Source: Limnohabitans sp. (GTDB lineage Bacteria > Pseudomonadota > Gammaproteobacteria > Burkholderiales > Burkholderiaceae_C). Taken from it: 64,000 nt of DNA. A program made the position numbers and the translations under genes. The DNA lies in assembly GCA_009693505.1 (NCBI GenBank), contig SHXD01000003.1, positions 1-64,000 on the forward strand, written 5' to 3'. Positions 1 to 64,000 of the stretch are shown here, in pieces. The notes under the pieces were generated by a model that did not search any database, had not been told where the DNA came from, and worked only from the letters and a program-made list of their open reading frames with translations. Position 1 is the first letter of the stretch, and the number at the start of each line of letters is the position of its first letter.

Positions 1-1181
1 AGCAAGGGTACCCGGTCCAACAAAGTGGGCTCGTAAAACCAACCCAGCCCTGTAGCGGGGTCGGCCGAGATTTGGCCACCGCAAAGCACCTGAATGCCTC
101 GCGATTTGGCCGACTCAACATGGCCAGACACACGCTTTAATTGCAACTCCGAATTAACGGGCCCCATGCCTGAATTTCTAAGGCCATGTCCTAAGTGAAT
201 GGCTTTGGTTTTTTTCAGAACCTTTTCAATCAGCGCATCATGAATTGAGTCATGCACCAGCAAGCGAGAACCCGCTGAACATATCTGACCTGCATTCTCA
301 AAAATGCCTGCAATCACATTGTCAGCTGTGATTTCTAAGTCGCAATCTGCCAACGCCACAATGGGCGACTTTCCCCCCAACTCCAAAAGTAAGTGTGTGA
401 TATTGGACGCCGCCACACGCATCACATCCATGCCTGTGGTGACAGAGCCTGTAAACGTGATGTGATGAACGCCAGGGTGTTTCACCAATGCTGCGCCAGC
501 GGCCTGCCCCGTTCCTGTGATGACATTGAAAACGCCCTTGGGCAAACCCGCTTCGATGCACAACTCAGCCAAAATCAAGGCTGTTAAAGGTGTCTGCTCA
601 GCTGGTTTTGCAACCACCGTGCAGCCAGCAGCCAGTGCCGGTGCAATTCCTCTGGCTGCAGTTGAAAGGGGATAATTCCAAGGAATAATATGAGCTGTCA
701 CACCCAGAGGCTCGTTCAATGTGTACGCCACATAATCGGGCCCGAGTGGAATACTGATGCCTTGGTATTTGTCGCAGGCGCCCGCATAATAGTCAAAACA
801 GTTTGCCGCGCCTGCCACATCTCCCATCGCTTCATCCAAGCGTTTACCAGAGTCCAAGGCTTCGACAAAAGACAGTCGTGCTAAATTTTTTCGAATCAAC
901 TCAGCCACATTTCTTAAAAGCTTTCCTCGCTGCGAGGGGGTGAAACGCAACCACTCGCCTTTCAGTGCTTTTTGAGAAGATAGAACGGCACGGTCTACAT
1001 CTTCAGCTTGACCCGCCGCAAATTCAGAAAAGACTCGACCTGTTCCAGGATCCCACGTTGGCATTGATTGGCGACTTTCTGCTGAATAAAATTCACCATC
1101 GATGAAAAGCGCATGGGGCAATTCATCCACCTTGCCAGTTGTCAAGTATTCCTGAATGCTTTTCGTTAAATCAAAGCTCAT
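1..1181 (-). CDS. Aldehyde dehydrogenase, NAD(P)-dependent, C-terminus cut by window edge
   Basis: Oxidises an aldehyde to its carboxylate with NAD(P)+. The minus-strand frame is open from the ATG at 1181 to the window edge, so about 393 residues are visible and the C-terminus is missing. Family hallmarks are present: the glutamate motif LELGGKSP (near 345-390) and the catalytic cysteine motif ENAGQICSAGSR (near 265-300). The start abuts the stop of the upstream enolase-superfamily gene (TAG then ATG with no gap), so the two are co-transcribed and probably co-translated. The context (dehydratase, amine- and alcohol-type flavin oxidoreductases, MocR regulator) suggests it oxidises an aldehyde made by a neighbour. 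Betaine-, gamma-aminobutyraldehyde- and other hydroxy- or amino-aldehyde dehydrogenases all look alike at this level, so no substrate is named. Confidence 0.9.
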   Translation of the reverse strand, partial: MSFDLTKSIQEYLTTGKVDELPHALFIDGEFYSAESRQSMPTWDPGTGRVFSEFAAGQAEDVDRAVLSSQKALKGEWLRFTPSQRGKLLRNVAELIRKNLARLSFVEALDSGKRLDEAMGDVAGAANCFDYYAGACDKYQGISIPLGPDYVAYTLNEPLGVTAHIIPWNYPLSTAARGIAPALAAGCTVVAKPAEQTPLTALILAELCIEAGLPKGVFNVITGTGQAAGAALVKHPGVHHITFTGSVTTGMDVMRVAASNITHLLLELGGKSPIVALADCDLEITADNVIAGIFENAGQICSAGSRLLVHDSIHDALIEKVLKKTKAIHLGHGLRNSGMGPVNSELQLKRVSGHVESAKSRGIQVLCGGQISADPATGLGWFYEPTLLDRVPL

Positions 1182-2285
1182 CTACTTAATCTCGCTCACT
1201 TGATAGGTGGCGCGATTTAACCAATCGGGGTTGACTTCTACACCCCAACCAGGCCCCTCGGGCAATGAAATCATGCCGTCCTTGATGTTGTAAGGCGATT
1301 GCACAAACAAGCCTTCCTGCCATGGGTAGTAATCTGCACCTTCTATCGAAAATTCCAAATATTTTCCAGGATTGGGAATGGCGCAGAGCAGGTGCATGGT
1401 GAACAGTGTGACCAAAGACCAATTGGCACTGTGGGGTGTACAAGGAAGTCCAGCTACATGTGCCATTTGTGCCACCTGCATACTGCGAAGCATGCCGCCC
1501 ATGTAACAAACATCGGGCTGCACAATGTCCACAACCTTTGAATCAATCATGTGCTTCCACATCGGCAAGTAGCAATCTTGCTCGCCACCCGTCACATCCA
1601 AACTCAAAGCTTCTCGCACTGCACGCGTTTGGTCTAACTCCCAGTAAGGACATGGCTCTTCAAAATGCGCGACGCCGTTATCCTCCAACATTCTTCCAAC
1701 CTGAATTGCACGTGCAGTTGAATAACAACTGTTGGCATCCACCATTAACTCAGCTTGGTCACCCAGTGCCTTTCGCAGGGTTGGCACGATTTCTTCAGTA
1801 CGCCCTTCCCACTCGTCTTGATCTCTTCCGTATTCGGCACCGACTCTGAATTTAAAAGCTGTAAAACCGTCACGTTCTTGGAGTTCTTGCATCCTTCGCG
1901 CTTCATCTTTGGGTGTGATGTCACGCTTCATGGAGGACGCATAGGCTCGCAGGGGTTTAGCATGCCCCCCCAACAACTCACAAACAGGCTTGCCTTGCAA
2001 CTTTCCCAGCAAATCCCAGGCTGCAGTTTCTACGCCGCCCATGGCACGGTACATGTGGGAGCCCGGAAACTTGTGCTCTTTTTCAGGAACCAAGGCCATC
2101 AAGCCCGCCATGTCATGAATGTCATGCCCCAAGGCGTATGGCGATACCTGACGGTGCAAAATGAGTGAGCTGATGTCCGAGTGATAAGTTGACACTTGCC
2201 CCCAGCCCTGAGATCCATCTTCCGCCGTGACTCTAGTAAAACCTACAAAGAGATCACTGAAGGTTTCGATGCGTTTGATTTTCAT
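1182..2285 (-). CDS. Mandelate racemase/muconate lactonizing enzyme family protein (enolase superfamily dehydratase)
   Basis: A 367-residue member of the mandelate racemase branch of the enolase superfamily, which abstracts a proton alpha to a carboxylate and usually dehydrates acid sugars or racemises hydroxy acids. Visible active-site set: K145-F-R147 in place of the more common KxK, metal ligands D183 (MVDAN), E209 (HFEEP) and E235 (GGEQD), and the acid-base dyad D258 (QPDV) with H285 (TPHSANW). I start it at the ATG at 2285 (MKIKRIETF), where homology should begin. A longer frame reaches 2369 but would leave 2 bp to the divergent regulator; 2285 leaves 86 bp for divergent promoters. It directly precedes the aldehyde dehydrogenase gene. 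Substrate unknown; the KxR variant does not let me choose between acid-sugar dehydratase types. Confidence 0.85.
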   Translation of the reverse strand: MKIKRIETFSDLFVGFTRVTAEDGSQGWGQVSTYHSDISSLILHRQVSPYALGHDIHDMAGLMALVPEKEHKFPGSHMYRAMGGVETAAWDLLGKLQGKPVCELLGGHAKPLRAYASSMKRDITPKDEARRMQELQERDGFTAFKFRVGAEYGRDQDEWEGRTEEIVPTLRKALGDQAELMVDANSCYSTARAIQVGRMLEDNGVAHFEEPCPYWELDQTRAVREALSLDVTGGEQDCYLPMWKHMIDSKVVDIVQPDVCYMGGMLRSMQVAQMAHVAGLPCTPHSANWSLVTLFTMHLLCAIPNPGKYLEFSIEGADYYPWQEGLFVQSPYNIKDGMISLPEGPGWGVEVNPDWLNRATYQVSEIK

Positions 2286-2371
2286 GCCAAATGATCTCAA
2301 GGCATTGGTAGGGTCAGAAGATCCATTTTGAACAATGAGTGATACCATTTTAAAATTCAATAGGGTCACTT

Positions 2372-3874
2372 ATGGTCAAAAGAGCGCGTGGTTCTTTGTT
2401 ACTTTCTATCAAATTTGACAGGAATTCGCACCAACCAATTAGCACTCAGCTTTATGTGGCGATGAGAGAGTTGATTTTGGCAGGCGGATTTTTAGCGGGA
2501 GAGCGTTTGCCTGCAACTCGAATCTTGGCCAAAGATTTGGGCATTTCCAGAACCACAGTCATTGAAGTCTTTGACCGGCTCACCTCCGAAAGCTTGGTGA
2601 CCTCCAAAACAGGGGCTGGCACTTATGTCAGCAAGGCCTTAAGCGCTGAAAGACCCAAACCCGTCGTATCGCGAACCGAACTCCAAAATCAGCGAGCACC
2701 TCAACTTTCCAAATTGATGGGGCAAGCCTTTCTTCGGTTCAGTGATCGCAAAAGACTGCCTCATGCGGCTCGCGCTTTCACCACAGCCCTTCCTGCCTTC
2801 GATTTTTTTCCAATGGCGCAATGGGCCAGGCTCTCAGCCAAATACATGCGCGGGTCTCGCGACGACGTCATGGGTTATGGAGACCCTAATGGCGCCGCAC
2901 AATTACGTCGAGCCATCGCCTCCCATTTGCGAGTCAATCGAGGTATAGCTTGTGAGCCTGAGCAAATTTTCATTGTGAGTGGTGCTCAACAAGCCTTCCA
3001 TTTGATTGGCTCCACCTTGGTCAATCCTGGGGAAAATGTTTGGTTTGAAAATCCTGGTGCCATTGGTGCCAGAAACAGCTTGATTGCTTGCGGTGCAAAT
3101 CTCATTCCCGTACCGGTTGACAGCGAAGGCTTAAGGGTGGACGACGCCTTGAGAATGTGCCCTGAATTCAGATTGGCTTTTGTCACACCCTCGCATCAAC
3201 AACCGATGGGCAGCGTCATGAGCCTTGAGCGACGTTTTGCGCTGCTGAGTGCCGCAGACAAAGCCGAGGCTTGGATCATTGAAGATGACTATGACGGTGA
3301 ATTTTTCTTTGGCAGCCACCCACCCCCCACGCTTAAAAGTGTGGACACAGCAGGGCAAGTTATTTATGTGGGCACCTTTAGCAAATCTCTATTTCCAGCC
3401 CTGCGCCTTGGCTACATGTTGGTACCCGATAGTTTAGTGGACACCTTTCAAACCATTATGTACAACTACCTACAGGGTGTGCCTTCTCATACCCAATCAA
3501 TGGTTGCTGAATTTATTGACGAAGGTCATTTCTCATCACACGTTAGGCGCATGAGACTCATCTATCAAGAAAGACATGAGGCCTTGATCCGTGTGGCCCA
3601 CCAAAAACTCAGTGGCCTGCTTGAAGTTGAGACAACTCGAAGCGGGCTTCACACCATTGCGCATTTGCCGCGACATCTTTCAGAAATTGAAATTTCCAAA
3701 GCAGCCGAACTTCTGAATGTCACCGCATCTCCTTTAGGCAGGTATGCACTGGCCCCTTTGAAATCACAAGGTTTGGTTTTGGGCTTTGGAGGCGTCAACC
3801 CGCAACAAATTCAAACAGGCGTTGAAGTTTTGGCAAGCGTCCTTGAAAATCAGCACAAACTGAAAAGCAAATAA
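2372..3874 (+). CDS. MocR/PdxR-type transcriptional regulator (GntR wHTH fused to aminotransferase fold)
   Basis: A 500-residue regulator with an N-terminal GntR winged helix (about residues 15-88, PISTQLYVAMRELI and LGISRTTVIEVFDRL) and a class I aminotransferase-like domain (about 130-490). The likely PLP lysine is K338 in TFSKSLFPALRLGY, with the cofactor aspartate in IIEDDYDGEF. MocR proteins bind PLP, and sometimes an amine or amino acid adduct, to switch transcription. An AGGG lies six bases before the ATG. The gene is divergent from the dehydratase/aldehyde dehydrogenase pair and upstream of three flavin oxidoreductase genes, so it probably controls both arms. An amine or amino acid inducer would fit both the PLP domain and the amine-oxidase-like neighbours; that is inference. 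Confidence 0.92.
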   Translation: MVKRARGSLLLSIKFDRNSHQPISTQLYVAMRELILAGGFLAGERLPATRILAKDLGISRTTVIEVFDRLTSESLVTSKTGAGTYVSKALSAERPKPVVSRTELQNQRAPQLSKLMGQAFLRFSDRKRLPHAARAFTTALPAFDFFPMAQWARLSAKYMRGSRDDVMGYGDPNGAAQLRRAIASHLRVNRGIACEPEQIFIVSGAQQAFHLIGSTLVNPGENVWFENPGAIGARNSLIACGANLIPVPVDSEGLRVDDALRMCPEFRLAFVTPSHQQPMGSVMSLERRFALLSAADKAEAWIIEDDYDGEFFFGSHPPPTLKSVDTAGQVIYVGTFSKSLFPALRLGYMLVPDSLVDTFQTIMYNYLQGVPSHTQSMVAEFIDEGHFSSHVRRMRLIYQERHEALIRVAHQKLSGLLEVETTRSGLHTIAHLPRHLSEIEISKAAELLNVTASPLGRYALAPLKSQGLVLGFGGVNPQQIQTGVEVLASVLENQHKLKSK

Positions 3875-3968
3875 GTTCAGGAACAATTCGTGGTTTGCTA
3901 ATATCTTCAAAACGGACCTTTCCACCAGACCAATGTCCATGAAAAACTGAGCTTTTAACTGTAAAACT

Positions 3969-5588
3969 TTGACCGAATTCGATTTCATTGTTGTGGGCGC
4001 AGGTTCAGCAGGGTGCGTCATGGCCAACCGACTTTCGGCATGCGGGCGTTTTAGCGTCTTGCTACTCGAAGCTGGTGGAAGTGATCAACGCCTCTGGCTG
4101 AAGGTCCCCATCGGCTACGGCATGTCTTTTTACAATCCGAGCGTCAATTGGATGTATCAGACGGAGCCTGATCCGCAATTGAATCATCGATCAGCTTATT
4201 GGCCTAGGGGCAAGGTCTTAGGTGGCTCCAGTGCCATCAATGCCATGGTTTTTATCAGGGGCCAAGCCCGTGACTTCAATGACTGGGCCAACTTGGGCAA
4301 CTCGGGCTGGTCATATCAAGACGTCCTGCCTTATTTTAAAAAGCTAGAAGACAGCCCCCATGGACCTAGCGCATCAAGGGGCGTTGACGGTCCCCTGCAC
4401 GTGAGCGATGTGTCCAAACAAGTCCACCCGGTGTGTGAGCAATTTTTAAAAGCTGGCGAAGAGTTGGGCATTCAAAGGAATGCTGACATCAATGGCGATT
4501 CTCAAGAAGGTGTCTGCATCAATCAAATTACCACACGAAATGGTTTTCGAGAATCTGCCAGCAGCGCCTATCTCAAACCAGCCCTCAAGCGACCCAATTT
4601 AAAAGTCATCACTCACGCACATGCCTCTCGGGTACTTTTTGAAGATCAAAAAGCAGTGGGCATTGAATACATCCAAAATGGCATCAAACTCAGCGTTCGT
4701 GCACAACGAGAAGTCATCCTTTCTGCAGGCGCCATCAATACGCCACAAATACTCCAATTGTCGGGCGTAGGGCCTGGGCACCTCTTGCAAAAATTCAATA
4801 TCCCTTTGGTTATTGACAGCCCCGCTGTAGGGCAAAACTTACAAGACCATTTGTGCATTGACTATGTATACAGGTCCAAAGTACCCACCTTAAACAAGCA
4901 ATTGGGAAGCCTATGGGGCCAAGTTTGGTCGGGACTGCAATACATCACCAAGCGGCAAGGACCCCTGTCTTTGAGTATTAACCAAGCCGGCGGCTTCTGT
5001 AAATCAACTGAGCAATCAGATCATCCCGATTTGCAACTTTATTTTTCACCGCTCAGCTATCTCAAAGCCACTCCTGGCAAACGGAAGTTGACAGCGCCCG
5101 ACGCCTTTCCAGGATTTTTGTTGAGTGCGCAACCCTGTCGACCTGAAAGTCGCGGCAGCATCACGGTTCAAAGTACTGACCCAAAACAGGCTCCTAAGAT
5201 TTGGCCCAATTCACTTTCTACCCCTGCTGACAAAGCCGCCATGCTTCTTGCTGCTCAGTGGCTTAGAAAATTAGCGGGCACGCCCTCTATGAGAAGCATC
5301 ATTGACCATGAAATTTTGCCTGGCCCACAAGTCCAAAGTATCGATCAAATGATGGTAGATATTTACGAAAGAGCATCGACCGTTTACCATCCTGTGAGTA
5401 CTTGCAGAATGGGAACCCATATTGAGCATGCGGTTGTAGACTCACAACTTCGAGCCCATGGCCTACTATCCTTAAGGATTGTTGATGCTTCAGTTTTTCC
5501 CACACTCACGTCGGGTAACACCAATGCCCCCACCCTCATGCTTGCAGAAAAAGCTGCAGATATGGTGTTAGCAGATCATCAGTATTAA
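3969..5588 (+). CDS. GMC family FAD-dependent oxidoreductase (choline/alcohol dehydrogenase-like)
   Basis: A 539-residue glucose-methanol-choline oxidoreductase. It has the FAD dinucleotide fold at residues 4-20 (DFIVVGAGSAGCVMANRL), the GMC signature around GGSSAINAMVFIRG, and the C-terminal catalytic histidine in YHPVSTCRMG followed by the SGNTNAPT segment. Family members oxidise alcohols to aldehydes, passing electrons to oxygen or to the respiratory chain. The only possible start after the in-frame stop at 3948-3950 is the TTG at 3969; there is no strong ribosome site, so translation may be weak. It follows the MocR gene by 94 bp and precedes two more flavoproteins. No signal peptide, so cytoplasmic. 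With the aldehyde dehydrogenase it could form an alcohol-to-acid pair. Substrate not determinable. Confidence 0.9.
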   Translation: MTEFDFIVVGAGSAGCVMANRLSACGRFSVLLLEAGGSDQRLWLKVPIGYGMSFYNPSVNWMYQTEPDPQLNHRSAYWPRGKVLGGSSAINAMVFIRGQARDFNDWANLGNSGWSYQDVLPYFKKLEDSPHGPSASRGVDGPLHVSDVSKQVHPVCEQFLKAGEELGIQRNADINGDSQEGVCINQITTRNGFRESASSAYLKPALKRPNLKVITHAHASRVLFEDQKAVGIEYIQNGIKLSVRAQREVILSAGAINTPQILQLSGVGPGHLLQKFNIPLVIDSPAVGQNLQDHLCIDYVYRSKVPTLNKQLGSLWGQVWSGLQYITKRQGPLSLSINQAGGFCKSTEQSDHPDLQLYFSPLSYLKATPGKRKLTAPDAFPGFLLSAQPCRPESRGSITVQSTDPKQAPKIWPNSLSTPADKAAMLLAAQWLRKLAGTPSMRSIIDHEILPGPQVQSIDQMMVDIYERASTVYHPVSTCRMGTHIEHAVVDSQLRAHGLLSLRIVDASVFPTLTSGNTNAPTLMLAEKAADMVLADHQY

Positions 5589-5605
5589 CCAAAGGAACGG
5601 ATTTC

Positions 5606-6898
5606 ATGTCATCTCTTGCTCTCATGGAAAACTGCAAACTCAGTCCGTACTGGTGGGAAAAAACACCCAGACCTTCTTCACAGGAAAAGGCTTTACCCAG
5701 CTCGGTAGACGTCTTGGTCATTGGCGCCGGCTACACAGGACTTCATGCAGCGCTGCAAACTGCCAGAGGTGGCCGTTCAACTTGGGTCATCGATGCTGAG
5801 GATGCAGGATGGGGTTGCAGTTCACGAAATGGCGGGCAAATTTCAACCAGTATCAAGCCCACCTATGACTCGCTGTCTAAAGAACACGGTTTGAAAAAAG
5901 CTTTTGACATCTTGAAGGAAGGTCAGAACTCTTTGGAATGGATTCAGCATTTTGTAGAGTCTGAAAAAATCGATTGCGACTTTGTAAAAGTGGGTCGATT
6001 TCATGCGGCACACAACGCTGAACAATACGAGATACTTGCTCAGAAGTTGACAAATCAGCCCAAGGGGCTGGAAGTGAAGGCGCATGTTGTTCCCCGATCA
6101 GAGCAAAGGCAAGAATTGGGCTCCGATGTTTACTGGGGCGGTGTTGTTTATGAACAGCATTGCTCTGTTGATCCGGCGGCTTACCACCAGGGGCTTCTTG
6201 AGCGGGCTGTTTCAGCGGGCGTTGAAATCATTTCCAGATGCCCTGCATTGAACATTCAAAAAAATGGCAACGATTTTGAAGTTCAAACACCAAGAGGTGT
6301 CATCAAGGCAAAAAATGTTGTCATTGCAACCAACGGCTATACCGGCAAGCTCACGCCCTGGCTTCAAAGACGCGTGATTCCCATCGGCAGTTACATGATT
6401 GCCACAGATGCTTTACCAACGGGCATGATGGACAGGCTGATCCCCAGAGATCGAATTGTGAGCGACACACGACGCGTTGTTTACTACTACCGGTCGTCTC
6501 CCGATCGCACTCGAATTTTGTTTGGCGGCCGAGTTTCACACCAAGAAACAGATCCTCGAGTGAGTGGTCCCAAACTTCACCACGACTTGGCGGAAATTTT
6601 CCCAGAATTGAAAAATGTCCCTATAAGCCATTCTTGGTGCGGTTTTGTGGCTTACACATTTGATGAACTCATGCACACAGGGGTTCATGACGGCATGCAT
6701 TACGCCATGGGCTATTGCGGCGCTGGCGTAGGAACTTCTAGCTACTTTGGCATGAGAATTGGCCAACAAATATTGGGCTTGAAAGAAGGCACCACGGCCC
6801 TAGACGGATTGCCATTCCAGACTCGCCCTTTTTACACAGGCAATCCTTGGTTTTTAGCACCTTCCATTCGCTACTACAGGTGGCTAGACCGTTTTTAA
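5606..6898 (+). CDS. FAD-dependent amine oxidoreductase of the PuuB/OrdL type (DAO fold)
   Basis: A 430-residue D-amino-acid-oxidase-fold flavoenzyme. The Rossmann motif VLVIGAGYTGLHAAL lies at about residues 35-49, followed by GCSSRNGGQIS, which is characteristic of gamma-glutamylputrescine oxidase-like proteins. The C-terminal GYCGAGVGTSSYFG segment completes the FAD site. Such enzymes oxidise secondary or primary amines to aldehydes plus amine. AAGGA at 5591-5595 is a good ribosome site for the ATG at 5606, 17 bp after the GMC gene. With the PLP-binding regulator and the aldehyde dehydrogenase this gives an amine to aldehyde to acid scheme, but the substrate need not be gamma-glutamylputrescine: no PuuA-type ligase is in view. 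Confidence 0.87.
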   Translation: MSSLALMENCKLSPYWWEKTPRPSSQEKALPSSVDVLVIGAGYTGLHAALQTARGGRSTWVIDAEDAGWGCSSRNGGQISTSIKPTYDSLSKEHGLKKAFDILKEGQNSLEWIQHFVESEKIDCDFVKVGRFHAAHNAEQYEILAQKLTNQPKGLEVKAHVVPRSEQRQELGSDVYWGGVVYEQHCSVDPAAYHQGLLERAVSAGVEIISRCPALNIQKNGNDFEVQTPRGVIKAKNVVIATNGYTGKLTPWLQRRVIPIGSYMIATDALPTGMMDRLIPRDRIVSDTRRVVYYYRSSPDRTRILFGGRVSHQETDPRVSGPKLHHDLAEIFPELKNVPISHSWCGFVAYTFDELMHTGVHDGMHYAMGYCGAGVGTSSYFGMRIGQQILGLKEGTTALDGLPFQTRPFYTGNPWFLAPSIRYYRWLDRF

Positions 6899-6931
6899 AA
6901 GTCAAGCACCATTGTCATTCTCCAAACAGGT

Positions 6932-8230
6932 ATGCAATTTTCCAAGCACCTTCTAGATTTGCCGCCTCGGTCGCCGCGGGGGTCACTTCATGTTTTGGTT
7001 GTCGGATCGGGTGCCGTTGGACTTTCATGCGCACTCTGGCTTTTAAAGTCTGGTCACCAGGTCACTGTGTTTGACCCCAACCCCCCACTTGAAGACATTG
7101 ACTACCGAGGCGCCTGCAGTTTTGGCAATGCATGTTCCATTGCCTATGGGGCCGTGACACCCGTCGCCATGCCTGGGATTTTGAAAGATGTTCCTAGCAT
7201 GTTGGCCAACCCACTTGCACATCTTTCCATTCAATGGCGCAATTTTCCAGAGTTGATTCCTTGGCTGTTGAATTTCATTCGCTCCAGCAAGTCAGACAGG
7301 GTCCTTGAAATTGTCAATGAATTGACTGAACTCATGCGGCTGGCAGAAGCCGGCATATCACCTTTGCTTCAAGAAAGTGGCAGCCAGAATTTAATTCGCA
7401 ATCGCGAATGTCTTTATCTTTATAAATCTGAAGAAAAATTCCAGCAAGCCCAATACGGTCTTCAATTGCGAGCAAATCAGGGCGTTCGCATAGAGACACT
7501 CGATGCCACTCAAATTCATGAAAGAGAGCCGCATCTAACGCCTGTCTATCACAAGGGTGTTTTATTTTTGGATGCGTACAGCTTAGAAAGTCCATATGTA
7601 TACATGAAGAATCTAGCAAATTGCATTCTCCAGAGAGGTGGCAAATTTGTACATCAGCACATTGATGAAATTGTGACTGGCAATGATCATGTCCAGCTCA
7701 GAAGTCAGGGACTGCTCAGTGAACATGCAGATCAAGTGGTTGTGGCTGCTGGCGCATGGTCAAAAAAACTATTGCACCCTCATGATCAAGTTCTACTGAA
7801 CACTGAGCGCGGTTACCACGTGATGTTTCCAGAATCTGAAAAATTATTGACAACGCCAACATGCTATCCAGAACATGGTTTTTACATGACACCCATGATG
7901 GATGGCATTCGTTCAGCAGGCACCGTTGAGCTGGGCGGCCTGGGTGCCGCTCCAAACCTTAAACGAATTGAAGTCATCGAAAAAGTCACTCGGCAATTGA
8001 TTCAAGGCTTAGGCCCCAGTGGTGACACGTGGCTTGGACATCGTCCCTCCATGCCCGATTCCCTGCCCGTCATCGGTCAATCACCTCACAACGAAAGAAT
8101 TATTTATGCCTTTGGCCATGGGCACCTTGGACTTACCTTGGCAGGCATTACAGGCCGCTTGGTGGCTGAAATAACTGGTGGATATACCTTGTCTAAAAAT
8201 ATCAATGCACTGCGGCCACATCGATTTTGA
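6932..8230 (+). CDS. D-amino acid dehydrogenase-like FAD oxidoreductase (DadA family)
   Basis: A 432-residue DAO-fold protein with the nucleotide-binding motif VLVVGSGAVGLSCALWLL after a short N-terminal extension of about 20 residues. The DadA-like segment GACSFGNACSIAYG and the C-terminal FGHGHLGLTLAGITGRLVAE FAD motif are present. DadA-type enzymes deaminate D-amino acids or related imino acids and pass electrons to the quinone pool. It follows the PuuB-like gene by 33 bp and is the last gene of this run; the convergent TauE gene ends 28 bp beyond. Base composition here looks more AT-rich by eye than the polA region. The role in the same unknown pathway is inferred from position. Confidence 0.87.
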   Translation: MQFSKHLLDLPPRSPRGSLHVLVVGSGAVGLSCALWLLKSGHQVTVFDPNPPLEDIDYRGACSFGNACSIAYGAVTPVAMPGILKDVPSMLANPLAHLSIQWRNFPELIPWLLNFIRSSKSDRVLEIVNELTELMRLAEAGISPLLQESGSQNLIRNRECLYLYKSEEKFQQAQYGLQLRANQGVRIETLDATQIHEREPHLTPVYHKGVLFLDAYSLESPYVYMKNLANCILQRGGKFVHQHIDEIVTGNDHVQLRSQGLLSEHADQVVVAAGAWSKKLLHPHDQVLLNTERGYHVMFPESEKLLTTPTCYPEHGFYMTPMMDGIRSAGTVELGGLGAAPNLKRIEVIEKVTRQLIQGLGPSGDTWLGHRPSMPDSLPVIGQSPHNERIIYAFGHGHLGLTLAGITGRLVAEITGGYTLSKNINALRPHRF

Positions 8231-8258
8231 CCTGCTATTTTCAACCAACACAAAGGAC

Positions 8259-8999
8259 CTAAAACGCAATGCCTCTCAAGGACCTGGCACACAACACAAG
8301 CCCACTAAGGCATAAAAAACTGTAAATGAAAGGCTTGAGAAATGCTGCTTGAATTCGAAGTGCCAATTGGTGTCCCAGCCAAACACCTGCCAATGCAAAA
8401 GGCAGAAGCAAAATCAAGCATTTCCAAAGTGCTACATCATTCAAGCCACCTGCAACACCCACCATACACAGCGCAATGGATGACAGGCCAATGATTGTCA
8501 TGGGCATGGTCGCCCTGATTGAAAATGGATCTGCCAAGCGCTGCGCAAGCCACGACATGACAACCGGACCTGCTGTGCCAAACATGGTTTCAACAAGCCC
8601 CATCAAGAAACCAGCCAAGTGACGCATCGATGGTCTGAGTTGAACAGCCACTGGCGCGCCCTTGAGCCCACGCCAGCCAATGAAGATGACATAAAACCCC
8701 AAACAAAAAAGCAAGCCATCACCTTGAGTGATGCGCATGAGCACAATGCCAGCTAATGCGCCAAAAATAACCGAAGGCAGCAAAGGCGGCAACTCTCTCC
8801 ACACGACTTGCCGAAAATTCAAACCCGTGTGCAAGACGGCAGCAGGCACATCAACCAGCAGCACCAAGGGCACCACCACAGCGAGCGGCCAATCCCAAGC
8901 CAACAAGGGCACAATAATCAAGGCCGAACCAAACCCTGCAATTCCAAGCACAAAATTGCCCACAAACACCACTGCAAATTGATACAGGCCAGCTTCCAT
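8259..8999 (-). CDS. TauE/SafE family sulfite exporter-like membrane protein
   Basis: A 246-residue multispanning protein with the duplicated TauE/SafE architecture: about 8 hydrophobic segments, an N-terminal FVGNFVLGIAGFGSALI motif and a central GFLMGLVETMFGTAGPVVMSW repeat. The family exports sulfite, sulfoacetate or other organic anions across the inner membrane. Its ATG abuts the TAG stop of the upstream Nudix gene, so it is the last gene of a polA-Nudix-TauE run. Nothing nearby identifies the anion carried. Confidence 0.88.
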   Translation of the reverse strand: MEAGLYQFAVVFVGNFVLGIAGFGSALIIVPLLAWDWPLAVVVPLVLLVDVPAAVLHTGLNFRQVVWRELPPLLPSVIFGALAGIVLMRITQGDGLLFCLGFYVIFIGWRGLKGAPVAVQLRPSMRHLAGFLMGLVETMFGTAGPVVMSWLAQRLADPFSIRATMPMTIIGLSSIALCMVGVAGGLNDVALWKCLILLLPFALAGVWLGHQLALRIQAAFLKPFIYSFLCLSGLVLCARSLRGIAF

Positions 9000-9899
9000 C
9001 TAGTTCAAAACACCGTGGGCAATGACACAGGCGGCGTCTACAGTCAATGCATTGCTTGCAATGGCCGCTAAAACTTGCTTGGGAGACAGACAAGTAAATT
9101 CACTCACCTCACCGTCTTGATTGACAGGCATCACATCAGGCGGAACAAGCAGGTTGTAAACCCACAATGTTTCATGGTGCCAACCCGTTGCCACTGCTCG
9201 GCAGGTACTGACATGTCCATGAGAGGCCGCTGTCAATGCTAGGGCTTGAGATATTCCAGCCTCCTCCGCCATTTCTCTAACACCGCAACTTTGAGGAGAC
9301 TCACCCACTGTTAAACCACCTGCGGCAACGTTGTCCAGCATGCCAGGGTCTGTAGGCTTGGTTAAAGCTCTGCGACCACACCACAAATGCCCTTCATTTG
9401 TGAAGCCATTCACATGCACAGCATGACTGCGCAAACCAAAAAACCTGAAGGCCGACCGCTCCATTTCAAAAGCCGCGGGCAATAGAGACCGAGGCTCTAA
9501 ACACCGCGGCCCAGTTCCAATGACATGGTCTTCCCAGTAGCTGAATTTTTCATTGCGCCAACCTGTTACATAACCCAGATCATGCAGTTGCTTGGCAAAC
9601 TCAGCCAAAGCCAGACTGCGAGAGGCGTGCGTTCTCTCTGGAGTATCCCAATGCAAACCCAGAGGAACGTGCGTCCAATGGCTGCTTAGGTTTTGCAGGA
9701 CTTTGGCGTGCACAGGCGTGAGGTGCCCAGTGGCAGCTTGAGAGCCTCCCAAATGCCAAGGGACTGCATCTTCCGGCAAGGGCTGCATCGCCTGCTTCAA
9801 GCACCGATGCAACACTTGGATTTCTGAACCACTGATAGCGGCCTTGAACTTTTCAATGGCGTTCATGCTGTCCGCAAATTGATTGAGTCTTTGACTCAA
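9000..9899 (-). CDS. Nudix hydrolase with N-terminal DUF4743-type domain
   Basis: A 299-residue protein. The C-terminal half holds a perfect Nudix box, GGLTVGE-x7-REMAEEAGI (GX5EX7REUXEEXGU), which binds metal and hydrolyses a nucleoside diphosphate linked to another moiety. The N-terminal 110 residues (ADSMNAIEKFKAAISG..., then PWHLGG and VHAKVL) match the helical domain found in the Tnr3-like Nudix group related to the N-terminal part of fungal thiamine pyrophosphokinase; an action on oxidised or damaged thiamine diphosphate is possible by analogy. The start is 2 bp after the polA stop and the stop touches the TauE start, so it is co-transcribed with both. Confidence 0.85.
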   Translation of the reverse strand: MSQRLNQFADSMNAIEKFKAAISGSEIQVLHRCLKQAMQPLPEDAVPWHLGGSQAATGHLTPVHAKVLQNLSSHWTHVPLGLHWDTPERTHASRSLALAEFAKQLHDLGYVTGWRNEKFSYWEDHVIGTGPRCLEPRSLLPAAFEMERSAFRFFGLRSHAVHVNGFTNEGHLWCGRRALTKPTDPGMLDNVAAGGLTVGESPQSCGVREMAEEAGISQALALTAASHGHVSTCRAVATGWHHETLWVYNLLVPPDVMPVNQDGEVSEFTCLSPKQVLAAIASNALTVDAACVIAHGVLN

Positions 9900-9901
9900 T
9901 T

Positions 9902-12688
9902 TCAGTGCGCCTGATCCCAGTTCAATCCCACACCCACTTCTGCCAACAAAGGCACTTTGAGTGCGGCCACTTCAGCCATCCATTTTGGCACTGCAACTTT
10001 GAGCCATTCAACTTCATCTTCAGGCACTTCAAAAACCAATTCATCGTGCACCTGCATGATCACTTTACTTTTGCGTTGTTCTTTGTCAATGCCCGCTTGC
10101 ACAGCCATCATAGACAGCTTGATCAAATCGGCTGCGGTGCCCTGCATAGGCGCATTGATAGCCGCACGCTCAGCACCCGCACGACGGGGACCATTGGGGG
10201 AGTTGATTTCAGGCAAATACAATCTGCGACCAAACACAGTTTCAACATAGCCTTGCGATTTGGCTTGCTCGCGCGTTTCGTCCATGTAGCGCTTCACACC
10301 TGCAAAGCGTTGGAAGTAACGTTCGATATAATTTTTGGCAGCGCCATTGTCAATGCCCAGGGCCTTGGCCAAACCAAAAGCACTCATGCCGTAAATCAAA
10401 CCAAAGTTGATGGTTTTGGCATAGCGGCGCTGCTCACTCGAGACTTGATCAGGCGATAAACCAAACACTTCGGCCGCAGTGGCTTTGTGCACATCCAAGC
10501 CTTGGTGAAACGCTTTAAGCAAGGCCTCGTCACCACTCAAATGGGCCATGATGCGCAATTCAATTTGAGAATAGTCAGCACTGGCAATCAAACTGCCAGC
10601 AGGCGCCACAAAAGCTTCGCGCACTTTGCGACCTTCGGCCGTGCGAATAGGAATGTTTTGCAAATTGGGTTCATTGCTGGACAAACGACCCGTGACTGCC
10701 ACAGCTTGCGCGTAATGCGTATGCACACGGCCCGTTCTAGGCAAAGCCATTTGCGCCAGCTTGTCGGTGTAAGTGCCCTTCAGTTTGGACAAACTGCGGT
10801 GCTCCAAAATTCGGGCGGGCAAGGGGTAGTCTTCTGCCAGTTTTTCCAGCACCTCTTCATCTGTACTGCGCGCACCCGTGGCGGTTTTTTTAATGACGGG
10901 CAATCCCAGCTTGTCAAAAAAGATTTCACCGAGTTGTTTAGGGCTGCTCAAGTTGAAGGGTTGCCCTGCAATTTCATAAGCTTCAGTTTCTAGCTGCAAA
11001 ATGCGTTGCCCCAAGGCTTGGCTTTGTGCGGCCAGTGTAGGGCCATTAATTAGCACGCCATTGCGCTCAATGCGAAACAAAGCTTCGCTGGTGGCAATCT
11101 CGATGTCGTAGATGGCACGCAGCTTGGCATCGGCTTGAATGCGTGGCCACAGCACCCCATGAACATCCAAACATTGGTCAGAATCTTCACAAGAATATTC
11201 CGAGGCTTTTTCTACATCGACTTGCGCAAACGAAATTTGATGCACACCTTTGCCGCACATGTCTTCGTAAGTCAAACCGGTGCGGCCAACATGTCGCAAT
11301 GCCAAACTGGTCAGGTTGTGCGGCTTGTGAACTTCCAACACATAACTTTGCAGCATGGTGTCATGTGCATAGCCATGAACCTCAATGCCTTGATTGGCAA
11401 ACACATGCCGGTCGTATTTAATGTGCTGGCCTACTTTGAGTTTGAGCGGGTTTTCAAGCCAAGGTTTGAGCTTGGTCAGAACTTCCCGCATCGGCAACTG
11501 CACTGGCGCATCGGGGCCTTCATGTCGCAAGGGCACATAAGCTGCTTCACCAGGTTTGACACTCCAACTGATGCCCACCAAATCGGCGCGCATGGCATCG
11601 AGCGATGTGGTCTCGGTGTCAATGGCCACAAACTCTGCGGCCTCTAACCTCGGCAACCACATGTCAAATTGCGCCCAGGTCAAAATAGTTTCATACTGTT
11701 TGTCGCCAGTGACAGTGACGACCGGTTCTGGCTCTGCAAACAAGTCGTCCATGGGCACAAAAGCCGATTTGGCAGAGGACTTGCTGGCAGCAGTCTCAGG
11801 GGCGCCTGCACCACGGCTTCTGACCAAACCTTTGAAGCCATACTTTTCATAAAAAGCCAACAAGTCGACCTCGTTGGGCTGTGCCAACCGAATGGTTTCC
11901 AGTGAGGGCAACTCGGGCACGTAGGCATTCAAATCGCAATCGGTGCGAATTTTCAAGAGTTGCCGGCCAGTGGGCAACCAATCGACCGCCTTGCGAAGAT
12001 TCTCACCCACCACACCTTTGACTTGATCGGCATTGGCCATCAGGTTTTCGAGCGAGCCGTATTCAAGCAAAAGTTTGACTGCCGTTTTAGGGCCTACTTT
12101 TTGCACCCCTGGCACATTGTCTACCGTGTCACCTACCAAAATTTGATAGTCCAACATGAGGCTGGCAGGCACACCAAATTCTTCTTGAACCCCCGCCAAG
12201 TCGCGACGTTTGCCATTCATGGTGTCAATGATGGTGATGTGTTCATTCACCAATTGGGCCAAGTCTTTGTCGCCACTTGAAACCACTACCTCAATACCTT
12301 GCGATGAACCCACAGCAGACAGTGTGCCAATCACATCATCGGCTTCAACGCCTGGTACGTCCAAGACTTTCCATCCCATCAAACGAACCAATTCATGAAT
12401 CGGCTGAATTTGCGAGCGCAAATCGTCAGGCATGGGGCTTCTGTTTTGTTTGTACTCAGGATAAATTTCGTCGCGAAAGGTAGGGCCCTTGGCATCAAAC
12501 ACACACACCGCAAAGTCTGCAGGAATGTCTTTCCGAAGGCGCTCCATCATGTTGATCATGCCTCGAATAGCACCCGTGGCAGGACTGGCGGGATCGCTCG
12601 GCACAGCTCGCAAATCAGGCATGGCATGAAAGGCTCGGTAGAGGTAACTGGAACCATCCACCAGCAAAAGGGTTTTCTTGTCGCTCAT
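9902..12688 (-). CDS. polA: DNA polymerase I
   Basis: Fills gaps and removes RNA primers during replication and repair. Starting at the ATG at 12688 (MSDKKTLLLVDGSSYLYRAF) gives 928 residues, the same length as the E. coli enzyme; the frame extends 22 codons further without homology. Domains: 5'-3' exonuclease (about 1-290, with GVEADDVIGTL and VSSGDKDLAQLV), 3'-5' exonuclease (about 340-530, active DxE in FVAIDTETTSLD, so proofreading looks intact) and polymerase (about 550-928) with motif A SADYSQIELRIMAHLS, motif B RRYAKTINFGLIYG and motif C QVHDELVFEV. Divergent from thrB. It leads a short run with the Nudix and TauE genes. Confidence 0.98.
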   Translation of the reverse strand: MSDKKTLLLVDGSSYLYRAFHAMPDLRAVPSDPASPATGAIRGMINMMERLRKDIPADFAVCVFDAKGPTFRDEIYPEYKQNRSPMPDDLRSQIQPIHELVRLMGWKVLDVPGVEADDVIGTLSAVGSSQGIEVVVSSGDKDLAQLVNEHITIIDTMNGKRRDLAGVQEEFGVPASLMLDYQILVGDTVDNVPGVQKVGPKTAVKLLLEYGSLENLMANADQVKGVVGENLRKAVDWLPTGRQLLKIRTDCDLNAYVPELPSLETIRLAQPNEVDLLAFYEKYGFKGLVRSRGAGAPETAASKSSAKSAFVPMDDLFAEPEPVVTVTGDKQYETILTWAQFDMWLPRLEAAEFVAIDTETTSLDAMRADLVGISWSVKPGEAAYVPLRHEGPDAPVQLPMREVLTKLKPWLENPLKLKVGQHIKYDRHVFANQGIEVHGYAHDTMLQSYVLEVHKPHNLTSLALRHVGRTGLTYEDMCGKGVHQISFAQVDVEKASEYSCEDSDQCLDVHGVLWPRIQADAKLRAIYDIEIATSEALFRIERNGVLINGPTLAAQSQALGQRILQLETEAYEIAGQPFNLSSPKQLGEIFFDKLGLPVIKKTATGARSTDEEVLEKLAEDYPLPARILEHRSLSKLKGTYTDKLAQMALPRTGRVHTHYAQAVAVTGRLSSNEPNLQNIPIRTAEGRKVREAFVAPAGSLIASADYSQIELRIMAHLSGDEALLKAFHQGLDVHKATAAEVFGLSPDQVSSEQRRYAKTINFGLIYGMSAFGLAKALGIDNGAAKNYIERYFQRFAGVKRYMDETREQAKSQGYVETVFGRRLYLPEINSPNGPRRAGAERAAINAPMQGTAADLIKLSMMAVQAGIDKEQRKSKVIMQVHDELVFEVPEDEVEWLKVAVPKWMAEVAALKVPLLAEVGVGLNWDQAH

Positions 12689-12827
12689 GCCCCAATTGTG
12701 CCTGTCCTGAAGCGGGTTTGCCGAGCCAAAGTCTGTCAAATTTGGCGCCAACACCCTCTACAATCCCTGCATGCATTTCGCCATGCCTTCGGGCGCCTAT
12801 TCCACCCTTTCGAACACCCGCTAAGCC

Positions 12828-13784
12828 ATGGCTGTTTTTACGCCCGTTACCGAAGAGCAAGCAGCACTGCTGATGTCCCAATTAGGCTTAGGTGAACTGA
12901 CCGAGTTAAGGGGGATTGAGGGCGGCATCGAAAACACCAACTATTTCGCCACCACCGATTTGGGCGATTACGTCCTCACCTTGTTCGAGCGTCTCAATCA
13001 CGAGCAATTGCCCTTTTATTTGTACCTGATGAAGCACTTGGCAGAAAAAGGCATTCCTGTGCCCAACCCTGCTGCCAATCAAGATGGCGACATTCTGCAC
13101 ACCCTTTGCGACAAGCCTGCAGCCGTGGTCAACCGACTGCTTGGCAAAAGCCAATTGGCCCCCCAGGCTGTTCACTGCACAGCAGTCGGCGCCATGCTGG
13201 CTCGCATGCACTTAGCGGGTGAAGACTACAACCGCAGCCAAACCAATTTAAGGGGCTTGGCGTGGTGGAACGACACTGTGCCCATGGTGCTACCCTACTT
13301 GAAGGAAGACCAAGCTAGGCTCTTGCAAAGCGAGTTGGCCTTCCAAAATCACATTGCACAGGGTGCCGCTTATCAAGCCCTTCCCAAAGGCCCCGTCCAT
13401 GCCGACCTTTTTCGCGACAACGTGATGTTCGAAGCTGAAAAGCTCACAGGCTTGTTTGACTTTTATTTTGCGGGCAATGACACTTGGTTGTTTGACTTGT
13501 CGGTGTGCATGAACGATTGGTGCATCGACTTGAACTCAGGAGACCACGTACCTGACAAGGCCTTGGCCATGCTGAATGCCTACCAAGAAGTGCGGCCCCT
13601 GCGTTCCTCCGAGAGACAGCTGCTGCCAGCCATGCTGCGCGCCGGCGCATTGCGCTTTTGGATTTCCCGACTTTGGGACTTCCATTTACCCAGAGAAGCA
13701 TCCATGCTAAAACCACACGATCCCACCCACTTTGAACGGGTATTGCGTGCTCGTTTAACTTCGCCCTTTAAGCTCTGGGTATGA
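12828..13784 (+). CDS. thrB: Homoserine kinase, APH-fold type (ThrB type II)
   Basis: Phosphorylates L-homoserine for threonine synthesis. The 318-residue protein has the aminoglycoside-phosphotransferase fold of the proteobacterial ThrB2 type rather than the GHMP fold: N-terminal EGGIENTNYFATT, and the catalytic loop HADLFRDNVMF followed by the metal-binding segment LTGLFDFYFAGND. It overlaps the next membrane-protein gene by 4 bp (ATGA), indicating translational coupling. polA lies divergently upstream, an arrangement I recall as common in Comamonadaceae. Confidence 0.95.
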   Translation: MAVFTPVTEEQAALLMSQLGLGELTELRGIEGGIENTNYFATTDLGDYVLTLFERLNHEQLPFYLYLMKHLAEKGIPVPNPAANQDGDILHTLCDKPAAVVNRLLGKSQLAPQAVHCTAVGAMLARMHLAGEDYNRSQTNLRGLAWWNDTVPMVLPYLKEDQARLLQSELAFQNHIAQGAAYQALPKGPVHADLFRDNVMFEAEKLTGLFDFYFAGNDTWLFDLSVCMNDWCIDLNSGDHVPDKALAMLNAYQEVRPLRSSERQLLPAMLRAGALRFWISRLWDFHLPREASMLKPHDPTHFERVLRARLTSPFKLWV

Positions 13785-14569
13785 AGCTTCAAATCGTTCC
13801 TGCCAAGCAGGGTCTGCTCTGGGTCAAACAAGGCATCCGTACTTTTTGGCGCCAGCCATTGGCCTTTACAGGCTTGTTCTTTTTGTTCATGGCGTGGGTT
13901 TCTGTCTTGTCCATGGTTCCCTTTATTGGCGCGGCATTGGCCTTGCTCGTTTTGCCGGCCGCCACTTTAGGGCTCATGGTCGCTACCGAACAGGCGACCT
14001 CTGGAAAATTTCCCATGCCAACTGTCATGTTGGTGGCGTTTCGTGCAGGACAGTTGCGGCTCAAGGCCATGTTGATTCTTGGTGTCCTTTATGCACTGAG
14101 TTTTTTGGCAGTCATGGCCGTTTCAGCCCTCGTAGATGGCGGCGGCTTTGCCAAGGTCTATCTGGCCAATGCGCCCATCACACCTGAAGTGGTCAACGAT
14201 GCAGACTTTCAGGCAGCCATGTGGTTGACCACCATCTTGTACGTGCCTTTGTCAATGCTGTTTTGGCACGCGCCGGCTTTGGTTCATTGGCACGGCGTTC
14301 AGCCCGTCAAAAGTCTGTTTTTCAGCGCAATCGCTTGCTGGCGCAATTTAGGCGCGTTTGCTTTGTATTTGTTGGCATGGGCAGGGGTGTTTGTAGCGGG
14401 CGCCATGGTCATCCTCCTCATCAGCAGCGCCTTAGGTGGCAACGATTTATCAGCTGCCGTTCTCATGCCGGGCGCATTGCTCATGGCGGCCATGTTTTTC
14501 ACATCGATTTACTTTAGCGTGAAAGACTGTTTTGAATTACCTGAGCCAGGCAGCGAACACCAAGCGTAA
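13781..14569 (+). CDS. BPSS1780-type inner-membrane protein of unknown function
   Basis: A 262-residue protein with about six hydrophobic segments (for example residues 27-53, 100-115 and 190-220). The start WVKQGIRTFWRQPLAFTGLFF resembles the BPSS1780-like membrane proteins found after thrB in Burkholderiales. It overlaps thrB by 4 bp, so it is translated with it. Function is unknown; the position gives no metabolic clue beyond linkage to threonine synthesis. Confidence 0.75.
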   Translation: MKLQIVPAKQGLLWVKQGIRTFWRQPLAFTGLFFLFMAWVSVLSMVPFIGAALALLVLPAATLGLMVATEQATSGKFPMPTVMLVAFRAGQLRLKAMLILGVLYALSFLAVMAVSALVDGGGFAKVYLANAPITPEVVNDADFQAAMWLTTILYVPLSMLFWHAPALVHWHGVQPVKSLFFSAIACWRNLGAFALYLLAWAGVFVAGAMVILLISSALGGNDLSAAVLMPGALLMAAMFFTSIYFSVKDCFELPEPGSEHQA

Positions 14570-14591
14570 AAAAGCCTGCTTTCGCAGGCTT
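14568..14591 (-). terminator. Rho-independent terminator for slyD
   Basis: Eight-base-pair stem AAGCCTGC/GCAGGCTT (14572-14579 with 14584-14591) and a four-base loop. On the minus strand the stem runs into a U tract formed by the A run at 14568-14573, so it mainly stops transcription of slyD. The run begins inside the stop codon of the convergent membrane-protein gene, which may use the hairpin in the other direction less efficiently. Confidence 0.85.
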
Positions 14592-14620
14592 CATTGAGTT
14601 GCCATTGAAATCTCAAACCA

Positions 14621-15097
14621 TCAATGATGATGGCCATGTGCACCATGAACATGGCGATGTTCAATTTCCTCTGGTATGGCCGCGCGCACATCCAACACAT
14701 TCAATTGGAACTGCAAAACTTGGCCCGCCCAAGGATGGTTGCCATCCAACATCACGGTGTCGCCTTTGATTTTCAGCACATTGAAAATGGCTTTACGACC
14801 ATCAGGCGTGCGGCCCCGTAATTGCCCTCCTACCTTCACGCCAGGTGGGAAATCTTTCTTGGGCATGGTTTGTAGCAGGCTTTCATCGCGCTCACCAAAG
14901 GCATCGGTAGCACTCAGTACCAAGGTGGTTTGGTAGCCTTTGCCTTGGCCATCTAGCGCCTCTTCAATTTTGGGCAAGGTGTTTTCATAGCCGCCATGCA
15001 AATAAGCCATGGGCTCTTCTGCGGCTTCTAACAATTTACCTTGCGCATCGGACACTTTGTATTTCAAAGTCACAACGGTGTCTTTTTCAATTTTCAT
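14621..15097 (-). CDS. slyD: FKBP-type peptidyl-prolyl cis-trans isomerase SlyD
   Basis: A 158-residue cytoplasmic prolyl isomerase and chaperone. The FKBP halves (MKIEKDTVVTLKYKVSDAQG and the C-terminal strand) flank the insert-in-flap chaperone domain (about 65-125). The C-terminus ends in a His-rich tail (HRHVHGAHGHHH), the hallmark of SlyD-type nickel binding, though shorter than in E. coli. Nickel handling is notable because a nickel-dependent urease lies in the same window, but SlyD is common and the link is only suggestive. It lies 25 bp downstream of uvrD and ends at the hairpin at 14568-14591. Confidence 0.95.
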   Translation of the reverse strand: MKIEKDTVVTLKYKVSDAQGKLLEAAEEPMAYLHGGYENTLPKIEEALDGQGKGYQTTLVLSATDAFGERDESLLQTMPKKDFPPGVKVGGQLRGRTPDGRKAIFNVLKIKGDTVMLDGNHPWAGQVLQFQLNVLDVRAAIPEEIEHRHVHGAHGHHH

Positions 15098-15122
15098 GAA
15101 GTTCTCTTCCTTCGGTCCTAAA

Positions 15123-17420
15123 TTATTCCACAGGTGTTAACTTGGCAACCGACAAGGCCAACCACTTCACACCATGTCTTGGAAAATTCACTTGGGCCCG
15201 CGCATCTGCGCCAGCGCCCTCCACCGCCAAAACCCGGCCTTCACCAAACTTGGTGTGAAACACTTTCATGGCCACTTTGATGCCATGCGAAGGCTCTGAT
15301 TTTTGTACAGGCACAGGCGGGCTTTTGTAGGTTTCTGTCGAGCTCAAACTGCTGTGCCCCCATGCAGGCTTGGCTTGAAAAGCTTGGGCGGGTGAAGTCC
15401 AACCGCCGCCAAGCCCCGTCGCAAAGCCAGGGTTCTTAGGCGTGATCCATTTCAAGCACTCTTCAGGCAACTCATCCAAAAAACGGCTCTTTAAGTTATA
15501 GCGGGTTTGGCCATGCAGCATGCGCGTTTGAGAATGACTGAGGTACAAACGTTTGCGCGCTCGCGTGATGGCCACATACATGAGTCGGCGCTCTTCTTCC
15601 AAACCATCGTAGTCGTTCATGGAATTTTCATGAGGAAACAAGCCCTCCTCCAAGCCCGAGATAAATACAGCGTCAAACTCCAAGCCCTTGCTGGCATGCA
15701 CCGTCATGAGTTGAATGGCATCCTCACCCGCTTGGGCTTGGTTGTCACCCGCCTCCAAGGCCGCATGCGTTAAGAAGGCCGCCAATGGCGACATCACTTC
15801 GCCATCTTCTGCATTGGGTGCCATCTCTGAAGCCGTGGCCTCAGCATCGCGTCCAAAACCTTCTTGCGTGACAAAGCTTTCTGCAGCGTTGACCAACTCT
15901 TCCAAGTTTTCAACGCGATCGGCACCTTCTTTTTCAGTTTTGTAATACTCGACCAAACCCGTTTTATCGAGCACCAATTCGATGATCTCGCGCAGTGTCA
16001 TGCCCGGTGTTTGCTCGCGCATCACATCGATCATGGCAACAAAGCCGGCCAACTTGGCGCCTGCTTTTCCGGCTGTGCTGCTCACTGCATCATGCAAAGA
16101 GCATCCCAAACCTTTGGCAGCATCTTGCAATTGCTCCACACTGCGAGCGCCAATGCCGCGTGGCGGGAAATTCACAATGCGCAAGAAACTGGTGTCGTCG
16201 TTGGCATTTTCTAAAATGCGCAAATAAGCCAGTGCGTGCTTAATTTCAGCACGCTCGAAAAATCGCAAGCCGCCATACACCTTGTAGGGCACACCCGCAT
16301 TGAACAAGGCAGTTTCCATGACTCGACTCTGCGCATTGCTGCGATACAGCACTGCTACTTCTTTGCGCGTCAAACCATCGCCCTTGACCAATTGGCGAAT
16401 TTCATCGACCAACCACTGGGCTTCGGCAAAATCACTGGTGGACTCATACACACGCACAGGCTCACCCGCACCTTGGTCGGTGCGCAAGTTTTTACCAAGT
16501 CTGTTTTTGTTGTTACCAATCAGCGCATTGGCCGAATCCAGAATGTTGCTATAGCTTCGGTAGTTTTGCTCTAACTTGATTTGGTGCTGCACGCCAAACT
16601 CGCGGACAAAATCGGCCATGTTGCCCACTCGTGCGCCTCGAAATGCGTAAATACTTTGGTCGTCATCTCCCACTGCCAACACGGCGCTGCCATGCTCTGA
16701 AGGCAGCCCTGCAATCATTTTGATCCAGGCATATTGCAATTTGTTGGTATCTTGAAACTCATCAATTAGCACATGTTTAAAACGCAAGCGGTAATGCAAT
16801 CGGATCGAGTCGTTGTCGCGCAGCAACTCATATGAGCGCAACATCAACTCACCAAAGTCCACCACACCCTCGCGCTGGCACTGGTCTTCGTAGAGTTGGT
16901 AGATGTCTACTTTGCGGCGGGTTTCATCGTCGCGCACATCCACATCTTTGGGACGCAATCCGTCTTCTTTGCAACCGGCAATGAACCACATCAATTGCTT
17001 GGGTGGAAAACGCTCATCGTCTACACCATGTTGCTTGCACAAACGCTTAATGGCCGACAACTGATCCTGCGTGTCCAAAATTTGAAAAGTTTGCGGCAGG
17101 TTGGCCATTTTGTAATGGGCCCGCAAAAACCGGTTGCAAAGTCCATGAAATGTGCCAATCCACATGCCCCTGACATTCACTGGCAACATGGCCTGAAGCC
17201 GAAGCATCATCTCTTTGGCCGCCTTGTTGGTGAATGTCACCGCCAACACAGCACCCGATCCCACTTGGGAGGTCTGTAATAACCAAGCAATTCGGGTAGT
17301 CAATACCCGGGTTTTGCCAGACCCTGCCCCCGCCAAAATGAGGGCCGATTCAGAGGGAAGCGTGACAGCCCTCAATTGCTCTGGGTTCAGATTGCTCAAA
17401 AGGGGCGTTTGGTCGTACAT
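15123..17420 (-). CDS. uvrD: ATP-dependent DNA helicase II, UvrD/Rep family
   Basis: A 765-residue superfamily 1 helicase for nucleotide excision and mismatch repair. Walker A AGAGSGKTRVL at about residues 31-41, motif II VLIDEFQDTN, motif III GDDDQSIYAFRGA, and C-terminal motifs VHASKGLEFDAVFISGLEEG and YVAITRARKRLY. The C-terminal 40 residues (VFHTKFGEGRVLAVEGAGAD) form the Tudor-like domain that contacts RNA polymerase in UvrD and PcrA. slyD follows after 25 bp. The 179-bp gap upstream holds the guaC promoter and hairpin on the other strand. Confidence 0.96.
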   Translation of the reverse strand: MYDQTPLLSNLNPEQLRAVTLPSESALILAGAGSGKTRVLTTRIAWLLQTSQVGSGAVLAVTFTNKAAKEMMLRLQAMLPVNVRGMWIGTFHGLCNRFLRAHYKMANLPQTFQILDTQDQLSAIKRLCKQHGVDDERFPPKQLMWFIAGCKEDGLRPKDVDVRDDETRRKVDIYQLYEDQCQREGVVDFGELMLRSYELLRDNDSIRLHYRLRFKHVLIDEFQDTNKLQYAWIKMIAGLPSEHGSAVLAVGDDDQSIYAFRGARVGNMADFVREFGVQHQIKLEQNYRSYSNILDSANALIGNNKNRLGKNLRTDQGAGEPVRVYESTSDFAEAQWLVDEIRQLVKGDGLTRKEVAVLYRSNAQSRVMETALFNAGVPYKVYGGLRFFERAEIKHALAYLRILENANDDTSFLRIVNFPPRGIGARSVEQLQDAAKGLGCSLHDAVSSTAGKAGAKLAGFVAMIDVMREQTPGMTLREIIELVLDKTGLVEYYKTEKEGADRVENLEELVNAAESFVTQEGFGRDAEATASEMAPNAEDGEVMSPLAAFLTHAALEAGDNQAQAGEDAIQLMTVHASKGLEFDAVFISGLEEGLFPHENSMNDYDGLEEERRLMYVAITRARKRLYLSHSQTRMLHGQTRYNLKSRFLDELPEECLKWITPKNPGFATGLGGGWTSPAQAFQAKPAWGHSSLSSTETYKSPPVPVQKSEPSHGIKVAMKVFHTKFGEGRVLAVEGAGADARAQVNFPRHGVKWLALSVAKLTPVE

Positions 17421-17452
17421 CCCCCAATTGTAGAAACTCCTGACGCCAAGTT

Positions 17453-17481
17453 TTGAAATTGCAAAACAAAACGGGTAGAAT
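17453..17481 (+). promoter_or_regulatory. Candidate sigma70 promoter for guaC
   Basis: TTGAAA at 17453-17458, a 17-base spacer and TAGAAT at 17476-17481 make a near-consensus sigma70 promoter on the plus strand. Transcription would begin near 17488, at the base of the hairpin described next. guaC is the only plus-strand gene it can serve. Confidence 0.65.
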
Positions 17482-17486
17482 CAGCC

Positions 17487-17520
17487 ACCGGGCCCAAGAT
17501 TATTGCGCCCGGTTTTTTTT
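17487..17520 (+). terminator. Terminator-like hairpin at the start of the guaC leader (possible attenuator)
   Basis: Stem ACCGGGC (17487-17493) with GCCCGGT (17507-17513), a 13-base loop and eight T residues (17513-17520). This is a good intrinsic terminator in the plus direction, but no plus-strand gene ends upstream: the last one stops at 14569. It lies immediately after a strong promoter and 80 bp before guaC, so it could attenuate guaC, stabilise the 5' end, or make a very short RNA. I see no competing antiterminator helix by eye. Confidence 0.6.
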
Positions 17521-17599
17521 GCCCAAAAAAATAGCACTTAAAACCGGCCAAGCCAAGCGCTCACTCGTTCTTTCAACGATCCTTTAGGAGCTTGGTTAA

Positions 17600-18577
17600 A
17601 TGGAAATTTTTGATTACGACAATATCTTGTTGCTGCCCCGCAAATGCCGCGTGGAAAGCCGATCTGAATGCGATGCCAGTGTTGAGTTAGGAGGCCGCAA
17701 ATTCCGTCTGCCGGTTGTTCCGGCTAACATGAAGACGGTGGTGAACGAAAAAATTTGCACCTGGATGGCGCAAAACGGTTACTTCTATGTCATGCACCGC
17801 TTCGATCTGGACAATGTGCAATTCGTGCGTGAAATGCACGCCAAAGGCTTGTACGCTTCTATTTCATTGGGCGTGAAAGGCCCCGACTACGACACAGTCA
17901 ACAAATTGGTGGTCGAAGGCCTAACGCCCGAATACATCACCATTGACATTGCGCACGGCCATGCAGAGAGCGTGCACAAGATGATTCAAAATTTAAAAGA
18001 AAAATTGCCCAAGTCTTTCATCATCGCTGGCAACGTGGGCACACCTGAAGCCATCATCGATTTGGAAACCTGGGGCGCCGATGCCACCAAAGTGGGCATT
18101 GGCCCTGGCAAGGTTTGCATCACCAAGCTCAAAACGGGTTTTGGTACAGGCGGCTGGCAGTTGTCAGCGCTCAAATGGTGCGCCCGCGTCGCCACCAAGC
18201 CCATCATTGCGGACGGCGGCATCCGTGAACACGGCGACATTGCCAAAAGCATCCGTTTTGGCGCCACCATGATCATGATTGGCTCCATGTTGGCCGGTCA
18301 CGAAGAATCGCCTGGCGCCACTGTCGAGTTGGACGGCAAGCTGTTCAAAGAGTATTACGGCTCGGCCTCAGACTTCAACAAAGGCGAATACAAGCACGTT
18401 GAAGGCAAGCGCATTCTGGAGCCCATCAAAGGCAATTTGGCCAACACCTTGATCGAGATGGAACAAGACACCCAAAGCTCCATCAGCTATTCTGGTGGCA
18501 CCAAGCTCATGGACATTCGCAAAGTTAACTACGTGATTTTGGGCGGCGACAACGCTGGCGAACACCTGTTGATGTAA
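17600..18577 (+). CDS. guaC: GMP reductase
   Basis: Converts GMP to IMP and ammonia with NADPH, returning guanine nucleotides to the adenine branch. The 325-residue protein has the IMPDH/GMPR barrel without CBS domains. The catalytic cysteine is C173 in [18 protein letters not shown]; the KLKTG continuation separates GMP reductase from IMP dehydrogenase. The short form resembles the GuaC type common in Firmicutes. TAGGAG (17584-17589) lies ten bases before the ATG. Control may involve the upstream promoter and hairpin. It ends 4 bp from the convergent histidine kinase gene, with no clear terminator between. Confidence 0.94.
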
Positions 18578-18581
18578 TTTT

Positions 18582-20006
18582 TTAGCTTGTCATTGGGTCT
18601 GCGCGTTTGAACTGCACCTCGCAGTTCAAGCCGCTGACCGAACCCGCCATGGGTTCGTTGCGTAATTTAATTTCACCTTGGAGTGATTGCACAATGCCCA
18701 AACAGATGGACAAGCCCAAGCCACTTCCCTGACGTGTGTCCCCTGATGCAAAGGGTTGAAACAGTCGGTTTTGCAGATCGTCACTCAGGCCAGGGCCTTC
18801 ATCTCGCAAACTGAACATCACTGTATCGCCATGAGGCCGCAGATCCAGTTTCAAGCGTCCTCCCTGCGGACTATGGCGAATGGCATTGGACAGCAGGTTG
18901 CGGGTAAGTTCCCTCAGCATCCAGTCGGGCGCAAAAACGCCACTGACCTCAGTGTCAATTTCAAAATCCAAGCTCTTAACGACCATCAAAGGCGCTAATT
19001 CAAGCGCTAATTCTCGAGCGACTAGCGAAAAATCTGTCCATGCAGGCTGGGTTGAAACATTGAGTTGCTCCACCTTGGCCAGCGCCAACATTTGATTGAT
19101 CAACTGCGTCGCACGGTCAATGGTGAGTGCAATGTCTTGCAGTGCTTGATCATTGGGCGTATCGCCATGCTGCGCAGATTGCACCTGAAGTTTCAAGACG
19201 GCCAGCGGTGTTCTGAGTTGATGCGCTGCATCGCGAACAAATCCTTTTTGCTGCGCCAACAAGGATTGCAACTTTTGCATCACATGGTTGGTGGCCAAAA
19301 TGAGGGGCTGAATTTCTTGGGGTGCCGCGTCGTAAGCCAAGGGCGCCAAATCATGCTCAGATCGATTTTCCAAATGTTCCGACAACTTGCGCACCGGTTG
19401 TGTAGCGCGTTGCACCACACTCACCACGACCAATGCAATGATGCCCAACAGCAAAGCCTGTCGCCACAGGGTACCGATCAACAGTTCACGCGCCAAGGTG
19501 TGGCGTAACTCCAAGGTTTCAGCCACTTGAATCACAGCCATGGCGCGCCCCTTTTCGCTCACCACGGGCTGTAACAGTGTGGCCACACGTATCTCTTCAC
19601 CTTGGTAAGTGTCGTTGTAAAAATCAACCAAAGCAGCATAGGCGGGCTTGGCAGGAATTTGTCCTTTCCACACGGGCAATTCTGCAAAGCCAGACACCAT
19701 GGTGCCATTCAAATGTGAGACCTTGTAATACAAGCGACTTTGATTGTCTGATTCAAAGGCCTCAGTGGCGGCATAGGGCACCAAGGCTCTGATCTGGGCA
19801 TCGTTGTCATAACCCACCACATCAAGTTGTTCACTGATGGTTTTGGCTGAAGCCAATAAGCTTCGGTCGTAAGCAATGTCCGACGCGTTCAAAGCTTCCT
19901 GATAAAGGCTCCATGCATTGATGCCCACCAAGACCAAGAGGGGCAACAAAATTCCCAACAACAGTTGCCTGCGCATCGACATTTTGGATGCCGTACCAAG
20001 CATCAT
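18582..20006 (-). CDS. Sensor histidine kinase, TctE-like
   Basis: A 474-residue inner-membrane kinase: transmembrane segments at about 14-33 and 183-199 flank a periplasmic sensing domain of the 2CSK_N type. Then comes a HAMP-like linker, the H-box with H262 in FVRDAAHQLRTPLAVL, the N-box RNLLSNAIRHSPQGG and the G-boxes DEGPGL and GSGLGLSICLGI. It overlaps the response regulator gene by 4 bp (start 20006, regulator stop 20003). Divergent from tctCBA, so it probably senses a tricarboxylate or similar carboxylate outside the cell and controls that transporter. Confidence 0.92.
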   Translation of the reverse strand: MMLGTASKMSMRRQLLLGILLPLLVLVGINAWSLYQEALNASDIAYDRSLLASAKTISEQLDVVGYDNDAQIRALVPYAATEAFESDNQSRLYYKVSHLNGTMVSGFAELPVWKGQIPAKPAYAALVDFYNDTYQGEEIRVATLLQPVVSEKGRAMAVIQVAETLELRHTLARELLIGTLWRQALLLGIIALVVVSVVQRATQPVRKLSEHLENRSEHDLAPLAYDAAPQEIQPLILATNHVMQKLQSLLAQQKGFVRDAAHQLRTPLAVLKLQVQSAQHGDTPNDQALQDIALTIDRATQLINQMLALAKVEQLNVSTQPAWTDFSLVARELALELAPLMVVKSLDFEIDTEVSGVFAPDWMLRELTRNLLSNAIRHSPQGGRLKLDLRPHGDTVMFSLRDEGPGLSDDLQNRLFQPFASGDTRQGSGLGLSICLGIVQSLQGEIKLRNEPMAGSVSGLNCEVQFKRADPMTS

Positions 20007-20716
20007 GTGTTGACCTTCAATAAGTAGCCCAAGCCACGCAAAGTCACCAAGCCAAGGCCAGTGTCTGTTAATTTTTTGCGAAGTCGGTAAGCCACCACTT
20101 CGATGGCTTCAAATTGAACGTCCAACTCAAGTGGAAACACTGCTGCAAACAATCGCTCTTTGGAAACCGCCTGGCCTGGCTGCGACATCAAAGCCTGCAG
20201 CATGGCCACTTCTCTAGGCGTCAGTTCCATCGGTTGACGGTTCAAATAAGCGGCACCATTCAAGGTATCTAAAGTCAGGGCGCCTATTTGAAGTGATTGC
20301 ATGTCTGCTCTCAGCGAGACTTCGCCCTCTCTTTGATCATGGGCGGATGGGTTGCTGCGTGCACGTCTATAAAGGGCATTGACACGGGCTTCTAGTTCAT
20401 CCAAATCAAAAGGCTTGGCCATGTAATCGTCGGCACCCGAATTCAAACCCAACACGCGATCGCCCACTGTGGTTCTGGCGGTCAACACCAGAACGGGCGT
20501 TGTCAGGCCCTCTTTTCGGATTTGGGACACCACATTCAAACCATCGCCATCGGGCAGCGTTAAATCCAGCACCACCACATCAGGACGCACACTTTTCCAC
20601 AAGCTCATCGCCTGAGCTGCCGAGCTGGCACAGCTGACCTGCATACCGCGCCGCGACAAACTGCGAGCAAGTGTTTCTTGCAAGTAAGGGTCGTCTTCGA
20701 CCAACAATAAGTGCAT
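20003..20716 (-). CDS. OmpR-family response regulator, TctD-like
   Basis: A 237-residue regulator with a receiver domain (acidic pocket E7, D8 and D9, phosphoacceptor D51 in VVLDLTLPDGDG, K in MAKPFDLDEL) and a C-terminal OmpR winged helix (about 150-235; ELTPREVAMLQALMSQPG). It partners the kinase encoded immediately downstream. The 90 bp between its start and tctC would hold both divergent promoters and its binding site. Confidence 0.93.
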   Translation of the reverse strand: MHLLLVEDDPYLQETLARSLSRRGMQVSCASSAAQAMSLWKSVRPDVVVLDLTLPDGDGLNVVSQIRKEGLTTPVLVLTARTTVGDRVLGLNSGADDYMAKPFDLDELEARVNALYRRARSNPSAHDQREGEVSLRADMQSLQIGALTLDTLNGAAYLNRQPMELTPREVAMLQALMSQPGQAVSKERLFAAVFPLELDVQFEAIEVVAYRLRKKLTDTGLGLVTLRGLGYLLKVNT

Positions 20717-20806
20717 GGATCAGTACTTTCCCTAGGGTTTTCGACAGGTAAATGACAGTTTAAGAGAAGATGATCGGTCATCGATTTTGCACTCAAAGGA
20801 GACACC

Positions 20807-21766
20807 ATGCGTCGTGATCAGTTCATCAAATCCGTTTTGGCCTTGGCAGCAGGTTCTAGCCTGTCACTGCCCTCATTGGCAGCCGCCAACATCAAAATGA
20901 TGATTCCAGCCAATCCCGGTGGCGGTTGGGACTCCACGGGCCGTGCTTTGGGCAAAGCGCTGCAAGACTCTGGCGTGGCAAGCTCGGTCACCTATGAAAA
21001 CAAGGGTGGCGCTGCCGGCATCATTGGCCTCGCACAATACGCCAACGCCACCAAAGGCGATGGTAACTCCTTGATGGTCATGGGCGCCGTCATGTTGGGC
21101 GGCATCATCACAGGCAAGCCCCCTGTCAGCCTTGATAAAGTTACACCCATTGCACGCTTAACCAGTGAGTACAACGTGTTTGTGGTACCAGCCAATTCGC
21201 CCCTCAAAACCATGAAGGACGTGGTGGAGCAATTGAAAAAAGACCCTGGCAGCGTCAAGTGGGGCGGTGGTTCACGCGGTTCTACAGAACACATTGCCGC
21301 AGCCATGTTGGCACGCGAAGTGGGTGTCGATGCAGCCAAGATCAACTACGTGCCATTCCGTGGCGGCGGTGAAGCTGTTGCGGCCATTTTGGGCGGCAAT
21401 GTCACTGTGGGCGGTAGCGGCTACAGCGAATTCCAGCAGTACATTGAAACTGGAAAAATGCGCCCCATTGCCGTCACATCGGGTAAGCGCTTGAAGGGTA
21501 TCAACATTCCCACCATGATCGAGCAAGGCTACAACGTTGAGATTGGCAATTGGCGTGGTGTTTATGCACCTGCTGGCCTCACAGCCGCGCAGCGCAAAGA
21601 CCTGACAGACATGGTTCTCAAAGCCACAAAATCAAAATCTTGGGCTGAGTCACTGGAAAAGAACAACTGGACACCCGCCTGGATGGCCAACCCAGCGTTT
21701 GACGATTTCGTAGACAGTGAATTTGCAAGTTTGCGTGCCACCATGGTCAAGTCCGGCATGATCTAA
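20807..21766 (+). CDS. tctC: Tripartite tricarboxylate transporter substrate-binding protein (TctC/Bug family)
   Basis: A 319-residue periplasmic binding protein with a cleavable signal (MRRDQFIKSVLALAAG...LPSLAAANI; the twin arginine at the very start is not a clear Tat motif). The mature part shows Bug signatures: IPANPGGGWDSTGRALG, NKGGAAGIIG and GGSRGSTEHIA. It captures a carboxylate and delivers it to TctA/TctB. AAAGGAG lies just upstream. It is followed by an intercistronic terminator and then tctB and tctA, divergent from the TctD/TctE genes. The true ligand may be citrate, isocitrate or another carboxylate. Confidence 0.92.
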   Translation: MRRDQFIKSVLALAAGSSLSLPSLAAANIKMMIPANPGGGWDSTGRALGKALQDSGVASSVTYENKGGAAGIIGLAQYANATKGDGNSLMVMGAVMLGGIITGKPPVSLDKVTPIARLTSEYNVFVVPANSPLKTMKDVVEQLKKDPGSVKWGGGSRGSTEHIAAAMLAREVGVDAAKINYVPFRGGGEAVAAILGGNVTVGGSGYSEFQQYIETGKMRPIAVTSGKRLKGINIPTMIEQGYNVEIGNWRGVYAPAGLTAAQRKDLTDMVLKATKSKSWAESLEKNNWTPAWMANPAFDDFVDSEFASLRATMVKSGMI

Positions 21767-21818
21767 GCATTCACCCATGGTGAATCATGGCTGATTGATT
21801 TCTTTCAACAGCCTCTTT

Positions 21819-21847
21819 TTCTGGGTCCTGAGGGACCCAGAATTTTT
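21819..21847 (+). terminator. Intercistronic hairpin terminator between tctC and tctB
   Basis: Perfect ten-base-pair stem TTCTGGGTCC (21819-21828) with GGACCCAGAA (21833-21842), loop TGAG and five T residues. Placed between the binding protein and its membrane subunits, it should let only part of transcription through, giving more TctC than TctBA. Confidence 0.85.
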
Positions 21848-21864
21848 GACACAAAGGACAATGC

Positions 21865-22377
21865 ATGTCGCAGCCCCACCCCGCAGCCCCCACGCAAATT
21901 GCCATTGGCCTCTTCGGCTTGGTGCTGTCTTTGCTCATGATGTGGGGCGCCACCAGCATCTCTTCTGAGGCGGGCTACGCAGGAGTTGGGCCCAACTTCT
22001 TGCCGTGGGTGGTGGCGGTCTTTCTGGCTGTCTGCTCTGCTTGGCTAATTTGGGAATCTCTGTCGGGTGGTTATCGCAACATGCCAGAAGCCAGTGGTGC
22101 AAAGAAAGCCGATTGGCACGCATTTGCATGGGTCTCGGCGGGCATTTTGGCCAACGCTGCACTGATCAATCTGGCGGGGTTCGTGGTGAGTTGCGCCATC
22201 TGTTTTATTTTGGCTGTCAGGGGTCTTCGAATTTCACAAGGCGACCCTGCTGGCAACATTTTGCAAACACTTAAAGATTGTGTTTTGGGCTTCCTCATTG
22301 CAGCACCTGTTTTTTGGCTGTTCACCAAGTTCTTGGCCATCAATTTACCCAACTTAACCGGGACCTCTTGGCTTTAA
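21865..22377 (+). CDS. tctB: Tripartite tricarboxylate transporter small membrane subunit TctB
   Basis: A 170-residue protein with four hydrophobic segments (about 10-30, 45-62, 88-125 and 145-165), the usual size and layout for TctB. It assists the large permease TctA in importing the ligand bound by TctC, using an ion gradient. It follows the intercistronic terminator, and tctA starts 20 bp after its stop. Confidence 0.9.
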   Translation: MSQPHPAAPTQIAIGLFGLVLSLLMMWGATSISSEAGYAGVGPNFLPWVVAVFLAVCSAWLIWESLSGGYRNMPEASGAKKADWHAFAWVSAGILANAALINLAGFVVSCAICFILAVRGLRISQGDPAGNILQTLKDCVLGFLIAAPVFWLFTKFLAINLPNLTGTSWL

Positions 22378-22397
22378 GCCCAAGTTGAAAACAACAC

Positions 22398-23897
22398 ATG
22401 TTAGATACTTGGAACAATCTGCTCTCTGGTTTTGCAACTGCCGGAACCCCCATTAATTTAATCTGGGCCTTTGTGGGCTGTGCCTTAGGCACCGCCATTG
22501 GCGTGCTACCCGGCTTAGGCCCTGCTGTCACCGTGGCCATGCTCTTGCCCATCACGGCGCAAGTTGAACCCACAGCTTCCATGATTTTTTTCGCCGGCAT
22601 TTATTACGGCGCCATGTATGGCGGCTCGACCACTTCCATTTTGCTCAACACCCCTGGCGAAACTGGCACGATGGTCACCGCACTTGAAGGTTTCAAGATG
22701 GCCAAGAATGGCCGCGCAGGATCGGCATTGGCCACTGCAGCCATTGGGTCTTTTGTGGCCGGCACTTTGGCCACCATCTTGGTCACCTTGTTTGCCCCCG
22801 TGGTGGCTGAATTTGCAGTGAAGTTAGGCCCCCCAGAGTATTTCTGCATGATGGTGTTGGCCTTCATCACAGTGAGTGCTGTATTGGGTCACAGCACCGT
22901 TCGCGGCCTTTCCGCCTTGTTCATTGGCTTGGCCTTGGGCCTGGTTGGCATGGACCAAATTTCGGGGCAAGTGCGTTACACCGGCAACATTCCTGAATTC
23001 ATGGACGGCATTGAAACGGTGCTGATTGCAGTCGGCTTGTTTGCTGTTTCGGAGGTCATGTACAACGCGCTCTACGAAGGCAAAAGCAGCGCAGACATGA
23101 ACCGACTTACCAAAGCCCAAATGACACCTTTGGAGTGGCGCAGGTCTTGGCCCGCATGGCTTCGCGGAACGGCCATTGGTTTTCCTTTTGGCACCATTCC
23201 TGCCGGTGGTTCAGAGATTCCAACTTTTTTAAGCTACGCCACTGAAAAGAAGCTTTCAAAATACCCAGAAGAGTTTGGAACAGTCGGTGCCATTGAGGGC
23301 GTCGCAGGACCGGAAGCTGCCAACAATGCCGCTGTGACAGCCACTTTGGTACCCTTGTTAACGCTCGGCATTCCCACTTCTGTCACGGCCGCCATTTTGT
23401 TATCGGCACTGCAAAACTACGGCATCCAAGCGGGTCCTCAGTTGTTTCAAAACTCATCCTCCTTGGTATGGGCTTTAATTGCCTCGCTCTACATTGGCAA
23501 TGTGATGTTGCTGGTGCTCAATTTGCCGCTGGTGGGCTTGTGGGTTAAGTTGTTGCAAATTCCCAAGCCACAGCTTTATGCAGGTATTCTAATTTTTGCA
23601 ACTGTTGGCGTGTACGGCATGCGTCAAAGCAGCTTTGATTTGTTCATCATGTATGGCTTTGGTTTGATGGGCACCCTCATGCGGCGCTATGATTTTCCGG
23701 TCGCACCCGTCATCGTGGGCATGATCTTGGGGCCACTGGCTGAGGCACAAATGCGCAATGCTTTGTCCATCGGCGAAGGTCACTGGCGTGTGTTTTGGGA
23801 TCGGCCCATGTCTTTCACCTTGCTCAGCGTGGTGGCCATTTGCTTGTTGCTGCCACCCATTTGGTCGGCATGGCAGCGCCGCAAATCAAAGGTCTAG
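22398..23897 (+). CDS. tctA: Tripartite tricarboxylate transporter large permease TctA
   Basis: A 499-residue permease with about a dozen membrane segments. Family motifs include [20 protein letters not shown] near residue 30-50, [15 protein letters not shown] near 75-90, and the repeated-half equivalent [19 protein letters not shown] near 300. It forms the translocation channel of the TTT system. Its last 12 bp overlap the end of the convergent hydrolase gene, and its terminator lies inside that gene (23913-23937). Confidence 0.95.
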
Positions 23898-24758
23898 CAA
23901 CGCTTTCGTCAAGGCACTCAATCGAGTGCCTTTTTTTGTGAGATCGGTCACGATGCTGAAGTGATTGAGGCCTGCCAACTCTTCGCAAACGGGAACTGTG
24001 CGCGTCCCCCAAGCTTGGTGAATCAATCGGTTGTGGCGCAAAAATTCTGGACTTTCATCACCACCCGCCACTGTGTACAAAACGCCCTTTCGGGGCCGTA
24101 GCCACAAAGCCGGACTGGCCATGCGCGCGTGCTTGGCTGTAAGCCTGAGTGAGTCTTGAAGGAAAGGTGTTTTGCGCAGTGGTGTCAGGTCGTACAAACC
24201 AGAAATAGACAGCGCCTTTTGAATCCAATGTGCAGGGATGCTTGGGTCAACATGTTTCCAATCGCAAGCCAACAGCATAGCGGCCAGATGCCCTCCCGCT
24301 GAATGTCCTGCCACAGACACATGCTTGGGGTTGCCGCCATAGCGAGCAATGTTGTGCCAGGTCCATGCCATGGCCTTGACCATTTGATGCGCAATATCAG
24401 GAATGGTCACAGGCAATTCGGCAGTACCAGGACACAAAGCGTAGTTCACCACCACCACGCACACGCCCATGTCATGTAAAGGCGGCGCCACAAAAGAGTG
24501 ATCTGCTTTGTCAAGGCTGCGCCAATAGCCGCCATGAATAAAAACCACCACGGGAGCATTGGACTTGCTGGCTGGAAAGATGTCCAAGCTTTCATTAGGG
24601 CCATCGCCGTAGGCAATGTTGAGCGTGCATTTCAAGGCAGCACGCGCGTCAGCAGAAGTCTTAGACCAATGTGCAAAATGCGCTGCATGGTCTGGCACCA
24701 ATGCACGGTTGTTGTACATGCTGTCAAACCAAGCAGCGTTTTGGGTACTCATCACCAT
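23886..24758 (-). CDS. Alpha/beta hydrolase, kynurenine formamidase/esterase-like
   Basis: A 290-residue serine hydrolase of the BD-FAE/arylformamidase-like group. The oxyanion-hole motif is HGGYWRSLDK, the nucleophile is in GHSAGGHLAAML, and the likely catalytic histidine is in LAGLNHFSIV near the C-terminus. No signal peptide, so cytoplasmic. AAAGGA precedes the start; two ATG codons, at 24758 and 24752, are both possible. It begins 6 bp after the TonB receptor stop, so the pair is an operon and it may process what the receptor brings in. A role in tryptophan breakdown is possible by family but no other kyn gene is near. Confidence 0.82.
   Translation of the reverse strand: MVMSTQNAAWFDSMYNNRALVPDHAAHFAHWSKTSADARAALKCTLNIAYGDGPNESLDIFPASKSNAPVVVFIHGGYWRSLDKADHSFVAPPLHDMGVCVVVVNYALCPGTAELPVTIPDIAHQMVKAMAWTWHNIARYGGNPKHVSVAGHSAGGHLAAMLLACDWKHVDPSIPAHWIQKALSISGLYDLTPLRKTPFLQDSLRLTAKHARMASPALWLRPRKGVLYTVAGGDESPEFLRHNRLIHQAWGTRTVPVCEELAGLNHFSIVTDLTKKGTRLSALTKALLDL
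23913..23937 (+). terminator. Terminator of tctCBA located inside the convergent hydrolase gene
   Basis: Perfect seven-base-pair stem GGCACTC (23913-23919) with GAGTGCC (23924-23930), loop AATC and seven T residues (23931-23937). It is 15 bp past the tctA stop and lies within the 3' coding part of the hydrolase, where the same bases encode the KKGTRLSAL region. Confidence 0.85.
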
Positions 24759-24764
24759 CGTCCT

Positions 24765-26963
24765 TTAAATTTTCATTTCCAATCGCACCTGAACATTTTG
24801 CCAATTGCGCGTGTTGGTGTTGGCTGTTTCTGAGAAGCCATTGCCAATGTAAGTTGTGCCCGTGAGGTACTCACGCGGCGTGAGATTGCTAACCGTCACG
24901 CGCAAAGCTGTGGCGGGTGAAAACCGCCAAAGACCATACACATCAACAACCCGTTTGGAACCCTGGTAAGCCCATTGCTGTTCTGTTCGACGGGTGGTGT
25001 AGTCGGGGTTCATATTGACATTGCCGCCCAGCGTGAGGGGAATGGCACGGATGCGGTAGTCACCCCCCAAGTTGGCCGTCATATTAGGTTGCTGGTCCAA
25101 GCGATTGTTAGGGCCCATGACATCCAACACTTTAGAGCCAAAGAAACTCAAGTTACTTCGAACGTCGACTGCTGGTGCATCTGACCAGACTTGGTTCAAC
25201 CTGAACTTGGCTTCTAACTCAAGGCCCTGAGTGATGGCATCACCCACATTTTGAGGACTGGAAACAAATCGACGCTGACCTGGCGCCCACACCGTGTCAT
25301 ACCGCTCGCTGGTGACATAGCGAATTAAATCGCTGATGTTGCGTCTGAACACATTGGCGCTTAAGACGCCGCCCTCTGCCAAATAGCGCTCGACGGCGAT
25401 GTCAATGCCCGTTGCCAATTCAGGCTTCAAGCCAGGATTGCCAATTCGATCGGGGCGCGTTGGGCTGTTGGCTTCGCGAGACAATGCTGTTCTGGCAACC
25501 AGATTCAACAAGGTGGGTGTTTTGTAACTGCGCGTGAGGCTCATGCGCACTTGATCGCGACTTTGTGGAATGGGTTTCCAAACAGCATGCAACAGGGGTG
25601 TTAACACACCACTCTTGTTGCGCTTCTCGCCCTCTTCATTGTTGCCTTCGGTCAGAATACTTTCATAGCGAATGCCCGCATGCGCACTCCAATTGGGGTT
25701 GATGGTCCATTCGTCTTGTGTGTAAATGGCCCAGCGTTGCGTGCGTGCGCGCATGTTGCCAGCCTCATCAGAGACCTCGGCAATAGACTCTTCCGTTCTG
25801 CGCACGCCCTCCAATTCAAGACCACTGACATACTGGTGACCGTTGGCAGAAACGTGCGTGAGTTTGCCATTCCAAGACTGCGACAAATCTTTGTAGCTTT
25901 GCGATTCTTCCAAGGTATTGAGCAAGCCCGTCGAACCCAAGGCAACTTGGTTAAATCGGAACTTGTAGTGAGATTCACCCAAGCCAAATTTAAATTCAAA
26001 TCTGTCATCTGCCGAGAAGCGTTGGTTCCACTGACCATTCAAGCGCGTCATCACAAAGCGGCTGTTGTTGGTGGTATTGGCCGCATCAGACGCAATAGGC
26101 TGTTGAATGCCATTGATAGACTTGTTTTCAGTCAGATCGATATGCCCCGCACTGCTGAACTCTGAATACACCATGAAGGGCATCAAGATGAGCGCTTTGC
26201 CTTGTTCACCGCGCCACATGAGCCTGGCGTTGGCATTCATACCTTGGCGATGCCCCAAGCTCACGGTTTGGCGTTCGCGGTGCGAAGACCATGCTGGCAT
26301 ACGGCCTTCTGCATCGACACTGGAATCGGTCAGGGAGGTATTGTCCTCAGGGCGCCATGAGTTCATGGCAGAGACTGTGAGGGTTCCGTTGAGCGGTTCA
26401 GACTTGAGGTTGTGAACCCAGTTGAAACCTTCTGATCGGTGTCCGTTTTCAAAGGCACTGCCGACCTTCAAATCATCTGGGTTGGCTCGCTGGCCTTCGC
26501 GCAAAATGATGTTGATGGTGCCAGCAATAGCCCGCGCGCCGGTCTCAGCAGTTGGCGCACGCATAATTTCGACTTTCTCCACCATCTCGGGTGTCAAGGA
26601 CTCTACAGAAAAGCCGGGTGGCACGCGTTGCCCGTCCAAAAGGATCTGGGTGTAACCACCGCCTAAACCTCGCATGCGGATGGCGCCACCGCGGCCTGGT
26701 GCGCCTTGAATGGTGACACCGGGCAAGCGTTTCAAAACTTCACCCAAGGTGCCATCACCTTGTTTGTCGAGCTCCTCCCGACCAATCACAATTTTGGCTG
26801 CCGTGGACTGCCGGCGCTCTTCCATGGTGTTGTCGCGGTTGCTTTTGATTTCGACGCGGCCCATGTCTTGAACAGGCGCATTGGCAGGTGGCGCAGTCTG
26901 TGACAAGCCCCAGGGTGAAATGAGTGACAAAACGGCGAGTGCGGCGGGGGTCTTGATTTTCAT
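24765..26963 (-). CDS. TonB-dependent outer-membrane receptor
   Basis: A 732-residue outer-membrane receptor. Signal peptide at the start (MKIKTPAALAVLSLISPWGLSQ), a TonB-box-like VEIKSNRD segment, a plug domain (about 55-165; LGEVLKRLPGVTIQGAPGRG, then MRGLGGGYTQILLDGQRV) and a beta-barrel to the C-terminus. I choose the ATG at 26963 because the signal peptide starts there; a GTG 45 bp upstream is open, and an AGAGGA sits directly against the ATG, which is closer than usual. Family members import siderophores, cobalamin, haem or oligosaccharides; the CirA/FepA-like plug does not define the ligand. In an operon with the alpha/beta hydrolase. Confidence 0.9.
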   Translation of the reverse strand: MKIKTPAALAVLSLISPWGLSQTAPPANAPVQDMGRVEIKSNRDNTMEERRQSTAAKIVIGREELDKQGDGTLGEVLKRLPGVTIQGAPGRGGAIRMRGLGGGYTQILLDGQRVPPGFSVESLTPEMVEKVEIMRAPTAETGARAIAGTINIILREGQRANPDDLKVGSAFENGHRSEGFNWVHNLKSEPLNGTLTVSAMNSWRPEDNTSLTDSSVDAEGRMPAWSSHRERQTVSLGHRQGMNANARLMWRGEQGKALILMPFMVYSEFSSAGHIDLTENKSINGIQQPIASDAANTTNNSRFVMTRLNGQWNQRFSADDRFEFKFGLGESHYKFRFNQVALGSTGLLNTLEESQSYKDLSQSWNGKLTHVSANGHQYVSGLELEGVRRTEESIAEVSDEAGNMRARTQRWAIYTQDEWTINPNWSAHAGIRYESILTEGNNEEGEKRNKSGVLTPLLHAVWKPIPQSRDQVRMSLTRSYKTPTLLNLVARTALSREANSPTRPDRIGNPGLKPELATGIDIAVERYLAEGGVLSANVFRRNISDLIRYVTSERYDTVWAPGQRRFVSSPQNVGDAITQGLELEAKFRLNQVWSDAPAVDVRSNLSFFGSKVLDVMGPNNRLDQQPNMTANLGGDYRIRAIPLTLGGNVNMNPDYTTRRTEQQWAYQGSKRVVDVYGLWRFSPATALRVTVSNLTPREYLTGTTYIGNGFSETANTNTRNWQNVQVRLEMKI

Positions 26964-27053
26964 TCCTCTATTTTGACAGGGGAATTCAAATTTGTGTCTG
27001 GCCTTCACTCAACCGACAAATTGACGGGTTTCTATGCAACCCAGTGCTTGGCC

Positions 27054-28511
27054 TTATTCGCCAGACTTGAACAAAGCCGCCACCTTGCGCTTAGGCTTGA
27101 TGTTGGCAGAAATGCCCGTGCGGGAAGCGGTCGTTTTAGGTGACGCTTCCCAAGAGGCCGCTGCAGCTTGCTCCAAGCTAGGAGCCTCGTAGGGTTTCTC
27201 AAAGAAAGGATCTCTTGAGACTTGCGCAGGCCTGAAGCTGCTGCGCCGGTCGCGAGGGGCCTCTTCTTCACGGCGCCGCTCAAAGCCACGCTCGGGTCTT
27301 CTCTCTTCTCGGCGATCGTCACGTCGCTCTTCCCGTCTACCTTCGCTGACATTGCCTCGCGAACGGTCTTCATCCAATGGATAGTTTTCCACTTCAAGTT
27401 TGGTTTTGATGAGCTTTTCAATGTCGGCTACCAAGCGCATGTCGGAGGGTGAGACCAAAGTCACAGACAGTCCCGAGGCGCCAGCACGGCCTGTGCGACC
27501 AATGCGGTGCACGTAATCTTCAGCATTGAAGGGCACATCAAAGTTAAACACCGCAGGTACATCTTTGATGTCAAGTCCGCGGGCTGCCACATCCGTGCAG
27601 ACCAACAAATCGACTTCGCCTTTTTTGAAGGCCTCAAGGGCTTTGAGACGTTCGTCTTGGGACTTGTCACCATGCAAGGCAGCGGTGACCAGACCCTCGC
27701 GCTCAAGAGAGCGCGCCAAACGGGCACAACCCAGTTTGCTGTTGACAAAGATGAAGGCTTGCTTGATGCCGCGCTCGATTAACACGGCTTTCACAACCCT
27801 GCGCTTGTCGTCATCTTGCGCACTGTAAAAACGTTGCTCTACCGTGGAAGCTGTTTCGTTGGGGCGTGCCACTTCAATGGTGACGGGGTCTTGTAAATAG
27901 CTTCCCGCCAAACGCTTGATTTCAGGCGAAAAAGTGGCCGAGAACAAGAGCGTGGTGCGCTGCTTAGGCAAGAAACTGAGGATGCGTTGCAGGTCTGGCA
28001 AGAAGCCGATGTCGAGCATGCGGTCGGCTTCGTCTAGCACCACATATTCCACCTGATTGAGCACCGCGTTTTTGGCTTCAATGTGATCCAGCAAGCGACC
28101 TGGTGTGGCCACCAGAATTTCGACGCCTCGTTTGAGCTCAAGGGTTTGCGGCTTCATGTCCATGCCGCCAAACACCACCGTGCAGCGCATTTGGGTGTAC
28201 TTGGCATACAGCTTGATTTGCTGCGCCACCTGATCGGCCAACTCTCGTGTTGGCAGCAGGACCAAGGCGCGCACAGGATGGCGAGCGGGCGATGTGGACG
28301 TGTTTTCGTGCTTCAAAAGGCGTTGGAGCAGCGGCAGCGAAAAAGCAGCGGTTTTACCGGTACCCGTTTGCGCAGCGCCCATCACGTCTTTCCCGGTCAA
28401 AACCACAGGTATGGCCTGGGCTTGAATGGGGGTCATGGATTCGTAGCCCATTTCGGCTACGGCACGTGCCAGCGGTTCTGCCAGCGATAGATTTGAAAAA
28501 GATGCGGTCAT
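27054..28511 (-). CDS. DEAD-box ATP-dependent RNA helicase, RhlE-like
   Basis: A 485-residue RNA helicase for RNA remodelling, ribosome assembly or decay. Q motif YESMTPIQAQAIP, Walker A AQTGTGKTAAF, VLDEADRMLD, SAT (LLFSATFS), ARGLDIKDV and HRIGRTGRAG are all present. After the core (about residue 375) comes a charged, probably disordered tail rich in alternating Arg and Glu (GRREERRDDRREERR...), ending in a basic KPKRKVAALFKSGE segment. The dcd gene is upstream on the same strand; only 20 bp separate them. Confidence 0.93.
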   Translation of the reverse strand: MTASFSNLSLAEPLARAVAEMGYESMTPIQAQAIPVVLTGKDVMGAAQTGTGKTAAFSLPLLQRLLKHENTSTSPARHPVRALVLLPTRELADQVAQQIKLYAKYTQMRCTVVFGGMDMKPQTLELKRGVEILVATPGRLLDHIEAKNAVLNQVEYVVLDEADRMLDIGFLPDLQRILSFLPKQRTTLLFSATFSPEIKRLAGSYLQDPVTIEVARPNETASTVEQRFYSAQDDDKRRVVKAVLIERGIKQAFIFVNSKLGCARLARSLEREGLVTAALHGDKSQDERLKALEAFKKGEVDLLVCTDVAARGLDIKDVPAVFNFDVPFNAEDYVHRIGRTGRAGASGLSVTLVSPSDMRLVADIEKLIKTKLEVENYPLDEDRSRGNVSEGRREERRDDRREERRPERGFERRREEEAPRDRRSSFRPAQVSRDPFFEKPYEAPSLEQAAAASWEASPKTTASRTGISANIKPKRKVAALFKSGE

Positions 28512-28531
28512 TAACCCGCTATTGTCGCACT

Positions 28532-29101
28532 TTAAGTCTTGGGTAAAGTGACACCCACTTGGCCTTGGTATTTTCCACCCCGATCCTTGTAGCTGGTCTC
28601 GCAGACTTCGTCGCTTTCAAAGAACAAAACCTGGGCACAACCCTCCCCAGCGTAAATCTTGGCTGGCAGGGGGGTGGTATTGCTGAATTCAAGGGTGACA
28701 TAGCCTTCCCATTCGGGTTCGAAGGGCGTGACGTTCACAATAATCCCGCACCGGGCATAGGTGCTTTTACCCAGGCAAATGGTGAGCACATTGCGGGGAA
28801 TGCGGAAATATTCCAGAGTTCGTGCCAACGCAAAGCTGTTGGGGGGAATGACGCAGACATCGGAATGGATGTCAACAAAGCTTTTTTCGTCGAAATTCTT
28901 GGGGTCGACCACGGTGCTGTAAATGTTGGTGAACACCTTGAATTCAGGAGCGCATCGAATGTCGTAGCCATAACTGCTGGTGCCATAGCTCACAATTTTC
29001 TGGCCGGCGGCGTTTTGACGCACTTGCCCGGGCTCGAAAGGCTCGATCATGCCGTGCTCTTGCGCCATCCGGCGAATCCATTTGTCGCTTTTAATCGTCA
29101 T
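28532..29101 (-). CDS. dcd: dCTP deaminase
   Basis: Deaminates dCTP to dUTP, feeding dTMP synthesis. Starting at the ATG at 29101 ([19 protein letters not shown]) gives 189 residues, the normal size for a trimeric Dcd; a longer frame to 29176 adds unrelated sequence. Motifs: [38 protein letters not shown] and the catalytic glutamate in [21 protein letters not shown]. An AAGAG stretch lies just before the start. Divergent from the Bug protein gene and upstream of the RNA helicase gene. Confidence 0.96.
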
Positions 29102-29255
29102 CTCTTTGTCTTTCCAACATTCTTTGAGGCAAGCCATCATTGTAAAGTGCCAACTGGGAATGTCAGAACAATTCAAGGCTTGTGTGCGCTCAAACAGTGC
29201 AATTCAGGGTAGTGTGGGCTAAACTTTGGTTCACTTACCCTTCAGAAAAAAAGCC

Positions 29256-30227
29256 ATGAAAAGACGCACCCTGCTTCAAGCCAGTCCCGTGTTGCTGGGC
29301 CTTTCAGGACTTAGCCAAGCCCAGTCGGCCTATCCCAGTAAACCCATTCGGTACATCGTGCCAGTGGCTGCAGGCGGAGGTTCTGACATGGTGGGCCGAG
29401 CGCTGTGTGAGCGCTGGGCCAAAGTGTTGGGCCAATCTGTGGTGGTTGACAACATTGGCGGCGGCGGCGGCGTCATTGCCTCGCAAAATACAGCGCGTGC
29501 GGCCGCTGATGGCTACACCCTCATGCAAGGCTATGTGGCCACCCACGGCACTGCGCCCGCCACTCGCAAATTGCCCTACGACGCAGAGAAAGATTTCACG
29601 CCCATTGGCATGATTGGCTCAACCCCCAATGTGCTGTGCATCAACACCAGCTTGCCACCGCAAAACTTCAAGGCCTTTCTGGACTACGTGAAACAAAACC
29701 CCGGCCGCCTGTCTTATGGCTCTGCAGGCGCAGGGTCATTAACCCATCTGGCGGCAGAGTTGTTCAAATTGCAAACCAACAGCTTTATGGTGCACATTCC
29801 CTACCGAGGCATTGCACCTGCCATCACTGACCTCATTGGTGGTCAAACGCAGTTGATGTTTCCTGGCTTGGCCGCGGCATTGCCGCATATTCGAAGCGGC
29901 CGCATCCGTGCATTGGCAGTCACAGGCACCAAGCGCCACCCGCAAGTCAAGGACATTCCCACTTTAGAAGAGATGGGCCTCAAGGGCTTTGATGCCCAGC
30001 AATGGTATGGCGTTGTTGGGCCTGCCAACATGCCGGCCGCCATTGTCAAAACACTGAACGATGCCATGCTGACTGTTTTGGCACAGCCCGATTTCAAAGA
30101 AAAATTAAGCTCTGAAGCGGTAGAGCTCATGCCTATGAAGCCTGCAGAATTTGCAGCCTACATGAAGGCCGACTTGGCCCGCTGGACCCAATTGGCCAAG
30201 ACTCGAAATATTCAGCTAGATGGCTAG
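29256..30227 (+). CDS. Bug/TctC-family periplasmic substrate-binding protein (orphan)
   Basis: A 323-residue extracytoplasmic binding protein. The start at the ATG at 29256 gives a clean signal peptide (MKRRTLLQASPVLLGLSGLSQAQ, with an RRTLL stretch that could be a weak Tat signal); a TTG 30 bp upstream is open but adds no homology. Bug motifs: YIVPVAAGGGSDMVGRAL, NIGGGGGVIASQNTARA and YGSAGAGSLTHLAAELF. No permease genes accompany it, which is usual for the many orphan Bug proteins of Burkholderiales. Ligand unknown. Followed by a strong terminator. Confidence 0.9.
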   Translation: MKRRTLLQASPVLLGLSGLSQAQSAYPSKPIRYIVPVAAGGGSDMVGRALCERWAKVLGQSVVVDNIGGGGGVIASQNTARAAADGYTLMQGYVATHGTAPATRKLPYDAEKDFTPIGMIGSTPNVLCINTSLPPQNFKAFLDYVKQNPGRLSYGSAGAGSLTHLAAELFKLQTNSFMVHIPYRGIAPAITDLIGGQTQLMFPGLAAALPHIRSGRIRALAVTGTKRHPQVKDIPTLEEMGLKGFDAQQWYGVVGPANMPAAIVKTLNDAMLTVLAQPDFKEKLSSEAVELMPMKPAEFAAYMKADLARWTQLAKTRNIQLDG

Positions 30228-30248
30228 CATGTCATGACACTGAACTTA

Positions 30249-30276
30249 AAGCCTGCCTTGAAACGCAGGCTTTTTT
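30249..30276 (+). terminator. Rho-independent terminator after the orphan Bug gene
   Basis: Stem AAGCCTGC (30249-30256) with GCAGGCTT (30265-30272), loop of eight bases, and a run of six T residues. The stem sequence equals that of the slyD terminator. It lies between the convergent Bug and BMP genes. Confidence 0.85.
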
Positions 30277-30293
30277 GTTTCAGTCATTTCACA

Positions 30294-31388
30294 TCAGGGA
30301 TTGATTTTTCCCATCACACCCGCCACACCGTAGTTCATGTTCAAAATTTGAACATCGCTGAGTTTCTGCCCAGCTGCCACAATGGCTTTGCCTTCGTTGT
30401 CGGCAATGGGTCCTTGAAATGGGTGGCGTTTGCCCTGCGCAATGTCTTGCTGTAACTTCACAATTTCATCGCGTACTTTGGCAGGCAACTTGGGGCCAAA
30501 ATCGCCGACGCGAATCATGCCCTCCTTCAACCCGGCCCACACATTGCCACTGCGCCACTGGCCCTTTTGCACATCAGTCACGCGCTGTGTGTAATAAGCG
30601 CCCCACTCATGCGTGACCGCCATCAACTGAGCCTCAGGCGCTACTTTGCGCATGTCTGAGTGATAGGCAATGGCCATCTTGCCGCGTTCTTGGGCCGCCA
30701 CCATCACCGCATTGGAGGCCGTGTGAAATGTGATTACATCCACCGACTGATTGAACAATGCAAAGGCCGCGTCGCGCTCCTTGACCGGATCAAACCATGA
30801 GTTCAACCAAATTACTTTCACTTGGGCCTTGGGGTTCACTGAGCGCATGCCTAGAGTAAATGCATTCAAGCCTTGTAGCACTTCAGGAATAGGAAAGCCC
30901 GCTACATACCCCGCCACATTGGATTGCGTCATGCGCCCTGCTGCCACACCCGCCAAATAACGGCCCTCGTAATAGCGCGCGTTGGCCACAGACACATTCA
31001 CATCGGTTTTGTAGCCTGTGATCGACTCAAACTTCACATTGGGAAACTCTTTGGCCACCTTGAGCGTAGGTTCCATGTAGCCAAAGCTGGTGGTGAAAAT
31101 CACATCGTGACCCTGTTGTGCCAAATCGCGCACCACACGCTCTGAGTCAGCGCCCTCTGCCACGTTGTCTACAACGGTGGTTTTAACGGCAGCGCCCAAG
31201 GCCTTTTCAACAGCTTTACGACCTTGGTCGTGCTGGTGCGTCCAGCCCGCATCAAATACAGGCGTGACATACACAAAAGCGGCTTTGACAGCGCTTTTAG
31301 CAGCTGGCGGCGAAGGCTCAGCGGCAAGGGATGGAATGGGCGAAAAAAAGCAGGCGGCCGCAATAGCGGCTGCGAGGTTTTTGTACAT
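30294..31388 (-). CDS. BMP-family ABC transporter substrate-binding protein (orphan paralogue)
   Basis: A 364-residue periplasmic binding protein of the Med/BMP (PnrA) family, which binds nucleosides or nucleobases in the cases studied. Signal peptide ends near LAAEPSPP; no lipobox cysteine, unlike the paralogue at 34340-35461. Family motifs: AFVYVTPVFDAGWTHQHDQG, VIFTTSFGYMEPTLKVA and YYEGRYLAGVAAGRMT. It lies beyond the M16 peptidase gene from the ABC operon but on the same strand, so it may be a detached second ligand receptor for that transporter. Confidence 0.9.
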   Translation of the reverse strand: MYKNLAAAIAAACFFSPIPSLAAEPSPPAAKSAVKAAFVYVTPVFDAGWTHQHDQGRKAVEKALGAAVKTTVVDNVAEGADSERVVRDLAQQGHDVIFTTSFGYMEPTLKVAKEFPNVKFESITGYKTDVNVSVANARYYEGRYLAGVAAGRMTQSNVAGYVAGFPIPEVLQGLNAFTLGMRSVNPKAQVKVIWLNSWFDPVKERDAAFALFNQSVDVITFHTASNAVMVAAQERGKMAIAYHSDMRKVAPEAQLMAVTHEWGAYYTQRVTDVQKGQWRSGNVWAGLKEGMIRVGDFGPKLPAKVRDEIVKLQQDIAQGKRHPFQGPIADNEGKAIVAAGQKLSDVQILNMNYGVAGVMGKINP

Positions 31389-31511
31389 GGTAGTCCTCTA
31401 CATGGCGCCGGTTGAACAAAATAAATACCCGCCGGCGCGCAGGTGTTCAGTGCGTATTCTAAAGCAGGTGTATAAAGTTTCTTTTTCGTTGTTTCAAAGA
31501 AGTGCCCTGTC

Positions 31512-34256
31512 ATGCGTTCAAAACCTATTTCTCGTTGGATTCAAATTGCCTTCATTTCAGCAAGTTGCGTACTGCCTTTTGCGGGATGGTCACAAAGCGC
31601 GGCCTCAGCTTTAAAAGCAGTCACGCAGGTAGAAGGTATTACTGAATACCGACTGAGCAATGGTTTGCGCGTGTTGTTGGCGCCCGATGCGTCCAAGCCC
31701 ACCACCACTGTGAACATCACTTATTTGGTGGGCAGCCGCCATGAAAATTATGGTGAGACCGGCATGGCGCATTTGCTAGAGCACATGGTGTTCAAAGGCA
31801 CAACTTCACGCGGCAATGTATTTGAGGAGTTGGGAAAGCGCGGCATACAATTCAATGGCACCACCTTCTACGATCGCACCAATTACTACGAAACCTTTCC
31901 TGCCAATCCTGATAATTTGAAATGGGCTCTTGAGATGGAAGCTGATCGCATGGTCAACAGCCTCATTGCGCGTAAAGATTTAGACACCGAGTTTTCAGTG
32001 GTTCGCAATGAAATGGAAAGCGGCGAAAACAACCCCCACATGATGCTCTGGCAGCGCATGGCCTCTACAGCTTTTGATTGGCACAACTATGGCAAGAGCA
32101 CCATAGGCGCGCGCACCGATGTTGAAAACGTCAAGATTGAAAACCTTCAAAATTTTTACCGCAAGTACTACCAACCCGACAATGCCGTTTTATTGGTAGC
32201 TGGCAAATTTGAGGTCACTCCTACTTTGGAAGTCATTCAAAAAGTATTTGGTGCCATCCCTAAACCGACACGCGTCATAGAGCCCACCTACACACAAGAT
32301 CCTGTGCAAGATGGCGGCAGAGAAGTCACTGTGCGCAGAACGGGGGATACACAGTTATCAGCTGTTCTCTACCACACTGCGGCTGGCAGTCACATTGAAG
32401 CTGCGGCCATGGCCGCCTTAAGCGAGGTATTGGCAGGCACGCCCAATGGTCGACTTCACAAAAATTTAGTCGAGAAAAAACTGGCTGTGAATGTCAGCCC
32501 ATGGAATTTTGACTTGGCCGAAAGAGGCTACATCGTGTTCATGGCCGAATTGAATAAAACTCAAAATTTACAGGAAGCTCGAAAAGTTTTGTTGGCAGAA
32601 CTTGAAGGCCTTCAACAAAATCCTGTCACCGAAGAAGAATTTAAACGTGCCAAGGCAGGCTTGCTCAGTGAAATTGACAAAACAATCAACGACCCACAAA
32701 AGTTGGCTGTACAAATGTCCGAGTCAATTGCCAATGGCGACTGGCGCTTGTTTTTCCTTCAACGCGATCGGATTGAAAATTTAAAAGCAACTGACTTGCA
32801 AGCTGTAGGCTTGAACTTCTTCAAGGAAAGCAATCGCACCTTAGGTCAGTTCATTCCGACAGCCACACCCGATCGCATCAAAATGCCCGAGGCTGTTGAT
32901 GTTGCAAAGCTGGTGGCCGACTACAAAGGGAAGGCTGCAGCCACTGAAGGCGAAGTGTTTGACATCAGTCCAGCCAACATTGAAAAGCGCACCCAAAGAC
33001 TGGCCTTGGCCAGCGGCATGAAGCTTATCTTCACACCCAAGAAAACGCGTGGCGAAACTGTCAGTGGGGTCTTTACTTTGCGCTTCGGCGATGAAGCAAG
33101 CCTGTTTAACCAAGCCACCACGTCTAACCTCACGGCCAGCTTGCTCATGCGAGGCGCAGGAAATTTGCAACGCTCTGAAATCTCAGCCAAATTGGATGAA
33201 CTCAAAACTCAAATTGAAGTCAGTGGTGGCGGACAAACCGTGACGGTTAGGTTTGATTCACTGCGGAAAAACCTACCTGAAGTACTCAACTTGGTTCGAG
33301 ACATTTTACGCAAGCCCATCTTGGCTGAAAAAGAATTTGAATTGTTGGTTCAAGAGGGCACTGCTGGCCTTGAAAGCCAACGCAGCGAACCCAATGCCAT
33401 GGGCTCGCAAGCCATGGCGCTGGCGCTTGACGTTTACAAGAAAGGCGACATTCGCGCTGCCCGCAGTTTGGATGAGTCCATTGCGACGCTCAAAGCGGCC
33501 AAGCTTGAACAAGTCAAACAGTTTCACAGCAGCTATTACGGCGCCAGCCACAGCGAGTTCGCCTTGGTAGGCGACTTTGACAGCGACGCAATCAAGTCTC
33601 AGATCACACAACTCTTTGGTGACTGGAAAAGCCCTAAAGCCCATACACGCTTAAAGGCTGAAAGCAAAGCGGCCAAGCCAGGCGCCACTCAATTAGAAGC
33701 GCCCGACAAAGCCAATGCTTTCTTTTTGGCGGGCTTGCCTTTGTTGCTTCAAGACACACAAACAGACTTTGTGCCCTTGCAATTGGCCAACCGCGTATTG
33801 GGCGGCGGCGTCAAATCGCGCCTACTTGACCGCTTACGCCAAAAAGATGGCTTGAGCTACGCCGCTGGCAGCCAACTCAGCGCCAGTTCGTTTGAACCTT
33901 CAGGCATGTGGGTGCTGTACGCCATTTATGCACCGCAAAATCTGGCTAAATTAAAGGCGGGTGTGCAAGAAGAATTGGCCAAGTTTGTCAAAGACGGAAT
34001 CACCGCTGAGGAGCTGACAGATGCCAAAAAAGGCTGGCAAGAAGAACGCAAAATAAGCCGTGCGCAAGATCGTGCCTTAGCAGCGGGTCATGTGGCGCAA
34101 ACTGCAGCCAACCGAACGCTGGTCTTTGTTGAAAAAGTGGACGCTCAAATTGAAGCCATCACTTTAGAAGAAGTTAACGCTGCCATTCGCAAGACTTTAG
34201 ACCCTTCCAAATTTTTCAATGTGTATGCAGGAGACTTTGCAGCAGCTAAAAAGTAA
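31512..34256 (+). CDS. M16 family zinc metallopeptidase (two-domain, periplasmic)
   Basis: A 914-residue protein with a signal peptide (about residues 1-28) and two tandem M16 halves. The active N-terminal half has the inverted zinc motif HLLEH at 87-91 and the distal glutamate in VRNEMES (about E167). The C-terminal half (from about 480) is the inactive partner, with the R/Y pocket region GGGVKSRLLDRLRQKDGLSY. Such pitrilysin-like enzymes degrade peptides in the periplasm. There is no purine-breakdown role by family; it sits between two BMP-type binding-protein genes on the opposite strand. Terminated by a near-perfect palindrome shared with the convergent BMP gene. Confidence 0.93.
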   Translation: MRSKPISRWIQIAFISASCVLPFAGWSQSAASALKAVTQVEGITEYRLSNGLRVLLAPDASKPTTTVNITYLVGSRHENYGETGMAHLLEHMVFKGTTSRGNVFEELGKRGIQFNGTTFYDRTNYYETFPANPDNLKWALEMEADRMVNSLIARKDLDTEFSVVRNEMESGENNPHMMLWQRMASTAFDWHNYGKSTIGARTDVENVKIENLQNFYRKYYQPDNAVLLVAGKFEVTPTLEVIQKVFGAIPKPTRVIEPTYTQDPVQDGGREVTVRRTGDTQLSAVLYHTAAGSHIEAAAMAALSEVLAGTPNGRLHKNLVEKKLAVNVSPWNFDLAERGYIVFMAELNKTQNLQEARKVLLAELEGLQQNPVTEEEFKRAKAGLLSEIDKTINDPQKLAVQMSESIANGDWRLFFLQRDRIENLKATDLQAVGLNFFKESNRTLGQFIPTATPDRIKMPEAVDVAKLVADYKGKAAATEGEVFDISPANIEKRTQRLALASGMKLIFTPKKTRGETVSGVFTLRFGDEASLFNQATTSNLTASLLMRGAGNLQRSEISAKLDELKTQIEVSGGGQTVTVRFDSLRKNLPEVLNLVRDILRKPILAEKEFELLVQEGTAGLESQRSEPNAMGSQAMALALDVYKKGDIRAARSLDESIATLKAAKLEQVKQFHSSYYGASHSEFALVGDFDSDAIKSQITQLFGDWKSPKAHTRLKAESKAAKPGATQLEAPDKANAFFLAGLPLLLQDTQTDFVPLQLANRVLGGGVKSRLLDRLRQKDGLSYAAGSQLSASSFEPSGMWVLYAIYAPQNLAKLKAGVQEELAKFVKDGITAEELTDAKKGWQEERKISRAQDRALAAGHVAQTAANRTLVFVEKVDAQIEAITLEEVNAAIRKTLDPSKFFNVYAGDFAAAKK

Positions 34257-34276
34257 ACCATACCAAGACACTATAA

Positions 34277-34308
34277 AAAAGCCGCTCTTCGTACGAAGAG
34301 CGGCTTTT
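34277..34308. terminator. Bidirectional intrinsic terminator
   Basis: Perfect inverted repeat with 14-bp arms (AAAAGCCGCTCTTC at 34277-34290, its complement at 34295-34308) and loop GTAC. It has A residues on one side and T residues on the other, so it can end both the M16 peptidase transcript and the convergent ABC transporter transcript. Confidence 0.9.
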
Positions 34309-34339
34309 AAACTTTCAGCAACCGTTAAGTTGCGATTGA

Positions 34340-35461
34340 TCAGTTAGGCACTTTGCCTTCCACGCCTTTAACGTAGAACTTGATACCGCCTAAGAACTTG
34401 TCGTCAGCAACAACATCTTTGGCCAATACTTCTTTGCCATCTTGTCCCACGATAGGACCTTTCCAGATAGCGAAGCTACCGTCTTTCAAGCCAGCCTTGA
34501 TTTCGTCAACGCGCTTCTTGATGTCGTCAGGCACATCGGTTGCCACATTCACCATGTCGATGGCGCCTTCTTTCACGCCCCACCAGCTTTGGCCTGTCGT
34601 CCATTTGCCATCAAGGGCTTCACCCACGGACTTGATGTAGTAAGGCGCCCAGTTGATCACTGCCGAGCCCAAGTGAGCCTTAGGACCATAGGCTGTCATG
34701 TCAGAGTCCCAACCGAAAGCGCGCTTGCCCATTTTTTCGGCAGTTTGCAAAACGGCAGAAGAGTCGGTGTTTTGCATCAATACGTCAGCGCCACCGTTGA
34801 TGAGGGCCGTGGCTGCTTCTGTTTCCTTTGGGGGATTGAACCACTCGTTGATCCAAACCACTTTGGTCTTCACTTTAGGGTTGACAGATTGCGCACCCAT
34901 TGTGAAGGTGTTGATGTTGCGAATGACTTCAGGAATTGGAATGGAAGCCACAACACCCAAGGTGTTTGTTTTGGTCATCTTGCCAGCAATCACGCCCGCC
35001 ATGTACGCACCTTCATAGGTACGGCTGTCGTAGGTGCGCAGGTTATCGGCTGTTTTGTAACCAGTGGCATGTTCAAACTTGATTTCTTTGTTGTCTGCGG
35101 CCACTTTGAGCATGGGATCCATGTAACCAAATGTGGTGCCGAAGATCACTTTGTTGCCTTGGCTGGCCAAGTCGCGGAAGTTGCGCTCGGCATCGGCGCT
35201 TTCTGGCACTTTTTCAACAAAGGTGGTGACGATCTTGTCGCCAAATTGTTTTTCTAGTTCTTTGCGCGCGTTGTCGTGTGCAAATGTCCAGCCACCGTCG
35301 CCCACTGGGCCAACATAGACAAAGGCCACTTTAAGGGGCTCAGCTTTAGGTGCTGCTGCAGGTTTTGCTTCTTCTTTTTTGCCGCAGGCCACGAGAGCGG
35401 CAGCAGTGACCAAAGAAATGGCGGCGATTTTGAGAATCGAACGCTTGTTCAGAACTGTCAT
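34340..35461 (-). CDS. BMP-family nucleoside/nucleobase-binding lipoprotein of an ABC transporter
   Basis: A 373-residue lipoprotein: signal peptide with lipobox LVAC (cysteine at about 26) followed by a Lys/Ala/Pro-rich linker. The BMP fold shows AFVYVGPVGDGGWTFAHDNAR, IFGTTFGYMDPMLKVA and YEGAYMAGVIAGKMT. It is the last gene of the ATPase-permease-permease-binding protein run and the only one with an added 43-bp gap, fitting higher expression. PnrA/BmpA-type proteins bind purine nucleosides; the flanking purine catabolic genes make a purine base or nucleoside the likely ligand. Confidence 0.93.
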   Translation of the reverse strand: MTVLNKRSILKIAAISLVTAAALVACGKKEEAKPAAAPKAEPLKVAFVYVGPVGDGGWTFAHDNARKELEKQFGDKIVTTFVEKVPESADAERNFRDLASQGNKVIFGTTFGYMDPMLKVAADNKEIKFEHATGYKTADNLRTYDSRTYEGAYMAGVIAGKMTKTNTLGVVASIPIPEVIRNINTFTMGAQSVNPKVKTKVVWINEWFNPPKETEAATALINGGADVLMQNTDSSAVLQTAEKMGKRAFGWDSDMTAYGPKAHLGSAVINWAPYYIKSVGEALDGKWTTGQSWWGVKEGAIDMVNVATDVPDDIKKRVDEIKAGLKDGSFAIWKGPIVGQDGKEVLAKDVVADDKFLGGIKFYVKGVEGKVPN

Positions 35462-35504
35462 GAAATTTCCTTTGTTGGATGGACTGGGTTGGACGAAAAA
35501 AGCA

Positions 35505-36425
35505 TTATGAACTGGGATGAAAGGGTTTGCCTAGCGATGCTGGCATATTGACCCGAATCCAAGCAGGATTTCGTGAGATCAAGGCCAACACCACAATGGT
35601 CGCTAAATAAGGCAAGGCTGAAAGCAACTGGCTGGGCACTTGCACACCCAAACCCTGTAAATGAAACTGCAGCATGGTCACCCCGCCAAACAGGTAAGCA
35701 CCAAGCAATATGCGAGCCGGTCGCCAGGTTGCAAAAGTGGTCAAAGCCAATGCAATCCAGCCCTTGCCGGCCACCATGCCCTCTACCCACAAGGGCGTGT
35801 AGACAACCGAGATGTAGGCACCCGACAGACCGCACAAAGCACCGCCCACCATGACGGCCAAAAAACGAATTCGGCGGACTGAATAACCGAGCGCATGCGC
35901 CGATTCGGGAGATTCACCGACCGAGCGCAGCACCAAACCTGTGCGCGTTTTGTACAAAAACCAAATGAGTGCCATGACAAAAGCAATCACCCCGTAAACC
36001 AGCGGGTGTTGTTTGAAGAAGGCAGCACCTACAAGGGGAATATCAGCCAAGAAAGGTATTTCATACTGAGCCCGCGGAGGCAGTTTTTCTTGCACATACG
36101 AAATACCCACAAACGCTGAAAAGCCCACCCCAAACAAACTCAATGCCAAACCTGTGGCGTACTGATTGGTGCCAAGGTAAATCACCATGACCCCAAAAAT
36201 GGCACCCAGCAAGGCGCCGGCCCCCATGCCTGCCAAGAAGCCCACCAAATCGCTGCCGGTGTGCACCACTGCGGCAAAACCAGCAATCGCTGCGCACAGC
36301 ATCATGCCCTCGGCACCTAAATTAACGACACCCACTTTTTCATTGATGAGCAAACCCAAGGCGGCGATGGCCAGCACAGTGCCTGCATTCAAAGTAGCTG
36401 CTATGAGCAATGCATACGACTCCAT
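35505..36425 (-). CDS. ABC transporter permease (BMP/sugar-nucleoside type, second permease)
   Basis: A 306-residue inner-membrane permease of the BPD_transp_2 (RbsC/YufQ-like) family with about eight to ten hydrophobic segments and the coupling region INEKVGVVNLGAEGMMLCAA near the N-terminus. I start it at the ATG at 36425: the stop TGA of the preceding permease shares its last base with this ATG, so translation is coupled. A longer frame to 36476 lies inside the upstream gene and is unlikely. It pairs with the other permease to form the channel. Confidence 0.93.
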   Translation of the reverse strand: MESYALLIAATLNAGTVLAIAALGLLINEKVGVVNLGAEGMMLCAAIAGFAAVVHTGSDLVGFLAGMGAGALLGAIFGVMVIYLGTNQYATGLALSLFGVGFSAFVGISYVQEKLPPRAQYEIPFLADIPLVGAAFFKQHPLVYGVIAFVMALIWFLYKTRTGLVLRSVGESPESAHALGYSVRRIRFLAVMVGGALCGLSGAYISVVYTPLWVEGMVAGKGWIALALTTFATWRPARILLGAYLFGGVTMLQFHLQGLGVQVPSQLLSALPYLATIVVLALISRNPAWIRVNMPASLGKPFHPSS

Positions 36426-37489
36426 CAGGCCCTCCCACTCTGCCAACGCAATCGGTATGCCACCAGGGTGTCGCATGCCAACAAGCTAAACAACAAGAGT
36501 CCCTGAAACACGCCCGTGATGGACTTAGGCAGACCCATGCGCGATTGCGCCAACTCACCGCCGATGTAGAACATGCTCATGAGGACGGCAGAAAAAACAA
36601 TGCCAACCGGATGCAAGCGCCCCACATAGGCCACGATGATGGCGGCAAAACCATAGCCAGAAGGGATGTAAGGTGTCAGCTGCCCAATGGGCCCCGCCAC
36701 TTCCAAAGCACCCGCCAGGCCTGCAGCCCCACCCGATGTGAGCAGTGCCAACCACAAAGCTTTGCGCGAAGAAAAACCTGCATAGCGCGCTGCAGAGGGT
36801 GCCAAGCCCCCCACCTGCTGAGCAAAGCCTGAGCGAGTTCGGAATAAAAAGACCCAAACCGCAGCAACACCGACCAAACCCAATATCAGTCCTACAGAAA
36901 CACGTGAGCCACTCATCAGGCGTGGAATTTGGGTCACAGCTTCAAAGGTTTTGGTTTGCGGAAAGTTGTAACCCGCAGGATCTTTCCAGGGACCATAAAC
37001 CAAATAACCCAATACCATGTCAGCCACATACACCAACATCAGGCTGACCAAAATTTCATTGGCGTGAAATTTATCTTTGAGCCAAGCCGTGATGGCAGCC
37101 CAAAACATGCCTCCTGCAACACCCGCCAAAATCACAGCTACCACAATCCAGCGGCCGGTTTCTTTGTCGGCTAACAAAGCCACGCCGCCAGCCGCTACAG
37201 CGCCAATGACAAACTGCCCTTCTGCACCAATGTTCCAAACATTGGAGCGAAAACAAACAGCCAAGCCTAAGGCAATGACCAACAAGGGCGTGGCCTTCAC
37301 CATCAGTTCGCCCAAAGCATAGGCAGACTTCAGGGGCTCCCAAAAAAACATTTGCAGACCACGCACAGGGTCTTTGCCTAGCAACACAAACAAGCCGATA
37401 CCCAAAGCAACCGTAATGAGCAAAGCCAAAAGCGGCGAGCCATAACGCCAAACATGAGAGGCTTGAGGGCGGAGTTCTAGCTTAAGCAT
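36425..37489 (-). CDS. ABC transporter permease (BMP/sugar-nucleoside type, first permease)
   Basis: A 354-residue permease of the same family, with about ten hydrophobic segments and the conserved FRSNVWNIGAEGQFVIGAVAAGG region near residues 75-105. It overlaps the ATPase gene by 8 bp and the second permease gene by one base, so these three proteins are made together. In family members of this layout (BmpA-NupABC, YufOPQ) the two permeases form a heterodimer that imports nucleosides. Confidence 0.93.
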   Translation of the reverse strand: MLKLELRPQASHVWRYGSPLLALLITVALGIGLFVLLGKDPVRGLQMFFWEPLKSAYALGELMVKATPLLVIALGLAVCFRSNVWNIGAEGQFVIGAVAAGGVALLADKETGRWIVVAVILAGVAGGMFWAAITAWLKDKFHANEILVSLMLVYVADMVLGYLVYGPWKDPAGYNFPQTKTFEAVTQIPRLMSGSRVSVGLILGLVGVAAVWVFLFRTRSGFAQQVGGLAPSAARYAGFSSRKALWLALLTSGGAAGLAGALEVAGPIGQLTPYIPSGYGFAAIIVAYVGRLHPVGIVFSAVLMSMFYIGGELAQSRMGLPKSITGVFQGLLLFSLLACDTLVAYRLRWQSGRA

Positions 37490-38996
37490 GCGCGCTCCAC
37501 AAACCGCTCATCCATTCGCCAATTTGAGCCACCGTAGCATCTTTGCGTTGAATAGAGGGGGAAAGTTGGCCGTTGGCCATGACATACAGGCGGTCAGAAA
37601 TTTCAAACAATTCGTCTAACTCTTCGCTCACCACAAGGACGGCACAGCCCGCATCACGCAAAGCCAACAGCTCACTGCGAATTTGCGCCGCAGCACCTAC
37701 ATCGACGCCCCACGTGGGTTGCGACACGATCAGTACTTTGGGCTTGGCATCGATCTCGCGGCCCACAATAAATTTTTGCAAGTTGCCGCCCGACAAGGAT
37801 TGCGCGGGCGCTTGAGCACCATTGGCTTTGACATTGAATTTTTGAATGATTTTTTGAGCTTGCGCTTGCAGTGCTTGGGTGTCCATCCAGCCAACCGACG
37901 AAATGGCCTCGCTTCGGGTGAGTAGCAGGTTGTGCGCTAGGCTGAGCGAAGGCACAGCGCCTCGTCCCAACCTTTCTTCAGGCACAAAATGCAGGCCCGC
38001 TTGGCGGCGTTCTTGAGGCCCCACTTGACCGACAGCATGACCGTCCAATCGTACCGAGTCGGCTAAAGCACGCGTGTCTTCACCAGACAAGGCATAGAGA
38101 AGTTCACGCTGACCATTACCTGACACACCTGCAATGCCCACGACCTCGCCTGCGCAAACTTGTAAATTGATGTCGACCAAGTTGACGCCAAATTGGTCTT
38201 CTTTGTTCAAGGACAAATGGCGCGCTTCAAACAAGACAGCACCAGGTGTGCAATCTTGGTGCTTCAAGGCTGGCGGTTCTGCGCCAATCATCATGCGACT
38301 GAGCGAAGCGTTGGATTCTTCTCGTGGATCACAAACACCTGTGACTTCGCCAGCGCGAAGCACCGTACAGGCCGAACACAACTCGCGAATTTCATGCAGC
38401 TTGTGGCTGATGTAAAGCAAGCTACAACCTTGGCTCACTAATTTTTTCAAAACAACAAACAACTTGTCAACGGCTTGCGGCGTAAGAACAGATGTTGGCT
38501 CATCCAAAATAAGCAGCTTGGGCTCTGTGAGCAAAGCGCGGATAATTTCAACCCGCTGCATCTCCCCCACACTCAAGGTGTGCACCGGCCTTGAGGGATC
38601 GATGTCAAGTCCATACTCAGCGGCTTTGGCGCTGATGCGCGAAGAAACTTCCGCCAGGCTTAATGAGGGGTCTAAGCCCAACCAAACGTTTTCAGCCACA
38701 CTGAGTGTGTCAAACAAACTGAAGTGCTGAAACACCATGCTGATGCCCAAGGCGCGGGCTTGTTGAGGGTTGCGAATTTGAACGGCTTGGCCGTTGTACT
38801 CAATAGCGCCCTCATCTGGCTTGACAGCGCCATAGATGATTTTCATGAGGGTGGATTTGCCTGCCCCGTTCTCGCCTAAAACCGCATGCGCCTCGCCAGG
38901 CTTGACAGACAAAGAGACCGCGCGATTGGCAACCACACCAGGATAGCGCTTGGTGATGTTCAAAAGTGACAGGCGCAATGGCTCTTTGGACTGCAT
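37482..38996 (-). CDS. ABC transporter ATP-binding protein, double-domain (BMP/nucleoside type)
   Basis: A 504-residue protein with two ATPase domains in tandem. Domain 1: Walker A GENGAGKST, signature LSVGEMQRVEI and Walker [14 protein letters not shown]. Domain 2 has the degenerate Walker A GVSGNGQREL usual for sugar/nucleoside importers, then signature LSGGNLQKFIVGREI and Walker B-like VLIVSQPTWGVD. I start it at the ATG at 38996, after a weak TGAGAA ribosome site; a TTG 21 bp upstream is also open. It is the first gene of the transporter operon, behind a structured-looking 213-bp leader. Confidence 0.94.
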   Translation of the reverse strand: MQSKEPLRLSLLNITKRYPGVVANRAVSLSVKPGEAHAVLGENGAGKSTLMKIIYGAVKPDEGAIEYNGQAVQIRNPQQARALGISMVFQHFSLFDTLSVAENVWLGLDPSLSLAEVSSRISAKAAEYGLDIDPSRPVHTLSVGEMQRVEIIRALLTEPKLLILDEPTSVLTPQAVDKLFVVLKKLVSQGCSLLYISHKLHEIRELCSACTVLRAGEVTGVCDPREESNASLSRMMIGAEPPALKHQDCTPGAVLFEARHLSLNKEDQFGVNLVDINLQVCAGEVVGIAGVSGNGQRELLYALSGEDTRALADSVRLDGHAVGQVGPQERRQAGLHFVPEERLGRGAVPSLSLAHNLLLTRSEAISSVGWMDTQALQAQAQKIIQKFNVKANGAQAPAQSLSGGNLQKFIVGREIDAKPKVLIVSQPTWGVDVGAAAQIRSELLALRDAGCAVLVVSEELDELFEISDRLYVMANGQLSPSIQRKDATVAQIGEWMSGLWSAHA

Positions 38997-39209
38997 GAAT
39001 TTCTCAAAGTTCAACAAATTCTATCGAGCTTTGAGACGCCTCAGCGTCCTCATGAAGCGAATGTCGCTAAATACCCGCCAAAGACAGCAGTTCGCTTGGA
39101 TCTGGTAGTTTTAAAACCCGACCACCGCCGCTGATCAGCTTTCGAACTCGCAAGTGGATTAGGACCCTAGAGCCTTGTGCCGCCCGCCTTGACGCACATC
39201 AAAACAATG
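38997..39209 (-). other. Non-coding gap upstream of the BMP transporter operon, possible structured leader
   Basis: No gene is seen. Read on the minus strand, it holds several short inverted repeats: AGTTCG pairing with CGAACT across about 50 bases, a GACGC/GCGTC hairpin and an AGCGA/TCGCT hairpin shortly before the ATPase start. It should carry the operon promoter. I could not match it to a riboswitch class from memory. Confidence 0.35.
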
Positions 39210-40547
39210 TCACAACACCAAAATGGCGCGAAAGTCATTCACATTGGTATGCGTTGGCCCGGAGAACACCAAATCGTTCAAGGCTTGAAAGTAGCCGTAG
39301 GCGTCATTGCACGCCAGGTGCTCGTCCAAGTTTAAGCCAGCGTGTGCGCCTCTGGCCAAGGTATCTGGCGTGACCAGCGCGCCAGCGTTGTCTTCGATGC
39401 CGTCTATGCCGTCAGTGTCTGCTGCGAGGGACCACACATTTTCTTGACCCTGCAATGCTTGCGCCAAACCCATGCAAAACTCTCCTGCTCTGCCGCCCCG
39501 CCCTTCGCGCTTCTTGGGGTCTGTTTTCGTGGCACGAATGGTGACCGTGGTTTCGCCGCCGCTCAAAATGACACAAGGCTTGAGAAAGGGGCCATGGCCT
39601 TTTGCACTGGCACGCGCGAGTGCAGCATGGACTTTGCCCACTTCACGCGACTCGCCTTCCATTTCATCGCTTAAAACATAGGCTCGGAGTCCTTTGGACT
39701 CGGCCAAGCTAGCAGCGGCCAAGAGAGACTGTTGCGGTGTTGCAATGAGATGCACCGTGCTGCGATGAAACGCTGCATGGCCTGACTTGGGTGACTCCCA
39801 TTTTGAGTTCTGAAGGGCTGTCAGCACATCATTCGAAATGTCAATTTGATAACGCTTCAAAATCTGAAGTGCATCTGCACACGTCGTGACATCGGGCACC
39901 GTGGGACCACTGGCAATGACAGAGGGGTCATCGCCAGGCACATCGCTGATGGCCAAGGTGACCACTTGCGCAGGCGCACAAGCAGCTGCCAAACGCCCGC
40001 CTTTGATACGTGACAGATGTTTTCGAACACAGTTCATTTCACCAATGTTTGCGCCGCTTTTCAGCAAGGCCTGATTGATGCTTTGTTTTTCAGCCAAACT
40101 CAAGCCATCGGCTGGCAAGGTGAGCAAGGCAGAGCCTCCGCCTGAAATGAGGCATAGCACCAAATCGTCCTGCGTCAGCCCTTGGGTCAAAGACAAAATT
40201 TCTTCCGCCGCAGCCAATCCCGCTGCATCGGGCACAGGGTGCGATGCTTCAACAATTTTCAAACGCTCTGGCACGCCTACAGGTCTGGCAGGCGTATGCC
40301 CATAACGCGTCACCACCATGCCAGACAAAGGGGCATCTAATGGCCACAAAGCTTCCACCGCGTGAGCCATGGCTCCGGCGGCCTTACCCGCCCCCAACAC
40401 CAGGGTTCGGCCCTTTGGCGGCTTGGGTAAAAAAGCCGGCGTGTTTTGAAGCGGCAGTGCCCGTTGAACCGCCTGATCAAACAACTGTCTGAGAAAGGCT
40501 CGGGGATTTTGCTGAATATCGCTGTGCAGGTGGGGCGTAGAACTCAT
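39210..40547 (-). CDS. Glycerate 2-kinase, MOFRL family (GckA/TtuD)
   Basis: Phosphorylates D-glycerate to 2-phosphoglycerate, the last step when glyoxylate is assimilated through tartronate semialdehyde. The 445-residue protein starts best at the ATG at 40547 (MSSTPHLHSD); a longer frame to 40709 runs through the divergent promoter region and has no homology. The N-terminal DUF4147 domain has GRTLVLGAGKAAGAMAHAVE and LVLCLISGGGSALLTLPADG; the C-terminal MOFRL domain has GETTVTIRATKTDPKKREGRGGR and SLAADTDGIDG. Its place between the purine transporter and 8-oxoguanine deaminase fits the use of glyoxylate released from ureidoglycolate. Confidence 0.9.
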   Translation of the reverse strand: MSSTPHLHSDIQQNPRAFLRQLFDQAVQRALPLQNTPAFLPKPPKGRTLVLGAGKAAGAMAHAVEALWPLDAPLSGMVVTRYGHTPARPVGVPERLKIVEASHPVPDAAGLAAAEEILSLTQGLTQDDLVLCLISGGGSALLTLPADGLSLAEKQSINQALLKSGANIGEMNCVRKHLSRIKGGRLAAACAPAQVVTLAISDVPGDDPSVIASGPTVPDVTTCADALQILKRYQIDISNDVLTALQNSKWESPKSGHAAFHRSTVHLIATPQQSLLAAASLAESKGLRAYVLSDEMEGESREVGKVHAALARASAKGHGPFLKPCVILSGGETTVTIRATKTDPKKREGRGGRAGEFCMGLAQALQGQENVWSLAADTDGIDGIEDNAGALVTPDTLARGAHAGLNLDEHLACNDAYGYFQALNDLVFSGPTHTNVNDFRAILVL

Positions 40548-40608
40548 GGTGTCACAGTGTAGTGCTTGACTAAGACACACGCAATTTCTTCGTGCAGAAT
40601 GATTCCCT

Positions 40609-42024
40609 ATGACTACATTGCTTATTCGCAACGCGCACACCCTTGCAACGCTGAACGATACAGGCGATGAACTTCGCAACGCCTCAGTCTTTGTCAGAGA
40701 CAACTGCATTGAGGCCGTTGGCCCTGCGGCCCAATTGCCTCAAACAGCCGATCGCGTGATCAATGCCGAACACCACGTGGTCATTCCTGGCATGGTCAAC
40801 ACGCACCATCACATGTCGCAAAGCTTAACGCGCGCCATACCCGCGGTTCAAAACGCCGAACTTTTCAGCTGGCTCCAAGGTCTTTATCCCATCTGGGCTG
40901 GCCTTCAACCCGACATGATTTACGCCAGCACCCAAACCGCCATGGCCGAATTGTTGTTATCGGGTTGCACCACCAGCAGTGACCACTTGTACATCTACCC
41001 CAACGGCGTCAAGTTAGACGATTGCATTGCAGCAGCCAAAGAAATTGGCATGCGATTTGTGGCCACACGCGGCAGCATGAGCGTGGGCCAATCCAAGGGC
41101 GGCCTGCCGCCCGATAGAGCGGTGGAACAAGAAGATGCCATTCTGAAAGACACACAGCGATTGATCGAGCGCTACCACAACGCATCGCATGGCGCCATGA
41201 CACAAGTGGCCGTAGCCCCTTGCTCGCCTTTCAGCGTCAGCCAAGACCTCATGCGTTTGTCGGCAGAGATGGCCAGGCACTATGGCGTGCGCCTGCACAC
41301 CCACTTGGCAGAAAATGACCATGACAATGCCTACAGCTTAGAAAAATTCAACCGCACACCCACGCAATACGCACAAGACCTGGGCTGGTTGGGGCCCGAT
41401 GTGTGGCATGCCCATTGCGTCAAATTGGACGATGAAGGCATCTCTCTTTTTGCGGCCACTCGCACGGGCATTGCACATTGCCCGTGCAGCAACATGCGCT
41501 TGGCCAGTGGCATTGCACCGATTCGAAAAATGATTGAAGCAGGCGTGCCTGTGGGCTTGGGTGTAGACGGCAGCGCCAGCAACGATGCTGCCCACATGGT
41601 GAACGAAGCGCGTCAAGCCATGTTGTTGGCGCGGCTTAGAAAATCACTTGAGCCGCCGCAGGTGAACGCAGAAGGCAAAACCATTTTTGGCTGCGACACA
41701 GCCCCCATGGAAATGACAGCTCGCGACGCCTTGCGTTTGGCCACTCGTGGCGGTGCTGAGGTATTGGGTCGCACAGACATCGGTCAATTGAGTATTGGAT
41801 TTTGCGCCGACATGGCCTTGTTTGATTTGCGCAATTTAAGTTTTGCGGGCGGTGCTGTGCACGATGCCATTGGCAGTCTCATGCTGTGTGCCAGCGCGCC
41901 TGCGGCATACACCGTGGTCAATGGCCGCGTGGTGGTCAGTGAGGGTCAATTGGCCAGCGTTGACCTGGGCAATGTGATTGAACGACACAACAAGTTTGCC
42001 GTTCAACTGGCCTTAGGTCACTGA
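40609..42024 (+). CDS. 8-oxoguanine deaminase (AtzA/TrzN-type amidohydrolase)
   Basis: A 471-residue zinc amidohydrolase of the cytosine deaminase/AtzA-like subgroup. Metal ligands are H66 and H68 in NTHHHMSQSL; later family motifs are HTHLAENDHD, WHAHCVKLDDEGI and GLGVDGSASNDAAHMV. From memory it resembles the Pseudomonas 8-oxoguanine deaminase (PA0142-type), which forms urate directly from 8-oxoguanine, and the neighbouring urate hydroxylase gene on the other strand supports that. Guanine deaminase or S-adenosylhomocysteine deaminase are alternatives within the same fold. It stops 6 bp from the convergent puuD stop. Confidence 0.82.
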   Translation: MTTLLIRNAHTLATLNDTGDELRNASVFVRDNCIEAVGPAAQLPQTADRVINAEHHVVIPGMVNTHHHMSQSLTRAIPAVQNAELFSWLQGLYPIWAGLQPDMIYASTQTAMAELLLSGCTTSSDHLYIYPNGVKLDDCIAAAKEIGMRFVATRGSMSVGQSKGGLPPDRAVEQEDAILKDTQRLIERYHNASHGAMTQVAVAPCSPFSVSQDLMRLSAEMARHYGVRLHTHLAENDHDNAYSLEKFNRTPTQYAQDLGWLGPDVWHAHCVKLDDEGISLFAATRTGIAHCPCSNMRLASGIAPIRKMIEAGVPVGLGVDGSASNDAAHMVNEARQAMLLARLRKSLEPPQVNAEGKTIFGCDTAPMEMTARDALRLATRGGAEVLGRTDIGQLSIGFCADMALFDLRNLSFAGGAVHDAIGSLMLCASAPAAYTVVNGRVVVSEGQLASVDLGNVIERHNKFAVQLALGH

Positions 42025-42030
42025 AAAAAG

Positions 42031-43251
42031 TTAGGGCTCAACTTTGGCGCCAGCCAAATACCAACTGGCCACAAGTTGTCTTTCATCCGGCGTAATGCCT
42101 GTGGCATTGTTCATGGGCATTTGCTGCGTCACGCTCACTTGCTGATAAACGTTTTGAGCATTGAGCTTGATATTCCCAGGCGTATCCAAACGAATATTTT
42201 TCATTTGAACTTGCGCGCCATGGCAACTGAGGCAGTGCTGGTCTATAACTGATTTGACTTGTGCAAAAGTAGCAGCTTGAGACTGCTCATTTTTGGCAAC
42301 ACTCTTTGCTCCCCAAGGCGCCATGGCCACAATGGCAGCCAATATCAAAACCACACCAACGGCTGCAAAAGGCCAAGGGTTGCGAGCGCGGCCTAAATGA
42401 AAGCCATGCCGTTGCACAAAAAACTGGCGAATCAAGGCACCCGCAAACATCATCACAAACAAAATAAGCCAACGCTGTGGATGCGTGTACAAAAAACTGT
42501 AGTGATTGCTTAGCATGGCGAAAATAACAGGCAGCGTGAAATAAGTGTTGTGAACACTGCGTTGCTTTCCGCGCTTACCGTGAATGGCCAGCGCCATCGC
42601 ATCGTACTTTTCGCCAGAAGTCATGGCGGCTACAACTTTGCGCTGGCCAGGAATGATCCAGACAAACACATTGGCACTCATGGCCGTGGCAATCATGGCA
42701 CCCACCAACAAAAAGGCGGCTCTACCGGCAAACAATTGACAGGCCAGCCACGAGGCAAAAGCCACCACACACAACATGAGTGTGGCCACAATCAATTCAC
42801 CATTTTTACGAAAACCAAACAAGCGGCAGATGGCGTCGTACACGAACCAAAAAACCACAAAGAAACTCAGAGCCGCCGTGATGGCTGCAGCTGGCGACCA
42901 ATCCATGAGTGATTTGTCAATGAGGTAGGTGCTGGCATTCCACAAATACAGAACTGTGAACAAGGCAAAGCCGCTTAACCATGAGGAATAACTTTCCCAA
43001 TAAAACCAATGCAATTTGGTATGGATCTTTTGGGGGGCCACCATGTACTTTTGGGGGTTGTAAAAACCACCCCCGTGTATCGCCCACATGGCGCCGTCTA
43101 CCCCTTTTTCTAGCAAGTCAGGGGAGTTGGGTTTTAAAAGGTTGTTGTCTAAGAAGACAAAGTAAAAAGACGAACCAATCCATGCAATCACGGTAATCAC
43201 ATGGACCCACCGCAGTAGCAAATTAACCCAATCTAGCAAATAGGCTTCCAT
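42031..43251 (-). CDS. puuD: Urate hydroxylase PuuD, membrane-bound with C-terminal cytochrome c
   Basis: Oxidises urate to 5-hydroxyisourate, passing electrons to its own cytochrome and so to the respiratory chain rather than to oxygen. The 406-residue protein has an N-terminal integral-membrane domain with about eight helices (WVNLLLRWVHVITVIAWIGSSFYF and so on; many histidines) and a C-terminal class I cytochrome c with CLSCH and the axial methionine region QQMPMNN. It lies 40 bp downstream of xdhC, and that gap contains a copy of the GTATAC operator at 43277-43290, so it probably has its own GntR-controlled promoter. Confidence 0.95.
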   Translation of the reverse strand: MEAYLLDWVNLLLRWVHVITVIAWIGSSFYFVFLDNNLLKPNSPDLLEKGVDGAMWAIHGGGFYNPQKYMVAPQKIHTKLHWFYWESYSSWLSGFALFTVLYLWNASTYLIDKSLMDWSPAAAITAALSFFVVFWFVYDAICRLFGFRKNGELIVATLMLCVVAFASWLACQLFAGRAAFLLVGAMIATAMSANVFVWIIPGQRKVVAAMTSGEKYDAMALAIHGKRGKQRSVHNTYFTLPVIFAMLSNHYSFLYTHPQRWLILFVMMFAGALIRQFFVQRHGFHLGRARNPWPFAAVGVVLILAAIVAMAPWGAKSVAKNEQSQAATFAQVKSVIDQHCLSCHGAQVQMKNIRLDTPGNIKLNAQNVYQQVSVTQQMPMNNATGITPDERQLVASWYLAGAKVEP

Positions 43252-43276
43252 CGATGAGGCTCCGACCTGTTTACCG

Positions 43277-43290
43277 AAGTGTATACAATT
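43277..43290. promoter_or_regulatory. Candidate GntR/FCD operator upstream of puuD
   Basis: AAGTGTATACAATT, a one-base-imperfect copy of the palindrome found at the GntR/uraH divergent promoter. It fills most of the 40-bp xdhC-puuD gap, 26 bases before the puuD ATG, an expected place for a repressor site. Confidence 0.6.
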
Positions 43291-43291
43291 T

Positions 43292-44110
43292 TTAGGCTTG
43301 CAAAAGCTCTGCCGCTACGGCAACGGCAATCACTTCAGGTTCTTTCCCCTCAATGCCCGGAACCCCAATGGGGCATGTCACTTGTTGGCACTCTGCTTCT
43401 GAAAAGCCCCGCTCTGCAAGGCGGCGCTTGAAAGTGGCCCACTTGGTGGCACTGCCAATGAGGCCAATGTAGGGCAGGTCTTTTTGACCTCGCTGGCGTT
43501 GCAAGCAGGCCGCCACCACATCCAAATCCTCTGCATGGCTGAAACTCATAATGAGAACGCGGCTGTTGGGCACCAAATCAGATACGGCAGCATGTACCGG
43601 GTTGGAATGTTCGCATACAACTTGGGGCGCTACGTCGCTTGGAAAAATTTCGTCTCGGCTGTCGATCCATCTCACATGAAATGGCAAGGGTGCCAAGACT
43701 TTGACCAAAGCCTTGCCCACATGACCTCCGCCAAACAAGGCCAAAGGCAGAAATCGTTCGGCGGCTTGCGCAGTCAAAATAGCCTGAAGGCGAGCTTGAT
43801 CAGCCGCTGTGACGAACTCAAACTTCAAGACCAATGCGCCACCACAACATTGACCCAAACTGGGCCCAAGCGCAATTCTTTTTTCAAGGGGCAATGAATG
43901 AGACATTGCAGGCTGAAGCAAGTAGCTCCTGGCCTCTGCAATGGCTTCAAATTCAAGATGCCCGCCACCAATCGTGCCCAAAAACTCATCGGCAAAAACA
44001 GCCATGACAGTGCCTGCACCCCGCGGCACCGAGCCTTGGGCTTGTTGCACCGTAATCCAAATGCCCGGCATCTGCGCCAACTTCAATGTCAATTCTGAAA
44101 ACCAATGCAC
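43292..44110 (-). CDS. xdhC: Xanthine dehydrogenase accessory protein XdhC
   Basis: Binds molybdenum cofactor, helps its sulfuration and inserts it into the XdhB subunit. The 272-residue protein has the XdhC/CoxI motifs TVQQAQGSVPRGAGTVMAVF and GTIGGGHLEFEAIAEAR near the N-terminus, then a Rossmann-like C-terminal domain (LALFGGGHVGKALVKVLAPL, and LPYIGLIGSATKWATFKRRL). It lies downstream of xdhB but is separated from it by the lipoprotein gene on the opposite strand, so it is not in one simple xdhABC transcript. Confidence 0.94.
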   Translation of the reverse strand: MHWFSELTLKLAQMPGIWITVQQAQGSVPRGAGTVMAVFADEFLGTIGGGHLEFEAIAEARSYLLQPAMSHSLPLEKRIALGPSLGQCCGGALVLKFEFVTAADQARLQAILTAQAAERFLPLALFGGGHVGKALVKVLAPLPFHVRWIDSRDEIFPSDVAPQVVCEHSNPVHAAVSDLVPNSRVLIMSFSHAEDLDVVAACLQRQRGQKDLPYIGLIGSATKWATFKRRLAERGFSEAECQQVTCPIGVPGIEGKEPEVIAVAVAAELLQA

Positions 44111-44193
44111 CTGCTTCTACTTTCAATTCAATGCTTCTAAACCAGACTGTACAGTGACAGAATCGCACATGTTGTTTTGAAGGCCATAGACCC

Positions 44194-44730
44194 ATGACTC
44201 ATGCCATCGTCCATTTTCTAAAATCTTCACACTTGGCTTGCACTGCGTGCATTGTTGCTTTGTGGCTGACCGGTTGTAGTACACCGCCTAAGCCGCCACA
44301 AACAATAACACCTGCACCTGCACCCACTCCTGTCAAACCAGCGGCGCCCATTGCGCTTCCATCTGAGCCTGTCAAACCCCAATTGCCCACATCAAGTGCT
44401 CGAACTGCAAAAGAATACAGAGTAGATGCCGCCAAACACCTTTACAAACTCAATGGCGCTCGCATCTTCAAGGGCCGCATGCCGCCCATGCTTTACGCTG
44501 TGGGCGTTTTGGATGTCGAAGTTGACAAGCAAGGCCAAGTGACACGCACCTACTGGGTCAGAGCGCCTGGCCATGCTCCCGAAGTCATGCGAGAAATAGA
44601 GAAAACTGTTCGCCAAGCAGCGCCCTATCCAGTCCCTGCCCACATGGGCAAGGTGGTCTACTCAGACGTTTGGCTTTGGCACAAGAGCGGTCATTTTCAA
44701 CTCGACACCCTGACAGAGGGGCAAGACTGA
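44194..44730 (+). CDS. Lipoprotein with TonB C-terminal-like domain, function unknown
   Basis: A 178-residue predicted lipoprotein: hydrophobic signal with lipobox LTGC (cysteine at about 28), a Pro/Ala/Thr-rich spacer (30-65) and a compact C-terminal domain (about 75-170; PMLYAVGVLDVEVDKQGQVT, EVMREIEKTVRQAAPYPVP) that looks like the TonB C-terminal fold without its transmembrane anchor. Probably periplasmic. It is the only plus-strand gene between xdhB and xdhC. I do not know its function. A ten-base palindrome, ACTGTACAGT, lies at 44146-44155 in the promoter region. Confidence 0.7.
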   Translation: MTHAIVHFLKSSHLACTACIVALWLTGCSTPPKPPQTITPAPAPTPVKPAAPIALPSEPVKPQLPTSSARTAKEYRVDAAKHLYKLNGARIFKGRMPPMLYAVGVLDVEVDKQGQVTRTYWVRAPGHAPEVMREIEKTVRQAAPYPVPAHMGKVVYSDVWLWHKSGHFQLDTLTEGQD

Positions 44731-44734
44731 AGAT

Positions 44735-47089
44735 CTAAACAGCCGCCTTGGCTTTTTCGCAGCTCATCAAAATCTTTTCTGGCGTGGCTGGTGCAGTCAT
44801 GTGAACCACAGTTTGGTGGTCGGCACTGGCACTGACTGCATCGCGCAATGCAAAGAAAGTAGACAAGGCCAGCATCAATGGGGGCTCGCCCACCGCCTTT
44901 GAATTAAAGGGCGTTGGCTTGAGGTTACTGCCGTCAAACAAAGTCACATTGAAGTGCTCAGGAATGTCGCCAGCAACTGGGATTTTGTAAGTGCTGGGGC
45001 CATGCGTGAGGAACTTGCCTTTCTTGTCCCAAATGCACTCTTCCATGGTGAGCCAGCCCATGCCTTGCACGTAGCCGCCTTCAATTTGGCCTTTGTCGAT
45101 GGCGGGGTTGATGCTCTTGCCTGCGTCGTGAACAATGTCCACCGCCTTCAGCCACCATTCACCTGTGCGTGTGTCAATTTCAACTTCACTGACAGATGCG
45201 CCGTAGCAGTAGTAGTAAAAGGCATGACCCGTGAGGGTTAAAAAGTCGTATTTAATTTCTGGCGTCATGTAGAAACCCGCTACAGACAAGCCCACACGGT
45301 CCATCCAAGCTTGTTTCGCCACAGCCGTCCATTCAACCGACTTGCCACCGCCGTGGGCCATGTTGTTGGCAAAGTTCACGTCGGTGTCTTTGCAACCCAA
45401 CATGTTGGCAGCCACTGGCGCCAATCGAGCACGCATTTGCGCCGTTGCATTCATGATGGCAGCACCATTGATGTCGGCACCGCTTGATGCAGACGTGGCA
45501 GATGCATTGGGTACCTTTTGGGTGTCGGTGCCAGTCACGCGAACGTAGGACAAATCGATGCCCAAACCATCGGCACACACTTGCGCCATTTTGGTGTTCA
45601 GGCCCTGGCCCATTTCAGTCCCGCCATGGTTGACACTGACCGAACCGTCCATGTAAATGTTAAGCAAAGCGCCGCCCTGGTTCAACATGGTGGCGGTAAA
45701 GCTGATGCCAAACTTCAATGGCACCAAAGCCAAGCCACGCTTGCGACGTTTGTTGACTTTGTTAAACGCATTGACACTGTCACGGCGCTCTCGGTATTTG
45801 GCCTCTGTGGCCACTTGGGTAATGACCTTGTCGCCCACCCAGTCAGCAATGGTCTGACCATATTGCGTGACCATGGTGGCGGGATTGCCAGACACAGCGG
45901 GGTCTTGGTAGATGTTGAGCATGCGAACATCCAAAGGATCTTTGCCAATGTCATTGGCAATTTGCTCGATGATGGTTTCAATGCCAAACATGCCCTGTGG
46001 GCCGCCAAAACCGCGAAAGGCCGTGGCGCTTTGGGTGTTGGTTTTGCAGCGGTGGCTGATAAGTTTTAAATTGGGAATGAAGTAGCAGTTGTCGATGTGC
46101 AAACATGCGCGATCGTTCACAGGACCCGAATAATCGGTGCTGTAGCCGCAACGCGATAAGAGCGTGATGTCAGCACCCAAAATACGGCCTTCGTCATCGT
46201 AGCCCACTTCGTAATCAATGCGGAAATCGTGGCGCTTGCCCGTGATCATCATGTCGTCGTCGCGGTTCACACGCAACTTAACAGGCTTTTGCAATTTGAA
46301 TGCAGCCAGCGCAGCGCTCTGGCTGAAAATGCTGGCATTGCCTTCTTTGCCGCCAAAGCCGCCGCCCATGCGCCTGCAAATCACTTCAACATCGTTGGTG
46401 CTCAAGTTCAAAGCAGCAGCAGCCTCACGCTGATTGCCATCAGGGTGTTGCGTTGACGAATACAAAGTGAGTTGGCCATCTTCACGCGGCACCGCGTAAG
46501 TAATTTGGCCTTCCATGTAAAACTGTTCTTGCTGTCCGGTTTCGGTGCTGCCCTTCACTTTGCGAGGGGCCTTGGCAATGGCTTCTGATGCATTGCCACG
46601 CGTAATGCCCTTGGCCGGCATGACAAAACTTTGCGCTGCCATGGCTTCGTCAATGGTCAAAATAGGTGGCAATTCTTTGACCAACACTTTGGCTTTGTGC
46701 GCAGCTTCGCGGGCATACAACATTTCGCGTGCCACCACCACAGCCACTGCTTGTCCCAAAAACTCAACCTTGCCGACAGCCAAAAATGGGTCGTCGTGCA
46801 CGATGGGGCCGCAATTGTTTTCGCCCGGTATGTCTTTGGCTGTGTAAACCGCCACCACACCGTGCTCTTTCAAAATAGCATCGCGGTCAATGCCGTCGCC
46901 AATAAGTTCGCCATGCGCAACCGGCGACATAATAAGCGCCGCATACAAAGTGCCAGCCAACTCAGGCATGTCGTCGGTGAAAGTGGCACTGCCTGTCACA
47001 TGCAAATGTGCAGACTCGTGAATGACATCGGTGCCTTGCTGAATGCCCGATACGGGCAACAAATTGTGCAAAGAAATAGGTGCGTTCAT
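44735..47089 (-). CDS. xdhB: Xanthine dehydrogenase, molybdopterin-binding subunit
   Basis: Oxidises hypoxanthine and xanthine to urate at the molybdenum centre. The 784-residue protein has the typical order: N-terminal hammerhead domain (HVTGSATFTDDMPELAGTLYAALIMSP), then Moco-binding domains with CRRMGGGFGGKEGNASIF, FRGFGGPQGMFGIE, NQGGALLNIYMDG and the C-terminal active-site glutamate region KAVGEPPLMLALS. Its ATG directly follows the TAA of xdhA with no gap. It ends 4 bp from the convergent lipoprotein gene. Confidence 0.97.
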   Translation of the reverse strand: MNAPISLHNLLPVSGIQQGTDVIHESAHLHVTGSATFTDDMPELAGTLYAALIMSPVAHGELIGDGIDRDAILKEHGVVAVYTAKDIPGENNCGPIVHDDPFLAVGKVEFLGQAVAVVVAREMLYAREAAHKAKVLVKELPPILTIDEAMAAQSFVMPAKGITRGNASEAIAKAPRKVKGSTETGQQEQFYMEGQITYAVPREDGQLTLYSSTQHPDGNQREAAAALNLSTNDVEVICRRMGGGFGGKEGNASIFSQSAALAAFKLQKPVKLRVNRDDDMMITGKRHDFRIDYEVGYDDEGRILGADITLLSRCGYSTDYSGPVNDRACLHIDNCYFIPNLKLISHRCKTNTQSATAFRGFGGPQGMFGIETIIEQIANDIGKDPLDVRMLNIYQDPAVSGNPATMVTQYGQTIADWVGDKVITQVATEAKYRERRDSVNAFNKVNKRRKRGLALVPLKFGISFTATMLNQGGALLNIYMDGSVSVNHGGTEMGQGLNTKMAQVCADGLGIDLSYVRVTGTDTQKVPNASATSASSGADINGAAIMNATAQMRARLAPVAANMLGCKDTDVNFANNMAHGGGKSVEWTAVAKQAWMDRVGLSVAGFYMTPEIKYDFLTLTGHAFYYYCYGASVSEVEIDTRTGEWWLKAVDIVHDAGKSINPAIDKGQIEGGYVQGMGWLTMEECIWDKKGKFLTHGPSTYKIPVAGDIPEHFNVTLFDGSNLKPTPFNSKAVGEPPLMLALSTFFALRDAVSASADHQTVVHMTAPATPEKILMSCEKAKAAV

Positions 47090-48574
47090 TTAAGCCACCT
47101 CCGTGGTTGTTTGAGTTTGTTCTTCAATGAAATCAATCACCAAATTGCGCGCTACCAATGAACGGTACGCCCAAGTGGCACGCAAGCCGTCTCGCGCCAC
47201 AAAACTGGCGGCAATGGCGACATCTAAATCGGATTCCTTCACATCGGCAGGCGCTTTGCCCTCCAACACGGCCTCTAGTTTGGGCGCTCTGCAAGGCGAA
47301 GGGGCCAAGCCGTTGTACGCCAACTTCACGCCGCTCAACTTGCCAGCCTTCAGGGTGTATGAGATGGCGGCACACGTGGCAGAAATGTCTTGCTCAAAAC
47401 GCTTGCTCACTTTGTGGGCACGGAACACTTGGCCTGCTTGTGGCTTGGGCAACACCACCGCTTCAATGAATTCACCCGCTTGCAACACAGTTTGTTTTTG
47501 GCCGGTATAAAACTTGTCCAAAGACACAGTGCGCGTTTTGTCGCCACGACGCAGCGTGAGAGTGGCGCCCAAGGCCATGAGGCAAGGCATGGTGTCGCCA
47601 ATTGGAGAACCGTTGGCAATGTTGCCTGCCAAAGTGGCGGTAGAGCGAATGGGGGGCGAGCCAAAACGACGCAGCACCTCTGCAAAATCAGGGTAGGCCT
47701 TGGACACCAAGGTTTCCACTTCCGTGAGTGACACCACCGCGCCAATGTGCCAAGCCTGAGGTGTGTCTTTCACTTGCTTGAGTTCGGTCACGTTGCCCAA
47801 ATACACAATGTGGTCGGGGCGTGAATATTTTTTGTTAACTTGCAAACCCACTTCGGTGCTGCCAGCAAGCAATGTCGATGCGGGGTGCTTGACCAAATAG
47901 TCAGCCACTTCATCCACGGTGGCGGGTGAGACAAATTCATTGCCTTTGCGGGTACGAACCACGGGTTGAACAATGATCTCGCCTTCTAAACTGAGCGTGG
48001 GGGTGGAAGCACGTTGAATTTCTTTTAGCAAAGGCACATCAGCCGCATCATCTAGCTTCAAGGCGGCCTTGTTGCCGCAGGCCTTGGCCGCGGCATTCAA
48101 AATGGGGGCATAGCCCGTGCAGCGGCACAGGTTGCCACTGAGTGCGTCGCTCACATCTTGGCGTTTGGGAGAAGAGTTGAGCTGTACCAAGTTGACCAAG
48201 CTCATCACAATGCCAGGCGTACAAAAACCGCACTGTGAACCATGGCAGTTGACCATGGCTTGTTGCACAGGATGCAAAGTGCCGTCTGGCTTTTTCAAAC
48301 TCTCAACCGTTTTGACAGACTTGCCATCGAGGGTTGGCAACAACTGAATACAGCTATTGACTGGCACGTAGTCAACGCCATGGCCCGATGCATTCAATGA
48401 GCCCACCATGACAACACAAGCCCCGCAGTCCCCTTCAGCGCAACCCTCCTTGGTGCCCTTGCGATGCAATTTTTCGCGCAGGTAATCTAAAACGGTGGTG
48501 GTGCGGCGCGCGCCTTGGGCTTCGACAATTTTGCCGTCAAGCACAAAACGAACAGTGTTGGTCACTTGGCTCAT
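47090..48574 (-). CDS. xdhA: Xanthine dehydrogenase, iron-sulfur and FAD subunit
   Basis: Carries electrons from the molybdenum site to NAD+. The 494-residue protein has an N-terminal plant-type 2Fe-2S domain (GCAEGDCGACVV), a four-helix 2Fe-2S domain (QCGFCTPGIVMSL and NLCRCTGYAPIL), and a FAD domain from about residue 195 with LLAGSTEVGLQV and the TLAGNIANGSPIGD motif, followed by a CO_deh_flav_C domain. First gene of xdhAB. The 98-bp gap to uraH has no copy of the GTATAC operator, so its control may differ from that of puuD and uraH. Confidence 0.97.
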   Translation of the reverse strand: MSQVTNTVRFVLDGKIVEAQGARRTTTVLDYLREKLHRKGTKEGCAEGDCGACVVMVGSLNASGHGVDYVPVNSCIQLLPTLDGKSVKTVESLKKPDGTLHPVQQAMVNCHGSQCGFCTPGIVMSLVNLVQLNSSPKRQDVSDALSGNLCRCTGYAPILNAAAKACGNKAALKLDDAADVPLLKEIQRASTPTLSLEGEIIVQPVVRTRKGNEFVSPATVDEVADYLVKHPASTLLAGSTEVGLQVNKKYSRPDHIVYLGNVTELKQVKDTPQAWHIGAVVSLTEVETLVSKAYPDFAEVLRRFGSPPIRSTATLAGNIANGSPIGDTMPCLMALGATLTLRRGDKTRTVSLDKFYTGQKQTVLQAGEFIEAVVLPKPQAGQVFRAHKVSKRFEQDISATCAAISYTLKAGKLSGVKLAYNGLAPSPCRAPKLEAVLEGKAPADVKESDLDVAIAASFVARDGLRATWAYRSLVARNLVIDFIEEQTQTTTEVA

Positions 48575-48672
48575 AAGGGGTGGGGTGGATTGGTTTGGGT
48601 TCTGGACAAAAACTGATTTTATTGATTTACCGCCTCAGACGGGGCACTTCAGCTAGAAATAATTGTGAAAAT

Positions 48673-49026
48673 TTAAGAGCCGCGGTAAGTGGAATAGCTC
48701 CAAGGGCTTGCTAACAGCGGTACATGGTAGTGCTGGGAGACATCGGCCACCCCAAAATCCAAGCTGACCAAGTTGAGAAACGAAGGCTCTGGCAGTTTCA
48801 CGCCCTTGGTCTTGAAATAACCCGCCACATCAAATACCAAGCGGTAAGTGCCTTTTTGCAAACTGGCATTGTCATAGAGCGGACCATCAGGGTTGCGCCC
48901 ATCTGCGTTCAATTTGAAGCTTTTCACCAGCGTGGCAAATTGCCCCTCTGTGGTGTACAGGCTCACCTGCATACCCGCTGCGGGACAGCCGTGCATGGTG
49001 TCCAAAACGTGTGTACTCAGACCCAT
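48673..49026 (-). CDS. uraH: 5-hydroxyisourate hydrolase (transthyretin-like)
   Basis: Hydrolyses 5-hydroxyisourate made by PuuD to OHCU. Starting at the ATG at 49026 (MGLSTHVLDTMHGCPAAGM), with AAGGAAAA upstream, gives 117 residues, the normal length; the frame extends 14 codons further. HIUase hallmarks: catalytic histidines in STHVLDTMHG and in QHYHVPLLASPWSYSTYRGS, whose C-terminal YRGS tetrapeptide separates it from transthyretin. Divergent from the GntR regulator; a perfect palindrome lies 30 bases before its start. Confidence 0.96.
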   Translation of the reverse strand: MGLSTHVLDTMHGCPAAGMQVSLYTTEGQFATLVKSFKLNADGRNPDGPLYDNASLQKGTYRLVFDVAGYFKTKGVKLPEPSFLNLVSLDFGVADVSQHYHVPLLASPWSYSTYRGS

Positions 49027-49055
49027 GATGCATTTTTCCTTGAATTGGTTGACTG

Positions 49056-49071
49056 AAAGTGTATACACTTT
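49056..49071. promoter_or_regulatory. Perfect palindromic operator in the uraH/GntR divergent promoter
   Basis: AAAGTGTATACACTTT is a perfect 16-base inverted repeat placed centrally between the uraH start (49026) and the regulator start (49099). It is the best copy of a motif also found before puuD and before the NMT1-type transporter, so it is the likely autoregulatory site of the adjacent GntR protein. Confidence 0.72.
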
Positions 49072-49098
49072 TGGCTTTTGAAGCTATCATCATTCTGC

Positions 49099-49764
49099 AT
49101 GGAAACCTCTTCAACCCACGTCATTGTCAGCGCTTTAACAAAAGCCATTGTCGAGCATCGGCTCATGCCTGGCTCAAAATTGGCTGAGCAAAAGTTGGCC
49201 ACTCATTTTGGCGTTTCCAGAACACTGGTCAGGCAAGCCTTGTTTCAGCTGTCTCAAAACAGATTGATCCGCATGGAGCCTGCCAGGGGAGCCTTTGTAG
49301 CCGCACCTTCTGCTTCTGAAGCCAAACAAGTGTTTGCGGTACGGCGCATGCTCGAAGTTCAGATGACACGAGAATTTGTGCGCGACATCACATCCGCCAA
49401 AATTCGCGCTTTGAAGGCGCACACCAAACAAGAGAAAGAAGCCGTTGCACAAGAAGATGTGCACGGCCGAACAGAGTTGCTGGGCGATTTTCATGTGCGC
49501 ATTGCCGAGCTCATGGGCAACCATGTCTTGGCCCAAAGTTTAGGTGAACTTATTTCGCGCTGCGCCCTCATCACACTCATGTACCAGTCGCGCAATGCCG
49601 CACAGCATTCTGCCGATGAGCACGAAGCCATCGTCGATGCCATGGCCAAGAAAGACGCCGACTTGGCTGCAAGGCTTATGGAAGAACATTTGATTTTTGT
49701 CGAAAACAGCTTGAGCTTTGACAAAAAAATTCCCACTCACGATATTTCATTGGCCCTGTCATGA
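49099..49764 (+). CDS. GntR-family (FadR/FCD subfamily) transcriptional regulator of the purine cluster
   Basis: A 221-residue regulator: N-terminal winged helix (about 8-72; LVRQALFQLSQNRLIRMEPARGAFV) and an all-helical FCD ligand domain (about 80-210) with metal/ligand histidines in GDFHVRIAELMGNH and ADEHEAIVDAM. I start it at the ATG at 49099; a TTG at 49078 is open but runs towards the operator. It overlaps puuE by 4 bp (ATGA), so it is co-translated with the enzymes it probably controls. Likely inducer: an allantoin-pathway intermediate (inference). Binding to the GTATAC palindromes is predicted, not shown. Confidence 0.9.
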   Translation: METSSTHVIVSALTKAIVEHRLMPGSKLAEQKLATHFGVSRTLVRQALFQLSQNRLIRMEPARGAFVAAPSASEAKQVFAVRRMLEVQMTREFVRDITSAKIRALKAHTKQEKEAVAQEDVHGRTELLGDFHVRIAELMGNHVLAQSLGELISRCALITLMYQSRNAAQHSADEHEAIVDAMAKKDADLAARLMEEHLIFVENSLSFDKKIPTHDISLALS

Positions 49765-50717
49765 ACGACTCTGTCTACGACTCCACTGCCGCTTACCCCC
49801 GCGATCTCAAAGGCTACGGCCGAAACCCACCTCACGCGCAATGGCCCGGCCAAGCCCGCGTGGCGGTGCAGTTTGTCTTGAACTACGAAGAGGGTAGCGA
49901 AAATTCTGTGCTGCACGGCGATTCAGGCTCTGAACAATTCTTGTCAGAAATGTTTAACCCCGCGTCTTACCCAGATCGGCACATCAGCATGGAGGGCATT
50001 TATGAATATGGCTCGCGTGCAGGGGTGTGGCGTTTGCTGCGCGAGTTTGAACAACGCAAACTGCCCCTCACTGTGTTTGGTGTGGCCACCGCGCTTCAAA
50101 GGTACCCCGATGTGTTGGCTGCATTTCAAGAATTGGGCTATGACATTGCATGTCATGGCTTGAAATGGATTCACTACCAAAACATCGATGAAGCCACCGA
50201 GCGCGCACACATGGCTGAGGCCATGGCCATCTTGCAAAAGCTCAGCGGTGAAAGGCCCTTGGGTTGGTACACCGGCCGCGACAGCCCCCGTACACGCCGC
50301 TTGGTGGCAGACTTTGGTGGCTTCGAATACGACAGCGACTACTACGGAGACGATCTGCCTTTTTGGATGAAGGTGGAGAAAACTGATGGCCAAGTGGCGC
50401 CTCAGCTGATCGTCCCTTACACCCTAGATTGCAACGACATGCGCTTTGCAATGCCTCAAGGTTATTCGCATGCCGATCCGTTTTTTCAATACATGAAGGA
50501 CACTTTTGACGCGCTCTACAAAGAAGGCAATCCGCAAGGCCTGAACCGCCCCAAAATGATGAGCATCGGCATGCACTGCAGACTACTAGGACGGCCTGGG
50601 CGCATCACCGCCATTCAAAGATTTTTAGACCACATCCAAGCTCACGATCATGTCTGGGTCTGCCGCCGCTTAGACATCGCGCGCCATTGGAAAACCACCC
50701 ACCCCTACACACCATGA
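49761..50717 (+). CDS. puuE: Allantoinase PuuE (polysaccharide deacetylase fold)
   Basis: Hydrolyses allantoin to allantoate. The 318-residue protein belongs to the cofactor-independent PuuE type with a NodB-like barrel, not the amidohydrolase AllB type. Recognisable segments: YPRDLKGYGRNPPHAQWPGQ, VLNYEEGSE, EYGSRAGVWRLLREFE, FGVATALQRYP, CHGLKWIHYQ and WYTGRDSPRTRRLV. Overlaps the regulator gene at its start and the uraD-fusion gene at its end, each by an ATGA, so the three are tightly coupled. Confidence 0.95.
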   Translation: MNDSVYDSTAAYPRDLKGYGRNPPHAQWPGQARVAVQFVLNYEEGSENSVLHGDSGSEQFLSEMFNPASYPDRHISMEGIYEYGSRAGVWRLLREFEQRKLPLTVFGVATALQRYPDVLAAFQELGYDIACHGLKWIHYQNIDEATERAHMAEAMAILQKLSGERPLGWYTGRDSPRTRRLVADFGGFEYDSDYYGDDLPFWMKVEKTDGQVAPQLIVPYTLDCNDMRFAMPQGYSHADPFFQYMKDTFDALYKEGNPQGLNRPKMMSIGMHCRLLGRPGRITAIQRFLDHIQAHDHVWVCRRLDIARHWKTTHPYTP

Positions 50718-52477
50718 CACTCAGCCTAGAACAACTCAATACAGCTTCGCCCCAAGAGGCCACGCAACTGCTAGATGGCTTGTACGAACACTCGCCATGG
50801 ATTGCGGAAGGCGCGCTTCAGCACCGCCCTTTTGCGTCTTGGGCGCACTTGAAACACTGCATGGCGCTGGTCCTCAAAGATGCGGGCAAAGACGCTCAAA
50901 TCGGTTTGATTCGCGCTCACCCCGAACTGGCAGGCAAAGCCATGGTGCGCAAAGAACTGACCGCAGAATCTACCAACGAGCAAAGCAAAGCTGGCCTCAC
51001 TGAATGCACCCCTGCTGAATTTGAAAAAATTCAAAGCCTCAATGCTGCCTACAAGCAAAAGTTTGAATGGCCCTTTATTTTGGCCGTCAGAGGACCGCGC
51101 GGACTGGGGCTCAACAAGCATCAAATCATGGCTACTTTTGAAAGACGCCTAAGCGGTCATCCAGATTTTGAACTGCAAGAGTGCCTGCGCAACATTCACC
51201 GAATTGTTGAAATTCGTTTGAACGACAAAACCAATTCCCACCCGCTTCAAGGTCAGCAAGTTTGGGATTGGCAAGAAGACTTGTCGCAATACAGCGACCC
51301 TGGTTTCAAAGAGGCCGGCCAACTCACAGTGACTTACCTCACAGACGCCCATATGGCTTGCTCACAAAGCATTCAAAGCACCATGAGATTGGCAGGCTTT
51401 GACGAAGTCTATGTCGATGCTGTGGGCAATGTGGTGGGCCGTTATCACCCCAGTGTGCCAGGTGCCAAATACCTCATGACCGGCAGCCATTTCGACACCG
51501 TTCGCAATGGCGGCAAGCACGATGGGCGCTTGGGTATTTATGTGCCCATTGCCTGTGTTCAAAAATTGGCACAAGCGCATCAACGCTTGCCCATTGGTCT
51601 TGAAGTAGTGGCATTTGCAGAAGAAGAAGGTCAGCGCTACAAAGCCACCTTCTTGGGCTCTGGCGCCTTGGTCGGTCAGTTCAACCCAGATTGGCTATCG
51701 CAGACTGATGCCAATGGCATCTCCATGCGCGAGGCCATGAAAAAAGCAGGCTTGAATGAACAAGAAATTCCCAACATTCAACGTAGGCCTGCAGACTACG
51801 TGGGCTTCGTTGAAGTGCACATTGAGCAAGGCCCCGTGCTCAACGAACTGAACCTGCCCTTGGGCATTGTGAGTTCCATCAATGGCAGCGTGCGTTATGT
51901 GTGCGAAATGGTGGGCATGGCCAGTCACGCAGGCACCACGCCCATGGACCGCCGGCGAGATGCTGCTTGCGCAGTGGCCGAACTGGCCCTGTACATGGAA
52001 AAACGCGCGGCTGCAGACGGCGATTCCGTGGCCACCATTGGACAACTCCAAGTGCCCAATGGTTCGATCAATGTGGTGCCTGGCAAATGCACGTTCTCGA
52101 TGGACATGCGCGCGCCCCTAGACCCTCAGCGCGACGCTTTAGAAAAAGATGTGTTGAATGCGCTCGATGAAATATGCAACCGACGCGGCCTTGTTTGCCA
52201 CCGTGAAGCAACGCTTAGAGCACCAGCAGCACCTAGCGCGCCTGAGTGGCAAGAGCGCTGGGAAAAGGCCTTGAAAGACACGGGGGTGCCTCGCTTTGTC
52301 ATGCCCAGTGGCGCGGGCCACGACGCCATGAAACTGCATGAAATCATGCCCCAGGCCATGCTCTTTGTGCGCGGCGAAAACAGTGGCATCAGCCACAACC
52401 CCTTGGAGTCTTCAACCACAGATGACATGCAACTTTGCATCGATGCCTTTGAACATGTCTTGCACCAACTCGCTTAA
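50714..52477 (+). CDS. Fused OHCU decarboxylase (UraD) and allantoate amidohydrolase
   Basis: A 587-residue two-enzyme fusion. Residues 1-170 are UraD: SPWIAEGALQHRPFASWAHL, catalytic H69 in LIRAHPELAG and the FEWPFILAVRG segment; it decarboxylates OHCU to (S)-allantoin. Residues 185-587 are an M20/hydantoinase-carbamoylase-type amidohydrolase with ligands in TGSHFDTVRNGGKHDGRLG, AEEEGQRY, EVHIEQGPVL, MASHAGTTPMDRR and ENSGISHNPLE; in this context it should cleave allantoate to ureidoglycine. So one chain performs the steps before and after PuuE. The start at 50714 overlaps the puuE stop (ATGA). Confidence 0.93.
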   Translation: MTLSLEQLNTASPQEATQLLDGLYEHSPWIAEGALQHRPFASWAHLKHCMALVLKDAGKDAQIGLIRAHPELAGKAMVRKELTAESTNEQSKAGLTECTPAEFEKIQSLNAAYKQKFEWPFILAVRGPRGLGLNKHQIMATFERRLSGHPDFELQECLRNIHRIVEIRLNDKTNSHPLQGQQVWDWQEDLSQYSDPGFKEAGQLTVTYLTDAHMACSQSIQSTMRLAGFDEVYVDAVGNVVGRYHPSVPGAKYLMTGSHFDTVRNGGKHDGRLGIYVPIACVQKLAQAHQRLPIGLEVVAFAEEEGQRYKATFLGSGALVGQFNPDWLSQTDANGISMREAMKKAGLNEQEIPNIQRRPADYVGFVEVHIEQGPVLNELNLPLGIVSSINGSVRYVCEMVGMASHAGTTPMDRRRDAACAVAELALYMEKRAAADGDSVATIGQLQVPNGSINVVPGKCTFSMDMRAPLDPQRDALEKDVLNALDEICNRRGLVCHREATLRAPAAPSAPEWQERWEKALKDTGVPRFVMPSGAGHDAMKLHEIMPQAMLFVRGENSGISHNPLESSTTDDMQLCIDAFEHVLHQLA

Positions 52478-52489
52478 ATTTGAAAAACA

Positions 52490-53761
52490 ATGACCCCCCA
52501 ACAATCGTTTTACCAAGAACTCGATCAATGGATCGATGCTCACTTCGATGAACAAGTTCAGTTTCTACAGGCACTGGTGCAAATGCCTACCGACACGCCA
52601 CCTGGCAACAATGCACCCCACGCAGCAAAAACCACTGAGCTTCTAAAAAAAATAGGTTATGAGGCAGAACAATTTCCGGTGCCTGAAGCAGAAGTCAAAG
52701 CTTATGGACTGACCTCACTCACCAACCTCATTGTGCGCAGACCTTTCGGAGCAGGCGGCAAAACCATTGCCTTGAATGCGCATGGCGATGTGGTGCCGCC
52801 CGGAGAAGGTTGGACGCATTCACCCTACGGCGCTGAAATTGAAAATGGCCAGATGTTTGGCCGCGCTACAGCTGTTAGCAAATGTGACTTTTCTACCTTC
52901 ACATTTGCACTGCGCGCAGTCGAGGCCCTGCAAGCCAAAAACAATTTGCCACTCAAAGGCAATGTTGAATTGCATTTCACCTATGACGAAGAATTTGGCG
53001 GCGAAAAAGGTCCTGGCTGGTTACTCGACAAAGGCTATACGCGGCCCGACCTCATGATTGCAGCAGGCTTTAGCTACCAAGTGGTCACAGCACACAATGG
53101 TTGCCTGCAAATGGAAGTGACTGTTCACGGCAAGATGGCCCATGCGGCCATTCCCGATACGGGTGTAGATGCGCTTCAAGCAGCCGTTCAGATTTTGAGC
53201 AGCCTGTATGCGCAAAACAAACTCTACAAACAAATTAGCTCCCAAGTTGAAGGCATCAATCACCCCTATTTGAACGTGGGCCGCATTGAAGGTGGCACCA
53301 ATACCAATGTGGTGCCCGGCACAGTCAGCTTCAAACTAGATCGCCGCATGATTCCGGAAGAAATTCCAGATCAGGTAGAAGCCAACATTCGCAAGGTCAT
53401 TGCAGATGCAGCCAACGACTTTAACCAAGGCCGGTCGTCTGATGCCTTGATCAGCATTGAGATCAAACGCATTCTTATGGCCCATGCCATGAAGCCTCTG
53501 GCAGGCAATGCGCCTTTGGTGCAAGCCATTCAAAAACACGGCGGCGAAGTTTTTGGCGAGCCCATTCCCGCCATGGGAACACCCCTTTACACAGACGTTC
53601 GCTTGTATGTCGAAAAAGGCATTCCTGGTGTGATTTATGGTGCGGGCCCTCGCACAGTCTTAGAATCACATGCCAAACGAGCGGATGAACGGCTGAATTT
53701 AGAAGATTTGCGAAAAGCGACCCAAGTTATTTCTCGCACCCTTTTGGATCTTCTGAACTGA
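52490..53761 (+). CDS. M20-family amidohydrolase/deacylase with atypical metal ligands
   Basis: A 423-residue ArgE/DapE-like hydrolase, 12 bp after the UraD fusion and so in the same operon. H98 and D100 (NAHGD), the general base pair E167-E168 (YDEEFGG) and a C-terminal histidine (ESHAKRADERL) are present. The bridging aspartate expected at about 129 is valine (GRATAVSKCDF instead of GRxxxDxKG), and the second-site acid expected near 192 is Ala/Gly (MIAAGF). D133 is a possible substitute. It may act on ureidoglycolate or a related ureido acid, since no AllA-type lyase is in view; peptidase or deacylase action is equally possible. Substrate unknown. Confidence 0.85.
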   Translation: MTPQQSFYQELDQWIDAHFDEQVQFLQALVQMPTDTPPGNNAPHAAKTTELLKKIGYEAEQFPVPEAEVKAYGLTSLTNLIVRRPFGAGGKTIALNAHGDVVPPGEGWTHSPYGAEIENGQMFGRATAVSKCDFSTFTFALRAVEALQAKNNLPLKGNVELHFTYDEEFGGEKGPGWLLDKGYTRPDLMIAAGFSYQVVTAHNGCLQMEVTVHGKMAHAAIPDTGVDALQAAVQILSSLYAQNKLYKQISSQVEGINHPYLNVGRIEGGTNTNVVPGTVSFKLDRRMIPEEIPDQVEANIRKVIADAANDFNQGRSSDALISIEIKRILMAHAMKPLAGNAPLVQAIQKHGGEVFGEPIPAMGTPLYTDVRLYVEKGIPGVIYGAGPRTVLESHAKRADERLNLEDLRKATQVISRTLLDLLN

Positions 53762-53814
53762 GTCCGAGCCATTTTGAGGCGAGCAAGGGTTTTACCGAAG
53801 CCCAAAGAGGCACA

Positions 53815-53828
53815 AAGTGTATACATTT
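53815..53828. promoter_or_regulatory. Candidate GntR/FCD operator upstream of the NMT1-type transporter
   Basis: AAGTGTATACATTT, a near-perfect copy of the uraH/GntR palindrome, 95 bases before the binding-protein start. A degenerate second core, TTGTATAA, follows at once (53828-53835). It implies a separate promoter for the transporter under the same regulator. Confidence 0.6.
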
Positions 53829-53922
53829 TGTATAAAGGTGCGCCTTTTAATGCCCTTCATAATGGCACCGATATTGCCAAGTTCTTTCACAAAATTAATC
53901 TCATTTTTTAATCGGAGCCCCT

Positions 53923-54957
53923 ATGAAAAAACGTTTCCTACTGAAGACCACGGCCGCATTGTTAGTGACTTGCGCTTTTGGCTTGGCACAAGCTCAAAAT
54001 ACACCCATTAAATTTCAACTCGACTGGCGCTTTGAAGGCCCCTCGGCACTGTTCCTCACACCTGTTGCAAAAGGCTATTTCAAAGACGCCAAGCTCGACG
54101 TCACCGTTGACGCAGGCAACGGTTCTGGCGCCGCAGTAACCCGCGTTGCGTCTGGCAGTTACGACATTGGTTTTGCAGACTTGGCAGCCCTGATGGAATT
54201 CCACGCCAACAACCCCGAAGTACCCAACAAACCTGTGGCCATCATGATGGTCTACAACAACACGCCTGCATCGGTCATGGCACTCAAAAAATCTGGCATC
54301 AAAACGCCAGCCGATTTGGCAGGCAAGAAATTGGGCGCACCCGTTTTTGACGCAGGTCGCCGTGCTTTCCCCATCTTCCAAAAAGCCAACAACATTGGCA
54401 ATGTGGCTTGGACGGCCATGGACCCACCACTGCGTGAAACCATGCTGGTTCGCGGCGACGTAGATGCCATCACAGGCTTCACCTTCACCTCTTTGCTGAA
54501 CATCGAAGCCCGCGGCGTCAAAGCCGATGAAGTGGTCGTGATGCAGTACCCAGACTTTGGCGTGAAGCTCTATGGCAACGCCATCATTGCATCGCCCAAA
54601 ATCATCAAAGAAAATCCGGCTGCAGTCAAAGCTTTCTTGGCCGCCTTCACCAAAGGCGCCAAGGATGTCATTAACAACCCAGCTGCTGTCATTGCCGATG
54701 TCAAAGCGCGCGACGGTATCATCAACGTAGAACTCGAAACACGCCGCTTGCAGTTGGCCATCGACACCGTCATCAACAGCGCTTCAGCACGCGAGGAAGG
54801 TTTTGGTCAAATCAAAGGCCCTCGCCTGTCCCTCATGGCCTCACAAGTGTCTGATGCGTTCAACACCAAAACACGTGTGAAGGCCGACGACATTTGGAAT
54901 GGTTCTTTCTTGCCAAGCGCCAAAGAACTCGACATTCTTCCAAAACTTAAAAAGTAA
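53923..54957 (+). CDS. ABC transporter substrate-binding protein, NMT1/THI5-like
   Basis: A 344-residue periplasmic binding protein: signal peptide (about residues 1-25, ending AQAQ), then the NMT1/SsuA-like fold with FQLDWRFEGPSALFLTPVAKG, DVTVDAGNGSGAAVTRVASG, YDIGFADLAALMEF and the PADLAGKKLGAP hinge segment. NMT1-like proteins bind pyrimidine precursors, nucleobases, riboflavin or sulfonates. The shared operator and position make a purine-pathway compound (for example allantoin, urate or a base) likely, but the sequence does not define the ligand. A GGAGCC ribosome site precedes the ATG. Confidence 0.92.
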   Translation: MKKRFLLKTTAALLVTCAFGLAQAQNTPIKFQLDWRFEGPSALFLTPVAKGYFKDAKLDVTVDAGNGSGAAVTRVASGSYDIGFADLAALMEFHANNPEVPNKPVAIMMVYNNTPASVMALKKSGIKTPADLAGKKLGAPVFDAGRRAFPIFQKANNIGNVAWTAMDPPLRETMLVRGDVDAITGFTFTSLLNIEARGVKADEVVVMQYPDFGVKLYGNAIIASPKIIKENPAAVKAFLAAFTKGAKDVINNPAAVIADVKARDGIINVELETRRLQLAIDTVINSASAREEGFGQIKGPRLSLMASQVSDAFNTKTRVKADDIWNGSFLPSAKELDILPKLKK

Positions 54958-54980
54958 TTGATTCAACGAGGCGGCCTGTT

Positions 54981-55799
54981 TTGAACATTGCAAATTTCGT
55001 TGATTTTCAAAATGTTTGGTTGGCTTACAACGACGAGTTGTTGGCGCAAAACCACTATGCAGTTGAAGACATCAACTTGCAAGTCAAGCAGGGCGAGTTC
55101 ATTGCCATTGTGGGCCCATCGGGCTGCGGTAAGTCCACCTTCATGAAACTGACCACGGGGCTCAAACGTCCCAGCAAAGGGCAAATTTTTGTCGATGGTC
55201 AACCCGTCACAGGTCCCTTGAAAATCAGTGGCATGGCGTTCCAAGCGCCGTCCCTTCTGCCATGGCGTACCACGCTTGACAACGTTTTACTGCCGCTTGA
55301 AATTGTCGAACCCTTTCGCACCCAATTCAAGAAACGCAAAGCAGAATTTGCCGAGCGCGCCAGCAAGCTGTTAAGAACAGTAGGTTTAGGTGGCTACGAA
55401 GACAAATATCCTTGGCAACTGTCTGGCGGCATGCAACAGCGCGCCAGCATTTGCCGCGCACTCATTCACGAACCCAAAATGCTGTTGCTAGACGAACCCT
55501 TTGGTGCGCTCGATGCCTTCACGCGCGAAGAGTTGTGGTGCATCTTGCGCGACCTCTGGACTGAGCAAAAGTTCAATGTCATTTTGGTCACCCACGATTT
55601 GCGCGAATCGGTTTTCCTAGCCGACACGGTGTATGTCATGAGCAAAAGCCCAGGCCGGTTTGTGGTGAAAAAAGAAATTGACTTGCCACGTCCTCGCGAT
55701 TTGGAAGTGACATACACTCCCCAATTCACCCACATCGTTCACGAATTGCGTGGCCACATTGGTGCCATTCGACAAACTGTTGCCGTCATTAACCAATAA
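54981..55799 (+). CDS. ABC transporter ATP-binding protein (nitrate/taurine/NMT1 type)
   Basis: A 272-residue ATPase: Walker A GPSGCGKST, Q-loop FQAPSLLPW, signature LSGGMQQRASICRAL, Walker B LLLDEPFGALD and H-loop VTHDLRES. It powers the NMT1-type importer. The start is the TTG at 54981, with GAGGCGG about eight bases upstream; no in-frame ATG exists before the conserved core. It lies 23 bp after the binding-protein gene and 11 bp before the permease gene. Confidence 0.94.
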   Translation: MNIANFVDFQNVWLAYNDELLAQNHYAVEDINLQVKQGEFIAIVGPSGCGKSTFMKLTTGLKRPSKGQIFVDGQPVTGPLKISGMAFQAPSLLPWRTTLDNVLLPLEIVEPFRTQFKKRKAEFAERASKLLRTVGLGGYEDKYPWQLSGGMQQRASICRALIHEPKMLLLDEPFGALDAFTREELWCILRDLWTEQKFNVILVTHDLRESVFLADTVYVMSKSPGRFVVKKEIDLPRPRDLEVTYTPQFTHIVHELRGHIGAIRQTVAVINQ

Positions 55800-55810
55800 C
55801 AGGCCGTCTT

Positions 55811-56578
55811 GTGAATAAGAAAACTCTAGAAGCAAGCGCACCCTGGATTTTGTTGGTGCTCACCCTTGTCATATGGCAAGCCATCTGCAGCATTTTCAAA
55901 GTTTCAGAATTCATTTTTCCAAGCCCCTACCGAATTGCACAACAAACCGTTGAATTCAGCGGCGTCATTGCGGCCCATGCATGGCGCACTTACTGGGTCA
56001 CCATGGCCGGGTTTGGCATTGCCATTGTGGTGGGCGTTCTGCTTGGTTTTGTCATCGGTAGCTCCAGATTGGCCTATGCAGCGGTCTATCCCCTCATGAC
56101 CGCTTTCAATGCGCTGCCAAAGGCCGCCTTTGTGCCCATCTTGGTGGTGTGGTTTGGCATCGGCATCGGCCCCGCCATTCTCACTGCTTTCCTTATTAGC
56201 TTCTTCCCCATCATGGTCAACATTGCAACAGGTTTGGCCACACTTGAACCCGAGCTTGAAGACGTATTGCGCGTTCTTGGTGCAAAGCGTTGGGATGTCT
56301 TGGTCAAAGTGGGTCTGCCACGCTCTATGCCCTATTTCTTTGGCTCCCTCAAAGTGGCCATTACCTTGGCCTTTGTGGGCACCACCGTGTCCGAGATGAC
56401 GGCGGCCAATGAGGGCATTGGCTATTTGCTCATCTCAGCGGGTTCTGCCATGCAAATGGGCTTGGCTTTCTCTGGCTTGGTGGTGGTGGGCGCCATGGCC
56501 ATGGTGATGTACGAGCTTTTTAGCTACATCGAGAAGCACACCACAGCTTGGGCGCACCGCAGTACCAACAACGAATAA
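55811..56578 (+). CDS. ABC transporter permease (NMT1/taurine type)
   Basis: A 255-residue inner-membrane permease of the BPD_transp_1 family with about six helices and the EAA coupling loop DVLRVLGAKRWDVLVKVGLPRSMPYFF. It completes the binding protein-ATPase-permease set. Starts with GTG at 55811. A 181-bp gap with a GTATAC palindrome separates it from the next gene. Confidence 0.94.
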   Translation: MNKKTLEASAPWILLVLTLVIWQAICSIFKVSEFIFPSPYRIAQQTVEFSGVIAAHAWRTYWVTMAGFGIAIVVGVLLGFVIGSSRLAYAAVYPLMTAFNALPKAAFVPILVVWFGIGIGPAILTAFLISFFPIMVNIATGLATLEPELEDVLRVLGAKRWDVLVKVGLPRSMPYFFGSLKVAITLAFVGTTVSEMTAANEGIGYLLISAGSAMQMGLAFSGLVVVGAMAMVMYELFSYIEKHTTAWAHRSTNNE

Positions 56579-56691
56579 GCGTCTTATTTTTGACTTGCTA
56601 AAATATTATTATTCAAGACTTATTGATGCTTCATTGACCAAATCGCTTGGAAATTTCATTAAAGGCTTGACGTTTCGAGCCGATTCAATAG

Positions 56692-56703
56692 CATGTATAC
56701 ATG
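56692..56703. promoter_or_regulatory. Palindrome CATGTATACATG upstream of the channel operon
   Basis: A perfect 12-base inverted repeat sharing the TGTATACA core of the three stronger operators but not their AAG/CTT flanks. It lies 56 bases before the small membrane-protein gene, in the 181-bp gap after the transporter. It may place that gene, the channel and ureD under the same regulator. Weaker evidence than for the other copies. Confidence 0.35.
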
Positions 56704-56759
56704 TAATGAAATGCCAAATCGGTATTTCACATTTTTGCCATCTTCATGGAACCCTTAAC

Positions 56760-57329
56760 ATGACAGAAAATGTTCACACACACGGTGCTGCTCAAGCAGC
56801 ACCGGTCAATTCGGGCATGCCCAATCGATACGATATTTTATTTCTCATCCTTTTAGCTTGCGTCATGGCCACGGTGTCATGGGTTGGCGTTCTGGCTTAC
56901 AAAGAGGGGTACAAAAACGAAGTCACCAAGCAAAACGGCGAAGCCTGGATGAAGTGGATGAAAGCCAACAGCGAAGCCCGTACCCAGGCAGGCTTCAGCG
57001 TTGAAAATTGCGCTGCGAGCGAAACGGAGCGCAAACGTTGGGGCGACTGCTTCAAGGAACTGACAGAAAAAGTGGCACCCCTGAACAATCTGACCAACCC
57101 ATTTTTAAATGTGCCGGTTCATTTTGTTGCCAAATGCGACCCCAAGGACAGAAGCACTATTGGTGCCATCTTTCTTGAAAAACTGGTGGCAAACCCGCCT
57201 GGCTCGGCTATTCCGGTCACAGCCTCTCAGTTGGTAGACACCGATCCCATCGACACCAAATTAAGCATAAGGCTGACGGTTTGCGACAAGGGTGGCTACG
57301 CCAACAAAGTTGATGAATTTGATTTCTAA
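56760..57329 (+). CDS. Small single-pass membrane protein of unknown function, linked to the K+ channel
   Basis: Not recognised. The likely start is the ATG at 56760 (MTENVHTHG), giving 189 residues; the longer frame to 56595 runs through promoter sequence. One transmembrane helix at about 25-47 follows a short polar N-terminus; the 140-residue C-terminal part is soluble and carries four cysteines (C84, C97, C126, C175), so two disulfides are possible if it is periplasmic. The gene is 11 bp before the channel gene, which suggests a partner or auxiliary subunit, but there is no direct evidence. Confidence 0.7.
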   Translation: MTENVHTHGAAQAAPVNSGMPNRYDILFLILLACVMATVSWVGVLAYKEGYKNEVTKQNGEAWMKWMKANSEARTQAGFSVENCAASETERKRWGDCFKELTEKVAPLNNLTNPFLNVPVHFVAKCDPKDRSTIGAIFLEKLVANPPGSAIPVTASQLVDTDPIDTKLSIRLTVCDKGGYANKVDEFDF

Positions 57330-57340
57330 GGACCACGATC

Positions 57341-58969
57341 ATGCAAATCAATGACTTAGAAGCCCAACTCATCACCGACCATGAAGCCCACATTTCTAGC
57401 GATTTACCGTTTCGCGAATGGCTTTATTGCTGGCTGTTAAACCCTCACATAGAGGGCAATTATCAAAAAACCATCGACCGTTGGATTGGCATCTTGATTG
57501 TGGCCAATTTGTTCGCACTGATATTCGAGCAAGTTCCGGCCATTAATGAACTTTACTCAACTTGGTTTCATTACTTTGACGTGGCCTCTGTGGTCATTTT
57601 CAGCATTGAGTACTTGGTTCGTTTCTACCTAGCGCCCGAGGACGAGGAGTTTAAAAAGCACCGATTCTCGCGGGCCAAATATGCCACCAGTCCCTTTGCC
57701 ATCATTGATTTGATAGCCATCCTGCCTTTCTTTTTGCAAGCCTTTATTTCTATTGACTTGCGCTACCTTAGGTTCTTGCGGCTGCTGCGAATCTTGAAAC
57801 TCTTCCGAGTTTTAATTCCAGCTTACAAAGCGTTCATCATTGCCAACAAAGGCCGCACCTTCCGCCAGCGCGTGCATGCTCTGGTGTTTCCCAGTGCCTA
57901 TGGTGGCGACTTGCACCACCTTTACGACTCTTTCATTGTGGTTTGGGTGGTCATCTCTGTGTTGGCCGTGATCTTGGAATCTGTGCACGGCATTCACTAC
58001 TTGCTGAACATGGAGTTCCTCATTTTGGATGCCATTGCGGTTTCCATCTTCACCTTTGAGTACTGCCTTCGCATGTACTGTTGCGTTGAAGAGCCCGGCT
58101 ACAAAAAGGCCGTTACGGGAAGGATCAAACTGGCCAAATCCACCTCGTCCATCATCGACTTATTGGCCATTGCACCCTTCTTCTTAGAGGTGTTCTTGAA
58201 CCACCTGGTTGACTTGCGATTCATGCGGGTGTTCCGCTTGCTCCGATTGCTCAAGCTCACGCGCTATACAGGTGCCACACAATCACTGATGAAAGTGATC
58301 GCTCGCGAATGGCCTGTGATGGCCGCCTCGGCTTTTATTATGTTACTGCTTGTGGTCATGACCGCCAGCTTAGGCTATTTGTTTGAGCACGAAGCTCAGC
58401 CTGAAAAGTTTGAGAACATTCCCCAATCCATTTACTGGGCGGTGATCACACTGGCCTCTGTGGGTTATGGCGATATATCACCCGTCACACCGGCTGGCCG
58501 CGCCATGACCATTGTGCTGGCTTTGATCGGCATTGGTATTTTTGCGATCCCAGCGGCGCTTTTGTCCTCTGCTTTCAGTGACCAACTCAAAATGGACCGA
58601 GAGGCCTTGGTGAACAAGCTTTACGAAATGCTGTCAGACGGACACATTGACGAAGATGAGGCTTTGTACATCAAAACAGAAGCAAAGCGCTTGCACTTGA
58701 GTGATGAAGAAATAAAGCTCTTGATTGAAAGAGCTAAGCGAGAGCGCGAACTCATGGACGATGTTTCTATCTTGCCGCTGCATAAAATTGCATCCAATAC
58801 AGACCACACCATCGAGCACTACAAACATTTGCTAGGTCAAGTCAGGCAACTTAGCTTGCTAACAGACCAAGAAAAGTTTCAGTCTGCAGTAGACAACTCC
58901 GAAAGATTGACGGAAACAGACAAGAAGCTTTGGACCTTGATTGCCCTTCAGCAATCATCTTCTAAATAA
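57341..58969 (+). CDS. Voltage-gated potassium channel with two tandem voltage-sensor domains
   Basis: A 542-residue inner-membrane protein. First voltage sensor: S1 about 46-63, S2 76-97 (FSIEYLVRFY), S3 118-138 (IIDLIAILPF), S4 141-158 with basic residues at every third position. Second sensor: S1 195-214, S2 224-246 (FTFEYCLRMY), S3 268-288 (IIDLLAIAPF), S4 291-308, again six basic residues. Only the second is followed by a pore: S5 323-347, filter TLASVGYGD at 370-378, S6 386-412. The C-terminal cytoplasmic part has an acidic SDGHIDEDE stretch (432-440) and helices to the end. AAGGA precedes the ATG. ureD begins 11 bp after its stop. Usual Kv proteins have one sensor per chain, so the duplication is odd. 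Confidence 0.9.
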   Translation: MQINDLEAQLITDHEAHISSDLPFREWLYCWLLNPHIEGNYQKTIDRWIGILIVANLFALIFEQVPAINELYSTWFHYFDVASVVIFSIEYLVRFYLAPEDEEFKKHRFSRAKYATSPFAIIDLIAILPFFLQAFISIDLRYLRFLRLLRILKLFRVLIPAYKAFIIANKGRTFRQRVHALVFPSAYGGDLHHLYDSFIVVWVVISVLAVILESVHGIHYLLNMEFLILDAIAVSIFTFEYCLRMYCCVEEPGYKKAVTGRIKLAKSTSSIIDLLAIAPFFLEVFLNHLVDLRFMRVFRLLRLLKLTRYTGATQSLMKVIAREWPVMAASAFIMLLLVVMTASLGYLFEHEAQPEKFENIPQSIYWAVITLASVGYGDISPVTPAGRAMTIVLALIGIGIFAIPAALLSSAFSDQLKMDREALVNKLYEMLSDGHIDEDEALYIKTEAKRLHLSDEEIKLLIERAKRERELMDDVSILPLHKIASNTDHTIEHYKHLLGQVRQLSLLTDQEKFQSAVDNSERLTETDKKLWTLIALQQSSSK

Positions 58970-58980
58970 CACCCGTCCTT

Positions 58981-59811
58981 ATGGTATGGCGCGCTGAACT
59001 CAAACTTGATTACACCCATGAGTCTCAGCGCAGCGTGGCCCGGTATTTGCACCAAGGTCCGCTGCGAATTTTGCAAAGCCTTTACCCAGAAGGCGATCAA
59101 ATTTGTCACAACGTGCTGGTGCATCCACCAGGCGGTTTGGTAGGCGGCGACACTTTAGACATTCAGGTGAGTGTGGCCAAAGGTGCGCATGGCTTGGTCA
59201 GCACGCCTGGTGCCACTCGGTTTTACAAATCCGGGGGGTTCCCTGCCCTTCAGCAAGTTGTTGCGCACGTCTCTGCAGGCGCTAGGTTAGAGTGGCTACC
59301 TTTGGAAGCCATTGCCTACAACGACTGCGAAGCCACCAATCGCGCCATCTTCAATCTGGAGCCGGGTGCAGAACTGATCACATGGGATGTGACGGCTTTA
59401 GGGCTTCCCACTTCCAACTTGTCCTTTGAGCAAGGCTACTTTCAACAACATTTAGAAATTTCAGGCGTGTGGTTGGAAAAAGGCAATGTTCGCGGCAACG
59501 ATGCGCGTTGGCTTAACAGTCCCCTAGGATTGGCAGGGCAAAAATGTTTGGCCAGTTTGGTGTTTGCGGCAGGCACTGCCATTGAACTCAAGCGAGCAGA
59601 AAAAGCACTTGAGGCTGCACGCGAAGTGATAGAAGCACATCCCTTAAAACACCAAGCTGGCATCACGTGTGCTCATCCGCAAGTCCTTGTGCTGCGCGTC
59701 ATGTCACCCTTGGTTGAACCCACCATGGACTTGCTCAAGCAAGTATGGGCCACTTGGCGTCACACGCTGTGGGCCTTGCCCAGCATGCCCCCCAGAATTT
59801 GGAGCGTTTAA
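58981..59811 (+). CDS. ureD: Urease accessory protein UreD
   Basis: Scaffold that, with UreF and UreG, delivers nickel and CO2 to apo-urease. The 276-residue protein has the UreD signatures NVLVHPPGGLVGGDTLDIQV, TPGATRFYKSGG, LEWLPLEAIAYNDC and the C-terminal PPRIWSV, so it looks complete. It lies 11 bp after the potassium channel gene, probably on its transcript, but is separated from ureA by the inverted urt remnant. Its stop overlaps that of the convergent urtE remnant in a TTTAAA. Confidence 0.94.
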   Translation: MVWRAELKLDYTHESQRSVARYLHQGPLRILQSLYPEGDQICHNVLVHPPGGLVGGDTLDIQVSVAKGAHGLVSTPGATRFYKSGGFPALQQVVAHVSAGARLEWLPLEAIAYNDCEATNRAIFNLEPGAELITWDVTALGLPTSNLSFEQGYFQQHLEISGVWLEKGNVRGNDARWLNSPLGLAGQKCLASLVFAAGTAIELKRAEKALEAAREVIEAHPLKHQAGITCAHPQVLVLRVMSPLVEPTMDLLKQVWATWRHTLWALPSMPPRIWSV

Positions 59812-60098
59812 ATCGCCACCAACTGGCGAATGCCTTTGGCTTGCATCTCATGGCCGGGGCCCTTGGCAATCACCTCGCCGCGTTCCATCACCATGTAGGC
59901 GTCAGCCAACTCTTGTGCAAAGTCATAGTACTGCTCGCACAACAACACAGCCATGCGTTGGCCTTGCAAACCCACATCCGCCAATTTGCGAATCACTCGG
60001 CCAATGTCTTTGATGATGCTTGGCTAAATGCCCTCAGTGGGCTCGTCCAAAATAAGCAGCTTGGGCTTGGCCGCTAATGCACGCGCAATGGCCAACTC
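59808..60098 (-). pseudogene. urtE: Remnant of urea ABC transporter ATPase gene urtE (C-terminal part, amber-interrupted)
   Basis: Encodes the last ~95 residues of Urt[24 protein letters not shown], then a TAG (60026-60024), then in the same frame PSIIKDIGRVIRKLADVG, VLLCEQYYDFAQELAD and VMERGEVIAKG to a normal TAA. The TAG stands where the family has glutamine, so a CAG to TAG change explains it. Walker A and the ABC signature are gone. The remnant is joined in frame to the urtA fragment. UrtE cannot function. Confidence 0.88.
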
Positions 60099-60839
60099 TT
60101 TGTAGAAAGGCACATTGGAGTCACCGTTGATGGTGGACACCACAGCAGTTTTACCGCCAGCTGAAAATTTCTTCACATCTGCCACAATCGTTTGGTAGTC
60201 TGAATGGCCAAAGGGTGTGTATTTTTCGTCGATGTCAGAATCTTTCACGCCTTTGCTCTTCAAGTAAGCGCGCAAAATTTTATTGGTAGTACGTGGGTAC
60301 ACATAGTCGGTACCTAACAACACCCAACGCTTGGCAGAGCCACCGTCTTTGCTCATCAAATAGTCAACCGCAGGAATAGCTTGTTGGTTTGGTGCTGCAC
60401 CTGTATAGAAAACGTTTTTAGACAGCTCTTCACCTTCGTACTGCACGGGGTAGAACAGCAAGCCGTTCATTTCTTCAACCCCTGGCAACACAGACTTGCG
60501 TGACACAGAAGTCCAGCAACCGAAAATCACGGACACTTTGTCTTGACCCAAGAGTTGCTTGGTTTTTTCAGCAAACAAAGGCCAGTTAGAAGCAGGATCG
60601 ACCACCACGGGTTCGAGCTTCTTGCCCAACACACCGCCTTTGGCGTTGATTTCATCGATGGCCATCAACACGGTGTCTTTCAACACGGTTTCAGAAATAG
60701 CCATGGTGCCAGACAAGCTGTGCAAAATGCCCACTTTGATGGTGTTAGAAGTTTGAGCTTGTACAGAGAAAGACAAACCACCTGCTACGAGGGCAGATGC
60801 AAGGGCCAAGGCTTTGAGATTGCCACGACGATTCAACAT
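60099..60839 (-). pseudogene. urtA: Truncated urea ABC transporter substrate-binding protein gene urtA
   Basis: Encodes the first ~247 residues of UrtA: signal peptide (to about residue 29), [48 protein letters not shown] and [14 protein letters not shown], then switches without frame change into the urtE remnant (junction near 60092-60098). Full UrtA is about 420 residues, so the C-terminal lobe is lost. urtB, urtC and urtD are absent between the two pieces. The joined frame reads to the TAG at 60024 and would give a 271-residue hybrid. Ligand binding is unlikely. A deletion of several kilobases is the simplest cause. Confidence 0.88.
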
Positions 60840-61163
60840 AAGAGCACTCCAATCAAATTAAGGAAGATTGGTAAACAAGCTAAGAACTGCAACGCTGTCT
60901 ACCCTTTGTAAAGGTTGTGCCAACACGCAGGTTTCTGATCGTGATGAGAGTGGAAATTTCCTGTTCCGATTCAATGAAGAATGAATTTCCACACGCTATC
61001 GGCAGGCCAAATCTCAAAAAATGAACCAAATTTGTGCATTTCATATTTGTTAGTACCAAAATAGTTGCGGCCTTTTGCGGTGCAGCTCAAAGATTCTCAA
61101 AAAGCGCAAGGGCATGCATGTTGCTTGAGGTAAGCTTGAATCTGAACTTCAAACGAGTGCACC
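60840..61163. other. Intergenic region between the urtA remnant and ureA
   Basis: 324 bp without a gene. It carries a sigma54-like site for the urt direction (60907-60922) and must contain, or lie downstream of, the promoter for ureABC, since the urt remnant breaks the path from ureD. I find no strong sigma70 promoter by eye; stretches around 61025-61065 are AT-rich. Confidence 0.5.
60907..60922 (-). promoter_or_regulatory. Sigma54-like promoter element upstream of the urtA remnant
   Basis: On the minus strand TGGCAC-N5-TTACA (60922 to 60907) matches the RpoN consensus TGGCAC-N5-TTGCW with one mismatch in the -12 element. Urea transport operons are commonly nitrogen-controlled, so this is probably the old urt promoter, perhaps decaying. 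Confidence 0.5.
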
Positions 61164-61466
61164 ATGGAACTCACCCCACGCGAAAAAGACAAACTCCTTA
61201 TCTTCACAGCAGGGCTCTTGGCCGAGCGCCGAAAAGCCCGTGGCCTTAAATTGAATTACCCAGAGGCCGTGGCCTACATCAGTGCAGCCGTGATGGAAGG
61301 TGCGCGCGATGGCAAAACCGTGGCGCAACTCATGAGCGAAGGCCGCAGCCTTTTGACGCGCACCGATGTCATGGATGGCATTGCAGAAATGATTCCCGAC
61401 ATTCAAGTGGAAGCCACTTTCCCAGACGGCACCAAGCTGGTCACAGTGCATCAACCCATTGTTTAA
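61164..61466 (+). CDS. ureA: Urease gamma subunit
   Basis: A 100-residue structural subunit of urease, exactly the usual length. It starts [23 protein letters not shown] and contains [25 protein letters not shown] and [16 protein letters not shown]. It stops 10 bp before ureB. Because of the inverted urt remnant it probably has its own promoter in the 324-bp gap rather than being transcribed from ureD. Confidence 0.97.
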
Positions 61467-61476
61467 GGACACGGTC

Positions 61477-61800
61477 ATGATTCCAGGCGAACTCATTACA
61501 GACGAAGGCGTGCACACGCTCAACCCAGGGCGCAGAACCACCACGCTGGTCGTACAAAACGGCGGCGACCGGCCTATTCAAGTGGGCTCGCACTATCACT
61601 TTGCAGAAACCAATGGCGCACTGCTTTTCGACCGTGCTGCCGCCCAAGGCATGCGCTTGAACATTGCAGCGGGCACAGCGGTCCGGTTCGAGCCCGGCCA
61701 ACAACGCACCGTTGAATTGGTCGACTACAGCGGCAAGCGCGAGGTCTATGGCTTCAGAGCCTTGGTCAATGGCGCACTGCCCGCCGTGAAAGGAAATTGA
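61477..61800 (+). CDS. ureB: Urease beta subunit
   Basis: A 107-residue structural subunit. The ATG at 61477 ([19 protein letters not shown]), with AAGGA ten bases upstream, is chosen over an open TTG at 61459 that overlaps ureA. Family motifs: [14 protein letters not shown] and [17 protein letters not shown], ending [11 protein letters not shown]. It stops 2 bp before the ureC ATG. Confidence 0.97.
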
Positions 61801-61802
61801 TC

Positions 61803-63545
61803 ATGGCAACGATTGGCAAACGCGCCTACGCAGAAATGTTTGGCCCCACCGTCGGCGACCGTGTTCGCTTGGCAGATACCGAACTCATCGTTGAAGTTGA
61901 AAAAGATTTCACCCTGCTGGCTGGCGGCTATGGCGAAGAAGCCAAATTTGGCGGCGGTAAAACCATTCGCGATGGCATGTCGCAATCACAGCGCACACGC
62001 GATGGCACGGGCACTGGCCCGCAAGCTGGCGGCGCAGTAGACACCGTCATGACCAACGCATTGATCATCGACCATTGGGGCATCGTGAAGGCCGACATTG
62101 GTTTGAAAGATGGCCGCATTGTGGCCATTGGCAAAGCAGGCAACCCCGATACACAACCTGGCATTGACATCATCATTGGCCCCGGCACTGAAGTGATCAG
62201 TTGCGAAGGCAACATCGTGACTGCTGGCGGCATTGACACGCACATTCACTTCATTGCACCTCAGCAAATTGAAGAGGCCTTGGCCAGCGGCATCACCACC
62301 ATGATCGGCGGTGGCACAGGCCCCGCTACAGGCACCTTTGCCACCACCTGCACCCCAGGCGCTTGGAACATAGAGCGCATGATGCAAGCGGCCGATGCCT
62401 TTCCCATGAACTTGGGTTTCTTGGGCAAAGGTAATGCCGCTTTGCCTGGCTCCTTGCACGAACAAATCAATGCGGGCGCCATTGGTCTCAAGCTTCACGA
62501 AGACTGGGGCACCACACCCGCCGCCATCGACAACTGCTTGAATGTGGCCGAAGAAACCGACACACAGGTGGCCATTCACACCGACACCTTGAACGAGTCT
62601 GGCTTTGTGGAAGACACCGTTGCAGCCTTCAAAGGCCGCACCATTCACACTTTCCACACCGAAGGCGCAGGCGGGGGCCACGCCCCTGATATTTTGAAAG
62701 TGGTAGGCGAAGCCAATGTGCTGCCCTCCTCCACCAACCCCACGCGACCCTACACCATCAATACGCTTGATGAACACGTTGACATGCTGATGGTCTGTCA
62801 TCACTTAGACCCCTCCATTCCCGAAGACTTGGCCTTTGCCGAAAGCCGTATTCGCAAAGAAACCATTGCAGCCGAAGACATCTTGCATGACCTTGGCGCC
62901 ATCAGCATGTTCAGCTCTGACAGCCAAGCCATGGGCCGCGTGGGCGAAGTGATTCTGCGTTGCTGGCAAACTGCCCACAAAATGAAAGTGCAGCGGGGTA
63001 AATTGCCGGGCGACACCGATCGCAATGACAACGCTCGCGTGAAACGCTACATTGCCAAGCTTTCCATCAACCCCGCCATTGCGCATGGCATCAGCCATGA
63101 AGTGGGCAGCATTGAAGCGGGCAAATGGGCCGACTTGGTCATTTGGAAGCCTGCTTTTTTTGGCGTTAAACCTGCTGTCATCTTGAAAGGCGGCTTCATT
63201 GCCATGGCCGCCATGGGTGATCCCAATGCCTCCATTCCCACGCCACAACCCGTGCACTATCGCTCTATGTTTGGCAGCTTCGGCGGCGCACTGGCACGCG
63301 GCTCGCTCACGTTTGTATCGCAAGCCGGACTTGCGGCTGGCATTGGTCAGAAGTATGGTTTGCAGAAAACATTGTCGGCCGTCAAAGGCATTCGAGGTGT
63401 GGGAAAACGCCACATGATTCTCAATGATTACACGCCTAAAATGGAAGTCGATGCGCAAACTTATGCAGTGCGCGCGGATGGCTTGCTGCTCACGTGCGAA
63501 CCTGCGGTCAGTTTGCCCATGACGCAACGTTACTTCTTGTTCTGA
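61803..63545 (+). CDS. ureC: Urease alpha (catalytic) subunit
   Basis: A 580-residue nickel metallohydrolase, slightly longer than the usual ~570, that splits urea into ammonia and carbamate. Nickel ligands and active site are intact: [13 protein letters not shown], the carbamylated lysine in [24 protein letters not shown], the mobile-flap histidine region [22 protein letters not shown] and [12 protein letters not shown]. Starts at the ATG at 61803. ureE follows after 31 bp. Confidence 0.98.
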
Positions 63546-63576
63546 TGAGCAAGAATTGAATTTTTTGATGGATTGA

Positions 63577-64000
63577 ATGCTCACTTGCTCTAAATTAATT
63601 TCTGGCGGTCAAGGCTTGGCCAAGGCTTTGATTAAACGTGCGCCTACCGTTTCTTTAGACTGGGATGTCCGGCAAAAAAGCCGCTTCCAAGTTGAAGACT
63701 CCTCGGGTCGTGTCTTATCAGTATTTTTGCAGCGCGGTCATGTGGTGCGCGGTGGCGATGTGTTGATAGTCGATGATGGCAGTTTGGTTCGCATTGAAGC
63801 TGCGCCTCAAGCATTGCTGCGCATCACAACATGCCCTCAACACGGCTCGCCCTTCGACCTCATCCGCGCGGCCTACCACTTGGGCAATCGGCATGTGCCC
63901 ATTGAACTCAAACCAGATCACCTCCAAATTGAGCCCGACTCAGTGTTGGCCGACATGTTGCGGTCAATGCACTTGATCGTCAACACGGTAGATGAAGCCT
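63577..64000 (+). CDS. ureE: Urease accessory protein UreE, C-terminus cut by window edge
   Basis: Nickel metallochaperone for urease. About 141 residues are visible, open at the window end. N-terminal peptide-binding domain (KLISGGQGLAKALIKRAPTVSLDWDVRQKS, without a stop) and C-terminal nickel domain with AYHLGNRHVPIELKPDHLQIEPDSVLADML. The histidine-rich tail, if any, and ureF/ureG would lie beyond. The ATG at 63577 has only a weak GATGGA upstream. Confidence 0.92.
   Translation, partial: MLTCSKLISGGQGLAKALIKRAPTVSLDWDVRQKSRFQVEDSSGRVLSVFLQRGHVVRGGDVLIVDDGSLVRIEAAPQALLRITTCPQHGSPFDLIRAAYHLGNRHVPIELKPDHLQIEPDSVLADMLRSMHLIVNTVDEA

Follow-up and report, generated by a model that had tools for sequence, protein, structure and literature searches.

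Voltage-gated potassium (Kv) channels carry one voltage sensor domain (VSD) per pore unit, two-pore channels (TPCs) alternate sensor and pore, running VSD-pore-VSD-pore along each chain and dimerizing, and VSD-only proteins, such as Hv1 and the voltage-sensing phosphatases, have no pore. The sensor of Shaker displays the pattern R-R-R-R-K-R at three-residue spacing in S4, together with a phenylalanine and a glutamate in S2 and an aspartate in S3. Animal channels can be accompanied by auxiliary subunits with a single transmembrane (TM) helix, such as KCNE and Nav beta, and models of K+ channel gating assume four sensors per pore. TPCs contain two repeats of the canonical 6-TM unit (PMC8665364). 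The window, a 64,000-nucleotide stretch of Limnohabitans sp. DNA, encodes a channel subunit with two complete VSDs and one pore, in the order VSD1-VSD2-pore.

The coding sequence (57341..58969, on the forward strand, as are all features of the channel and its upstream neighbor) starts with ATG and specifies 542 amino acids, arranged as VSD1, VSD2, pore, and C-terminal helices. A Shine-Dalgarno-like AAGGA recognized by eye (57328..57332) lies 8 nt before the ATG and overlaps the stop codon of the upstream gene. VSD1 (S1–S4, residues 42–160; 57464..57820) contains E90 and R94, the motif IIDLIAILPF (121–130), and six basic S4 residues, R141, R144, R147, R150, K153, and R156 (57761..57808). VSD2 (S1–S4, residues 189–308; 57905..58264), delimited by Pfam, conservation, and the structural model, contains E240 and R244, IIDLLAIAPF (271–280), and R293, R296, R299, R302, K305, and R308 (58217..58264). 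It is followed by the S4–S5 linker, S5, pore helix, filter, and S6 (residues 309–416; 58265..58588), with the selectivity filter SVGYGD at residues 373–378 (58457..58474). Between the sensors lie only 28 residues (161–188; 57821..57904), presumably cytosolic and modeled with a short helix at 174–182, which leaves no room there for S5-pore-S6. These motifs, and the restriction of S5, filter, and S6 to the second half, are as a first-pass annotation of the DNA had read them. The C-terminal region (417–542; 58589..58966) is helical in the model and resembles DUF533, TerB, and DUF1707 (E 0.02, 0.08, and 0.089), all below Pfam cut-offs.

When the full channel was searched against Pfam, Ion_trans (PF00520, E 2.8e-46) was matched in two stretches and Ion_trans_2 (PF07885, E 1e-18), which defines the pore part, once. 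Residues 1–170 alone matched Ion_trans at 56.8 bits (E 2.5e-15, cut-off 25) over profile positions 4–111 of 241, and residues 171–542 alone at 113.1 bits over positions 2–236, nearly the whole model. Searched by itself against the PDB, VSD1 hit Kv4.3, Kv4.2, and KCNQ2 chains in their voltage sensors (E 8e-7 to 6e-6), and VSD1 and VSD2 are identical at 48 of 113 positions (42%; BLAST E 1e-24). An AlphaFold monomer model built on an alignment of 39 family members (alignment A1) shows ten long helices in the expected order, a four-helix VSD1 (42–63, 73–100, 118–135, and 140–168) and then a six-helix channel, with a mean pLDDT of 75.5, a pTM of 0.64, values of 75–88 in the ten-residue blocks of VSD1, and values below 50 in the filter. 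Since Foldseek matches of this model to Kv channels came without residue ranges, the VSD-likeness of VSD1 rests on the half-versus-half, PDB, and Pfam matches; with the four model helices, these bear out the earlier claim that the first four hydrophobic segments form a voltage-sensor fold and that both S1–S4 signatures are complete. The polypeptide thus has what is expected of a Kv channel, namely an S1–S6 unit over the Pfam cut-off, a (T/S)VGYGD filter, and basic S4 residues with S2/S3 countercharges, but two complete VSDs per pore unit in place of one.

The search for VSD-VSD-pore homologs that the first-pass annotation had proposed yielded 78 non-redundant tandem proteins, defined by one match stretch from residue 30 or earlier to residue 460 or later with a score above 500; truncated relatives and two irregular loci (L039 and L064, below) were left out. 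In VSD1, F87, E90, R94, D123, R144, R147, R150, K153, and R156 are present in all 78, R141 in 75 (with a gap in the other three), and position 80 is always acidic (D in 74, E in 4). In VSD2, F237, E240, D273, and all six S4 charges are found in 78 of 78 and R244 in 77, and the filter is likewise found in all 78. The VSD1 signature residues are also kept in three second copies of the gene (t2) and in one further locus (L173). Both sensors match Shaker in the R-R-R-R-K-R spacing and in the S2 phenylalanine and glutamate and S3 aspartate. Mean pairwise identity among 39 sequences is 0.635 for VSD1, 0.671 for VSD2, and 0.804 for the pore part, the highest of six parts. In comparisons of the window with its three closest relatives, dN/dS was 0.049, 0.119, and 0.108 for VSD1, 0.187, 0.155, and 0.196 for VSD2, and 0 for the pore. 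In distant pairs, where synonymous sites are near or at saturation, the VSD1/VSD2 values, for pairs in which both could be obtained, were 0.050/0.083 (L034), 0.057/0.056 (L035), and 0.134/0.084 (L004, VSD1 higher). VSD1 thus appears constrained about as much as VSD2, not clearly more, and the invariance of its sensor residues together with purifying selection makes a decaying extra domain unlikely.

Of 60 genomes near the window, its own included, 14 encode a full-length tandem channel, and all 14 belong to the 36 of the same genus; an additional same-genus copy (G031) is cut by a contig end. A draw of 399 genomes from the family contained nine with an unbroken full-length copy (E up to 1e-100) and one, G600, with a copy split over two frames. 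In wider draws, 369 genomes at class level (E cut-off 1e-20) and 372 at phylum level (E cut-off 1e-80, a threshold that would pass over distant kin), both sensors and the pore were matched in one stretch only in the window's genome. All other rows of these two draws that extend into the pore start no earlier than residue 147. In some class rows, residues 17–156 are matched apart from the pore within one short frame, which is the way a single-sensor channel aligns to a tandem profile; in one of these rows (G358) the locus runs off the contig, and those of the best class loci that were examined for domains have one VSD each. Exact peptide patterns of the query retrieved 81 relatives from the GTDB species collection, 80 of which were kept. 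By record title these are mostly Comamonadaceae and other Burkholderiales, with four from Beijerinckiaceae/Rhizobiales (L095–L097 and L103), and the lowest-ranked are three flavobacterial single-sensor channels. A plasmid search returned 12 records, none covering 80% of the query; the best, at 69%, is a distant tandem channel on a Gemmobacter aquarius plasmid (138 of 410 residues identical, 34%), annotated 'ion transporter', so that at least one tandem member stands in the public record under that plain name. Its VSD1 lacks F87, R141, K153, and R156, and its VSD2 lacks R293 and R296. By these searches, the tandem layout is patchy and mostly betaproteobacterial, and sensor charges can go in channels far from the main family.

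Two sets of candidates for still longer arrays were rejected. Matches of about 2050 bases at several loci, which suggested triple-sensor channels, proved to run from a tandem gene on into a distinct single-VSD gene downstream of it, and open frames of 683 and 671 aa (L135 and L136) have one VSD, preceded by an N-terminal stretch that looks untranslated by eye.

Several loci are recorded in their own right. A contig classed as viral (L185, 1–4425; IMGVR_UViG_3300047512_000173) carries a tandem channel, 61% identical and cut at the contig start, near genes that are phage-like by eye; it may mark the edge of a prophage, or host DNA may have been misclassified. In L039 (4983–6452, a MAG), the in-frame match skips residues 98–153, that is, S3 and most of the VSD1 S4. 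The tandem genes of L157 (the G600 copy) and L064 are split across two frames, by decay or sequencing error. In L155 (1282–2706; G698), a VSD2 and pore frame is nested among tandem channels (99/61) with no in-frame VSD1, which may have been lost or may be masked by a break in the frame. Frames that are transposase-like by eye immediately precede the Gemmobacter channel (L186, 4725–5659), at the place where the companion gene described below would be expected.

In a tree of 99 VSDs, inferred by a quick method from only 139 columns, the VSD1s formed one group (26 rows, t2 copies included; SH-aLRT 99) and the VSD2s with VSD1-less paralogs another (32 rows; SH-aLRT 100). Here and in the paralog tree 22 of the 39 A1 rows were picked, and 14 of 39 in the Gemmobacter tree. 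In a 95-row set, from which L143, L138, L155, and L145 had been left out before approximately unbiased (AU) tests, the VSD1 group had a support of 94, not starred, and a tree that joins VSD1 and VSD2 to the exclusion of other channels was not rejected (AU p 0.637). With the VSD1s together and the VSD2s together, one old fusion is the simplest reading of how the tandem layout arose; descent of VSD1 from VSD2 and descent from a different Kv channel are both compatible with the AU tests. The first-pass annotation had pointed to internal duplication on the strength of the similar halves; the similarity holds, and duplication is neither shown nor excluded. A recent internal duplication is not accepted as established fact, given the grouping of the VSDs and the AU result.

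Seven single-sensor paralogs (L016, L111, L112, L113, L114, L156, and L161) are open frames of 391–417 aa without VSD1. They and the Gemmobacter channel share, by eye, the pattern of the VSD1–VSD2 linker of tandem channels. The paralogs are sister to the tandem and t2 channels (97/87), and the Gemmobacter channel, on a long branch (1.82), is placed outside tandem channels and paralogs together (100/95). An alternative to this placement had an AU p of 0.054, and without Gemmobacter two other placements had p of 0.152 and 0.247. With the Gemmobacter channel outside, loss of VSD1 in the paralog line is the simpler reading, and the trees lean toward it without settling the matter.

The first-pass annotation had overlooked a companion gene just upstream (56760..57329), which ends 11 nt before the channel ATG and encodes a 189-aa protein with one TM helix and a domain of four conserved cysteines; the longer listed ORF starts at a TTG at 56595. 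In its model (pLDDT 90.4), one 49-residue helix (residues 23–71) is followed by a small beta domain, and the TM part, judged by eye, spans about residues 23–45 (56826..56894). The cysteine domain is likely periplasmic. A companion lies upstream on the same strand at 83 of 87 tandem loci, with a median gap of 26 nt, and, counted by distinct channel protein, it lies immediately upstream in 75 of 79. As to the four misses, two (L041 and L065) show, by eye, a companion C terminus at the contig edge, one (L106) is cut 5 nt upstream, and at one (L088) no companion was found in the 425 nt readable upstream. Across 52 aligned companions, identity to the window's copy is 23–88%, a far greater divergence than that of the channel; C97, C126, and C175 never vary, and C84 hardly does.

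A companion profile search of 399 family genomes, apparently the same draw, returned 10 matches, every one beside a tandem gene; the 10 genomes are the nine with a full tandem channel plus G600 with its broken frame. Among 398 phylum genomes, the profile matched only the window's genome and G1169, from another family within the taxonomic order of the window. In the 10 kb read there, a tandem channel occupies a 543-residue frame directly behind the companion; a prediction of pairing that could have failed was thus borne out without use of the channel as a query. In each genome with a t2 copy (G506, G607, and G745), the single companion adjoins the other tandem gene and not t2. No companion was matched in the whole genome of G682, which has only the VSD1-less type, or in the available flanks of the VSD1-less paralogs, and by eye none lies alongside the Gemmobacter channel.

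No described relative of the companion emerged from the libraries searched: no PDB fold matched at E 0.001 or better (259 did at E 10), no PDB sequence better than E 0.37, and no family over its cut-off for the members searched, five in Pfam, four in NCBIfam, and three in PHROGs (E 0.1). A pilin-like identity, suggested by the helix-then-sheet order, was rejected, as no type IV pilin is among the best 50 of the 259 fold matches, and so was an FtsL-like one, since FtsL_2 matched L095 only (E 0.00069; 19.9 bits, below the cut-off of 24.6) and over the TM region only.

In the window, the companion–channel pair lies between an ABC transporter operon (by eye) and urease genes (UreD by Pfam), and a permease resembling that of the window lies upstream in 31 of 73 clustered loci (cluster identity by eye). 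Nearby on the reverse strand, the beginning of an ORF (60024–60839) resembles a urea ABC transporter binding protein, and its end carries an ATPase-like motif (by eye), a composition such as would result if a deletion or misassembly had joined pieces of two transporter genes. Promoter-like sites (2, against a shuffle mean of 2.9) show no excess, and the seven terminator-like sites (shuffle 3.2, sd 1.8) are spread over the two strands, most of them within genes. In Limnohabitans sp. Jir61 (G607; L181, 6177–15043), the pair belongs to an ion-channel island of about 8.9 kb, which reads companion, tandem channel, two single-sensor channels (filters TSGYGN and SGWGN), a DUF4337 protein, a TTGYGD channel, a sodium-channel homolog, and a second tandem channel. 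The sodium-channel homolog matches PDB chains named 'Ion transport protein' (E 4e-70) and a NavAb fusion (E 7.5e-67), and TLESWAD was read in it by eye. Variants of the island occur at seven loci (L182, L054, L056, L060, L067, L071, and L100); the interval from one tandem gene to the other is without the sodium gene in both L182 and L071, and in L182 also without the TTGYGD gene, and a sodium-channel-type cluster was counted in 7 loci. The Jir61 island hints at membrane-potential signaling, without being evidence for it; the window's genome has none of the other Ion_trans genes of the island.

We propose that each subunit comprises ten TM helices, VSD1, a short linker, and an ordinary six-helix Kv subunit of VSD2 and pore. 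With one pore loop per chain, four chains would be needed for each K+ pore, which would then be ringed by eight voltage sensors, in line with the octet of sensors that the first-pass annotation had deduced; K+ selectivity is predicted from the filter. As both PF00520 matches in the window's genome (97.25% complete) fall inside this ORF and none elsewhere, the channel is, with regard to PF00520-type channels, probably a homotetramer. VSD2 would gate the pore via the S4–S5 linker, as in other Kv channels. The S4 of VSD1 is modeled as one long helix that continues to residue 168 and points to the pre-S1 helix of VSD2, so that helix 140–168 and then helix 174–182 may provide a path by which VSD1 biases VSD2. 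Movement of VSD1 would shift or steepen the voltage dependence set by VSD2, rather than open the pore directly, and the companion would join the channel complex as a one-TM auxiliary subunit, as the gene pairing suggests. That VSD1 is a working, coupled second sensor and its neighbor an auxiliary subunit is the best explanation of the whole, and we regard it as reasonably probable. A point against it is that VSD1 is dispensable in the VSD1-less paralogs, which keep VSD2 and the pore. The charges missing from the Gemmobacter VSD1, the higher dN/dS of VSD1 in the L004 pair, the middling confidence of the monomer model, and the lack of a companion at L088, at the t2 copies, and beside the Gemmobacter channel also weigh against it. 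A bolder version, in which both sensor tiers move and gate, giving a voltage dependence far steeper than with four sensors or two separately tuned set-points, and in which a dedicated one-TM subunit and, in some Limnohabitans, the sodium-channel island complete a membrane-potential kit, is offered tentatively.

VSD1 might instead be a structural or docking module, for membrane insertion, assembly, or as a platform for the companion, without voltage-driven movement. In keeping with this, the 391–417-aa paralogs combine VSD2 and pore with neither VSD1 nor a companion in their available flanks, G682 has the VSD1-less type and no companion, the Gemmobacter VSD1 lacks half of its S4 charges, and the mean pairwise identity of VSD1 is slightly below that of VSD2. 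However, a passive scaffold would not require F87, E90, D123, and five S4 charges to be invariant across the 78 proteins, and in the three t2 copies, which have no companion, VSD1 retains all its charges; we therefore consider this account unlikely, though it deserves weight. It is very unlikely that VSD1 takes over pore gating in a neighboring subunit, competing or alternating with VSD2 at one site: the sensors are alike in sequence and S4 pattern, but VSD1 has no S4–S5 linker and S5 of its own, and its S4 enters the 28-residue linker to VSD2. Scarcely credible is a proton- or cation-permeating, Hv1-like domain fused to a K+ channel. VSD-only proteins such as Hv1 can conduct, but the site of the S1 selectivity aspartate, which we take to be D112 in Hv1, seven residues before the S1 glutamate, is N56 here, invariant in the 39-row alignment and serine in the t2 copies (aligned by hand). 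Chance hydrophobic segments or an assembly chimera of two channel genes, in favor of which nothing was found, are refuted by the Pfam and PDB matches of VSD1 alone and by the same VSD1-VSD2-pore order in 78 non-identical sequences from isolates (e.g., Limnohabitans sp. MMS-10A-178, Rim11, and Jir61) and MAGs.

If VSD1 is indeed a working second sensor, an eight-sensor channel would test how sensors share energy with the pore and whether extra ones bring added charge, a shifted set-point, or cooperation, and the VSD1-less relatives make removal of VSD1 a natural experiment. The companion, if an auxiliary subunit, would serve a voltage-gated channel of bacteria, and the searched libraries offered it no relative in sequence or fold.

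The first-pass annotation knew of no described bacterial family with this layout, and among the matches listed from PMC full text, in which subscription journals are mostly absent, none describes it under tandem, double, two, extra, or eight voltage sensors; PMC matches about Limnohabitans or clustered bacterial Na/K channels offered nothing of relevance. PDB matches align VSD2, the S4–S5 linker, pore, S6, and a TxGYGD-type filter over about residues 194–416, and in the best 60 of 264 the best stretch never begins before residue 191, the tandem channel having an extra VSD in front. Residues 204–395 match NF040645, the hyperpolarization-activated K+ channel of methanogens, at 67.1 bits against an equivalog cut-off of 300. 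The companion is reminiscent of KCNE and Nav beta in combining one TM helix with a soluble domain and in being encoded beside a voltage-gated channel, but differs in having no sequence or fold match over threshold in Pfam, NCBIfam, PHROGs, or the PDB. As in VSD-only proteins, VSD1 is not directly attached to an S5, but it is fused ahead of a full Kv subunit, so that a pore is present, and it has N56 in place of the Hv1 aspartate. As in TPCs, two VSDs lie in one chain, but the tandem channel has a single pore and a single filter, and 28 residues between its VSDs. The pore part of the tandem channel is of the Kv kind, and the rule of one sensor per pore unit is broken.
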